A stretch of DNA of 37,425 nucleotides. Source: Solirubrobacteraceae bacterium. GTDB lineage: Bacteria > Actinomycetota > Thermoleophilia > Solirubrobacterales > Solirubrobacteraceae. Of the stretch, positions 1 through 37,425 are shown piece by piece. The position numbers and the translations under genes were made by a program. Numbering within the stretch: position 1 is the stretch's first letter; the number at the start of each line of letters is the position of its first letter. Below the pieces are notes generated by a model, which worked only from the letters and a program-made list of their open reading frames with translations, did no database searches and was not told the origin of the DNA. Where the stretch lies: NCBI GenBank assembly GCA_025934395.1, contig JAICYC010000024.1:1-37425 (forward strand). Direction: 5' to 3'.

Positions 1-1790
1 AGCTGCAGGCGGCATCCTGGGAGCTGGAGCCGCTCGTCGGCGGGGAGGGACGGGAGGGGTGCGAGCGCCGGCTCGCCGAGGCCCTCGACCGGGCGCGCAG
101 GCTGGCCGAGCAGCACGCCGGCCGCGTCGCCGAGCTGGACGCAGAGGGGCTTCGCGAGGTGATGGGCGAGCTGGCGGAGATCGGCGAACTCGTGGGGCGC
201 GCGGGCTACTACGCGATGCTCCGCTTCTCCACCGACACCGCCGAGCCGCAGAACGGCGCGCTCCTGCAGCTCGTCCAGGAGCAGGAGACCGCGATCCAGA
301 CCACGCTCACGTTCTTCGAGCTGGAGTGGGCGGCGCTCACCGACGAGCGCGCCGAGGAGCTGCTCGCCGGCGACGGCCTGGACTTCTGCCGCCACCACCT
401 GCGCAACGTGCGCCGCTACCGCGACCACCTGCTCAGCGAACCAGAGGAGAAGATCCTCACCGAGAAGGCGCTCACGGGGGCGAGCGCCTGGACGCGCCTG
501 TTCGAGGAGCTCACGTCCGCGATCGAGGTGGCGGACGTCACCGCCGAGGACGGTGGGGGCGCGGTCGCGCTCGACGTCGCCCTGAGCCACCTGATGTCGC
601 CCGACCCCGAGACGCGAAAGGCCACCGCGGCTGCGGTCACGACGGCGCTCGGCGCCGGTCTGCGCACGCGCGCGTTCCTGTTCAACACGCTGCTCGCCGA
701 CAAGGCCACCGACGACCGTCTGCGCAGCTACACGCACTGGCTCGCCGCGCGCAACCTCGCCAACGAGGCCAGCGACGAGTCCGTCGCGGCGCTGATCGAG
801 GCGGTGCGCGACCGCTACGAGATCCCGCGACGCTGGTACCGGCTGAAGGCGCAGCTCCTCGGGGTGGACCGGCTCTCCGACTACGACCGGATGGCTCCCG
901 TCACCGAGGACGAGGTCCAGTTCACATACGCCGAGGCGCGCGAGATCGTGCTCGACTGCTACTCCGCGTTCTCGCCCGAGCTCGGCAACCTCGTCAAGCG
1001 CTTCTTCGACGATCGCCGGATCGATGCGCCGATCCGTCCCGCCAAGCGCGGCGGCGCGTTCTGCGCAGCGGCGGTGCCCACGGAGTTCCCGTACGTGCTG
1101 TTGAACTACACCTCGCGCCGGCGCGACGTGCTCACGCTCGCCCACGAGCTCGGGCACGGCGTGCACTTCGCGCTCGCTGCGCGCCAGGGGATCTTCCACC
1201 AGCACACGCCGCTCACGGTCGCCGAGACCGCATCGGTGTTCGGCGAGACGATCGTGTTCGGGCGGCTGCTCGACGGCGACACCGAGCCCGCATCCCGCCT
1301 GGCGCTGCTCGCGGAGAACCTCGAGGACACGATCGCCACGGTCTTCCGGCAGGTCGCGATGAACCGCTTCGAGTCCCTCGTGCACGGCGACCGGCGCGAG
1401 CGCGGCGAGCTGTCGGTCGACCGTTTCGGTGAGCTGTGGTTCGAGAGCCAGGAGGAGCTGTTCGGGGACTCCGTGGAGGTCACCGAGGGCTACCGCTCGT
1501 GGTGGTCCTACATACCGCACTTCATCGGCAGCCCCGGCTACGTGTACGCCTACGCATACGGCCAGCTGCTCGCCCTGTCCGTGTACGAGCGCTACCAGCA
1601 GGCGGGCGAGGAGATCGTGCCGAGCTATCTCGAGCTGCTCGCCTCCGGCGGCTCGCGCAGCCCCGCCGAGCTCGGGCGGATCGTGGGGGTCGACATCGAG
1701 GACCCCGGGTTCTGGGCCTCGGGCCTCGACCTCGTGGAGCGCCAGCTCACGCAGGCCGAAGAGGCCGCTCGCGCCGCCGGACGGGCCTAG
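1..1790 (+). CDS. pepF: M3-family oligoendopeptidase (PepF-like), 5' end outside window
   Basis: Zinc metallopeptidase that would cleave short peptides in the cytoplasm. The frame is open from base 3 with no stop upstream, and its first residues (around WELEPLVGGEG) match the usual N-terminal segment of this family, so the start lies just outside the window. An internal ATG at 159 is therefore not the start. The visible part is 595 residues, close to the family's usual ~600, so only a few residues are missing. The catalytic motif HELGH is at visible residues 381-385, with the third zinc ligand Glu near 408 in VAETAS. The C-terminal region is complete (SPGYVYAYAYGQLLALSVY, then the TAG at 1788). 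No signal peptide is visible. It converges on nuoN with a 39-bp gap and no clear terminator. The family call is firm; the exact subfamily name is inferred. Confidence 0.9.
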   Translation, partial: LQAASWELEPLVGGEGREGCERRLAEALDRARRLAEQHAGRVAELDAEGLREVMGELAEIGELVGRAGYYAMLRFSTDTAEPQNGALLQLVQEQETAIQTTLTFFELEWAALTDERAEELLAGDGLDFCRHHLRNVRRYRDHLLSEPEEKILTEKALTGASAWTRLFEELTSAIEVADVTAEDGGGAVALDVALSHLMSPDPETRKATAAAVTTALGAGLRTRAFLFNTLLADKATDDRLRSYTHWLAARNLANEASDESVAALIEAVRDRYEIPRRWYRLKAQLLGVDRLSDYDRMAPVTEDEVQFTYAEAREIVLDCYSAFSPELGNLVKRFFDDRRIDAPIRPAKRGGAFCAAAVPTEFPYVLLNYTSRRRDVLTLAHELGHGVHFALAARQGIFHQHTPLTVAETASVFGETIVFGRLLDGDTEPASRLALLAENLEDTIATVFRQVAMNRFESLVHGDRRERGELSVDRFGELWFESQEELFGDSVEVTEGYRSWWSYIPHFIGSPGYVYAYAYGQLLALSVYERYQQAGEEIVPSYLELLASGGSRSPAELGRIVGVDIEDPGFWASGLDLVERQLTQAEEAARAAGRA

Positions 1791-1829
1791 GCACGCGGAG
1801 GGCGCCCGTCGCGGCGCTGTGAGACGCTG

Positions 1830-3413
1830 CTAGAGGAGCCCGAGCGCGCGGCCCGCGCTGTGCACCAGGTCGAACAGCGGCTGCGGCACGATCCCGAAGA
1901 ACAGCGTGGCGGCGCCGCCGAGCACCGCGACGAGGCCGACCTCCCAGCCTCCGTCCGCCGGCACGACCGCCTCGCCGGCGTCGGCGCCGGCGCCGGCGTC
2001 GAGCTCGGGCGATCCGCCGGCGAGCGCGGGCAGGCCGCCGGGTCGCGCCGGCGGGGTCCGGCCTGCGGCGGGAGCCTCGCGCATCCACATCGTCGCGAGC
2101 ACCGGCAGGTAGTAGGCGAGCGAGATCATCGACCCGACCACGATCGCAACGCCGAGCCACGTGTAGCCCCCGCTGACGCTCGCGTCGATCAGGTAGAACT
2201 TGCCGACGAAGCCCGCCGTGGCGGGGATGCCGGCGAGCCCGAGCATCGCGAGCGTCATCGGCCACGCGAGCACCGGGTCCGAGCGGCCGATTCCGGCGAG
2301 TGAGTCGAGCGAGTCGCCGAGGCCCGTCACGCGCTCGCGCGCGACGATCACGGCGAACGCGGCCATGTTCATGAACAGGTAGACGACCAGGTAGAGCACC
2401 GTCGCCTGCACACCGAGCCGCGTTGCGACGACCACGCCGGCGAGCATGTAGCCGGCCTGCGCCACCGACGAGTAGGCGAGCATCCGCTTCAGCGAGGACT
2501 GGCCGAGCGCGCCCACGTTGCCCACGACGATCGTGATCGCGGCAAGCACCGCGACCGCCGGGCCCCAGCTCCCGTGGGCGGAGATCAGCGCGACGTCGAA
2601 GAAGCGCAGGAACACGCCCAGCGCTGCGACCTTCGTCGTGACGGCCATGAGCGCGGTGACGGGCGTGGGCGCGCCCTCGTACACGTCGGGCGTCCACTGG
2701 TGGAACGGCGCCACGGAGGACTTGAAGCACAGGCCCGCAACGCACAGCGCGATCCCCGTGAGCGTGAGCGGGTCGGTGGCGAGCCCGCCGCCCCCGAGCG
2801 CGCGGGCGATGGCGGAGAAGTCCGTGCTCCCCGTCGCCCCGTAGATCATCGCCAGGCCGTAGAGCAGGGTGGCGGAGCCCACCGAGCCGACGATCAGGTA
2901 CTTCAGCCCCGCCTCCAGCGAGTGCTCGCGGCGCATCTCGGTGGCGCACATCACGTAGAGCGGGATCGACAGGAGCTCGAGACCCACGAACAGCGCCACG
3001 GTGTTCTGCGCGGCGGCGAGCAGCGACATGCCGCCCACCGAGGTGAGCAGCAGCGCGTGGAACTCGCCGTGCGCAGCTTCACGTGCGGCGAGCGAGCGCC
3101 ACGACAGCAGCACCGCGCATGCGGCCCCGGCGCCCAGCACGAGGTTCAGCGCGAGCGCGAGCCCGTCGATCCGGAGCGCCCCCGAGACGATCGACTTCTG
3201 CTCGTCCCACTGCCAGATCGTGAGGCCCACCGCCGCGCCGAGCGTGATCAGGCTGAGGGCGGGCACGAGGTTCGCGCGCACCCAGCGCGAGCCGATCAGG
3301 CCGAACATCAGGACGATCGTCGCGCCGCCCAGCAGCGCGATCAGCGGGGAGAGACCCGCGAAGTCGACGTGGGGACCCTTGAGGTGGGCGCTGGCGAGCA
3401 CGGCCGCGCTCAT
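1830..3413 (-). CDS. nuoN: NADH-quinone oxidoreductase subunit N
   Basis: Membrane antiporter-like subunit of respiratory complex I, 527 residues, about 14 transmembrane helices. The conserved TM5 glutamate is present (E146 in LFVGLELLSIP), as is the TM7 region with its lysine (FKSSVAPFHQWTPDVYEGAP). The ATG at 3413 overlaps the nuoM stop as ATGA, which fixes the start. Between the last helices, roughly residues 437-485, there is an Ala/Gly/Pro-rich low-complexity loop longer than I expect for the family. It is the last gene of the nuo operon and converges with the peptidase gene. Identity is secure from sequence and position. Confidence 0.97.
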   Translation of the reverse strand: MSAAVLASAHLKGPHVDFAGLSPLIALLGGATIVLMFGLIGSRWVRANLVPALSLITLGAAVGLTIWQWDEQKSIVSGALRIDGLALALNLVLGAGAACAVLLSWRSLAAREAAHGEFHALLLTSVGGMSLLAAAQNTVALFVGLELLSIPLYVMCATEMRREHSLEAGLKYLIVGSVGSATLLYGLAMIYGATGSTDFSAIARALGGGGLATDPLTLTGIALCVAGLCFKSSVAPFHQWTPDVYEGAPTPVTALMAVTTKVAALGVFLRFFDVALISAHGSWGPAVAVLAAITIVVGNVGALGQSSLKRMLAYSSVAQAGYMLAGVVVATRLGVQATVLYLVVYLFMNMAAFAVIVARERVTGLGDSLDSLAGIGRSDPVLAWPMTLAMLGLAGIPATAGFVGKFYLIDASVSGGYTWLGVAIVVGSMISLAYYLPVLATMWMREAPAAGRTPPARPGGLPALAGGSPELDAGAGADAGEAVVPADGGWEVGLVAVLGGAATLFFGIVPQPLFDLVHSAGRALGLL

Positions 3414-5089
3414 TCGCCGACAGCTCCTTCTTCGGGCGTTTCGGGGGGTTCACCGGTGCCGAGGACCTGCGTCCCGGCTGTCTGCGTGGACTGCGAGGAC
3501 GGCCCCGGCGTCAGGCATCCCAGCACGTCTCGCCCGGGCTTCGGGCACTGGCCTTCAGGGTGTGCGCCGCTGTCCGAGGCGGCCACGTACACGGAGGTCT
3601 GCACCGCCTTTTCGCTGCGCTTCAGCGCGAGCTGCGGGTACAGGGCCATGAACAGGATCACGAGCACCACGGGCACGAGCACCGCGCCGTCGGCGATCGA
3701 GATGTCGCGCGAGCTGACCTTGGCGCCCACGCGGTTGTGGACCGAGCGGATGAACAGCCGCAGCGCATACACGCTCGCGAGCACCACGCCGGTGAACGCG
3801 ATGATCGCGATCGCGAGCTTGGCCTGGAACGCGCCGAGCAGGATCAGGAACTCGCCCACGAAGTTCGAGGACCCGGGCATCGCGAGCGTGGCGAGCGAGA
3901 CGATCAGGAACAGCGATGCGAACACGGGCGCGCGGGTGGCGATGCCGCCCATGTCGCGGATGTCCTCCGAGCCGTCCGCGCGTCGCGCGAGCACGCCGAT
4001 GATGAACAGCAGCGGCGCGACCACGAGCCCGTGATTGACCATCTGCAGCAGCGCCCCCTGGGCGCCCTTGCCGTTGAGCGCGAAGATCCCGAGCGTGATG
4101 AACCCGAGCTGCGCCACGGAGGAGTAGCCCGCCACCAGGCGTGCGTCCGTCTGGCTGAACGCCTGCACAGAGCCGTACAGGATCGAGGCGAGGGCGATCA
4201 CGAGCATCAGCGTCTGGAAGTGGACCGCCGCCCCTGGGAACAGGGGCAGGACGATCGCGAGGAACCCATAGGCGCCCACCTTGGACAGCACGCCCGAGAA
4301 GACCATCAGGACCTCGATCGGCATCGCCCGGTAACCGTCGGGCATCCAGCCGTGCAGCGGGAACGCGGGCATCTTCACGAGGAACGCGGCGGCAAAGAAC
4401 AGGAAGATCCAGTCCTGCGTGCCGCTTCCGAGCGCGCTCGAGCGGATTTCGCCGAGCGCGAACGTGATGTGACCGCCGCCTTCCTGGGCGCTGAGCACGC
4501 CCGTGGCGATCGCCGCGGCGAGCATCAGCAGCGAGCCGACGAACGTGTAGATGACGAACTTCAGCGTGGCGCGTACGCGCGTCACCTCGCCGCGGTCCGC
4601 GCCCCAGCCGCCGACCATGAAGTAGAAGGGGATCAGCATCAGGTCGAAGAACGCCACGAACAGCGCGAGGTCCTGTGCGAGGAACGCGCCGAGCACGGCC
4701 GACTCGGCGAGCATGAAGTGGAAGAAGAACAGGCCCGGCCGCTGCCATCGCCGCAGGTTCGCGGCGAGCACCGCCGCGGCGAACAGCAGCGCGGTGAGGC
4801 CGACGAGGAACACGTTCAGGCCGCTCACGCCGAGCTTGTAGTGGATGCCCAGCTCCTTGACCCACATGACGTCGGTGACGTGCTGGAGCTTCGTCGAGCC
4901 GATGTGGAAGTCCGCGATGTAGCCGATCGCGAGGCCCAGCGCGCCTAGCGCGCCGAGCAGCGCGAGCGCCCCGGGCAGCGTCCAGCCCGCCTCCTCGCCG
5001 GTGTCGCGAGCACCGCGTGCGAGGCTGCTCAGCGCGCCCAACAGCCCGAGCGCGGCGGGCAACCAGATCAGGATCGAAAGGGGTGGCAT
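3410..5089 (-). CDS. nuoM: NADH-quinone oxidoreductase subunit M
   Basis: Proton-pumping antiporter-like membrane subunit of complex I, 559 residues. The start is the ATG at 5089, giving MPPLSILIWLPAALG, one base after the nuoL stop; an upstream extension in frame lies inside nuoL and is not real. The TM7 lysine region is seen (VKMPAFPLHGWMPDGYRAMP). At the TM5 carboxylate position this protein has Asp149 (AFFDLMLIPFYF) rather than the Glu of many homologues, a conservative change. After the last helix there is a soluble tail of about 65 residues, rich in Pro, Gly, Ser and Thr and with two Cys, which standard NuoM lacks. The stop overlaps the nuoN start as ATGA. Confidence 0.97.
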   Translation of the reverse strand: MPPLSILIWLPAALGLLGALSSLARGARDTGEEAGWTLPGALALLGALGALGLAIGYIADFHIGSTKLQHVTDVMWVKELGIHYKLGVSGLNVFLVGLTALLFAAAVLAANLRRWQRPGLFFFHFMLAESAVLGAFLAQDLALFVAFFDLMLIPFYFMVGGWGADRGEVTRVRATLKFVIYTFVGSLLMLAAAIATGVLSAQEGGGHITFALGEIRSSALGSGTQDWIFLFFAAAFLVKMPAFPLHGWMPDGYRAMPIEVLMVFSGVLSKVGAYGFLAIVLPLFPGAAVHFQTLMLVIALASILYGSVQAFSQTDARLVAGYSSVAQLGFITLGIFALNGKGAQGALLQMVNHGLVVAPLLFIIGVLARRADGSEDIRDMGGIATRAPVFASLFLIVSLATLAMPGSSNFVGEFLILLGAFQAKLAIAIIAFTGVVLASVYALRLFIRSVHNRVGAKVSSRDISIADGAVLVPVVLVILFMALYPQLALKRSEKAVQTSVYVAASDSGAHPEGQCPKPGRDVLGCLTPGPSSQSTQTAGTQVLGTGEPPETPEEGAVGE

Positions 5090-5090
5090 C

Positions 5091-7127
5091 TCAGGTCTGC
5101 AGCAGGAAGTAGAAGCCCACGCCCGCCACGCCCAGCACGAGCAGCGCGGCGTAGTAACGGACGAAGCCGCTCTGAGCGGCACGCACGGCGGCCGAGCCCG
5201 CGCGCACGACCCCGGTGGTGCCGCCCACGAGCGTGTCCTGCACGAACAGGCGCTCGAACGAGTCGCGGCTGAAGCGGCCGAGCATCCCCACGGGGCGAAC
5301 GACGAGCGCGTCGATCAGCTCGTCGAAGTACCACTTGTTGAGGAACAGCCGGTACAGCGCGCGCCCTCCGGGGACCGCGGAGCGAAGCGCGCTCGCGGTG
5401 CCCGGCCGCGCCACCCAGATGCGATACGCGAGCGCGATCCCCGCGAGCCCGATCACGGTGCCGAGGATCAGCCCGAGCGCGAGCAGGCCGTTCCTGGTGT
5501 GAGGCTCGTAGAGGTGTGAGTCGGCGAACGTGGGGCGCAGGAAGTCGTCGATGACGAAGTCCACCTTCGGGATCTGGATCAGCCCCGCGCCGATCGCGCC
5601 GACCGCGAGCAGCCCCATCGCGACGCGCATCGGGAGCGCGCGCTCGGCGATCGCGTGCACGGGGCCGGGGAACCCCACGTCGGTGTCCTCCACCTCCCCG
5701 GTGGCGGGGTTGGTGGGGTGCTCTGCGTGGTGCACGTGACCCGCTTCGAGCTCCTGGGCCTCCGCGACGGGCTCGCCGTGGAAGGCGCGGAAGATCAGCC
5801 GGAACGTGTAGATCGCGGTGAGGAGCGCGCCGAGGTAGCCGACCACGTAGAGCGCCCAGTGCCAGCCCCCGCGCTCCCCCGTCACGAGCAGGATCTCGTC
5901 CTTGGAGAAGAAGCCGGAGAACGGCGGGATCCCCGACAGGGCGAGCCCGCCGATCACGAACGACGCGTAGGTGAACGGGAGCGCTCTGCGGAACCCGCCC
6001 ATACGGTCGAGCGACTGCTCGCCGGCCATCGCGCCGATGATCGAGCCGGCGGCCATGAACAGCAGCGCCTTGAAGAAGGCGTGCGTCATCAGGTGGAACA
6101 GGCCCGCCGCGTAGGCGCCCACCGACACGCCCATGATCATGTAGCCGATCTGCGACATCGTGGAGTAGGCGATCACGCGCTTGATGTCGGTCTGCGCGAG
6201 CCCGATCGTGCCGGCGATCAGCAGCGTGGCGGCGCCGACGATCGCGCCCACGTCCTGCGCGGCGGGCGCGCGCTCGAACAACGGGTGCATGCGCGCGATC
6301 AGGTACACGCCGGCGGTCACCATCGTGGCGGCGTGGATCAGCGAGCTGACCGGCGTGGGGCCCTCCATCGCGTCCGGCAGCCAGGTGTGCAGCGGGATCT
6401 GCGCCGACTTGGCGAACGCGCCCACGAGCAGCAGCACGCAGCCGGCGACGAGGTCGCCGTCGTTGGTCGCGTGGCCGAATGCGGGGTGGGCGGCGTTCGA
6501 CACCGCGTGGAAGCTCCCGAGCAGGTCGAGCGTGCCCGTGTGCTTGAAGATGAAGTAGGTCCCCAGCACGAGGCCTACGTCGCCCACGACGTTGATCACG
6601 AACGCCTTGATCCCCGCGCGCGTGGCGGTCGTGCGCCGGTACCAGAAGGAGATCAGCAGGTAGGAGGCGGCCCCCACGAACGCCCAGCCCACGATCAGCA
6701 GCAGGAAGTTGCCCGCGAGCACGAGCAGCAGCATCGAGAGGACGAAGAAGTTGAGATAGGCGAAGTAGCGGACGAAGCCGCGGTCCCCCTCCATGTAGGA
6801 GATCGAGTAGAGGTGGATCAGCGTCGAGACCCCCGTGACGGTGAGGATCATGAACACCGACAGCGGGTCGACGAGGATCGAGACCTTCGCGTCGATCCCC
6901 ACGCTCGACGCGTAGCTCCACAGCGAGGAGACGAGCTCACGGTGCTCCGGCGCGTGGCCCTGCAGGGCGATCAGCGCGCCGATCGAGGCGACGAACGAGA
7001 GCGCGATCGCCCCCGTCCCGACCCACCCCGCCGAGCGGCCCGGCAGGCGCCGGAAGCCGAGCGCGCTCACGAGCGTCCCGGCGAGCGGGAACGCGAGCAC
7101 CAGCCACCCCCAGGTGGTGGCGCTCAA
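5091..7127 (-). CDS. nuoL: NADH-quinone oxidoreductase subunit L
   Basis: Largest antiporter-like membrane subunit of complex I, carrying the long lateral helix, 678 residues. The start is a TTG at 7127 overlapping the nuoK TGA (TTGA), giving a leader of SATTWGWLVLAFP; no nearer ATG or GTG fits. Conserved parts include AKSAQIPLHTWLPDAM with the TM7 lysine, LIHAATMVTAGVYLI with the central histidine, and GFFSKDEILL with the TM12 lysine. The TM5 motif usually written GWEGVG reads GWAFVG here, so the otherwise conserved glutamate is Ala149 (bases 6681-6683). A His-rich loop (GHVHHAEHP) precedes the C-terminal helices. Identity is certain; the effect of the missing glutamate is unknown. Confidence 0.97.
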   Translation of the reverse strand: MSATTWGWLVLAFPLAGTLVSALGFRRLPGRSAGWVGTGAIALSFVASIGALIALQGHAPEHRELVSSLWSYASSVGIDAKVSILVDPLSVFMILTVTGVSTLIHLYSISYMEGDRGFVRYFAYLNFFVLSMLLLVLAGNFLLLIVGWAFVGAASYLLISFWYRRTTATRAGIKAFVINVVGDVGLVLGTYFIFKHTGTLDLLGSFHAVSNAAHPAFGHATNDGDLVAGCVLLLVGAFAKSAQIPLHTWLPDAMEGPTPVSSLIHAATMVTAGVYLIARMHPLFERAPAAQDVGAIVGAATLLIAGTIGLAQTDIKRVIAYSTMSQIGYMIMGVSVGAYAAGLFHLMTHAFFKALLFMAAGSIIGAMAGEQSLDRMGGFRRALPFTYASFVIGGLALSGIPPFSGFFSKDEILLVTGERGGWHWALYVVGYLGALLTAIYTFRLIFRAFHGEPVAEAQELEAGHVHHAEHPTNPATGEVEDTDVGFPGPVHAIAERALPMRVAMGLLAVGAIGAGLIQIPKVDFVIDDFLRPTFADSHLYEPHTRNGLLALGLILGTVIGLAGIALAYRIWVARPGTASALRSAVPGGRALYRLFLNKWYFDELIDALVVRPVGMLGRFSRDSFERLFVQDTLVGGTTGVVRAGSAAVRAAQSGFVRYYAALLVLGVAGVGFYFLLQT

Positions 7128-7423
7128 CCCTGGAGCTCCCGCATCTCGTCCACGTCCACCGGCAGTTTCTGCCGGAACATCGCCACGATCATCCCCAGGC
7201 CGATGCACACCTCGCACGCGGCGACGGTCATCACCACGAGCGCGAGGACCTGGCCGTCGCCGTTCCCCCACATCCGCGAGAACGCGATCAGGGCGAGGTT
7301 GCCGCCGTTGAGCATCAGCTCCAGGCAGAGCAGCACGACGAGCGGGTTGCGGCGCGTGATCACGCCAACCGCGCCGAGCGAGAACACGATCGCCGAGACC
7401 GCGAGGTACCAGCCGATGGTCAC
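7124..7423 (-). CDS. nuoK: NADH-quinone oxidoreductase subunit K
   Basis: Small three-helix membrane subunit of complex I (MrpC-like), 99 residues, the usual length. Both membrane glutamates that matter for proton transfer in the family are seen, in LLCLELMLNGGNL and VAACEVCIGLG. The GTG start at 7423 overlaps the nuoJ stop (GTGA), and the stop overlaps the TTG of nuoL. Confidence 0.97.
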   Translation of the reverse strand: MTIGWYLAVSAIVFSLGAVGVITRRNPLVVLLCLELMLNGGNLALIAFSRMWGNGDGQVLALVVMTVAACEVCIGLGMIVAMFRQKLPVDVDEMRELQG

Positions 7424-8061
7424 GAGCCGCGCCTGCCGATCCCCTCGCGCATCGTCCCCGTGCCGAGCGGCCGGATCAGGTCGAGCGGGGTGAGCGCATC
7501 GCGCTCCTCCTCGCGGATGCCGCCGCGCCGGTATGCGAGCACCACACCTCCGACCGCCGCGATCAGCAGCAGGAAGGAGGCGACCTCGAAGGCGAGCAGG
7601 AAGCGCGTCAGCAGGAGCCGGCCGATGTAGGCGGGTGTGCCGAACGTCTGGGCTTCGGGGTGCGCCTCGCTGTATCCGGCGCCGTAGTGGTCGATGCCCT
7701 CCAGGCCCGTGCCGAGCAGGGCGATCAGGAGCTCGATCAGCAGCGCGCCGCCCACGAGCGCGCCGCCGAGGCGCAGGCCGGACGCCACCGGCCCGGTGCC
7801 GCGCAGGCGCTCGCTCAGCGTGTCCCCCTGGTCGCCCACGTAGGCGACGACGAACACGTAGAGCACCATAACCGCTCCGGCGTACACCACGACCTGCACC
7901 GCGGCGACGAACTGCGCGCGAAGCAGCAGGAACAGGATCGCCAGCGAGATCAGGTGCGCCACGAGCGCGAGGACGGCGTAGAAGGGGTTGCGCAGCATCA
8001 CCACCCCCACGGCGCCCGTGATCGCGCCGATCGCGGCGATGAAGAAGAGGACGGCGCTCAC
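7420..8061 (-). CDS. nuoJ: NADH-quinone oxidoreductase subunit J
   Basis: Membrane subunit of complex I (MrpA-C-terminal-like), 213 residues with five predicted helices. The TM3 region [17 protein letters not shown] is characteristic of NuoJ. The GTG start at 8061 overlaps the nuoI TGA as GTGA. The C-terminal ~45 residues after the last helix are charged and probably cytoplasmic. Lies between nuoI and nuoK as usual. Confidence 0.96.
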
Positions 8062-8687
8062 TCGCCCTCGTTCCGGAGCGGCGTGCGTTCGAGCGGCTCG
8101 GCGAGCAGCATCTCCTTGGTGAAGATCAGGTCCGTGCGGTCGTAGTCGGAGAGCTCGTAGTCGTGGCCCATCGTGATCGCGTCGAACGGGCAGGCCACCT
8201 CGCAGTAGCCGCAGAAGATGCAGCGCGAGAGGTTGATCTCATAGATCTCCGCATAGCGCTCGCCCGCCGAGACGCGGTGCTCGGGCGTGTTCTCGGCTGC
8301 GACGACGCGGATGCAGTCCGCGGGGCATGCCGCCGCGCACAGCGAGCAGCCGACGCACTTCTCCAGGCCCGCCTGTGCGCCGTTCTGTGGTGTGTCCTCG
8401 AAGCGGTGGAGCTTGTGGCGCCCGCGGAAGCGCGGGTAGACCGGCGTCTTCTCCTCCGGGTACTGCACGGTGACGGGGGTCTCGTGGAAGCGCCCGAACG
8501 TCGTGCCGAGCCCGCGCAGCGTCTCCACGAACGTGCGCCAGGTGCTCCGCGTAGGGCCCGGGGCGGGGGTGCGCTGCACCTCGATCACGTCGTCCCCGGG
8601 GCTCCACGCCGCGACGTTCAGGGTCGCCGCGCTCGTGCCGGGGGCACCCGCCGCGCCGCCGTCCTCGCTGTTGGGAGGGGAGGCCAT
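8058..8687 (-). CDS. nuoI: NADH-quinone oxidoreductase subunit I, 2x[4Fe-4S]
   Basis: Peripheral-arm ferredoxin-like subunit of complex I that passes electrons from NuoG towards NuoB, 209 residues. The two tetranuclear cluster motifs are intact: [12 protein letters not shown] (C111, C114, C117, C121) and [12 protein letters not shown] (C156, C159, C162, C166). The start is the ATG at 8687, two bases after the nuoH stop; a much longer open frame upstream runs antiparallel-coded through nuoH and is not a fusion. The first ~45 residues are a disordered, Gly/Ala/Ser-rich extension before the amphipathic helix ([16 protein letters not shown]), longer than in many homologues. Confidence 0.96.
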
Positions 8688-8689
8688 CG

Positions 8690-9709
8690 TCAGTGGGTCA
8701 CCGTCACGAGGATCGCCGTCACGAGCGCGTTGAGCGTGGCGAGGGGCAGCAGGACCTTCCATCCGAAGCTCATCAGCTGGTCGTAGCGCAGCCGCGGCAG
8801 GGTGGCGCGGACCCAGATGAAGAAGAACGTGACCAGGCCCATCTTGAACAGCACCACGAACGGGTCGACCCAGCCGGGCGGGTGGATCCCGAAGGGCAGC
8901 AGCCAGCCGCCGAGGAAGATCGTGGTGGCGATCCCCGACACGACCACCACGTTCAGGTACTCGGCGAAGTAGTAGGACGCGAAGCGCCCGCCGCCGAACT
9001 CCGTATTGTAGCCGCCCACGAGCTCGGCATCGGCCTCGGTCAGGTCGAACGGTGCGCGGTTCGTCTCGGCGAAGCTCGCCACCATGAAGATCAGGAAGCC
9101 GGCGAGCTGCGGCACCACGTACCACATGCCTTTCTGGGCGATCACGATGCCCGTCAGCGACAGCGTCTGCGCGCTCATCAGGACGCCCACCAGCGCGAGT
9201 CCCTGGGAGACCTCGTAGGAGATCAGCTGTGCCGCCCCGCGCATCGCCCCGAGGAACGAGTACTTCGAGCCGGAGGACCAGCCGCCGAGCATGATCCCGT
9301 AGAACGCGATCCCGCCGAGCGCGAACAGGTACAGGGGCCCGATCGACACGTCGATCCCGTACAGGCCGACCTTCGTCCCGAAGATGTCCTGGACGTCGCC
9401 GAACGGGATGATCGCGAGCGCGGCCACCGCGGTGAGGATCGAGATCATCGGGGCGAGCGCGAACAGCAGCCCGATCGAGGTGGTCGGGCGGAACTGCTCC
9501 TTGGTGAGGAGCTTGAGGATGTCCGCGAGCGGCTGCAGCGCGCCGTAGGGGCCGACGCGGTTGGGTCCGTAGCGTGCCTGGAAGCGCCCGAGCAGCTTGC
9601 GCTCGGCGAGCAGCACGATCGGCACCAGCTGCAGGCCGACCGCGAAGATCACGAGCGCCTTGATGATCTGGATCCACCAGGGCTCGTAGTAGCCGACGAC
9701 GGCGATCAC
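8690..9709 (-). CDS. nuoH: NADH-quinone oxidoreductase subunit H
   Basis: Membrane subunit of complex I that forms the quinone chamber with NuoB and NuoD, 339 residues, about 8 helices. Conserved loops are present: [19 protein letters not shown] near the N terminus and the acidic loop around [18 protein letters not shown]. The GTG start at 9709 overlaps the nuoG stop (GTGA). Length and topology are normal for the family. Confidence 0.97.
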
Positions 9710-12045
9710 GACGCGGTCTCCAGCTCGGGCGCGAGCAGCTCGGCGGACGCGGCGCGGTCGTCTGCGAGCAGCTCCGGGTGGGGGAACAGGAACTCGAGCG
9801 TTGGCGAGAACTCCACCTCGGGCGCATCCCAGAGCGAGCGGTAGGCCGCCGCCTCGCCCGCGCTCGCCGATGCGGCGCCGGGCCCGGGCGCCGGCGGCGC
9901 AGCCGCACCCAGCTCGGTCGCCGCCGCCCGCTCCTGCCAGCGCACGCCACGCCCGCCGATCTCATCGAGCGTGAGGCCGGCGTAGAACGGGACCGATGCG
10001 TACAGCAGCTCCGCCGCAGCCGCGCCGGAGTGCAGCGTGAGCTCGAGCCCGGCGCGCTCGGCCAGCTCGGCGAGCACGCGCCACTCGTGACGGACCTCGC
10101 CCGGGTGCGCGATCGCCGGTCGCAGCCGCTGCACGCGGCCGTCGGGGTGGACCACCGTGCCCTCCTTCTCGGGGTACGCCTCTGCGGGGAACACCACGTC
10201 GGCGTGCTCGCGGATCCCCTGCGTCAGGTGCGAGGCGTGCGCGACCACCGTCGAGGCGCTCGCAAGCGCCTCGCCCCAAGCCTGTCGGTCGGGCAGGTCG
10301 CGCAGCGGGTCGCAATGCAGCAGGTAGACCGCGCTGAGCTCGCCTGCTGCGAGTCCTGCGGCGATGCCCGCGGCGTCGCGGCCGGCGGCGCCGGCGAGCT
10401 CGCCGTAGCCGGGTCCCGCGTTGGGCAGCACACCGGCCTCCCGCAGGCCGCGCCCGTTCGCGTGCGCAGGGATCTCGAGCAGCCCGGCGCCGTCGGTGTC
10501 GGCGAGCCCGAGCGCGTCGGCGAGCGACAGCAGCGCCTGCGCGCCGTGGTCCGCGGAGTCGCCGGCCGTGAGACGCTCGCCCCAGAGGATCACCACCTCG
10601 TGCGGGCCCTGCGCCTCGTCGCTCTCGGAGCCGCGCAGCAGATCCGAGAGCGCAGCGACCTGGTCGGCCTCGGCGCCCGCGTCGCGCGCGAGCGCGGCGT
10701 GGTCCTCGCCTCGGAGCGCCGCCGCAAGCGCCACCGCGAACGCCGCGCCCGCGCCTGGCGCGAAGCGCACGCACAGCGTGGCGGGCTCCGCGAGCGTGGT
10801 CGCGCCGGGGCTCGCCACTGCGAGCTTCGTGCGGTGGCGGCGCACCCCCTTGCGCAGGCGCAGGTCGAGGATCGGCGCGTCGTCGACGGGCTCCGTGTCG
10901 AGCACGAGCACGGCGTGCGCGAACTCGAGGTCGCTCACGCGCGCCTGCAGGGCGGGCGCGGCGAGCGCACGCGCCAAGCCCGTTGAGACAGTGCCCGAGC
11001 GGCGCGCGTCGAGGTGGGGGGAGCCCAGACCCTCGCGCAGCAGACGCGCCAGCAGCAGGCCCTCCTCGCTGGTGGTGGTTCCCGCGGCGACCCCTGCGGC
11101 GCGCGCGCCCGCGCGCCGCAACCCCGCGGACGCCTCGTCGAGCGCGCGCTCCCAGGACACCGGGCGCAGGAACCCACCGTCGCGCACGAGCGGCTGGGTG
11201 ATCCGCTCGGGGACGTGGAAGGACTGGTAGGCGAAACGCCCCTTGTCGCACAGCCAGCCGTCGTCGACCTCGGGGTGCTCGCGCGCGAGCACGCGCAACG
11301 CGCGCTCGTCGCGGACCGTGACCGCCACGTTGCACTGCGCGGGGCACAGGGTGCAAACAGAGCCCGCGCTCTCGATGTCCCAGGGGCGGGCGCGGAAGCG
11401 GTAGGCGCGGGACGTGAGCGCGCCCACAGGGCACAGCTCGACGATGTTGCCGCTGAACGGCGCCACGTAGGGGTGCCCGTCGAAGGTGGCCACGTAGGAG
11501 TGCGCGCCGCGGTCGAGCAGGACCAGCTGGTAGTCCTCGGAGATCTCCTGCGAGAAGCGCACGCAGCGGTAGCAGAGGATGCAGCGCTCGCGGTCGATCG
11601 CGATCAGCGGCGAGAGCTCCAGCGGCTTGACGAAGTGGCGCTTGGGCTCCACGAACCGCGAGATGCCGCCACCCCAGCCGAACGTGATGTCCTGCAGCGG
11701 GCACTCGCCGCCCTTGTCGCACACGGGGCAGTCGAGCGGATGGTTGATCAGCAGGAACTCCACCACCGCCTGCTGGGCGATCGTCACGCGATCGCTCTGC
11801 GTGTAGACGACCATCCCGTCCTTGACGGGCGTCGAGCAGCCGGTCTGGAGCTTGGGGATCCCCTCGATCTCCACGAGGCACATGCGGCAAGCCCCCACGG
11901 GCTGGCCCAGCTTGGGCTCGTAGCAGAACACGGGGATCTCGACGTCGCCGAGCTTGGCGGCGTCGACGAGCATCGTGTTCTCCGGAGCGCTCACCTCGCG
12001 CCCGTCGATCGTGAACGTGATCGTCTTGGATTCGGGTCGCGGCAC
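9706..12045 (-). CDS. nuoG: NADH-quinone oxidoreductase subunit G
   Basis: Large iron-sulfur subunit of the peripheral arm, 779 residues, with a molybdopterin-oxidoreductase fold that no longer needs molybdenum in this family. The N-terminal ligands read in order: N1b [2Fe-2S] C41, C53, C56, C70; N5 H102, C106, C109, C115; N4 C155, C158, C161, C205; and the extra N7 cluster C231, C234, C238, C266, which only some bacterial complexes keep. The start is taken as the GTG at 12045, two bases after the nuoF stop, giving [15 protein letters not shown]; open sequence further upstream lies within nuoF. The C-terminal ~200 residues are Ala/Gly-rich and less conserved. The stop overlaps nuoH. Confidence 0.95.
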
Positions 12046-12047
12046 GG

Positions 12048-13472
12048 CTACGCGCCACCCCTGTGCGTTCCGGGAGCGCCCTCGTGCGCACCCGGCGCCT
12101 GGTCGCCGGCGCCGGTCGCGCCGAGCATCGTGCGCGGGTCGTTCGCGAGGGCCCCCTGGGCGGCCAGCGCGCTGTCGGAGGCGATGCGGTCGCCCGACCC
12201 GCGCCGCAGGCGCGCCCGCTCCATGTGCGCTTCCAGCTCGTCTTTGAACTTCGCGATCATCGAGCCGATCGGCATCGCCATCGCGTCGCCGAGCACGCAC
12301 AGGCAGTTGCCGATGATGTGCTCCTGGACGGACGCCATGATCTCGAGGTCCATCGGGGTGGCCTCGCCCGCGTCGATCCGTTCGAGCATCTTGACCGTCC
12401 AGTTGGTGCCCTCCCGGCAGGGGGTGCACTTGCCACACGACTCGTGGCGGTAGAACTTCGCGGTCTTCATCGCGACGTCGAGGATCGGGGTGGCGTCGTC
12501 GACGACGATGATCGCCCCCGAGCCGAGCATCGAGCCGGCTTTGGCGAGCGTGTCGAAGTCGTAGGGGAGGTCGAGGTCGTCCGCCGTGAGCACCGGCGAG
12601 GAGGACCCTCCCGGGAACCAGCACTTCACGCCGCGGCCTTCCGGCGGACCGCCGGCGAGCCCGTAGACGATCTCGCGCGAGGGGATCCCGAGCTCGATCT
12701 CGTAGTTGCCCGGTCGCTGGACGTGACCGGACACCGACACGAGCTTGGTGCCCGTGGAGGTCTCCACGCCGAGCTTTGCGTACTCCTCGCCGCCCATGCG
12801 GATGATCGCCGGCACGGTGGCGAGCGTCTCGACGTTGTTGATCAGCGTGGGGCCCTGGTAGAGGCCCTGGTTGGCCGGGAACGGTGGCTTCAGGCGCGGA
12901 TTGCCGCGCTTGCCCTCGAGCGAGTCGAGCAGGCCGGTCTCCTCACCGCAGATGTACGCGCCTGCGCCGCGGTGCACGACGAGCGTGAGCGAGTGCCCCG
13001 AGCCGAGGATGTCATCGCCCACGTAGCCCGCCTCGCGGGCTTCCGCGAGCGCGGCGTCGAGCGCGTCGGCCTGCAGCACGTACTCGCCGCGGATGTAGAT
13101 GAACGAGCGTGTCGCGCCCGCCGCATAGGAGGCGATCACGATCCCCTCGACCAGCATGTGGGGCGACTTCTGCATCAGCTCGCGGTCCTTGAACGTCCCC
13201 GGCTCGGACTCGTCTGCGTTGCACACCAGGTACTTGTCCATGGCGCCCTTGGGCAGGAACGAGACCTTCTTGCCCATCGCGAAGCCCGCGCCGCCGCGTC
13301 CGCGCAGGCCCGAGGCTTCGAGCTGGGCGAGCACGTCCTCGGGGCTCATCGCGAGCGCCCTGCGCAGCGACTCGTAGCCGCCCCGGCGCTCGTAGACCTC
13401 GCGCGTGGCGAGCCCCGGCTCGTCGATGTCGGTGAACAGCAGCATCGGCGCGGCGGTGTCGGCGGCGGCCAT
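12048..13472 (-). CDS. nuoF: NADH-quinone oxidoreductase subunit F (FMN, NADH site)
   Basis: NADH-oxidising flavoprotein of complex I, 474 residues. The FMN/NADH glycine-rich motif is at about residues 56-65 (LRGRGGAGFAMGKK) and the N3 [4Fe-4S] ligands are in ESCGKCTPCREG near 345-351 and GNCLC near 391. The ATG at 13472 shares one base with the nuoE TGA. The C terminus runs about 45 residues beyond the usual end as a charged then Gly/Ala-rich, probably disordered tail. Works with NuoE and NuoG to form the NADH dehydrogenase module. Confidence 0.97.
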   Translation of the reverse strand: MAAADTAAPMLLFTDIDEPGLATREVYERRGGYESLRRALAMSPEDVLAQLEASGLRGRGGAGFAMGKKVSFLPKGAMDKYLVCNADESEPGTFKDRELMQKSPHMLVEGIVIASYAAGATRSFIYIRGEYVLQADALDAALAEAREAGYVGDDILGSGHSLTLVVHRGAGAYICGEETGLLDSLEGKRGNPRLKPPFPANQGLYQGPTLINNVETLATVPAIIRMGGEEYAKLGVETSTGTKLVSVSGHVQRPGNYEIELGIPSREIVYGLAGGPPEGRGVKCWFPGGSSSPVLTADDLDLPYDFDTLAKAGSMLGSGAIIVVDDATPILDVAMKTAKFYRHESCGKCTPCREGTNWTVKMLERIDAGEATPMDLEIMASVQEHIIGNCLCVLGDAMAMPIGSMIAKFKDELEAHMERARLRRGSGDRIASDSALAAQGALANDPRTMLGATGAGDQAPGAHEGAPGTHRGGA

Positions 13473-14164
13473 CAGCGCGGCTCCCTGCGCCCACGCGCCG
13501 TCGCCGGGTCCTCGGTGGGCAGCTCGAGGTTCGCCCCTCCGTGCGCGGCGCCCTGCGCGGGATGCTGGGGGAACTCCGTGGAGTTGGCGTGCGGGTCGGC
13601 GACCAGCCTGCGCGCGAGCTGGCGCTCGGGGAGCACGGCTCGCCCGGCGCGCACGTCGTCGAGCAGCGCCGGGATGTCCTGCGAGGACAGCGGCCCCACG
13701 TAGACGCCGTCGACCGACGCCATCGGCGCGATGTCACACGCGCCGAGGCACTCGAAGGCGCGAACGTTCACCTCGGGGTCGCCGTCGACGGCGCGCTGGA
13801 AGTCCGCGAGCAGCGCGTCGGCGCCGCGGAGCGAGCACGAGATGTTCGTGCACACGTACACGCTGTGGCGTCCCACGGGCTCGGTCTCGAGCATGTCGTA
13901 GAAGCTCGCCACCGACTCGAGGTAGGCGGGGGTGACACGCATCACCGCGGCCACCTGCGCGATCGCCTGCGGCGAGCACCAGCCGTGCTCGCGCTGCGCG
14001 GCCGCCAGCGCGGGCAGCGCGGCGGAGCGGCGGTCGGGGTAGTTGGCCATGTGCGCCTCGATCTCCGCGCGCAGGCCCTCGGGGACGTCGACCTCGCCGG
14101 GTGAGGGGATCTCGGCGGGCGGCTTCTCGAGATCCGCAGCCGTGTCCCAGCCGAGGGGGCTCAT
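13472..14164 (-). CDS. nuoE: NADH-quinone oxidoreductase subunit E, [2Fe-2S]
   Basis: Thioredoxin-fold subunit holding cluster N1a, 230 residues. Ligands C105, C110, C139 and C143 fit the C-x4-C ... C-x3-C pattern (CTNISC, CLGAC). The N-terminal helical domain includes NYPDRRSAALPALAAAQREH. A ~45-residue disordered tail with His, Asn and Pro extends past the fold. The ATG at 14164 lies in an ATGA overlap with the end of the small open frame carried by the inserted segment at 14170-14315; before that insertion it would have overlapped the nuoD stop directly (see findings). Confidence 0.96.
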   Translation of the reverse strand: MSPLGWDTAADLEKPPAEIPSPGEVDVPEGLRAEIEAHMANYPDRRSAALPALAAAQREHGWCSPQAIAQVAAVMRVTPAYLESVASFYDMLETEPVGRHSVYVCTNISCSLRGADALLADFQRAVDGDPEVNVRAFECLGACDIAPMASVDGVYVGPLSSQDIPALLDDVRAGRAVLPERQLARRLVADPHANSTEFPQHPAQGAAHGGANLELPTEDPATARGRREPR

Positions 14165-14169
14165 CGGTC
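14161..14169. repeat. Left copy of 9-bp direct repeat (putative target-site duplication)
   Basis: Sequence tcatcggtc, identical to 14316-14324. On the minus strand it reads GACCGATGA and holds the nuoE ATG. The flanking bases on either side differ between the two copies, so the identity stops at exactly 9 bp. Confidence 0.65.
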
Positions 14170-14319
14170 AAGTCCCAGCTCGTTCGAAGTACCAGCGGGG
14201 CGTGGGCCAAGCCGAGCAAGGACGTACCCATGTCTGGGCACAGGCAGGATCGCGAAGTTTGCTCTGCAAACGAGCGACCGAGGACGCAGCTCGGCGCCGG
14301 CATACGCCCCGCTGGTCAT
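14161..14319 (-). CDS. Possible 52-aa small ORF carried through the nuoD-nuoE insertion
   Basis: The ATG at 14319 overlaps the nuoD stop as ATGA and its TGA at 14161-14163 overlaps the nuoE ATG as ATGA, so the frame fits into the chain of coupled overlaps with no gap. The peptide begins MTSGAYAGAELRP, has a middle part with LPVPRHGYVLA and ends NELGLDR. It has no recognisable domain, signal peptide or strong hydrophobic segment. It may be a real microprotein or only a translated spacer that keeps ribosomes moving from nuoD into nuoE. Coding status is unproven. Confidence 0.35.
   Translation of the reverse strand: MTSGAYAGAELRPRSLVCRANFAILPVPRHGYVLARLGPRPAGTSNELGLDR
14170..14315. mobile_element. 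Putative 146-bp miniature inserted element between nuoD and nuoE
   Basis: All other nuo junctions are overlaps or gaps of 0-2 nt, but nuoD and nuoE are 151 nt apart. The extra DNA is bracketed by a perfect 9-bp direct repeat, tcatcggtc, at 14161-14169 and 14316-14324, as expected for a target-site duplication. Removing one repeat copy and the 146 bp restores an exact ATGA overlap of nuoD stop and nuoE start, like the other junctions. Inside are a 13-bp perfect inverted repeat (14191-14203 with 14304-14316) and a small hairpin (gtttgc-tct-gcaaac, 14257-14271). There is no transposase, so if mobile it must move in trans. One arm of the inverted repeat reaches the right edge, but the other lies 21-22 nt inside the left edge, which is unusual for a simple inverted-repeat element; the true boundary may differ. 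That this is a mobile element is inference from structure. Confidence 0.6.
14191..14316. repeat. 13-bp perfect inverted repeat within the nuoD-nuoE insertion
   Basis: Arms are accagcggggcgt (14191-14203) and acgccccgctggt (14304-14316), 100 bp apart. In the nuo transcript they could pair into a long-armed stem closing the whole insert, with the smaller gtttgc/gcaaac hairpin inside. The arms could be element ends or an RNA structure. Confidence 0.6.
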
Positions 14320-14324
14320 CGGTC
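14316..14324. repeat. Right copy of 9-bp direct repeat (putative target-site duplication)
   Basis: Sequence tcatcggtc. On the minus strand it encodes the last codons of nuoD (Asp-Arg-stop) and also contains the ATG of the small frame at 14319. It pairs with 14161-14169. Confidence 0.65.
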
Positions 14325-15584
14325 GATGCCCCCGAGGATCGGATCGAGCATCGCGACGGTGGCGATCATGTCGGCGATGTAGCTGCCCTTGACCATGTGG
14401 GAGACCGCCTGCAGGTTCACGAACGAGGGGTCGCGCATGTGCACGCGCGCGGGCTTGGAGGAGCCGTCCGAGCGCACGTAGCAGGCGAGCTCTCCGCGCG
14501 GCGACTCGATCGGTGCGTAGACCTCGCCGGGCGGCACGCGGAAGCCCTCCGTGACGAGCTTGAAGTGGTGGATCAGCGCCTCCATCGAGGTGGCGAGCTC
14601 GTGGCGCGGCGGCAGCGCGACCTTGCGGTCCTCGGTGATGTACGGCCCTTCCGGGAGCCCGTCGAGGGCCTGTTCGATGATCTTCACCGACTCGTAGATC
14701 TCGGCCAGGCGCACCGCGAAGCGGTCGTAGTTGTCGCCGACCGTGCCGATCGGGATCTTGAAGTCGAAGTGGTCGTAGGAGCAGTACGGGTCGGCCTTGC
14801 GCAGGTCCCACGGGTTGCCCGCGGCGCGCAGCAGCGGCCCGGTGACCCCGAGCCCGAGGAGGGTCTCGGCGTCCAGGGGGCACGTCCCGCGCAGGCGCTG
14901 GAGCACGATCTCGTTGGAGTTGAGGATCGCGCCGTACTCGTCCGCGCGCTCGGGCATCACCTTCAGGAACTCGCGCACCTTCTCCTCGAACCCCCTGGGG
15001 ATGTCCTCGATCACGCCGCCGACCTGGAAGTAGCGCGTGTGCATGCGCTGGCCCGAGGACATCTCGAACAGGTCGAGGATCAGCTCCCGCTCGCGCAGGC
15101 AGTACAGGAAGATCGAGACCGCGCCGAGGTCGAGCGCGCTCGTGCCGAGCCAGATCAGGTGCGAGGCGATGCGGTTGAGCTCGAGGTGGATCACGCGCAG
15201 GTACTGGCCACGCGGCGGCACCTCCACCTCGACGAGCTTCTCGACCGCCGAGCAGTAGGCCATCGCGTTGAAGTAATAGGCGAGGTAGTCCATCCGCTCG
15301 ACGACCGGGATGACCTTCCAGTACGCCTTGTCCTCGGCGGTCTTCTCGATCCCCGTGTGGACGTAGCCGATGATCGGTTTGATGTCGCGCACGACCTCGC
15401 CCTGGAGCGTCACGAGCAGGCGCAGCACCCCGTGCGTGGCGGGGTGGTGGGGCCCGAAGTTGAGCGTGAGCAGCTCTTCGCTCGTCTCGCCCCCCTGCAC
15501 GAGCGGCTCGTCGAGCCGGGAGAGCGTGACGCTCTGCTCGCGGGAGCGGTAGTCCGACAGCGTCCGGTCCTCAGGCGGGCTCAC
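14316..15584 (-). CDS. nuoD: NADH-quinone oxidoreductase subunit D
   Basis: 49-kDa-type subunit of complex I forming the quinone-reduction site with NuoB, 422 residues. FGPHHPATHGVLRLL near the N terminus holds the quinone-site histidine loop, and the C terminus has SFVNLQAVSHMVKGSYIADMIATV, both family hallmarks. The start is a GTG at 15584, overlapping nuoC by 14 nt, and gives MSPPEDRTLSDYR. NuoC and NuoD are separate proteins here, not fused. The TGA lies in the right copy of the 9-bp repeat flanking the insertion. Confidence 0.96.
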   Translation of the reverse strand: MSPPEDRTLSDYRSREQSVTLSRLDEPLVQGGETSEELLTLNFGPHHPATHGVLRLLVTLQGEVVRDIKPIIGYVHTGIEKTAEDKAYWKVIPVVERMDYLAYYFNAMAYCSAVEKLVEVEVPPRGQYLRVIHLELNRIASHLIWLGTSALDLGAVSIFLYCLRERELILDLFEMSSGQRMHTRYFQVGGVIEDIPRGFEEKVREFLKVMPERADEYGAILNSNEIVLQRLRGTCPLDAETLLGLGVTGPLLRAAGNPWDLRKADPYCSYDHFDFKIPIGTVGDNYDRFAVRLAEIYESVKIIEQALDGLPEGPYITEDRKVALPPRHELATSMEALIHHFKLVTEGFRVPPGEVYAPIESPRGELACYVRSDGSSKPARVHMRDPSFVNLQAVSHMVKGSYIADMIATVAMLDPILGGIDR

Positions 15585-16077
15585 TCGGCTCCTCGAGCCA
15601 TCTGCGCTCGTCGCGCGTGAAGATCACCGGTTCCCCGCCCACCGGGAAGTCGCGTCGCTGCGGGTGCCCCTCGTAGTCCTCGGGCATCAGGATCCTGCGC
15701 AGGTCGGGGTGGCCGCGGAACACGACGCCGAACATGTCGTAGATCTCGCGCTCCTGGTGGTCCGCGGTGGGCCATTCGGGCGTGACCGAATCGACCTCGG
15801 GCGCCTGCACGGTCACGCGCAACCTGACCTTCACGCGGTCGACCCGCGCCATGTCGAGCAGCTCGTAGAGCACCCCCAGCCGAGGCTCCTCGGGGTAGTA
15901 GTCGACGCCGTGGACGCTCGCCAGGAACGAGTAGCCCTTCCCGCGCAGCGCGCTCAGCACCTCCCGCACGCGCGCAGGGTCGATCTCGATCGTCGCCTGC
16001 CCGCGGAAGTAGACGGTCTCGCGCGCCGCGTCGCCGAGCTCAGCCGCGAGCAGCTCCAAGCCCGTGGCGTCGGGCAT
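15571..16077 (-). CDS. nuoC: NADH-quinone oxidoreductase subunit C
   Basis: 30-kDa-type subunit of the complex I connecting module, 168 residues. The family signature is seen in DHQEREIYDMFGVVFRGHPD followed by RRILMPEDYEGHPQRRDFP. The ATG at 16077 directly abuts the nuoB TAG (16078-16080), and the gene end overlaps the nuoD GTG start by 14 nt. Confidence 0.96.
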   Translation of the reverse strand: MPDATGLELLAAELGDAARETVYFRGQATIEIDPARVREVLSALRGKGYSFLASVHGVDYYPEEPRLGVLYELLDMARVDRVKVRLRVTVQAPEVDSVTPEWPTADHQEREIYDMFGVVFRGHPDLRRILMPEDYEGHPQRRDFPVGGEPVIFTRDERRWLEEPSEPA

Positions 16078-16716
16078 CTACGGGCGCTCCTCGGTACCGA
16101 CCGCGTCGTAGCGTCCGCGCCAGCCCGGCTCGGCCTTGTCCTGCACCAGCGCGCGGAGCTTGAGCACCCCGTGCATCAGCGCCTCGGGGCGCGGCGGGCA
16201 GCCGGGCACGTGGACGTCGATCGGCATGAACTTGTCGGCGGGCACGAGCGCGTAGTTGTTGAACACCCCCATCGAGCTGCAGCATGCGCCCATCGAGATC
16301 GCCCACTTCGGCTCGAGCATCTGGTCGTAGAGGCGGCGGATGATCGGCGCCATCTTGATCGAGACGCGGCCCGCGAGGATGATCAGGTCGGCCTGGCGCG
16401 GCGATGCGCGGAACGCCTCGAAGCCGAAGCGCGCGATGTCCATCCGCGGGCCCGCCGCGTGGAACTGCTCCATCGCGCAGCAGGCGAGCCCGAAGGCGAG
16501 CGGGAAGAACGAGTTCGACCGGGCCCAGGCGACCGCCGAGTCGAGCGTGGTCGTCAGGACGCGTTCGTGGACATAGCGTTCGAGCTCCTCGCCCTCGAGG
16601 TGCGCGGGGCGGTTGGGCCCTTCCAGCTCGCTGCCGCGCAGCAGCTGGTGCGCGTTGAGGTCACGCACGCGCAGGCCGGAGGGATCGACCGCGCGCGGCA
16701 GCCGCTCCCGTTTCAC
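16078..16716 (-). CDS. nuoB: NADH-quinone oxidoreductase subunit B (cluster N2)
   Basis: Subunit that carries the terminal [4Fe-4S] cluster N2 and hands electrons to quinone, 212 residues. Ligand motifs are [10 protein letters not shown] (C79, C80), [16 protein letters not shown] and [15 protein letters not shown]. The start is the GTG at 16716 in a GTGA overlap with nuoA, giving [16 protein letters not shown]; a longer upstream frame lies inside nuoA. The ~60 residues before the fold ([20 protein letters not shown] and on) are longer than in short NuoB proteins such as those of proteobacteria. Confidence 0.96.
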
Positions 16717-17069
16717 CTCCACTCGAGCGCTCCCCGGCGCCATACGTACACGAAGGCGACGAACAGCAGCACGACGAACACGAGCGTCTCGATCAGCGCG
16801 AACGTCCCGAACGCGCGGAGCTGGATCGCGATCGGGTAGAGGAAGATGACCTCGATGTCGAACAGGATGAACAGCATCGCGATCAGGTAGAAGCTGATCC
16901 CGAAGCGCAAGCCCTTCTTCACATCCGAGGGCAGGCCGCACTCGTAGGGGTCCTGCTTCTGCGGTGCCGCCCGGCGCGGCCCGATGAACGAGTTGAGCAC
17001 CGCGAAGGCACCGCCAACCCCTCCGCCGAGCACGAGGAACACGATCGCCGGGAGATAGCTTCGCAGCAC
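16713..17069 (-). CDS. nuoA: NADH-quinone oxidoreductase subunit A
   Basis: Small three-helix membrane subunit of complex I, 118 residues. Hallmarks are DPYECGLPS in the first loop (the Cys loop near the quinone site) and [10 protein letters not shown] in helix 2. The start is the GTG at 17069; an in-frame TAA lies four codons upstream, so no longer form is possible. There is no Shine-Dalgarno sequence, but a -10-like TATAAC ends 8 nt before the GTG, suggesting a leaderless mRNA. First gene of the nuo operon. Confidence 0.96.
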
Positions 17070-17077
17070 CGGGCGCT

Positions 17078-17107
17078 GTTATATCACTGCTTGTGGCAGG
17101 CTGTTAC
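17078..17107 (-). promoter_or_regulatory. Putative promoter of the nuo operon, possibly leaderless
   Basis: On the minus strand, TATAAC (17083-17078) is spaced 18 nt from GTAACA (17107-17102, four of six matches to TTGACA). The -10 box ends 8 nt before the nuoA GTG, so transcription would begin at or next to the start codon. The region is clearly AT-richer than its surroundings. Inferred from sequence only. Confidence 0.4.
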
Positions 17108-17136
17108 ATAGTGGCAATCGACGCTAGAGCGGCCCC

Positions 17137-17601
17137 GTGAGACAGGCGATCGTGGCCGGTTCGATCGCCGTCGCCGCGCTCAATCTCGCCCCCGGGCTGG
17201 CGGGCCTGCTGCTGTGGTACACCGACCGTCCCGAGGGCGGCGCCGCACGCGCGTTCTGGCTGCTGCTGCGGATCGGGCAGGGGGCCGCGCTGGGGCTCGC
17301 GATCGCCGTGGGATCGCTCGCGCTCGCCGGGCACACCTCCAGCGAAAGCCTCTTCTACCTGTACTCCCTGCTCCCGCTGGCTGTGGCGTTCGTGGCCGAG
17401 CAGCTGCGGGCGATCTCCGCGCAGACGATCCTCGACCAGCGCGGCCTCGCCGGCGCGCGCGCCGTGGGAGGCCTGCCGGAGGGCGAGCAACACGCGCTCG
17501 TCGCGGGCATCCTCCGGCGCGAGATGGGCGTGATGGCGCTCTCGGCGCTGGTGGTCGTGTTCCTGGCGCTGCGCGCCGCGGGCACGGCCCACGGGTTCTG
17601 A
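17137..17601 (+). CDS. Small four-helix membrane protein of unknown function
   Basis: 154 residues from a GTG at 17137. Four hydrophobic stretches are seen at about residues 5-26, 40-65, 71-92 and 131-150, with a charged loop between the third and fourth (QTILDQRGLAGARAVGG, then EGEQHALVAGILRREMG). No known motif is recognised. It is divergent from nuoA with 67 bp between them and lies 24 bp upstream of a cytochrome c gene in the same direction, so a role linked to the respiratory chain is possible, but that is guilt by association only. No clear ribosome binding site precedes it. Confidence 0.75.
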   Translation: MRQAIVAGSIAVAALNLAPGLAGLLLWYTDRPEGGAARAFWLLLRIGQGAALGLAIAVGSLALAGHTSSESLFYLYSLLPLAVAFVAEQLRAISAQTILDQRGLAGARAVGGLPEGEQHALVAGILRREMGVMALSALVVVFLALRAAGTAHGF

Positions 17602-17610
17602 GCGGCCCTA

Positions 17611-17616
17611 TATATT
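17611..17616 (+). promoter_or_regulatory. -10-like box 9 nt before the cytochrome c start (possible leaderless promoter)
   Basis: TATATT within TATATATT (17609-17616), followed by nine C/G-rich bases and then ATG at 17626. There is no Shine-Dalgarno sequence. This matches the layout in front of nuoA. No convincing -35 box was found. Confidence 0.35.
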
Positions 17617-17625
17617 CCCCGCCCT

Positions 17626-18033
17626 ATGAAGGCCGCAGCCATCTCGATGCTGCTGCTCGTGTGCGCGGCCGCGGTCGGCGCCTGCGGGTCGCAGGGAGTC
17701 TCCGTCGCCACGACGAGCCCCTACCACCGCGGCGCGGTGCTGTTCCGCGACCACTGCTCGGGCTGCCACACGCTGTCGGTGGTGGGCGCCCAGGGGTCCG
17801 CCACGAGCATCTCGAACCGCGTGAAGACCAACGGCCCCAACTTCAACATCCGCAAGGAGAACCCCGAACAGGTCCTCTATGCGATCCGCAACGGCGGCTT
17901 CTCGGGAGCGATCATGCCCGAGAACATCGTCGTGGGCCAGGAAGCGAAGCAGATCGCGGAATTCCTGGCTGCGTACTCGGGCAAGTCCGCGCAGAAGGTG
18001 CCCGCGACCAACATCACGCTCTCGACGAAATAG
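17626..18033 (+). CDS. Monohaem c-type cytochrome, probable lipoprotein
   Basis: Electron carrier attached to the outer face of the membrane, 135 residues. The N-terminal hydrophobic segment ends in VGAC with Cys20, a lipobox-like site. The haem motif is CSGCH at residues 44-48, and Met97 in GAIMPEN is the likely sixth ligand; the fold then closes with QIAEFLAAYSG. It is a small class I cytochrome resembling the cytochrome c domains of oxidase or quinol-cytochrome c reductase systems, but none of those genes are in the window. The neighbours (complex I, small membrane protein) fit a respiratory role. Redox partner unknown. Confidence 0.88.
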   Translation: MKAAAISMLLLVCAAAVGACGSQGVSVATTSPYHRGAVLFRDHCSGCHTLSVVGAQGSATSISNRVKTNGPNFNIRKENPEQVLYAIRNGGFSGAIMPENIVVGQEAKQIAEFLAAYSGKSAQKVPATNITLSTK

Positions 18034-18052
18034 GCGCGGCCCGGCGGTCGGC

Positions 18053-19315
18053 GTGCTGGACCTCAAGCGCATACGTGAGGAGCCCGACGCCGTCCGCGCG
18101 GCTCTGCAGCGGCGCGGAGCGGCTGCCGCGGCGGGGCTCGACCGCGTGATCGAGCTGGACGCGCGCAGGCGCACCCTGCTCCCCGAGATCGAGGCGCTGC
18201 GCGCCGAGCAGAACGAGGCCAACAACCGCATCCGCGGCGCCGCCGACGAGGACGCGCGCCGGAGCGAGATCGAGGCGATGCGCGGCGTGGCGGCGCGGGT
18301 GAAGGAGCTCGACGGCGAGCTCGCCGAGGTTCAGCAGGCCCTCGATGCGGCGCTCGCGCCGCTGCCCAACCTGCCCGACCCCACCGCCGCGGCCGGGCCG
18401 GAGGACGAGGTCGTCCGGGACACCGGCACGCCGCCCGAGCTGCCGGTCCCCGCGCGCGACCACCTCGACCTCGCGGGCGAGCTGATCGACATGGACCACG
18501 CCGCCGCCCTCTCGGGGTCGCGCTTCGCCTACGTGCGCGGCGACCTCGTGATGCTCGAGCTCGCGCTGGTGCGGTGGGCGCTGGAGAAGACGCGCGCCAA
18601 GGGGTTCGAACCGGTGGTGCCTCCGGTTCTCGTGCGGGAGCATGCGCTGTTCGGGACGGGCTTCTTGCCCGACACCGAGCAGCAGATCTACGCCCTGCCC
18701 GAGGACGAGCTGTTCCTCGTGGGCACCTCGGAGGTCGCGCTCGCCTCGCTGCACGCCGGCGAGATCCTCGACGGCGGGAGCCTGCCACGCCGCTACGCGG
18801 GGTTCTCGCCCTGCTTCCGCCGCGAGGCCGGGGCGGCCGGCAAAGACACCCGCGGGATCTTCCGCGTGCACCAGTTCGACAAGGTCGAGATGTTCAGCTT
18901 CGTCGAGGCCGGGGACTCGCCCGCCGAGCACGAGCGGATCCTCGCGATCGAGGAGGAGATCCTCGGCGAGCTGGAGCTTCCCTACCGGGTGGTCAACATC
19001 GCCGTCACCGACCTCGGCAGCTCCGCTGCGAAGAAGTACGACTGCGAGGCGTGGATGCCCAGCCAGGGCCGCTACCGCGAGCTCACGTCCTGCTCGAACA
19101 CGACCGACTACCAGGCACGAAGGCTCGGCATCCGCGTTCGCGGCGAGCGTGGCACGAGCCCCGTGCACACGCTCAACGGGACCGCGATCGCCGTCGGGCG
19201 CACGATCGTGGCGCTGCTCGAGAACGGTCAGCGCGAGGACGGCAGCGTCGGCCTGCCGCAGGTGCTGCTCGGATACGGCGCGCCCCCCGAGCTGCCCGCC
19301 GCGCGCGGCGCCTAG
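18053..19315 (+). CDS. serS: Seryl-tRNA synthetase
   Basis: Charges tRNA-Ser with serine in the cytoplasm; class II aminoacyl-tRNA synthetase, 420 residues, the usual length. The N-terminal ~110 residues form the helical coiled-coil arm. Motif 2 is around FRREAGAAGKDTRGIFRVHQ and motif 3 is NGTAIAVGRTIVALLEN; the serine-specific TSEVAL loop and CSNTTDYQARR are also present. The start is the GTG at 18053 giving MLDLKRIREEPDAVR; the frame is open further upstream but only inside the cytochrome gene. Converges with the S53 peptidase gene 35 bp away. Confidence 0.97.
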   Translation: MLDLKRIREEPDAVRAALQRRGAAAAAGLDRVIELDARRRTLLPEIEALRAEQNEANNRIRGAADEDARRSEIEAMRGVAARVKELDGELAEVQQALDAALAPLPNLPDPTAAAGPEDEVVRDTGTPPELPVPARDHLDLAGELIDMDHAAALSGSRFAYVRGDLVMLELALVRWALEKTRAKGFEPVVPPVLVREHALFGTGFLPDTEQQIYALPEDELFLVGTSEVALASLHAGEILDGGSLPRRYAGFSPCFRREAGAAGKDTRGIFRVHQFDKVEMFSFVEAGDSPAEHERILAIEEEILGELELPYRVVNIAVTDLGSSAAKKYDCEAWMPSQGRYRELTSCSNTTDYQARRLGIRVRGERGTSPVHTLNGTAIAVGRTIVALLENGQREDGSVGLPQVLLGYGAPPELPAARGA

Positions 19316-19350
19316 CCGAAAGCGCGGCCCGCCGGCCGATCCGCCGTGCG

Positions 19351-21288
19351 CTAGCCGATCTTGAATTCGATCGCGCGGGCGGCGCCGTGTGCGGGGGTGA
19401 GCAGCAGCCGGTAGGTGCCGTGGCGCAGCACGCTGCGTCCGCCGAGGTGGCCGCTGTTGCGCCCGGGGATCGCGAGGATCGTGCTCGCCTGCCCCACGGG
19501 CGCCCACCTGAGGTGGTGGTGGTGGCGGGGGCGGGCGCGGCGCGAGAGGCTCGCGCGCACGGTCTGGATGACGTTGGTGGAGAAGCCGAACGCCACCGCC
19601 GCCATGCGCGGGCGGGCGCGGTTGAGCGCGACGAGGGCCTTCACGGTGAGCGCCAGCCCCGCCAGCTGCGGTGAGACGGCGACGAGGGGGACGGTCGTGG
19701 TCGGCGGCGCCGGGGCGGGACGCACGGGCGCCTGCTGGATCGGGCTCTGCTGTTCGGAGCCGCCGGTGCCGTTGCTGTTCCCGCCCGCTTCGCCCGCGCC
19801 CGAGCCGTTCGGGTCGAACGCCGCGAGGCCGTTGGGGGTGCCGAGGCCGGTGGGACCGTCGTAGCCGGTGCCGGCGACGCACACCAGGTGCTGGCTGCAG
19901 CTCGCGCCCTCTTCGGTGACGCTGCAACCCGACAGGCCCGTTTCGGAGTAGGGGGTTGCGCATTCGCCGTTGGACCCGCTCACCACGTCGTGCAGCGCGC
20001 CCGGGTCGGCGCGCGTGTTTGCGTAGAGGCTCTGGGCGGGATAGGCCGCCGACCCCGCGCCGCCCGCGAGCGCGAACACGCCCGCGATCAGCGGCGAGGC
20101 GAGGCTCGTGCCGCCGATCGTGCACCAGTGCACGTAGTGGGCTTCGACCCGCCAGCGGCACGCCGGGCTGCTGTCGAACACGGCGAGGCCGGTGTAGGGG
20201 TCGGCGTCCGCGGAGATGTCCGCAACCGCGCGGTCGCTGCTGCAGCCCACCGACGACCAGTCCGAGACCGCGCGCTGCCAGGGCTGGGCTTCGAACACCA
20301 CGCTGCAGCCGCCGCCGCCCGCGCCGTCGCCGTTCCACACCGACTCGCCCGCCCAGGAGCCGCTGGTGGCGCTCAGGCGCGTGCCGCCCACGGCCACGAC
20401 GTGCGGCGAGGATGCCGGGAACTCGGCGTAGCCCTGTTCGTAGAAGCTTTCCGCGTCCCACGCCAGGTAGCCCGCGTCGCCCGCGGAGGCGGTCACCACC
20501 GTCCCCGGGTCGTTGAACGCGCTCGCCAGCTCTTCTTCGGGGGACTCTTCGATCTCGGGGCCGCCGAACGAGTTGGAGATCTCCCCGGCGCCGCTGGCGT
20601 CGGCGGTCCGCTCGGCCGTTTCGAGGTTCACGAAGCTCGGGTCGTCGGCCTCGACGAGCACGATGTGGCAGGTCTCGCAGGTCGCGTGCACCGCCTCCAT
20701 GTCGAGCGAGATCTCAACGCCCCAGCCCGCGGCTTCTTCGGCTTCCCCGCGTTCGGCGCCGCTGCCCGCGAGCCCCGCTTCAAGTTCCGCGAGCGAGCTC
20801 GGGTACGGCAGCGGCGAGGTTTCGCCGTGCTCGTTGACCTTCCTGAAGCAGCCGCTCGCCGCCGTGCAGCCGGGGAGGCCGAGTTCTTTGCTGTACTGGT
20901 CCAGATCCGACTCGGCGGTGGGGTCGTTGTAGGCGTCCACGATCGCCACCGTCTGAGGTTGCGGCGGCGAGGTCGGCAGCGAGTACACGCTGTGCACGTC
21001 CTGGGGGCGCAGCCCGAAGCTGCCGGCCCCCGCGGACGGCGCCGCGGGGCGGCTGCGGACGATCCCGAGCGGGTGCGTGTGCGCCTTGGCGGCCGGTGTG
21101 AGCGCCACCAGCGCGAGCGACAGGCACCCCGCGCGGCCGGGGACGGCCGTCGCGCACTCCTTGTGCACCGTGTAGTCGCTAGCCGGCAACGGCGCCACCT
21201 GTTCGCCGCTCGCCGCCGGGGCGGCCGCACAGCTGATCAGCAGCGCGATCGCGGGGATCGTGAGTATGTGCTTCGCTCGCGCGCGCAT
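19351..21288 (-). CDS. Exported S53 (sedolisin/kumamolisin-like) serine-carboxyl peptidase
   Basis: Putative extracellular acid-type endopeptidase, 645 residues. The N-terminal segment is a signal peptide; it also contains a lipobox-like LISC (Cys20), so the product may be a lipoprotein. The S53 catalytic residues are all visible: Glu192 and Asp196 (VEISLD), Asp271 of the oxyanion hole (SAGD) and Ser395 in GGTSLASP. The S53 C-terminal calcium-site signature appears as GYDGPTGLGTPNGLAAF. The catalytic domain begins near residue 93 (LRPQDVHSVYSLP), leaving only ~65 residues after the signal, much less than the usual ~190-residue propeptide. A C-terminal domain of about 150 residues follows, beginning with a Gly/Ser/Asn linker. 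A -10-like TATAAA lies at 21304-21309 on the minus strand, overlapping AAGGA. Confidence 0.88.
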   Translation of the reverse strand: MRARAKHILTIPAIALLISCAAAPAASGEQVAPLPASDYTVHKECATAVPGRAGCLSLALVALTPAAKAHTHPLGIVRSRPAAPSAGAGSFGLRPQDVHSVYSLPTSPPQPQTVAIVDAYNDPTAESDLDQYSKELGLPGCTAASGCFRKVNEHGETSPLPYPSSLAELEAGLAGSGAERGEAEEAAGWGVEISLDMEAVHATCETCHIVLVEADDPSFVNLETAERTADASGAGEISNSFGGPEIEESPEEELASAFNDPGTVVTASAGDAGYLAWDAESFYEQGYAEFPASSPHVVAVGGTRLSATSGSWAGESVWNGDGAGGGGCSVVFEAQPWQRAVSDWSSVGCSSDRAVADISADADPYTGLAVFDSSPACRWRVEAHYVHWCTIGGTSLASPLIAGVFALAGGAGSAAYPAQSLYANTRADPGALHDVVSGSNGECATPYSETGLSGCSVTEEGASCSQHLVCVAGTGYDGPTGLGTPNGLAAFDPNGSGAGEAGGNSNGTGGSEQQSPIQQAPVRPAPAPPTTTVPLVAVSPQLAGLALTVKALVALNRARPRMAAVAFGFSTNVIQTVRASLSRRARPRHHHHLRWAPVGQASTILAIPGRNSGHLGGRSVLRHGTYRLLLTPAHGAARAIEFKIG

Positions 21289-21418
21289 GGCGGTAATCGG
21301 TCCTTTATAGACCTCGGCTCTCGGGGCACCCAGCTTGAGCGCGGCGGCCTCCCGGCAGACGCACTCCTCCGGGCTCCCCGGACGGGCACGGGCCTCCGTC
21401 CCGTTCGCACGCGCGCGC

Positions 21419-22609
21419 TCAGGGCGGCCGGCGAGCGATCCATTCGATGCCCGGCGTCTCGGTGGCGCCGTGGGCGATGATCGAGACGAACACCGTCAGC
21501 GCGGCGATGTCGAAGATCTTCGCGCCGGCCTCCACGTCACGCGAGAGCACGAGCAGCGAGAACGTCATCGTGGCGACCCCCTTGGGGCCGAACCACGCCA
21601 TGAACGCCTTGCTCGCGTTCGGGAGGCGGGAGCCGGCGAGCGCGATCCACACCGCGAGCGGTCGCGCGAGCAGGAACGTCCCTGCGACCACCGCAACCGC
21701 GCCCCAACCGCTCGAGAAGAGCCCGTCCACCGTCAGCAGCGAGCCGAACACGGCGAAGATCCCGAGCTTGACGATCTCCGCGAGCTCCTCGCTGCGTTCG
21801 CCGAACGCGTGCCTGAGGTCCTTCCGCCGCACGCCCGTCACGATCGCGGCGACGAACACGGCGATGAAGCCGTTGCCGTGCGGCGGCAGGACGGCCAAGC
21901 CGTAGGTGGCGAACGCAAGGCCGATCCCGTAGAGCGTGAGCTGGTGTGCGGGGAGCGCGTGCTCGCCGTCGGCCCGCGGCAGCAGCAGCGAGCCGACCAT
22001 CCCGCACACGAGCCCGAACACCAGCCCGAGGCCGATGTCCTGGATCACGAACTGCCACCACTCGAAGCTGCCTCGGCCGGGTTCCAGCGCGGCGGCGAAC
22101 GCGAGCACCGCGGGCAGCGCGAGCCCGTCGTTGAGCCCCGACTCGAGGTTCAGCGATTGGCGGATCGAGCTCGGCACCCGGGAGTCGGTGACGACGCCGG
22201 AGGACAGCACCGGGTCGGTGGGGGACAGCAGCGCGCCGAGCAGGAACGCCTCGGTCCAGTCGAGCCCCACGAGCAGCCGCGCGAGGGCGGCGACGACCGC
22301 AGCCGTCACGGGCATCCCGATCGCGAGCTTGCGAAGCGGCAGGTGCCAATCGCGGGCGAGCGCCCCGCGGTCCACCTCCAGCCCGTCGCGGAAGAGGATC
22401 ACGATCAGCGCCACGTCGGCGAGGTCGGTGACCAGCCCGGAGCCCGCCCTCAGCTTCAGGACGCCGATGCCGCCCGTGCCGAGCACGAACCCCGCGAGCA
22501 CGAACAGCGCCACCAGCGAGACGAAGCTGCGCCGTGCGATCCCCGACAGCAACGCGCCGAGCAGGAGCAGGCCGCCGAGCACGGCCGCGGCCGACGCGAA
22601 GCTGGTCAC
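21419..22609 (-). CDS. CPA1-type cation/proton antiporter (NhaP/K+ efflux-like)
   Basis: Integral membrane antiporter exchanging Na+ or K+ for H+, 396 residues with about 12 helices. Core motifs are LLSPTDPVLSSGVV (Thr131-Asp132-Pro133) and NLESGLNDGLALPAVLA with Asn160-Asp161, the ND pair typical of electroneutral CPA1 transporters. The late motif AWFGPKGVATMTFSLLVL corresponds to the conserved GxRG-like region. The start is the GTG at 22609, supported by a GGGAGG 8 nt upstream; an ATG 31 codons further up lacks these features. The C terminus is short, with no cytoplasmic regulatory domain. Ion preference cannot be read from the sequence. Confidence 0.9.
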   Translation of the reverse strand: MTSFASAAAVLGGLLLLGALLSGIARRSFVSLVALFVLAGFVLGTGGIGVLKLRAGSGLVTDLADVALIVILFRDGLEVDRGALARDWHLPLRKLAIGMPVTAAVVAALARLLVGLDWTEAFLLGALLSPTDPVLSSGVVTDSRVPSSIRQSLNLESGLNDGLALPAVLAFAAALEPGRGSFEWWQFVIQDIGLGLVFGLVCGMVGSLLLPRADGEHALPAHQLTLYGIGLAFATYGLAVLPPHGNGFIAVFVAAIVTGVRRKDLRHAFGERSEELAEIVKLGIFAVFGSLLTVDGLFSSGWGAVAVVAGTFLLARPLAVWIALAGSRLPNASKAFMAWFGPKGVATMTFSLLVLSRDVEAGAKIFDIAALTVFVSIIAHGATETPGIEWIARRPP

Positions 22610-22617
22610 CGCGCTAG

Positions 22618-22623
22618 CCTCCC
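22618..22623 (-). promoter_or_regulatory. Ribosome binding site that decides the antiporter start
   Basis: On the minus strand GGGAGG lies 8 nt before the GTG at 22609. This supports the GTG start over the in-frame ATG at 22702. Confidence 0.7.
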
Positions 22624-22733
22624 ACAGCGAGCAGGGGAAGGATTCGACGGTACGCGCCCGAAACGAATGGGAGCCGCCGTGGGAAGGTCCGCCCGCCCGC
22701 AAACGCGCGTGCCTTCCGTCGCCGGCTGCGGCT

Positions 22734-22752
22734 AAATCCTGCCTAAGGATTT
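22734..22752. promoter_or_regulatory. Inverted repeat aaatcct-N5-aggattt in divergent intergenic region
   Basis: A perfect 7-bp inverted repeat with a 5-nt centre (gccta) lies between the divergent antiporter and glycosidase-like genes, 45 bp before the latter's ATG. Its AT content stands out from the local GC. It could be an operator for a dimeric regulator or a small hairpin; no regulator gene is adjacent. Confidence 0.35.
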
Positions 22753-22797
22753 CGCCGAGGCCGTAACCCTGGCGCCCGTGCCCTGTTTGACGTGCAT

Positions 22798-23787
22798 ATG
22801 AGCCGACCCCACCGCCTTCTTCCCGTGATCGCCGTTGCGATCCTCGCGTGGGCGCTCGCGCCCTCGGCGCTCGGCCGCTCCTCCTCGCCGCCGGGCCACG
22901 CGGCCTCCTCGTACCTGGTCGGGATCGGCGACGAGCAGGCCGAGATGTTCCGCAACCCCCTGTGGCAGCAGCTGCACACGCGGATCGCGCGGTACATCGC
23001 GCCCTACGACGCTGCTGTGCACCCCGACTCGCTCGCCAAAGCGCGCGCGTGGATCACCGCCGCCGAAGCGCAGCACGTGCAGATCCTGGTGGCCTTCTAC
23101 CACTCCGAGCACACGCCCACGATCCTCCCGGGCGTCGGGCAGTACAAACACGACGTCCAGAAATTCGTGAAGCTCTTCCCCCACGTCAAGCAGTACCAGT
23201 CGTGGGACGAGTCCAACCGCGGCAACGAACCGCGGCAGTTCTCGAGCCCGTCGGCGATCGCGTCGGCGAAGTACTACCAGGCGCTGCTGCGGGTCTGCCA
23301 CAAGTGCACGGTCGTGGGCCTCGACGTGCTCGACGGGAATCACATCGGTCCCACGCTCCGCTACATCAGCGAATTCAAGCGGGAGATCCGCCGCCTGCAG
23401 ACGATCATGCCGACGGTCTGGGGCCTGCACGACTACTCCGACCTCAACCGCATGGAAAGCTGGCGCACGCGCGAGATCTCACGCGCGCTCGGCGGCGCCA
23501 TCTGGCTGACCGAGACCGGGGGGATCGTGCAGTTCGGCGGTGCGTTCCCGAACCGCCACGGCTCGGGCCTCTCGCGCGCGGCGCGGGTCACCAGGTACAT
23601 GTTCGCGGTCGCGTCCTCCCAGCCGCGCATCAGGCGGCTGTACATCTACGACTGGACGGGCGGGAACACGCGCACGCGCTTCGACGCGGGGCTGATGGAC
23701 AACCACTTCTCCCCGCGCCCGGCCTACGTGGTCGTGTGCAAGGCGCTGCACGCAACGCGCTGCGGCCTGCGCGTGAGCGGGCACTAG
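22798..23787 (+). CDS. Secreted glycoside hydrolase-like protein (clan GH-A type TIM barrel)
   Basis: 329 residues from the ATG at 22798; a GTG two codons earlier is possible. Residues 1-26 form a signal peptide. The body resembles a (beta/alpha)8 glycosidase: VQILVAFYHSE, then SWDESNRGNEP where Glu138 occupies the acid/base position usually written WNEPN, HDYSD near 211, and WLTETGG with Glu239 as likely nucleophile at the end of a late strand. The first motif departs from consensus (Asp for Asn, Ser for Pro), so activity is uncertain. No binding module is attached. The final residues include Cys pairs (VCKALHATRC). Substrate unknown. It converges with a GT-C gene 16 bp away. Confidence 0.7.
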   Translation: MSRPHRLLPVIAVAILAWALAPSALGRSSSPPGHAASSYLVGIGDEQAEMFRNPLWQQLHTRIARYIAPYDAAVHPDSLAKARAWITAAEAQHVQILVAFYHSEHTPTILPGVGQYKHDVQKFVKLFPHVKQYQSWDESNRGNEPRQFSSPSAIASAKYYQALLRVCHKCTVVGLDVLDGNHIGPTLRYISEFKREIRRLQTIMPTVWGLHDYSDLNRMESWRTREISRALGGAIWLTETGGIVQFGGAFPNRHGSGLSRAARVTRYMFAVASSQPRIRRLYIYDWTGGNTRTRFDAGLMDNHFSPRPAYVVVCKALHATRCGLRVSGH

Positions 23788-23803
23788 CCCCGCCCGAGCC
23801 CGC

Positions 23804-25570
23804 CTAGGAGCCGAGCGCAGCGGCGGGACCTTCGCCCGCGCGCGCCCGCGGCGAGGAGCGGGCGCCGAGCATCCACATCGCGGCGAGCGTGAGCAGCCCC
23901 GCGGCGGCCGCGACGGGCGCGAGCGTGCGGAGCGGGTAGCGGGTGCCGTCGTGCAGCTTCAGGTTCAGCGCGGTGGGATCGCCCGCATGCACGATGCTCA
24001 GCAGCCCCTGGTGGTCGATCCCGAACGCGGTGGGCGCGAGCGCGGCGAACAGCGCCCACACGACCAGGGCGCCCGTCCCCGCCGCCAGCGCGGCGCCGGG
24101 GACGCGCAGCCGGGGCAGCGCGAGGGCGGCCAGCACGATGCCCGCCCCGGCGGCGAGGAAGAACGGCCAGATCGCCCCCCAGCCGCGCCCGAGCCCGATC
24201 GCGGAGGCGATCGTGGGCTGGAAGAACCCCTGACCCAGGTAGCGCATCCACACCACCGTCTCGTTCTCGTAGCCCACGAGCGGATGAGTGATCGTGGCGA
24301 TCACGCTCGCGGCGATCGACGCGCCCGCCAGCGCGATCGTCGGCCCCGGGTAGCGGCGCAGAGCGAGCGCGATCGGGACGCCGAGGAACGGCAGCATCGT
24401 GGTCAGGAACCGCGGGCCCATGAACCCGCCCCCGAACGGCAGGTAGTAGCCGCTGTTGTAGCCCACGTAGAGCAGGCACACGCCGACGATCGTGAGCGCC
24501 TCGGCGCGCTTGCCGCGTTTGTAGAGCAGCGCCGTGCCGACCCCGCCCATGATCAGGACGGGCGAGATCGTGAGCAGCCCGCGCGAGTCGAACAGCAGCG
24601 TCACGAGCACCTTCAGGCTGGGGGCACCGATCCCGAAGAACCCTTTCTGCTGGCGGGGCACGTCGGAGTAGGCGAGGTGCGTCCAGGAGTTGAACGCGGC
24701 GTGGTTGTAGAGCAGCAGCGGGATGATCCCCACGAGACCACCGACGATGTAGGAACCGGCACGCGCGAGCACGAGGCGCGCACTCAGCGCGTCGCGGCGG
24801 CTGAGCAGGTACAGGCCGAGCACCGCCCCCACGAAGAACAGCGGGTACTCGGAGGCGACCGCGTACCCCATCGCAAGGCCCGCGAGCGCGAGCAGCAGCG
24901 GCCGCGGCGGCCCCTCGCGCTCGCGCAGCATCAGCGCGAACGCCGCGAACCCGAGCATCGCGGCGAACACGTGCGAGAACAGCAGCGTGGACAGCGGCAG
25001 CACCATCGTTCCGAGGCCCACGATCGCGGCCGCCGCCACCCCGTAGCCGGGCTCGAACCCGTCGGCGACGCGCCACATCAACAGCAGCAGCACCAGGCCC
25101 GGGAGCACGTTCCCCCACAGCCCGAGGAAGTACACCATCTCGTCTTCGCCGCGCAGCGCCTGCGAGCTGCGCGCGACGCGGGCGGCGTCCACGACGTTCA
25201 GCGCCTTGTACCAGGGCAGCGCGAACAGCGCGAGGCCGGGCGCGCGCGCCGAGAACCAGTGGTGGCGGTAGAAAACCTTGTCGCCCGTGTTCGCCTGGTA
25301 GGCGTCGATCGTGGTGCCGCCGTGGTCGAGCGAGCGGATCAGGTCGTAGTGGGAGGTCTGGTTCCAGGAGAAGCTCTGGATCATCGTCGCGTAGGCGACG
25401 CCGACGAGCAGCAGCGCGAGCAGGGCGCGGCGGACATGCCTGGGATCGACGGGGCTCGCGCGCTCACCGCGGCGCGACCGCGCCGCTGCGGGCCACGACG
25501 AGGGAGTGCCCGCGCTCGGCGTCCACCCCTGCGGGCGGCCGGGGGCCTCGGCGCTCGAGGCGTCGCTCAT
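23804..25570 (-). CDS. Multi-pass membrane protein, GT-C glycosyltransferase-like
   Basis: 588 residues with about 11-13 hydrophobic helices. A cytoplasmic N-terminal ~45 residues is Pro/Ser/Arg-rich. After the first helix comes an external loop with acidic residues (SHYDLIRSLDHGG, then TIDAYQANTGDKVFYRHHWF), the place where lipid-linked-sugar GT-C enzymes keep their catalytic Asp. Later segments include SRGLLTISPVLIMGG and PFGGGFMGPRFLTTMLPFLG, a Gly/Pro-Arg pattern seen in this type of membrane glycosyltransferase. It would use polyprenyl-phosphate sugars to modify cell-surface glycans or proteins. The start ATG overlaps the stop of the upstream GT-C-like gene (ATGA), so the two are one unit. 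Specific substrate unknown. Confidence 0.7.
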   Translation of the reverse strand: MSDASSAEAPGRPQGWTPSAGTPSSWPAAARSRRGERASPVDPRHVRRALLALLLVGVAYATMIQSFSWNQTSHYDLIRSLDHGGTTIDAYQANTGDKVFYRHHWFSARAPGLALFALPWYKALNVVDAARVARSSQALRGEDEMVYFLGLWGNVLPGLVLLLLMWRVADGFEPGYGVAAAAIVGLGTMVLPLSTLLFSHVFAAMLGFAAFALMLREREGPPRPLLLALAGLAMGYAVASEYPLFFVGAVLGLYLLSRRDALSARLVLARAGSYIVGGLVGIIPLLLYNHAAFNSWTHLAYSDVPRQQKGFFGIGAPSLKVLVTLLFDSRGLLTISPVLIMGGVGTALLYKRGKRAEALTIVGVCLLYVGYNSGYYLPFGGGFMGPRFLTTMLPFLGVPIALALRRYPGPTIALAGASIAASVIATITHPLVGYENETVVWMRYLGQGFFQPTIASAIGLGRGWGAIWPFFLAAGAGIVLAALALPRLRVPGAALAAGTGALVVWALFAALAPTAFGIDHQGLLSIVHAGDPTALNLKLHDGTRYPLRTLAPVAAAAGLLTLAAMWMLGARSSPRARAGEGPAAALGS

Positions 25571-27510
25571 GGAGTCCCCGCCGGCGGGTGGAGCGCCGCC
25601 GGGCCCGGGCCGATGCGGTAGACGACGAGCGAGCCGACCCGTTCGCGCGTGACCCCGAGACCTGCCACCGGGCGCGCCGCGGCTGCGGGCACGTCGGGCG
25701 GCTCCGCGAGCGCGTAGCCCACGATCCCGGGGAGCTTGGGCATCTTCAGGTGCAGCACCACGGTCTTGATCCGGTAGTAGCGGAGCTTCTCGACGCTCGC
25801 CTGGTCGGGGAAGCCGCTCATGCCGCCGCGCAGGTCGTCCACGGCCGGCATGTCGAACGTGGAGTTGCCGATCGGGATGTCGTAGAACCCGTTCGTGGAG
25901 AAGTACTGCCAGACGCGGTCGGCTGCGCCGTCGGTGGGCAGGTCGAGCAGCGGGCCAGGGAGGCCGACCTCGGCGCGCTGGGGCTGCGGCACCACCGGGT
26001 GCTCCATGTGCCCCGCCCCTTCACCGACGATCCCGATCGCGAGCACCACGCCGACGATCGCCGGAACCGCCGGCACGCGCGGCGGTGCCGAGCGCGCGCG
26101 GCGCTCGGCAAGCCGTGCGAGCTGGGCGACGCCGGCGCCCGCGAGCAGCGCGTAGAAGAGCGTGCCGAGGGTGAAGATCCGCCCGGGCACGCGCACGCCG
26201 TTCCAGCCGGGCGCGTAGTCGTAGAGCAGCCTGTAGGGGTAGCCCGCGCCCGTCAGCCCCATGCCCATAGCGAGCACCGACACCACCACGATCCCGAGGC
26301 CGAGGCCGAGGCGCAATCGCCTGGTCAGCATCGCGCCTCCCGCTCCCAGCAACCCCGCGAGCGCGAGCAGGAGGATCACGCCCCCCGGGAAGAACACGCT
26401 CTCGTTCTTGGAGTGGACGTGGTCGCGGGCGGTGGAGGTGACGTCGCCCCACACGCGGTTCTCGGAGGACGCTGCCACCAGCGCCGCGGGACCGGAGGAG
26501 TAGGTTTTGACTTCCTTGATCGTGCGCTTGGCGGTGGGGTAGTCGTCTGCGATCTTCAGGTACGGCCGTGCCTGGTAGGCGGTCACGCCGCCCATCACCG
26601 CGACGCCGACGAGCGTGACGACCAGCACGCTGCGAACGACCAGCGGTCCGCGCACGACCGGCGCGGCGGCTCCGTTGGACGCCCGCTGCGTCCCGGCGGG
26701 GCTCGCCGTCGCTGCCTGCACGCTGGGGCGCAGGCGCCCGCGCCACCACGCGTACAGCGCGAGCAGGCCGAGCACCGCGAGCAGGTATGCGTACTGCATC
26801 CCCAACGTGAAGCCGAGGCTGATCTGCCACGCGGAGACGAGCCAGCCCACGCCGACGAGCGCCGGCGAGGAGCGCCGGTAGCCGCGCAGAAGCAGGAACA
26901 GCGCGAGCGGGATCCCCCCGGAGGAGATCACGTGCAGATGACCCGCCTCGGTCACCCGGTACGGCGCGTATGCGAACGCGGCCCCCGCCGCGGCCCCGCC
27001 CAACCGCCCCAGCCCGAGCTCGCGGGCGAGCAGGTAGGCGCCGAAGAAGCACAGCGACCATGCGAACAGGAACAGCAGGTTGTAACGGACGAGCGCTGCC
27101 ACCGTCCCGGACCCGAAGAACGCCGCCGGCCCGTACCCGAGCAGCGAGTCGGAGAACGCGAGGCTCAGGGGGTGGGGGTAGAACGTGTTCGCATCGAAGA
27201 TGTGCAGCGGGCTGTGCAGCATCGCGTGACCCACCCACGCGACCTCCCATGCGGTGCGGACGGGGTCGCCGAGGTCCGGCGAGATGCGGCTCGGGAGATG
27301 CAGCACGAGCGGCCACGTGACGATCACCGCGAGCACCACCGAGGCGAGCGCCACGAGCCCCAGCTCGCGCCCGCTCAGCGACGGCGACGGCCGCCATCGC
27401 TGCGGCTCGCCCAAGAGGCGTCCGACCGCCCCTGCGGGCCCGGCGGGCGCGTCGTGGCGCTCGTGCATGGGAGCTTGGGTTGCAGGCGGGCTTGGGAGAC
27501 CGGTGCTCAT
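25567..27510 (-). CDS. Multi-pass membrane protein, GT-C glycosyltransferase-like
   Basis: 647 residues. A ~45-residue cytoplasmic Pro-rich leader precedes the first helix (LGLVALASVVLAVIVTWPLV). The first outer loop has ISPDLGDPVRTAWEVAW with Asp79 and Asp82, matching the acidic metal/substrate site of GT-C membrane glycosyltransferases, then FDANTFYPHPLSLAFSDSLL. Some 10-11 helices follow, and a ~150-residue soluble C-terminal part contains LPTDGAADRVWQYFSTNGFY and ends near YRIGPGPAAL. The start is the ATG at 27510; M15 is an alternative. Overlaps the next GT-C gene by 4 nt. Not related closely enough by eye to that neighbour to call a tandem duplication. Confidence 0.7.
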   Translation of the reverse strand: MSTGLPSPPATQAPMHERHDAPAGPAGAVGRLLGEPQRWRPSPSLSGRELGLVALASVVLAVIVTWPLVLHLPSRISPDLGDPVRTAWEVAWVGHAMLHSPLHIFDANTFYPHPLSLAFSDSLLGYGPAAFFGSGTVAALVRYNLLFLFAWSLCFFGAYLLARELGLGRLGGAAAGAAFAYAPYRVTEAGHLHVISSGGIPLALFLLLRGYRRSSPALVGVGWLVSAWQISLGFTLGMQYAYLLAVLGLLALYAWWRGRLRPSVQAATASPAGTQRASNGAAAPVVRGPLVVRSVLVVTLVGVAVMGGVTAYQARPYLKIADDYPTAKRTIKEVKTYSSGPAALVAASSENRVWGDVTSTARDHVHSKNESVFFPGGVILLLALAGLLGAGGAMLTRRLRLGLGLGIVVVSVLAMGMGLTGAGYPYRLLYDYAPGWNGVRVPGRIFTLGTLFYALLAGAGVAQLARLAERRARSAPPRVPAVPAIVGVVLAIGIVGEGAGHMEHPVVPQPQRAEVGLPGPLLDLPTDGAADRVWQYFSTNGFYDIPIGNSTFDMPAVDDLRGGMSGFPDQASVEKLRYYRIKTVVLHLKMPKLPGIVGYALAEPPDVPAAAARPVAGLGVTRERVGSLVVYRIGPGPAALHPPAGTP

Positions 27511-27531
27511 GGTCGGCGGTTGTCGGAGGCC

Positions 27532-27545
27532 GCGCCGATCGGCGC
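27532..27545. promoter_or_regulatory. 14-bp perfect palindrome gcgccgatcggcgc
   Basis: Lies in the 125-bp gap between the divergent GT-C and saccharopine dehydrogenase-family genes, 22 nt from the GT-C start. It could be an operator, but GC-rich palindromes with a GATC core arise easily at this base composition. Confidence 0.25.
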
Positions 27546-27635
27546 AGCATACGGGAGCGACCTGCGACGAACTGGCGCATCGCGGGGCGTGACTCGCGAC
27601 CTCATGGAGCGCCGGTTTGCGTCACACTGGCCGCG

Positions 27636-28850
27636 ATGAGGGTACTGGTTGTGGGGGCGGGAGGGGTGGGTGCCGCGTTCGCAGCGATTGCCCAGCGCCG
27701 TCCCGTGTTCGAGCACGTGGTGCTCGCCGATGTGGCGCTCGCGCGGGCCGAGACGGCCGCCCGTCGGCTCGGTGAGGACGACCGCTTCAGCGCCGAGCGG
27801 GTGGACGCGTCCAGCCAGGCCGAGGTCGTGAGGCTGATCGAAGCGACCAGCCCGGACGCGGTCCTCAACGCGTGCGACCCCCGCTTCAACGAGCCGATCT
27901 TCGAAGCGTGCTACGAGGCCCGCACGACCTATCTCGACATGGCGATGACGCTCTCGCACCGCCACCCCGAGCGCCCATACGAGCTCCCAGGGGAGATGCT
28001 CGGCGACCGGCAGTTCGCCCGGCACGAGGACTGGGAGCGCGCGGGGTTGCTCGCGCTCGTCGGGATCGGCGTGGAGCCCGGCCTGTCGGACGTGCTCGCC
28101 CGCCACGCCGCCGATGAGCTGTTCTCGCAGATCGATGAAGTGGGGGTGCGCGACGGAGCGGACCTGGTCGTGGAGGGCTACGACTTCGCACCCACGTTCT
28201 CGATCTGGACGACGATCGAGGAGTGCCTGAACCCGCCGCTGATCTGGGAGCGCGAGCGCGGCTTCTACGTGACCGCGCCGTTCTCCGAGCCGGAGACGTT
28301 CGTGTTCCCCGAGGGCATCGGCCCCGTGGAATGCGTGAACGTGGAGCACGAGGAGGTCGTGCTGATCCCGCGCTGGGTGGAGTGCGAGCGCGTCACGTTC
28401 AAGTACGGGCTCGGCGAGGAGTTCATCGGGGTGCTCGAAACGATCCACAAACTCGGCCTGGACTCCACCGACCCCGTGACCGTGCAGGGCGTTCAGGTGG
28501 CGCCGCGCGACGTTGTCGCTGCCGCGCTCCCGGACCCCGCGACGCTCGGCGAGCGGATGAGCGGGCGTACGTGCGCGGGGACCTGGGTGACCGGCACGGG
28601 CAAGGACGGCAGCCGCCGCTCCACGTACCTGTACCACGTGGTCGACAACGAGACCACGATGCGCGAGTACGGCAGCCAGGCGGTGGTATGGCAGACCGCC
28701 ATCAACCCCGCGGTGGCGCTGGAGCTGCTCGACCGCGACGACTGGAAGGGCTCGGGCGTGCTCGGGCCCGAGGCGTTCCCGCCCGCGCCGTTCCTGGATC
28801 TGCTCGCGGAGTACGGCTCGCCTACGGGGCAGATCGAGCTCGACGCCTGA
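27636..28850 (+). CDS. Saccharopine dehydrogenase-family NAD(P)-dependent oxidoreductase
   Basis: 404 residues from the ATG at 27636, which yields a Rossmann start MRVLVVGAGGVGAAFA; open frame upstream is non-coding. The N-terminal nucleotide-binding domain is followed by VLNACDPRFNEPIFEAC and TYLDMAMTL, then GIGVEPGLSDVLARHAAD, positions typical of Lys9-type proteins. The C-terminal domain closes with WQTAINPAVALELL. Members act in lysine metabolism or in carboxynorspermidine formation; nothing nearby points to either pathway, so I give only the family. It is monocistronic, divergent from the GT-C pair and converges with the FN3 protein gene 16 bp away. Confidence 0.85.
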   Translation: MRVLVVGAGGVGAAFAAIAQRRPVFEHVVLADVALARAETAARRLGEDDRFSAERVDASSQAEVVRLIEATSPDAVLNACDPRFNEPIFEACYEARTTYLDMAMTLSHRHPERPYELPGEMLGDRQFARHEDWERAGLLALVGIGVEPGLSDVLARHAADELFSQIDEVGVRDGADLVVEGYDFAPTFSIWTTIEECLNPPLIWERERGFYVTAPFSEPETFVFPEGIGPVECVNVEHEEVVLIPRWVECERVTFKYGLGEEFIGVLETIHKLGLDSTDPVTVQGVQVAPRDVVAAALPDPATLGERMSGRTCAGTWVTGTGKDGSRRSTYLYHVVDNETTMREYGSQAVVWQTAINPAVALELLDRDDWKGSGVLGPEAFPPAPFLDLLAEYGSPTGQIELDA

Positions 28851-28866
28851 GACGCGCGCGGGAACC

Positions 28867-30411
28867 CTATGGGTAGCGGCGATGGGCGCTGCGTTCGCAC
28901 GCCCGCCGCCTGGCTCCGTGCTTCCTGTGGCACGCCCTCAGCGCCCGCGCGAGCTTCTTCGCGTTCGCGGGGCGGGTGGATCGCGTGCCCAGCACCGAGC
29001 CCGCAGGTTCTTCGGCGGGGAACGCGATCTGCGGCACCGCGAGCTGGGGCGGGACGGGGGGCCAGGACAGCAGTCCCGGCGAGCCGCCACCGGCCGCGGG
29101 GGTGCTGAACGTGCCTTCCCGTGCGGCCACTTCTTCGGGCGCATCCGCGCCGACCGCGAGCAGCCGGTAGAGGTAGGTGGTTCCGGGCGCGAGGCCTTCG
29201 AGCGGGAAGCTGAGGGTGGTGGCTTCGGCGGTGCTGCCCTGCGCGAGCGACGCGAGCCACGCCGCCGAGGGCCCGACCTTCAGTTCGTAGTGCGCGGGTG
29301 CGCCGGCGGGTTCGATCGTCGCGAGGATCTGCGCGGCCGTGGGCGAGATCGCCGTGACCGACGGCGCGCCGAGCGCGGGTGGGATCGCGGGCGTACGGAA
29401 CGTCATGTCTTCGCCGAAGGTGACCTGCGGCGGCCCGCCAGCGTCGTTGCTCGCCACCACGCGGTAGTGATAGGTGGTACCGCCGGCGAGGTGCTCGACC
29501 ATCGCGCTCACAGGGAGCGGGCTCGTACCGGAGCCTGCGTCACGCGGTTCGGTGCTGTTGCCATATGCGGGGGTGGGTCCGTATTCGAAGAACACGCTGG
29601 TCTCCGAAGCCGCGACCGTGCCGTTCGGGTCGATCGAGCCGCTCAAGGTGGCGGCGCCCGGGGCGGCGAGCGACGCGGCGCCCGTCGTCGCCGACGGGAA
29701 CGGTGGCGGCGTCGTGAACGTGCTGTCTTCTCCGAAGCCGCTGCCGCTGCCGTTTTCGGCAACGAACCGGTAGTGGTACGTGGTGGCGGTGGTGAGTTCG
29801 GCGAGCTGCGCATGGATGGGAACCGGCTCTTCTCCGGCACCGAGGGATGCTTCGTTGCAGCCGGCTTCGCCGGCGCCCACCCATCCGGTGGCTTCAAATG
29901 CCGCCGCCGGGATGTACTGGACCCCCACGCAGGTCGTCGGTTGCAGCTCGGGGTCGATGAGCGCTTCGACGCGGGCGGTCCGCTCGCCGATCTCGCTCGC
30001 GGCCTGGCCGGCGATCTCGGGGGGCTGGCGGCGCGTGAGGAACGTCTTCGGCGTGCCCGAGAACGACGCGCCGGCGGAACCGGTGGCTACGAGGCACACC
30101 GCGTAGCGGGTGTGCGGGATGAGCCCGGTCACGCGGGCGGAGACATGGAGCGCCTGTACTTCGGCCGGCGCCTGCGGGGGAGTGGTCGCGCCACCAGCGC
30201 ACGTTGTTCCCACGGCGTAGGCGAAGTACCAACCCAGGTCGGCCTTGGCGTTGGGGTTGAGCGTGCCGTTCAGCGTCGCCGCCGTGGTGGTGATGCTCGT
30301 CGCGGACAGCGTGACGGGCTCTTCCAGCGGCGCGGCGAGCGCCTGTGGGACGTCCGTGGCGAGAGCGGCGCCTGCGAGGGCCGCGGTGACGAAGACGGTT
30401 GCTGCACGCAT
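28867..30411 (-). CDS. Exported protein with four FN3-like repeats and basic two-Cys tail
   Basis: 514 residues, signal peptide residues 1-27. Four fibronectin type III-like domains follow, at about 30-130, 133-235, 237-343 and 347-435; two contain the repeated strand TTYHYRFVAEN / TTYHYRVVASN and end in GEDSTFTTP / GEDMTFRTP. After a Pro-rich linker the last ~32 residues are strongly basic, LARALRAC then a second Cys ten residues later, ending AHRRYP. A tail of the same pattern ends the propeller protein of this cluster. AAAGGA lies 7 nt before the ATG. It is 25 bp downstream of the 1093-aa gene, so probably in the same transcript. Likely a cell-surface or extracellular protein; partner unknown. 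Confidence 0.8.
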   Translation of the reverse strand: MRAATVFVTAALAGAALATDVPQALAAPLEEPVTLSATSITTTAATLNGTLNPNAKADLGWYFAYAVGTTCAGGATTPPQAPAEVQALHVSARVTGLIPHTRYAVCLVATGSAGASFSGTPKTFLTRRQPPEIAGQAASEIGERTARVEALIDPELQPTTCVGVQYIPAAAFEATGWVGAGEAGCNEASLGAGEEPVPIHAQLAELTTATTYHYRFVAENGSGSGFGEDSTFTTPPPFPSATTGAASLAAPGAATLSGSIDPNGTVAASETSVFFEYGPTPAYGNSTEPRDAGSGTSPLPVSAMVEHLAGGTTYHYRVVASNDAGGPPQVTFGEDMTFRTPAIPPALGAPSVTAISPTAAQILATIEPAGAPAHYELKVGPSAAWLASLAQGSTAEATTLSFPLEGLAPGTTYLYRLLAVGADAPEEVAAREGTFSTPAAGGGSPGLLSWPPVPPQLAVPQIAFPAEEPAGSVLGTRSTRPANAKKLARALRACHRKHGARRRACERSAHRRYP

Positions 30412-30436
30412 CGTTGTGTCCTTTCGTCTGCCGGTT

Positions 30437-33400
30437 CTACCGGCGGGCCCTTCGCTTCCTGCGGGCCTTCTTCCTTGCCGGCTTCGTGCAGCCGTTGACC
30501 TTGATCGTCGTCGTGGTTGCGATCACCGCGCCGTTCTGGCCGGTGATCCGCGTGGGCATGTGCAGCTTGTGCTTGCAGAAGCTGCCGTTGGCCGCGAGCG
30601 CGGAGAACCTCCCTTGAGGCAGGTACAGCTCGAACGAGCTCACCGGCACGTCGGGCACGCCGGCGAAGTTCGAGCTGGTGATGCCGTGACGGATCAGCGT
30701 CTGCCCGGTGAGGTCGACCCGTACGCCGTCGCCCTGGAGCACGGCCACCACGTTGGGGAACGCTTCGCCGCCGTGTGAGACGAGGTACACGGGCCCGGTG
30801 AGCTGCACGGGGAGCACGGGCGTCTGCGCCCTTGCGACGCCCACCACCGATGCCTGGGGACACGCGGCTGGGTTTGCCGCGAACACCTGCGCGGTGCACG
30901 CTTTCTGCAGCGTCGTCAGGCGTGAGGGGAGCTGGGCGGGCAGGTCCACCTTCACCGCCCGCACGTTCGCCTCCGTGCCCGCCGGGAACCGGAGCTTGAC
31001 GTCGAGGCTCGCGCCGTTCAGCCGCGAGGTGTGCGCGCTCGTGCTCGCCGTGAGCGCGGGCTTGAACGGGAGGACGGCGCAGTTGGCCGCCTGGAAGCGC
31101 GTGGACGCCGGGACGACCGCGCCACCGGTGCCGGCGAGCGTGGCCGTCAGCGTGAGGGGTTCGCAGTCGGTGGGGTTGAGCATGAACCCCGCGCGATCGA
31201 TCGTCACGGTCGCACCGCGCAGCTGCAGGGGGATCCCGTCCTGCGCCTGCGGGAGGGGATCGGTCGTGACCGTCACCTGCGAGGTGTCCTTGTCGACGGC
31301 GACGGTGCCTCGCACCACGATCGTGCCGAGGTTGAACGGCCCCGCTTCCGCGGCGACAGGGATCGAGAGGCCGAACGGGGCACCCCTGTACGGGCCCGTG
31401 AGGTACACGGGGTCGGACGCGCGGCCCGCTTCCGGGATGTGCAGCGGGAGCGGGCCGGGGCCGGCGCTCGCGTCGATGTGCCCGAGCAGGCTCGAAGCCG
31501 GACACGCTCCGGCCGCCGCTTGCGGTTCGGGGCAGGGCGTGACCGCCGAGATGTTCCCGATCAGGCCGGGCGGGAGGCGCACGGAGACCTGGCTCAGCTC
31601 CTGGTCGCCGTCGGGGCGCGCGAAGCTCGTGACGAACGGGCTCGATGCAGCCGCGCCGTTTCCGAGCGTGCCCGCCGCGAACGTGGGCTCGAACGGCTGC
31701 TGCGACGGACAGCCGACCACTTCGAACGCGCTCGACGGCGAGGCGTCGGGCGTGGCCGGGCCGCTCCACGGAGTCAGGTCCGCCACGGTCGCCGCGGCGC
31801 CGCACTCCTGCGGGTTCGCGAGCGGGGCCTGCGGTCCGCTTTGGAGGGCGACGTGGAGGTCTTCGAACGGGAGCTGGGGAGCGTTGTCGAACGTGGTGGT
31901 GAGCTGCCCGTCGCCCTGGTTCACGGAGGTCGTGCCTTCGAGCTTGACGATCACCCCCGGACCCTCCACCTGCAGGAACAGGCGCAGCAGACGGCCTTCC
32001 TGGGCATCGCCCGGGCTGCACGGGCCGCACTGCGGAGCGCCGAGGAACGCCTGCCCTTCGAGCGGCTTTTCGAGCAGCGGCGTCCTGACCGTCACTGTGC
32101 CGATCTGCGACGCCGGCGGGCAGGTGGACGCGGTGAGCGAGTGGCGCCCGAACTGCCCGTCGCTGCACGCCTGCAGTCCGCTGGCGGCAGCGGGCGAGGG
32201 CACCGTTCCGGCGGGAAGCGTCACGACTGCGCGCCGGATGTCGGGGGTCGCCAGCCCCGTCGGTTCCTCGTCCTGGGGAACGTGCAGACCCACGTCGTAA
32301 CCGCTGGGTGCGCCGGGCGCGGTGCTCCCCGGCGTGACCACGAGCCGCGGCGCGAAGGGAAGCTCCCCGCAGCCGGACATCCCCGGAAGCGCGCCGACCT
32401 CGGTGAACGGCGCAAGCGGTTCGGGGTTCTGCCACGAGTCCGTCCGCAGGAGCACGGGCTGCGGTTCGGCGCTGCAGGCACCGGGAAGCGTCAGGAACGC
32501 GGCCGGCGGAGCGCTGCTGTGACAGTCCGTGAGGCGGAGTTCTTCTCCCACCAGCTGGCTGTTCGGGCGGCAGATCGGGCCGTCGATTTCGGAGAGGCCG
32601 ATCGTGCCTTCGCGCTCGTTGTCGTGTGAGGGATCGGCGGGCACGCCCCATAGGTCGAGGATCGAGCCGCGGATCGGCCCCGCCTGGGAGACGTTCTGGA
32701 GCTGTGCGGTGATGCCGTAGTCGCCGTCGCTGCGTACATGGAAGAGGAGCGGCACGTGACCCACTCCCGCGATGGTCACCCCGAGCTCCGCCGGCTGGCC
32801 GGGGGGAGGTTGGATGTTGTACACCGGATAGGCGGAGCGGCTGAACGATCCGAACCAGATGGTCCGGATCGTGCCCACCTGCGTATCGACCGGGCACGCG
32901 GCGCTTTCGCCCGCCTGGAAGGCCGCCTGCGGGCATCGCGGGACCGCCTCGGGATCTCCCACGACACCCGGAGGAAGCGCCACTTCGAGGTCCTTCGTGC
33001 TCGTCGTCGTGAACGTCGCGTTTTCGGAGCTGATGTCTTCCCGCGCCGGGTCGTGGAGCAGGAAGCTCGTCTGGATCTCATAGGGATGGGAGCCCGCCTG
33101 GGTGTCGGGGTTGCCGGCGGCGTCGACCGCGCGCATCGCGAACGAGTCGAGCCCGTACGCGGCGCTGCCGGCGCTCACCGGGGTCGTCTGCGTCAGCGTG
33201 GCCGTTGGCGCGCCACCCCCGCTGACCGTCATCGTGTTCGGGCCGACCGACCCCACGCCTTCGGGCACCGTGACGACCAGGATCAGGAAGATGACGCTGC
33301 CCGGCGCCACAGGGAGGTTCCTGGGCCCGGTTTCATACGTGCACGTGATCGTCCCGGTCGCGGGGAGATGGGGACATTCGAGCCGGTATGAGGGCGACTG

Positions 33401-33718
33401 TCCCGCGTTGGCGCCCTGGCCTCCGGACGCGGAGATCGCGGTCGCGGTCACCCCCGCCGGGAGCGTGTCGCTGACCGAGATCAGCGAGCCGCGGGCCGTG
33501 TCTGCGCCGCCGTCGTTGCTCACGGCAAGTTCGTAGGAGTTGTCCGTGCCCGGTGTGAAGTACGTCGGCTGGGCTTGACCGATTAGCGCCCAATGCGGCG
33601 CCGCGGGGACGGCTCGCGCCTCCGCCGGTGCCCACGCCCTCACGAGTGCCGGCAGCAGCATCAGCGCCATCGCGACGTACACCCGGGCGCCCGCTCTGAA
33701 TCGCTTGGGCCCGCTCAC
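30437..33718 (-). CDS. Large exported Cys-repeat protein with DUF11-like N-terminal domain and basic tail
   Basis: 1093 residues. The start is a GTG at 33718 overlapping the stop of the propeller gene (GTGA), which gives a proper signal peptide (ARVYVAMALMLLPALVRAWA). A DUF11/adhesin-like beta domain is at about residues 35-150 (YELAVSNDGGADT, VSDTLPAGVTA). Then come four related units, each with a LPPG-like turn, a Cys, and a second Cys in CPxxSxxG form: CPVDTQVGTI (~276), CPPASQIGTV (~536), CPASSLLGHI (~743) and CPQASVVGVA (~956), with PVYL-type strands after most of them. The tail CTKPARKKARRKRRARR is highly basic. No enzyme motif is seen. I know this architecture as common in Solirubrobacterales, without an assigned function. 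Confidence 0.8.
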   Translation of the reverse strand: MSGPKRFRAGARVYVAMALMLLPALVRAWAPAEARAVPAAPHWALIGQAQPTYFTPGTDNSYELAVSNDGGADTARGSLISVSDTLPAGVTATAISASGGQGANAGQSPSYRLECPHLPATGTITCTYETGPRNLPVAPGSVIFLILVVTVPEGVGSVGPNTMTVSGGGAPTATLTQTTPVSAGSAAYGLDSFAMRAVDAAGNPDTQAGSHPYEIQTSFLLHDPAREDISSENATFTTTSTKDLEVALPPGVVGDPEAVPRCPQAAFQAGESAACPVDTQVGTIRTIWFGSFSRSAYPVYNIQPPPGQPAELGVTIAGVGHVPLLFHVRSDGDYGITAQLQNVSQAGPIRGSILDLWGVPADPSHDNEREGTIGLSEIDGPICRPNSQLVGEELRLTDCHSSAPPAAFLTLPGACSAEPQPVLLRTDSWQNPEPLAPFTEVGALPGMSGCGELPFAPRLVVTPGSTAPGAPSGYDVGLHVPQDEEPTGLATPDIRRAVVTLPAGTVPSPAAASGLQACSDGQFGRHSLTASTCPPASQIGTVTVRTPLLEKPLEGQAFLGAPQCGPCSPGDAQEGRLLRLFLQVEGPGVIVKLEGTTSVNQGDGQLTTTFDNAPQLPFEDLHVALQSGPQAPLANPQECGAAATVADLTPWSGPATPDASPSSAFEVVGCPSQQPFEPTFAAGTLGNGAAASSPFVTSFARPDGDQELSQVSVRLPPGLIGNISAVTPCPEPQAAAGACPASSLLGHIDASAGPGPLPLHIPEAGRASDPVYLTGPYRGAPFGLSIPVAAEAGPFNLGTIVVRGTVAVDKDTSQVTVTTDPLPQAQDGIPLQLRGATVTIDRAGFMLNPTDCEPLTLTATLAGTGGAVVPASTRFQAANCAVLPFKPALTASTSAHTSRLNGASLDVKLRFPAGTEANVRAVKVDLPAQLPSRLTTLQKACTAQVFAANPAACPQASVVGVARAQTPVLPVQLTGPVYLVSHGGEAFPNVVAVLQGDGVRVDLTGQTLIRHGITSSNFAGVPDVPVSSFELYLPQGRFSALAANGSFCKHKLHMPTRITGQNGAVIATTTTIKVNGCTKPARKKARRKRRARR

Positions 33719-36072
33719 CGGCCTGCTCCTCGGTGGGCGGTCGAGGGCCGCCGGCTCCGCGCGTGCCTCTTGGCCTTCGGCGCGTAGCGCCTCTTCGCGG
33801 CCGCGACGCAGCGCGCCCGCCGCGCTCGCGGCTTGAGGCGGGCGCATTGCGCCAGCGCCCGCGAAAGTCTCTGCCTGGCGGTGAGCCGCCGGGGAGGCGA
33901 GGTCGGGGAGGCGAGGAGGTTGCCCGACGGTGCCGATCCTTCCGAGGCGAGAGCCGGCAGCGGGAGCTGTCCACCCGCGGGAGGCCGGCATCCGGCCGCT
34001 TCACAACCCGCCACGCCGCGCGGCGCGCCCGCGATCCCGCCACCGACGCGGGCGTCGTAGATGTCGATCAGGTCGTCGGCGTCGTTCGGGGCGAGCGGTT
34101 CACGCGTGGCGATGAACACGTCGTCACCGCTGGGGCTCGCATCCAGGAGCGCCGTTTCGCCGCTCCCGCCGCCCGAGAGCAGGTGGATCGACCCGGCCTC
34201 GTACTCGAACACGTGAGGGTGCCCCGCAACCACTTCCGGGGCGAGCGCGTCGGGCGAGGAGAAGAACACGCGGCTGCCGTCGTCGCTGAGGGTGCGCTGC
34301 TGGTAGAACGCGGTCCCCGCGTAGAACGTCGCCCTCGCGCCGACGAACGCCGACCCCTCGGGCTGCGTGCCCGACGGGTCGCAGGACGCGCACACGAGCC
34401 GCCCGTCGTCGGTGGAGAACTCGTAGACCTCGGCATCCCGCAGACCGGTGGAAGCGTCGCGGTTGTCGAAGCCGGTGAGCGGTTCGACCGAGGTGAACGC
34501 GAGGTGGTGCCCGTCGGGCGTGACGTACGCGTTGAGGTGTTTGGTGAAGCTCGTCCAGTCGGCCACGTCGCTGTGGAAGGTTTCTTCGCTGCCTTCGGCG
34601 TCGCCGGCGATCAGTTCTTCTTCACGTTCGTCCGGGGCGCTCAGCGTCGCGATGAACGTCGTCGTGCTCGAGCCCGGCGCGCCGTGCCAGAGGTAGAGGT
34701 TCGGCCTGCCGCTCACGGCGCCCCGCGCGAGGTCTCCGTCGGCGACGAAATAGACGTACGAGCCGTCCGCCGAGGCGCCCGCCACGCCGAGCACATCGGC
34801 TCCCGAGGAGTCGGACGGGTTGCCGGCGTCGACGGTGAGGTCCGTCAGGCTGCGGGTCGCAAGGTCATAGACGTACAGGTCGTCTCCGGGGTTTTCGCGG
34901 ACCTTGGCGATCCCTTCTTCTTCGAGTTCTTCTTCTTCGAGGAGTTCGAGTTCTTCTTCTTCGAGTTCTTCGGCCGTGCGTTCTTCGGCTCCCACGAACG
35001 AGGCCTTCGTCAACGCCTCTTTGCTCGTGAAGAGCACGAGCGTGCCGTCTTCCGAGGCGGCCCAGAAGCGCGCGGCCGCTGCGTCGCAGATGCCCTGTTC
35101 TGTTTCGCATTCGCCGGGCCGCGCTCCCGGGACGGGCGCCGAGAGCTCCACCGTTTCCCGTCCCGAGATCCGGTCGTAGACCTGCGTGAATCCGTTCTGC
35201 TGCGGCGCGGGGACGCCACCGTCGGCCTTCGCCTGGAAGACGACCCGGCTGCCGTCCGCGGACATTGCCCTGCGCACGTTCTGGCCGAGCTGTTCGCTCA
35301 ACGGCGGAGCACCCCCTCCGGCGCGGGCACCCTTCGCCGGAACCGAGCCGTCGGGCAGGATCCCCACCAGGCTGTCGCCGCCGTCACCCGCTTCGTAGAG
35401 GTTTTCGACTCCGCCTCCGGGCGCGCCGGCGAGGAGGCTGTCGTTGGCCTCGAACAGCACGCGGCGGCCGTCCTCGGACTGGCCGGAGAAGGTCGGAACG
35501 TCTTCGAACTCCCAGCACCCCGAGCACTGCGTGGTTTCGGCCGGAGGCGAGCTGGTGAGGAGCGCCAGCGAGCCGTCGGCTTCCCGCCGGTAGAGGTTGA
35601 GCACGCCGCCTTGCGCGCCCGGGGTGAGGGCGCCGTAGACGCGCAGCACCGCGCTGTTGAGGTCCGGCGAGAAGTCGAACTGCTGGATGCCCGTGCCCGT
35701 CGCACCTGCGGGGGGGGTCGGGCCGGACCAGGGCTCCACGCGCCAGCCCGATGGTTCCCGCTGGGCGACGTAGGCGTCGTGCACCCCGTTGCTCGCGGTC
35801 CCTTCGATCGCCGAGGTGAGCGTCTGGTAGGCGAACCTGCACGGTTCACCGGCAGCGCATGCGCTGCTCGTCGCGGGCAGGATCGGGTCCATCGGGGTTG
35901 CGTCCATCCCCGCCTTGTCAACGGGCGAGACCAGCTCGAAGGCGCGGCAGTCCGGGAGGTGTGAGGACTGCCCGCCACGAAGCGCTTCGTTCGCGCATGC
36001 TGCATGTGCCGATCGCGGTACGAGCAGACACGCCGCGAGCACAACGATCGCGGCGACTCCGCCGATCCGCAT
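33715..36072 (-). CDS. Exported PD40/TolB-like beta-propeller protein with Glu-rich insert and basic two-Cys tail
   Basis: 785 residues from the ATG at 36072, chosen because GAGGG lies 7 nt upstream and the start gives a clean signal peptide ending at SAHA; a GTG at 36090 is an alternative. After CANEALR and LPDCRAFELVSPVDK come seven or so PD40-type strands: SEDGRRVLFEANDSL, SADGSRVVFQAKADG, SEDGTLVLFTSKEAL, SADGSYVYFVADGDL, TPDGHHLAFTSVEPL, SDDGSRVFFSSPDAL and SPSGDDVFIATREPL, consistent with a propeller. Around residues 360-390 a Glu/Leu-only insert interrupts the fold. The tail has LSRALAQC, a second Cys 12 residues on, then a run of Arg and Lys. Probably a surface or secreted binding protein. 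Overlaps the next gene by 4 nt. Confidence 0.82.
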   Translation of the reverse strand: MRIGGVAAIVVLAACLLVPRSAHAACANEALRGGQSSHLPDCRAFELVSPVDKAGMDATPMDPILPATSSACAAGEPCRFAYQTLTSAIEGTASNGVHDAYVAQREPSGWRVEPWSGPTPPAGATGTGIQQFDFSPDLNSAVLRVYGALTPGAQGGVLNLYRREADGSLALLTSSPPAETTQCSGCWEFEDVPTFSGQSEDGRRVLFEANDSLLAGAPGGGVENLYEAGDGGDSLVGILPDGSVPAKGARAGGGAPPLSEQLGQNVRRAMSADGSRVVFQAKADGGVPAPQQNGFTQVYDRISGRETVELSAPVPGARPGECETEQGICDAAAARFWAASEDGTLVLFTSKEALTKASFVGAEERTAEELEEEELELLEEEELEEEGIAKVRENPGDDLYVYDLATRSLTDLTVDAGNPSDSSGADVLGVAGASADGSYVYFVADGDLARGAVSGRPNLYLWHGAPGSSTTTFIATLSAPDEREEELIAGDAEGSEETFHSDVADWTSFTKHLNAYVTPDGHHLAFTSVEPLTGFDNRDASTGLRDAEVYEFSTDDGRLVCASCDPSGTQPEGSAFVGARATFYAGTAFYQQRTLSDDGSRVFFSSPDALAPEVVAGHPHVFEYEAGSIHLLSGGGSGETALLDASPSGDDVFIATREPLAPNDADDLIDIYDARVGGGIAGAPRGVAGCEAAGCRPPAGGQLPLPALASEGSAPSGNLLASPTSPPRRLTARQRLSRALAQCARLKPRARRARCVAAAKRRYAPKAKRHARSRRPSTAHRGAGR
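34921..34965. repeat. In-frame 24-bp tandem repeat coding a Glu/Leu tract
   Basis: A 21-bp sequence at 34921-34941 recurs exactly at 34945-34965, period 24 bp, within a longer TTC-rich run from about 34914 to 34987. On the minus strand it codes alternating Leu and runs of Glu, every Glu as GAA. The 24-bp period keeps the frame, so copy number could vary by slippage without breaking the gene. Confidence 0.75.
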
Positions 36073-36099
36073 GGATGCGCCCTCAGCCACGTCGGCCTG

Positions 36100-36675
36100 C
36101 TAGCGCCATTCGAGGGTTCCCCCTTCGAGCTTGCTCAGCAGGGTCCCTTCGAGCGTGCCGTTCACGTTTTCGCCTCCGCAGGAGCCACCGCTTCCCCTTG
36201 AGTGGAGGCCTTCGAGCTCGAACGTGTGGTGGATCCCGCCTTCCTCGTTGGCGTAGATCACGGATTTCAGGACCTGTTTGCCAGGGAATTTGATCGTGCA
36301 GCCCGCGCCTTCGGGCGTGAACGTGACTTCGTCTTCGAGTTCGCCCGTGCCGTCGGCGTCGAACTTCCAGTGCCAGGCGTTGAACTTGACTTTCACGAAG
36401 CCAAAAAACGCACACTGGCTGTAGGTGATCGCTTCCTTCCGGATTTCGCTTCTCAGTTCGCCTTCCTTGACTTCGCCGTTGCCCACGGCCTTGCTGCACT
36501 CGAACGAGCCCGATCCGGTGTTGAAGATCTGGTTGGTGGTCGCGGTGCTCGACGTCTTGCCGGCTTTGCTCGCGGCGAGCTCGCGCGCGGACGCCGGCAT
36601 GGCCGCTGCCGCCCAGATTCCAAGTGCGACGACCATGCTTGTCGCCGCTATGCCGATCCGTCCCATCCTCTCCAT
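36100..36675 (-). CDS. Small secreted protein, paralogue of the 36764-37330 product
   Basis: 191 residues from the ATG at 36675, with GAGGAG 8 nt upstream; the ATG at 36666 is an alternative. A signal peptide ends near PASA. The mature part begins ELAASKAGKTSSTATTNQ and has conserved cysteines (FECSK, YSQCAFFGFVKVK, GAGCTIK, GGSCGG) and the closing EGGTLEWR. It aligns without gaps to the neighbour at about 55-60% identity by eye. No known domain is recognised; predicted all-beta. It lies 27 bp upstream of the propeller gene, probably co-transcribed. Confidence 0.8.
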   Translation of the reverse strand: MERMGRIGIAATSMVVALGIWAAAAMPASARELAASKAGKTSSTATTNQIFNTGSGSFECSKAVGNGEVKEGELRSEIRKEAITYSQCAFFGFVKVKFNAWHWKFDADGTGELEDEVTFTPEGAGCTIKFPGKQVLKSVIYANEEGGIHHTFELEGLHSRGSGGSCGGENVNGTLEGTLLSKLEGGTLEWR

Positions 36676-36763
36676 CTCTCCCGCTCCTCGTAGTGGGGGC
36701 GGCCGCGCTCGCGCGCGACCGCCCGGTACGTCCGCTACCGACGCCGACCAGCCAGCTGTCGGC

Positions 36764-37330
36764 TCATTTCCATTCGATCGTCCCGCCTTCGAGTTCGGTG
36801 AGGGCCGAGCCCGTGTAGGTACCTTCGGTGTTGGTGCCACCGCAGACGCCACCGCTGCCCACGGAGTGAATCCCTTTGACGTTGGACGTCTCGTTGATCT
36901 TGCCCGCTTCGTTCGCGAACGACACGGAGCTCAGAACCTGTTTGCCGGCCACTTTCACCGTGCACCCAGCGCCTTCGGGCGTGATCGTGACTTCGTTTTC
37001 GAGTTCGACCGACCCGTTGGCGTTGAACTTGTATTTCGCCGCCGTGATTTTCACTTTCACGAAACCGAACGCGGTGCAGCCGCTGTACGTCACGGTTTCT
37101 TTGTGGGTTTCGCTTTTCAGTTCGGTTTCTTTGACTTCGCCTTTTCCGGCCAGTTTCGTGCACGTGACGTTGCCGGATCCGGTGTTGAACACCTGGTTGC
37201 TCGTCGCCGAGCTTTTCGTTTTCCCTGCTTTGCTCGCCACGAATTCGTGGGCGGACGCCGACGCCGCAGCGACGACGCTCATACACAGGGCCGCCACAAC
37301 AGCAACGGCGATGAACCTGATCCGTCTCAT
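36764..37330 (-). CDS. Small secreted protein, paralogue of the 36100-36675 product
   Basis: 188 residues, ATG at 37330 with a consensus AGGAGG 9 nt upstream. The signal peptide ends near ASASAHE. The mature protein has VASKAGKTKSSATSNQVF, conserved cysteines (VTCTK, YSGCTAFGFVKVK, GAGCTVK, GGVCGG) and ends EGGTIEWK. Codon use is striking for so GC-rich a genome: 15 of 17 Lys are AAA and 15 of 16 Glu are GAA. First gene of the exported-protein series as far as the window shows. Function unknown; probably an extracellular beta-rich protein with a disulfide-stabilised fold. Confidence 0.82.
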   Translation of the reverse strand: MRRIRFIAVAVVAALCMSVVAAASASAHEFVASKAGKTKSSATSNQVFNTGSGNVTCTKLAGKGEVKETELKSETHKETVTYSGCTAFGFVKVKITAAKYKFNANGSVELENEVTITPEGAGCTVKVAGKQVLSSVSFANEAGKINETSNVKGIHSVGSGGVCGGTNTEGTYTGSALTELEGGTIEWK

Positions 37331-37339
37331 CGTGTTGAT

Positions 37340-37345
37340 CCTCCT
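37340..37345 (-). promoter_or_regulatory. Consensus ribosome binding site AGGAGG
   Basis: On the minus strand AGGAGG sits 9 nt before the ATG at 37330, the strongest Shine-Dalgarno sequence seen in the window. It suggests high translation of the first gene in the exported-protein series. Confidence 0.75.
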
Positions 37346-37425
37346 GGTGGTTGGTGACCGGCTGAGGGCGCCCGTCTTTCAGGGCAGGGACACCCAATAT
37401 CCGGCTCATTCGAACTATCGGAATG

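Follow-up and report, generated by a model that had tools for sequence, protein, structure and literature searches.

A dispersed structured element inserted at the nuoD/nuoE junction of a Solirubrobacteraceae bacterium, with an open frame joining two ATGA sites

The nuoD/nuoE junction and its empty counterparts

The window, by which is meant the whole stretch of 37,425 nucleotides that was analysed, belongs to a draft genome of a Solirubrobacteraceae bacterium (3.0 Mb in 151 contigs) and carries a nuo operon on its minus strand. Within this operon the genes for NuoD (TIGR01962, E 5.1e-157) and NuoE (TIGR01958, E 2.4e-34, at 118.6 bits below the model's curated cut-off of 142.4) are separated by 146 bp lying between two perfect copies of a 9-bp sequence, tcatcggtc when read on the plus strand, as the original prediction had described; the bases immediately outside the two copies are not alike (Table 1). 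Because the 9 bp were duplicated at the overlap of the two genes, both kept their codons, the nuoD stop lying in one copy and the nuoE ATG in the other. With the insertion the junction gains 155 bp (2 mod 3), no stop interrupts the insert in that frame, and the left ATG therefore opens an ORF of 52 codons, here called the relay ORF, whose stop overlaps the nuoE start. The resulting order is nuoD -ATGA- relay ORF -ATGA- nuoE. The original prediction had not included a frame running open from one ATGA site to the other.

A 9-bp direct repeat is by itself no more than chance in this window, which holds 282 maximal exact repeats of at least 9 bp within 250 nt, or 7.5 per kb. Since short direct repeats are this frequent by chance, the tcatcggtc repeat needed independent proof in the form of empty sites, and relatives in the same genus provide it. 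NuoD is present in 23 of the 24 genus genomes, the window's own included (25 loci), and of the 24 other loci, 22 had a readable nuoD end, corresponding to 21 genomes (L039 and L042 were unreadable). The insert occurs at none of these 22 ends, and the nuoD stop lies in ATGA at 14 loci, GTGA at five, TAA at two and TAG at one, which places it within NTGA in 19 of 22, the empty, overlapping arrangement that had been expected of relatives. When the 25 NuoD loci were searched with the structure model R1 introduced below, the sole match was the window's own place (L018, E 5e-19), one further hit at E 0.26 being at chance level. The 146 bp are thus an insertion, unique to the window genome among its readable congeners.

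The internal architecture of the insert agrees in part with that first proposed. A 13-bp inverted repeat (14191-14203/14304-14316) and a small hairpin are both present, but the inverted repeat does not reach both target copies: the left arm adjoins its target repeat, whereas a tail of 21 nt intervenes between the right arm and the other. Because it belongs to the closing stem of a conserved fold and stands at only one target copy, the inverted repeat does not demonstrate a classical MITE. No second copy of the tail was found in the genome assembly, where, except for the insert itself, no match at E<=10 begins before query position 31.

Table 1. Features of the insertion and its surroundings (positions in the window)
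Feature	Position	Strand	Content or basis
Right target repeat GACCGATGA	14161..14169	-	holds nuoE ATG (14164-14162) and relay-ORF stop TGA (14163-14161)
Left target repeat GACCGATGA	14316..14324	-	holds nuoD stop TGA (14318-14316) and relay-ORF ATG (14319-14317)
Inserted 146 bp	14170..14315	-	missing from 22/22 readable nuoD ends of relatives
Relay ORF, 52 codons, ATGA at both ends	14161..14319	-	frame reading
Tail of 21 nt, from right arm to right target repeat	14170..14190	-	genome BLAST of insert
Match to structure model R1, positions 1-108, 82 bits	14189..14317	-	window copy is among the 46 sequences building R1
Closing stem P1, 5' arm ACCAGCGGGGCGTATGCC	14299..14316	-	fold, covariation, R1 match
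Closing stem P1, 3' arm GGCCCACGCCCCGCTGGT	14191..14208	-	fold, covariation, R1 match
Inner stem P2, 5' side GCCGAGC	14289..14295	-	fold
Inner stem P2, 3' side GCTCGGC	14211..14217	-	fold
Conserved core, left half GCGTCCTCGGTCGCTC	14272..14287	-	exact copies in genome; A1 conservation, partly by selection of sequences
Conserved core, right half CGTCCTTG	14217..14224	-	A1 conservation, partly by selection of sequences
Inner hairpin P3 (gtttgc tct gcaaac)	14257..14271	unstranded	fold, covariation
Extra hairpin, right half of loop	14224..14241	unstranded	not in all copies; seen by eye also in L002-L005, L009, L010, L139

A dispersed family with a conserved fold

The further copies that had been predicted in the same genome are found, 16 by sequence (BLAST of the insert at E<=0.01, the insert itself counted) and at least 30 by the structure model; the BLAST search also matches 19 of the 24 genus genomes, the window's own included. 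Placed side by side, the copies share a constant core consisting of GCGTCCTCGGTCGCTC, a hairpin and then CTCCCTGCGTCCTTG in its common form, enclosed by arms of about 17 bp that vary between copies and are complementary within each copy, and each element measures about 105-165 nt. The first 14 nt of GCGTCCTCGGTCGCTC occur in 16 exact copies in the window's own genome, the reversed control giving 0. An exact-pattern scan of 84,980 species genomes returned at least 114 stretches; among 80 of these, L104 bears a Chlamydiae label, probably through misbinning of its contig, and the rest are assigned to Solirubrobacterales or other Thermoleophilia, or carry a phylum-level name only. From 114 loci a first set of 111 copies was kept, those with less than 70 nt of flank being dropped, and after removal of copies with weak arms or short flanks, 98 of the 111 served for a profile of the arm ends and 93 for a test of direct repeats.

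The fold was evaluated on an alignment, A1, of 45 copies and the window copy, in which the core is invariant partly because the search pattern demanded it. With 18 pairs scored in P1, six in P2 and eight in P3 with its base, 77.8% of cells pair, against 59.8% after shuffling, and the covariation score is 0.423, against 0.142 for shuffled and at most 0.160 for slid alignments; changes on both sides are seen at 27 of 32 pairs. A measure of further pair types was matched by 52 of 500 shuffles, and 22% of cells are unpaired, some copies using another register of the arms. Arms of the same copy form 11.6 pairs on average, against 5.5 when arms are swapped between copies. Counting from the core, the complementary fraction of the 98 copies falls from 0.89 at position 26 through 0.62 and 0.46 to 0.26 at position 29, a drop that marks a definite end of the element. 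For the window copy, the folding z-scores are -7.0 on the plus and -6.6 on the minus strand. At C4, a core match has both halves present and an enlarged inner hairpin. A known Rfam RNA was considered and rejected, there being no Rfam 15 match that overlaps the window copy (stretch 13900-14600 searched, E up to 5) or the copies in eight further loci (E up to 1). The insert is a member of a dispersed structured family with a conserved fold.

Searches with R1 trace this family well beyond the window genome. At E<=0.001 the element is found in 21 of the 24 genus genomes, the window's own included, with at least 30 copies found in that genome, at least 30 in G020 and at least 28 in G018, and with 0 copies found in the draft genomes G004, G010 and G013; the genomes are draft assemblies of many contigs, the first look scored at most 150 candidates in each, and these copy numbers are lower bounds. 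Among 296 genomes spread over the phylum, 17 carry the element at E<=1e-4. Within the class these are the window's own and three more of its family, two from a second family of the same order, and three spread over two other families. The remaining eight lie outside the class, with six in a single family (f8). The distant copies were viewed with R1 and left out of the pair counts of A1. By eye, a longer-ended type with RGTG on the left and CAC on the right is seen within the same family (G122), within the same class (G133) and outside the class (f8). The element family thus occurs in Thermoleophilia and in other classes of Actinomycetota.

Target repeats differing from site to site, which the original prediction had led one to expect, accompany a few copies and are absent at most. 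The window and L321 have 9 bp, L313 and L115 have 10 bp and L229 has 11 bp, while 87 of the 93 tested copies have no direct repeat of at least 8 bp at their ends, and the six that do compare with 3.8% when flanks are swapped; duplication is therefore evident at few sites only. The longest two repeats look real: 11 bp in L136, which is the rplB/rpsS copy also listed as L229, and 10 bp in L115, where the element sits at a tRNA-His gene's 3' end. Tails between the right arm and the right repeat run to about 10-35 nt and are each different, those of L229, L321 and L313 varying in both length and sequence, and GGAGG appears in three of them (L321, L253, L265). The idea that arms are copied from the target was rejected, as the left arm of the nuo copy differs from the sequence that follows ATGA in relatives.

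Gene ends, relay frames and strand polarity

Genes around the copies were judged from open frames and codon-position G+C, without annotation. Of the 111 copies in the first set, 80 show the stop of a same-strand upstream gene at most 45 nt to the left of the core, in or beside the left arm; in the genus set, which comprises 109 fetched copies of at least that many found by R1, an upstream stop lies near the left end in 92, and in 51 of these 92 it ends 4-6 nt inside the element. Most copies thus overlap stop codons at gene ends. The upstream gene runs in the direction of the element in 86 of 110 cases, opposite in 13 and unclear in 11.

One such place can be followed across the genus. A gene whose protein ends in CGNNTGCG, presumably the B12-dependent ribonucleotide reductase gene nrdJ, was matched in 20 of 24 genomes with a readable 3' end in 17. 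Six of these 17 have a complete element exactly at the stop codon, eight have none, one (the window's own genome) has a partly deleted element of 50.9 bits, and two have, by eye, the left half only. Seven arm pairs at this position start with CTGA and finish with TCAG and differ in their interior, with mostly compensated changes, which implies that some places were kept long enough for compensatory change or were entered again. Presence at the same stop in seven of 17 genomes, with seven arm pairs, looks like long-kept function as much as mobility. At the same gene end in L345, a plain hairpin is seen by eye in place of the element.

Relay frames like that of the window were counted over 112 genus copies, namely the 109 and three (L321, L313, L306) from a search with rpsS. 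An upstream stop within NTGA lies near the left end in 16 of the 112, and among these 16 an exact ATGA-to-ATGA relay of 41-58 codons is seen in 10, the window copy and the nine of Table 2, and is lacking in L157, L159, L212, L224, L238 and L254. L212 is the second NTGA copy in the window's own genome, and its ORF ends 33 nt past the right end, overlapping the next start. Two copies fall outside the 16: L284, where the upstream frame enters the element, and L244, which has TGATG. Under a chance model in which the added length is free, so that one third of insertions are in frame, 10 relays in 16 have a probability of 0.016 if all frames are open and of 1.4e-7 at the 26% openness that shuffled window inserts show. 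With L321 and L313, the copies from the targeted search, set aside, the count is eight of 14 (0.058 and 7e-6, respectively), and where ATGA lies within 9 nt of the left end it is 10 of 11 (1.3e-4). The copies are partly dependent, with two in one genome and three at one junction, and with all frames counted as open the excess shrinks to a modest one. The relay frames themselves are observed.

Table 2. Relay frames at other junctions of the genus
Copy	Junction	Relay ORF	Remark
L228	zinc-ribbon protein / rpe	43 codons	weak zinc-ribbon match of upstream protein
L167	rnc / 17-codon ORF / smc	41 codons	reaches the 17-codon ORF, not smc itself
L229	rplB/rpsS	44 codons	
L321	rplB/rpsS, second genome	58 codons	
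L313	rplB/rpsS, third genome	50 codons	
L253	rpsS / next gene	46 codons	
L233	unnamed upstream gene / mrdA	42 codons	
L261	rplF/rplR	44 codons	
L265	pheS/pheT	44 codons	

The names rpe, rnc, smc, mrdA, rplF, rplR, pheS and pheT rest on NCBIfam matches that all score below the cut-offs, as is to be expected when protein pieces are compared; rplB, rpsS and the neighbour of rpsS are what we take those genes to be from their sequence. Relay ORFs occupy all three frames of the core, so that no peptide is conserved, and a conserved peptide was rejected as the purpose of the frame. At rplB/rpsS, 16 of 20 loci are readable: three carry the element, 11 have by eye a bare ATGA, and two have other short spacers, one of which (L306) reads ATGA - 28 bp - ATGA and is possibly a scar. 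Outside the genus 27 copies were examined, many of them away from tandem junctions. In five (L187 twice, L202, L288, L295) an ORF of 54-55 codons connects with the upstream stop and with a possible downstream start at -1, 0 or -4; these starts were checked by eye for L187 only, the neighbours of which are presumably rplX and rplE.

The mismatches that remain in the arms indicate which strand folds. In a P1 stem that is kept, G.U or G.T would be expected to be tolerated on the folding strand and to show as A.C on the other. Mismatches were read on the strand bearing GCGTCCTC, which is the sense of the usual upstream gene. The 110 copies of the genus set give 93 A.C against 5 G.T, and one copy from each of 27 arm clusters gives 22 against 0 (p 5e-7); a cruder count of the first set gives 92 against 28, or 36 against 8 by cluster. 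In 40 copies outside the genus the bias is weaker, at 27 against 13 for all copies and 12 against 5 for one copy per cluster (p 0.14). Gene direction was rejected as the source, since the ratio of A.C to G.T is equally skewed whether the setting is tandem (36:2), convergent (26:2) or reversed (10:0); the bias is therefore a property of the element itself, whichever way its neighbours run. In the genus, transition mismatches of the arms are almost only wobble pairs on the strand opposite the usual upstream gene. To judge from this excess of A.C on the gene-sense strand, the working fold most likely lies on the opposite strand. Such strand polarity is not predicted by a double-stranded MITE, and is predicted by a form that is single-stranded DNA or RNA.

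Origin, alternatives and known relatives

Profile searches of the 24 genus genomes (Y1_Tnp and RVT_1) tied no transposase or other enzyme to the element. At E<=1e-5 the Y1 transposase PF01797 is found in one of the 24 and not in the window's own genome with its 30 or more copies, so that mobilisation of the REP/BIME type by Y1/RAYT is not supported. The reverse transcriptase PF00078, at the same threshold, is found in eight of the 24, with no hit in G000 and G020 (at least 30 copies each) and with hits in G004 and G013 (0 copies found); its presence disagrees with copy number, and a reverse transcriptase is not supported as an obvious partner. Draft genomes can miss genes in both of these searches. 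Among 384 matches to core halves, overlapping loci being counted repeatedly, 51 have no partner within 130 nt and are by eye truncated or variant copies; no gene-carrying version was noticed by eye among those of the loci examined.

The reading that we consider probable as a whole is that a member of the family inserted at the ATGA overlap with a 9-bp duplication, and that the relay ORF possibly preserves coupling. In this reading a non-autonomous structured interspersed element entered the nuoD/nuoE overlap and duplicated 9 bp. Termination-reinitiation would then pass through the element by way of the relay ORF, rather than stopping there; the relay ORF would be translated and coupling kept, and insertions in the wrong frame would be lost by selection. 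The mobile form may be the single strand opposite the usual upstream gene, as single-stranded DNA or an RNA copy, moved by an enzyme supplied in trans. That the family is more precisely SINE-like or moved as a single strand, with a folded antisense mobile form, arms free in sequence and complementary to each other, and a stop-free relay adapted to essential coupled junctions in more than one class of Actinomycetota, is a further proposal that we consider unlikely.

A classical MITE, that is, an internally deleted IS with terminal inverted repeats that moves as double-stranded DNA by a DDE transposase with 9-bp duplications, fits the perfect 9-bp duplication, the 13-bp inverted repeat and the many copies; yet the 21-nt tail parts the right arm from the target repeat, target repeats measure 9, 9, 10 and 11 bp, arms differ between copies and remain complementary, strand-polar mismatches are unexpected for a double-stranded substrate, and the unpartnered core halves are by eye truncated or variant copies among which no gene-carrying version was noticed. 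In the strict sense it was rejected on the tail and the strand bias, and we judge it quite improbable. Filler DNA captured by chance in the repair of a double-strand break, the staggered ends of which made the 9-bp repeat, would explain a tail for which no second copy was found in the assembly, but is scarcely credible for a member of a structured family with definite ends, several other members of which occupy ATGA junctions.

The many copies at gene ends raise a different possibility, a conserved RNA control element (a bidirectional terminator, mRNA 3'-end stabiliser or processing site) that is not mainly mobile and of which the nuo copy is an unusual transfer. The upstream stops near the left end in 92 of 109 genus copies, the recurrence of the element with differing arm pairs at the CGNNTGCG-gene stop in seven of 17 readable genomes, the strong covariation and the plain hairpin that takes its place in L345 all speak for such a role. 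The copies found, however, range from 0 to at least 30 among congeners, and the interiors of rplB/rpsS, rplF/rplR, pheS/pheT and nuoD/nuoE are poor sites for a terminator. Moreover, even where the genes stand in tandem, folding belongs to the strand opposite the upstream gene, so that the upstream mRNA is not what is selected. A control element in this sense is possible, if rather doubtful, and insertion of a family member at the overlap is the reading that we prefer.

Among described repeats, MIRU and YPAL/RU-2 are the closest known. MIRU are repeats of 40-100 bp at 41 places in M. tuberculosis H37Rv (PMC2734929); they are apparently mobile and insert at start codons, their internal ORF being coupled to the gene that follows at -4 nt spacing (PMC12548453, citing Supply et al. 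1997), an insertion likely to have minimal effect on expression (PMC12548453). The present family is likewise an actinobacterial interspersed repeat with insertions at stop/start overlaps and an internal ORF at -4 nt (10 of 16 NTGA copies, coupling being predicted). Compared by description only, it differs from MIRU in its length of about 105-165 nt, its conserved internal loop, its covarying arms and its strand polarity, and most of its copies lie outside the MIRU-like junction setting. YPAL/RU-2 of Yersinia and Erwinia is described as a small palindromic mobile unit with internal inverted repeats, without TA ends and not A+T-rich, whose target duplications vary from 3 to 26 bp and whose targets span or adjoin dyad symmetry (PMC2229807). 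The internal palindrome and varying target duplications (here 9, 9, 10 and 11 bp in four copies) are shared; again by description only, YPAL/RU-2 differs in phylum and in its targets, which here are stop/start overlaps and stop codons, and arm covariation and strand bias go without mention in the passages of PMC2229807 considered here. A survey of stem-loop families is given in PMC2267715. ERIC/IRU/RU-1, Correia/NEMIS and RUP are short structured interspersed repeats with TA at their termini, and ERIC and some Correia carry open frames (PMC2229807); the nuo element, in contrast, is without TA ends. The RGTG...CAC-ended variant of G122, G133 and f8 might be flanked by TA.

Integron attC sites, too, have variable arms and a conserved structure, stand after a gene's stop codon and are folded and active on one strand, with end boxes GTTRRRY/RYYYAAC and an integrase. 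The conserved sequence of the present element is central, whereas that of attC is at the ends. Within the one open-access library covered, no description of the present family or of its setting was found in print. The element is a small structured interspersed element, filed apart from MIRU, and what is new here is the relay ORF between ATGA sites, the strand-polar arm mismatches and the overlap of most copies with stop codons.

The strand-polar pattern speaks here against a MITE of the usual double-stranded kind and opens the mode of movement to testing, and wobble mismatches of this kind are a general and cheap indicator of the working strand of a repeat. The junction copies form a natural set of relay ORFs for tests of termination-reinitiation. 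Taken together with their places in nuo, ribosomal protein and pheST operons, they suggest that a mobile repeat could settle in essential operons without cutting translational coupling.

Elements within ribosomal protein operons

In a genome of the same genus (G007), rpsS carries an element at each of its two junctions, and at each of these elements a relay ORF runs from the ATGA that holds the upstream gene's stop to the ATGA that starts the downstream gene. The ribosomal protein operon of a genome of the same family (G122) contains three similar elements with the ends RGTG...CAC, the second and third of which presumably occupy the rplN/rplX and rplX/rplE junctions. By eye, in two of the three, CCTCC adjoining the stop pairs with GGAGG before the next start, forming the outermost stem.

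Elements in two ribosomal protein loci
Feature	Locus	Positions	Genome
RGTG...CAC-ended element 1	L187	128-237	G122
RGTG...CAC-ended element 2	L187	1816-1925	G122
RGTG...CAC-ended element 3	L187	2293-2403	G122
Element at rpsS junction	L321	1330-1480	G007
Element at other rpsS junction	L321	1772-1880	G007

Sites without a complete element

At the rplB/rpsS junction of locus L306, two ATGA motifs stand 28 bp apart and delimit a ten-codon ORF; this spacer is possibly a scar left by a deleted element. At the 3' end of the gene that we take to encode a B12-dependent ribonucleotide reductase (nrdJ-like), congener G010 (L345) has, by eye, a plain GC-rich hairpin that lacks the core, located where seven relatives have the element.

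Other settings and forms

At L115 (near 4928-5040), an element sits at the 3' terminus of a tRNA-His gene and is accompanied by a repeat of 10 bp from the end of the tRNA. Another copy lies on a contig labelled Chlamydiae (L104, CAJCHW010000193.1), which is probably a misbinned Thermoleophilia contig. Elements also occur as tandem pairs (L169, L332 (L176) and L346), and the inner hairpin P3 of copies L222, L357 and L114 appears by eye to be enlarged by an extra nested hairpin. At L284 (501-609), the upstream gene's reading frame enters the element directly and stops at the next gene's ATGA, and thus the element would there constitute a C-terminal extension.
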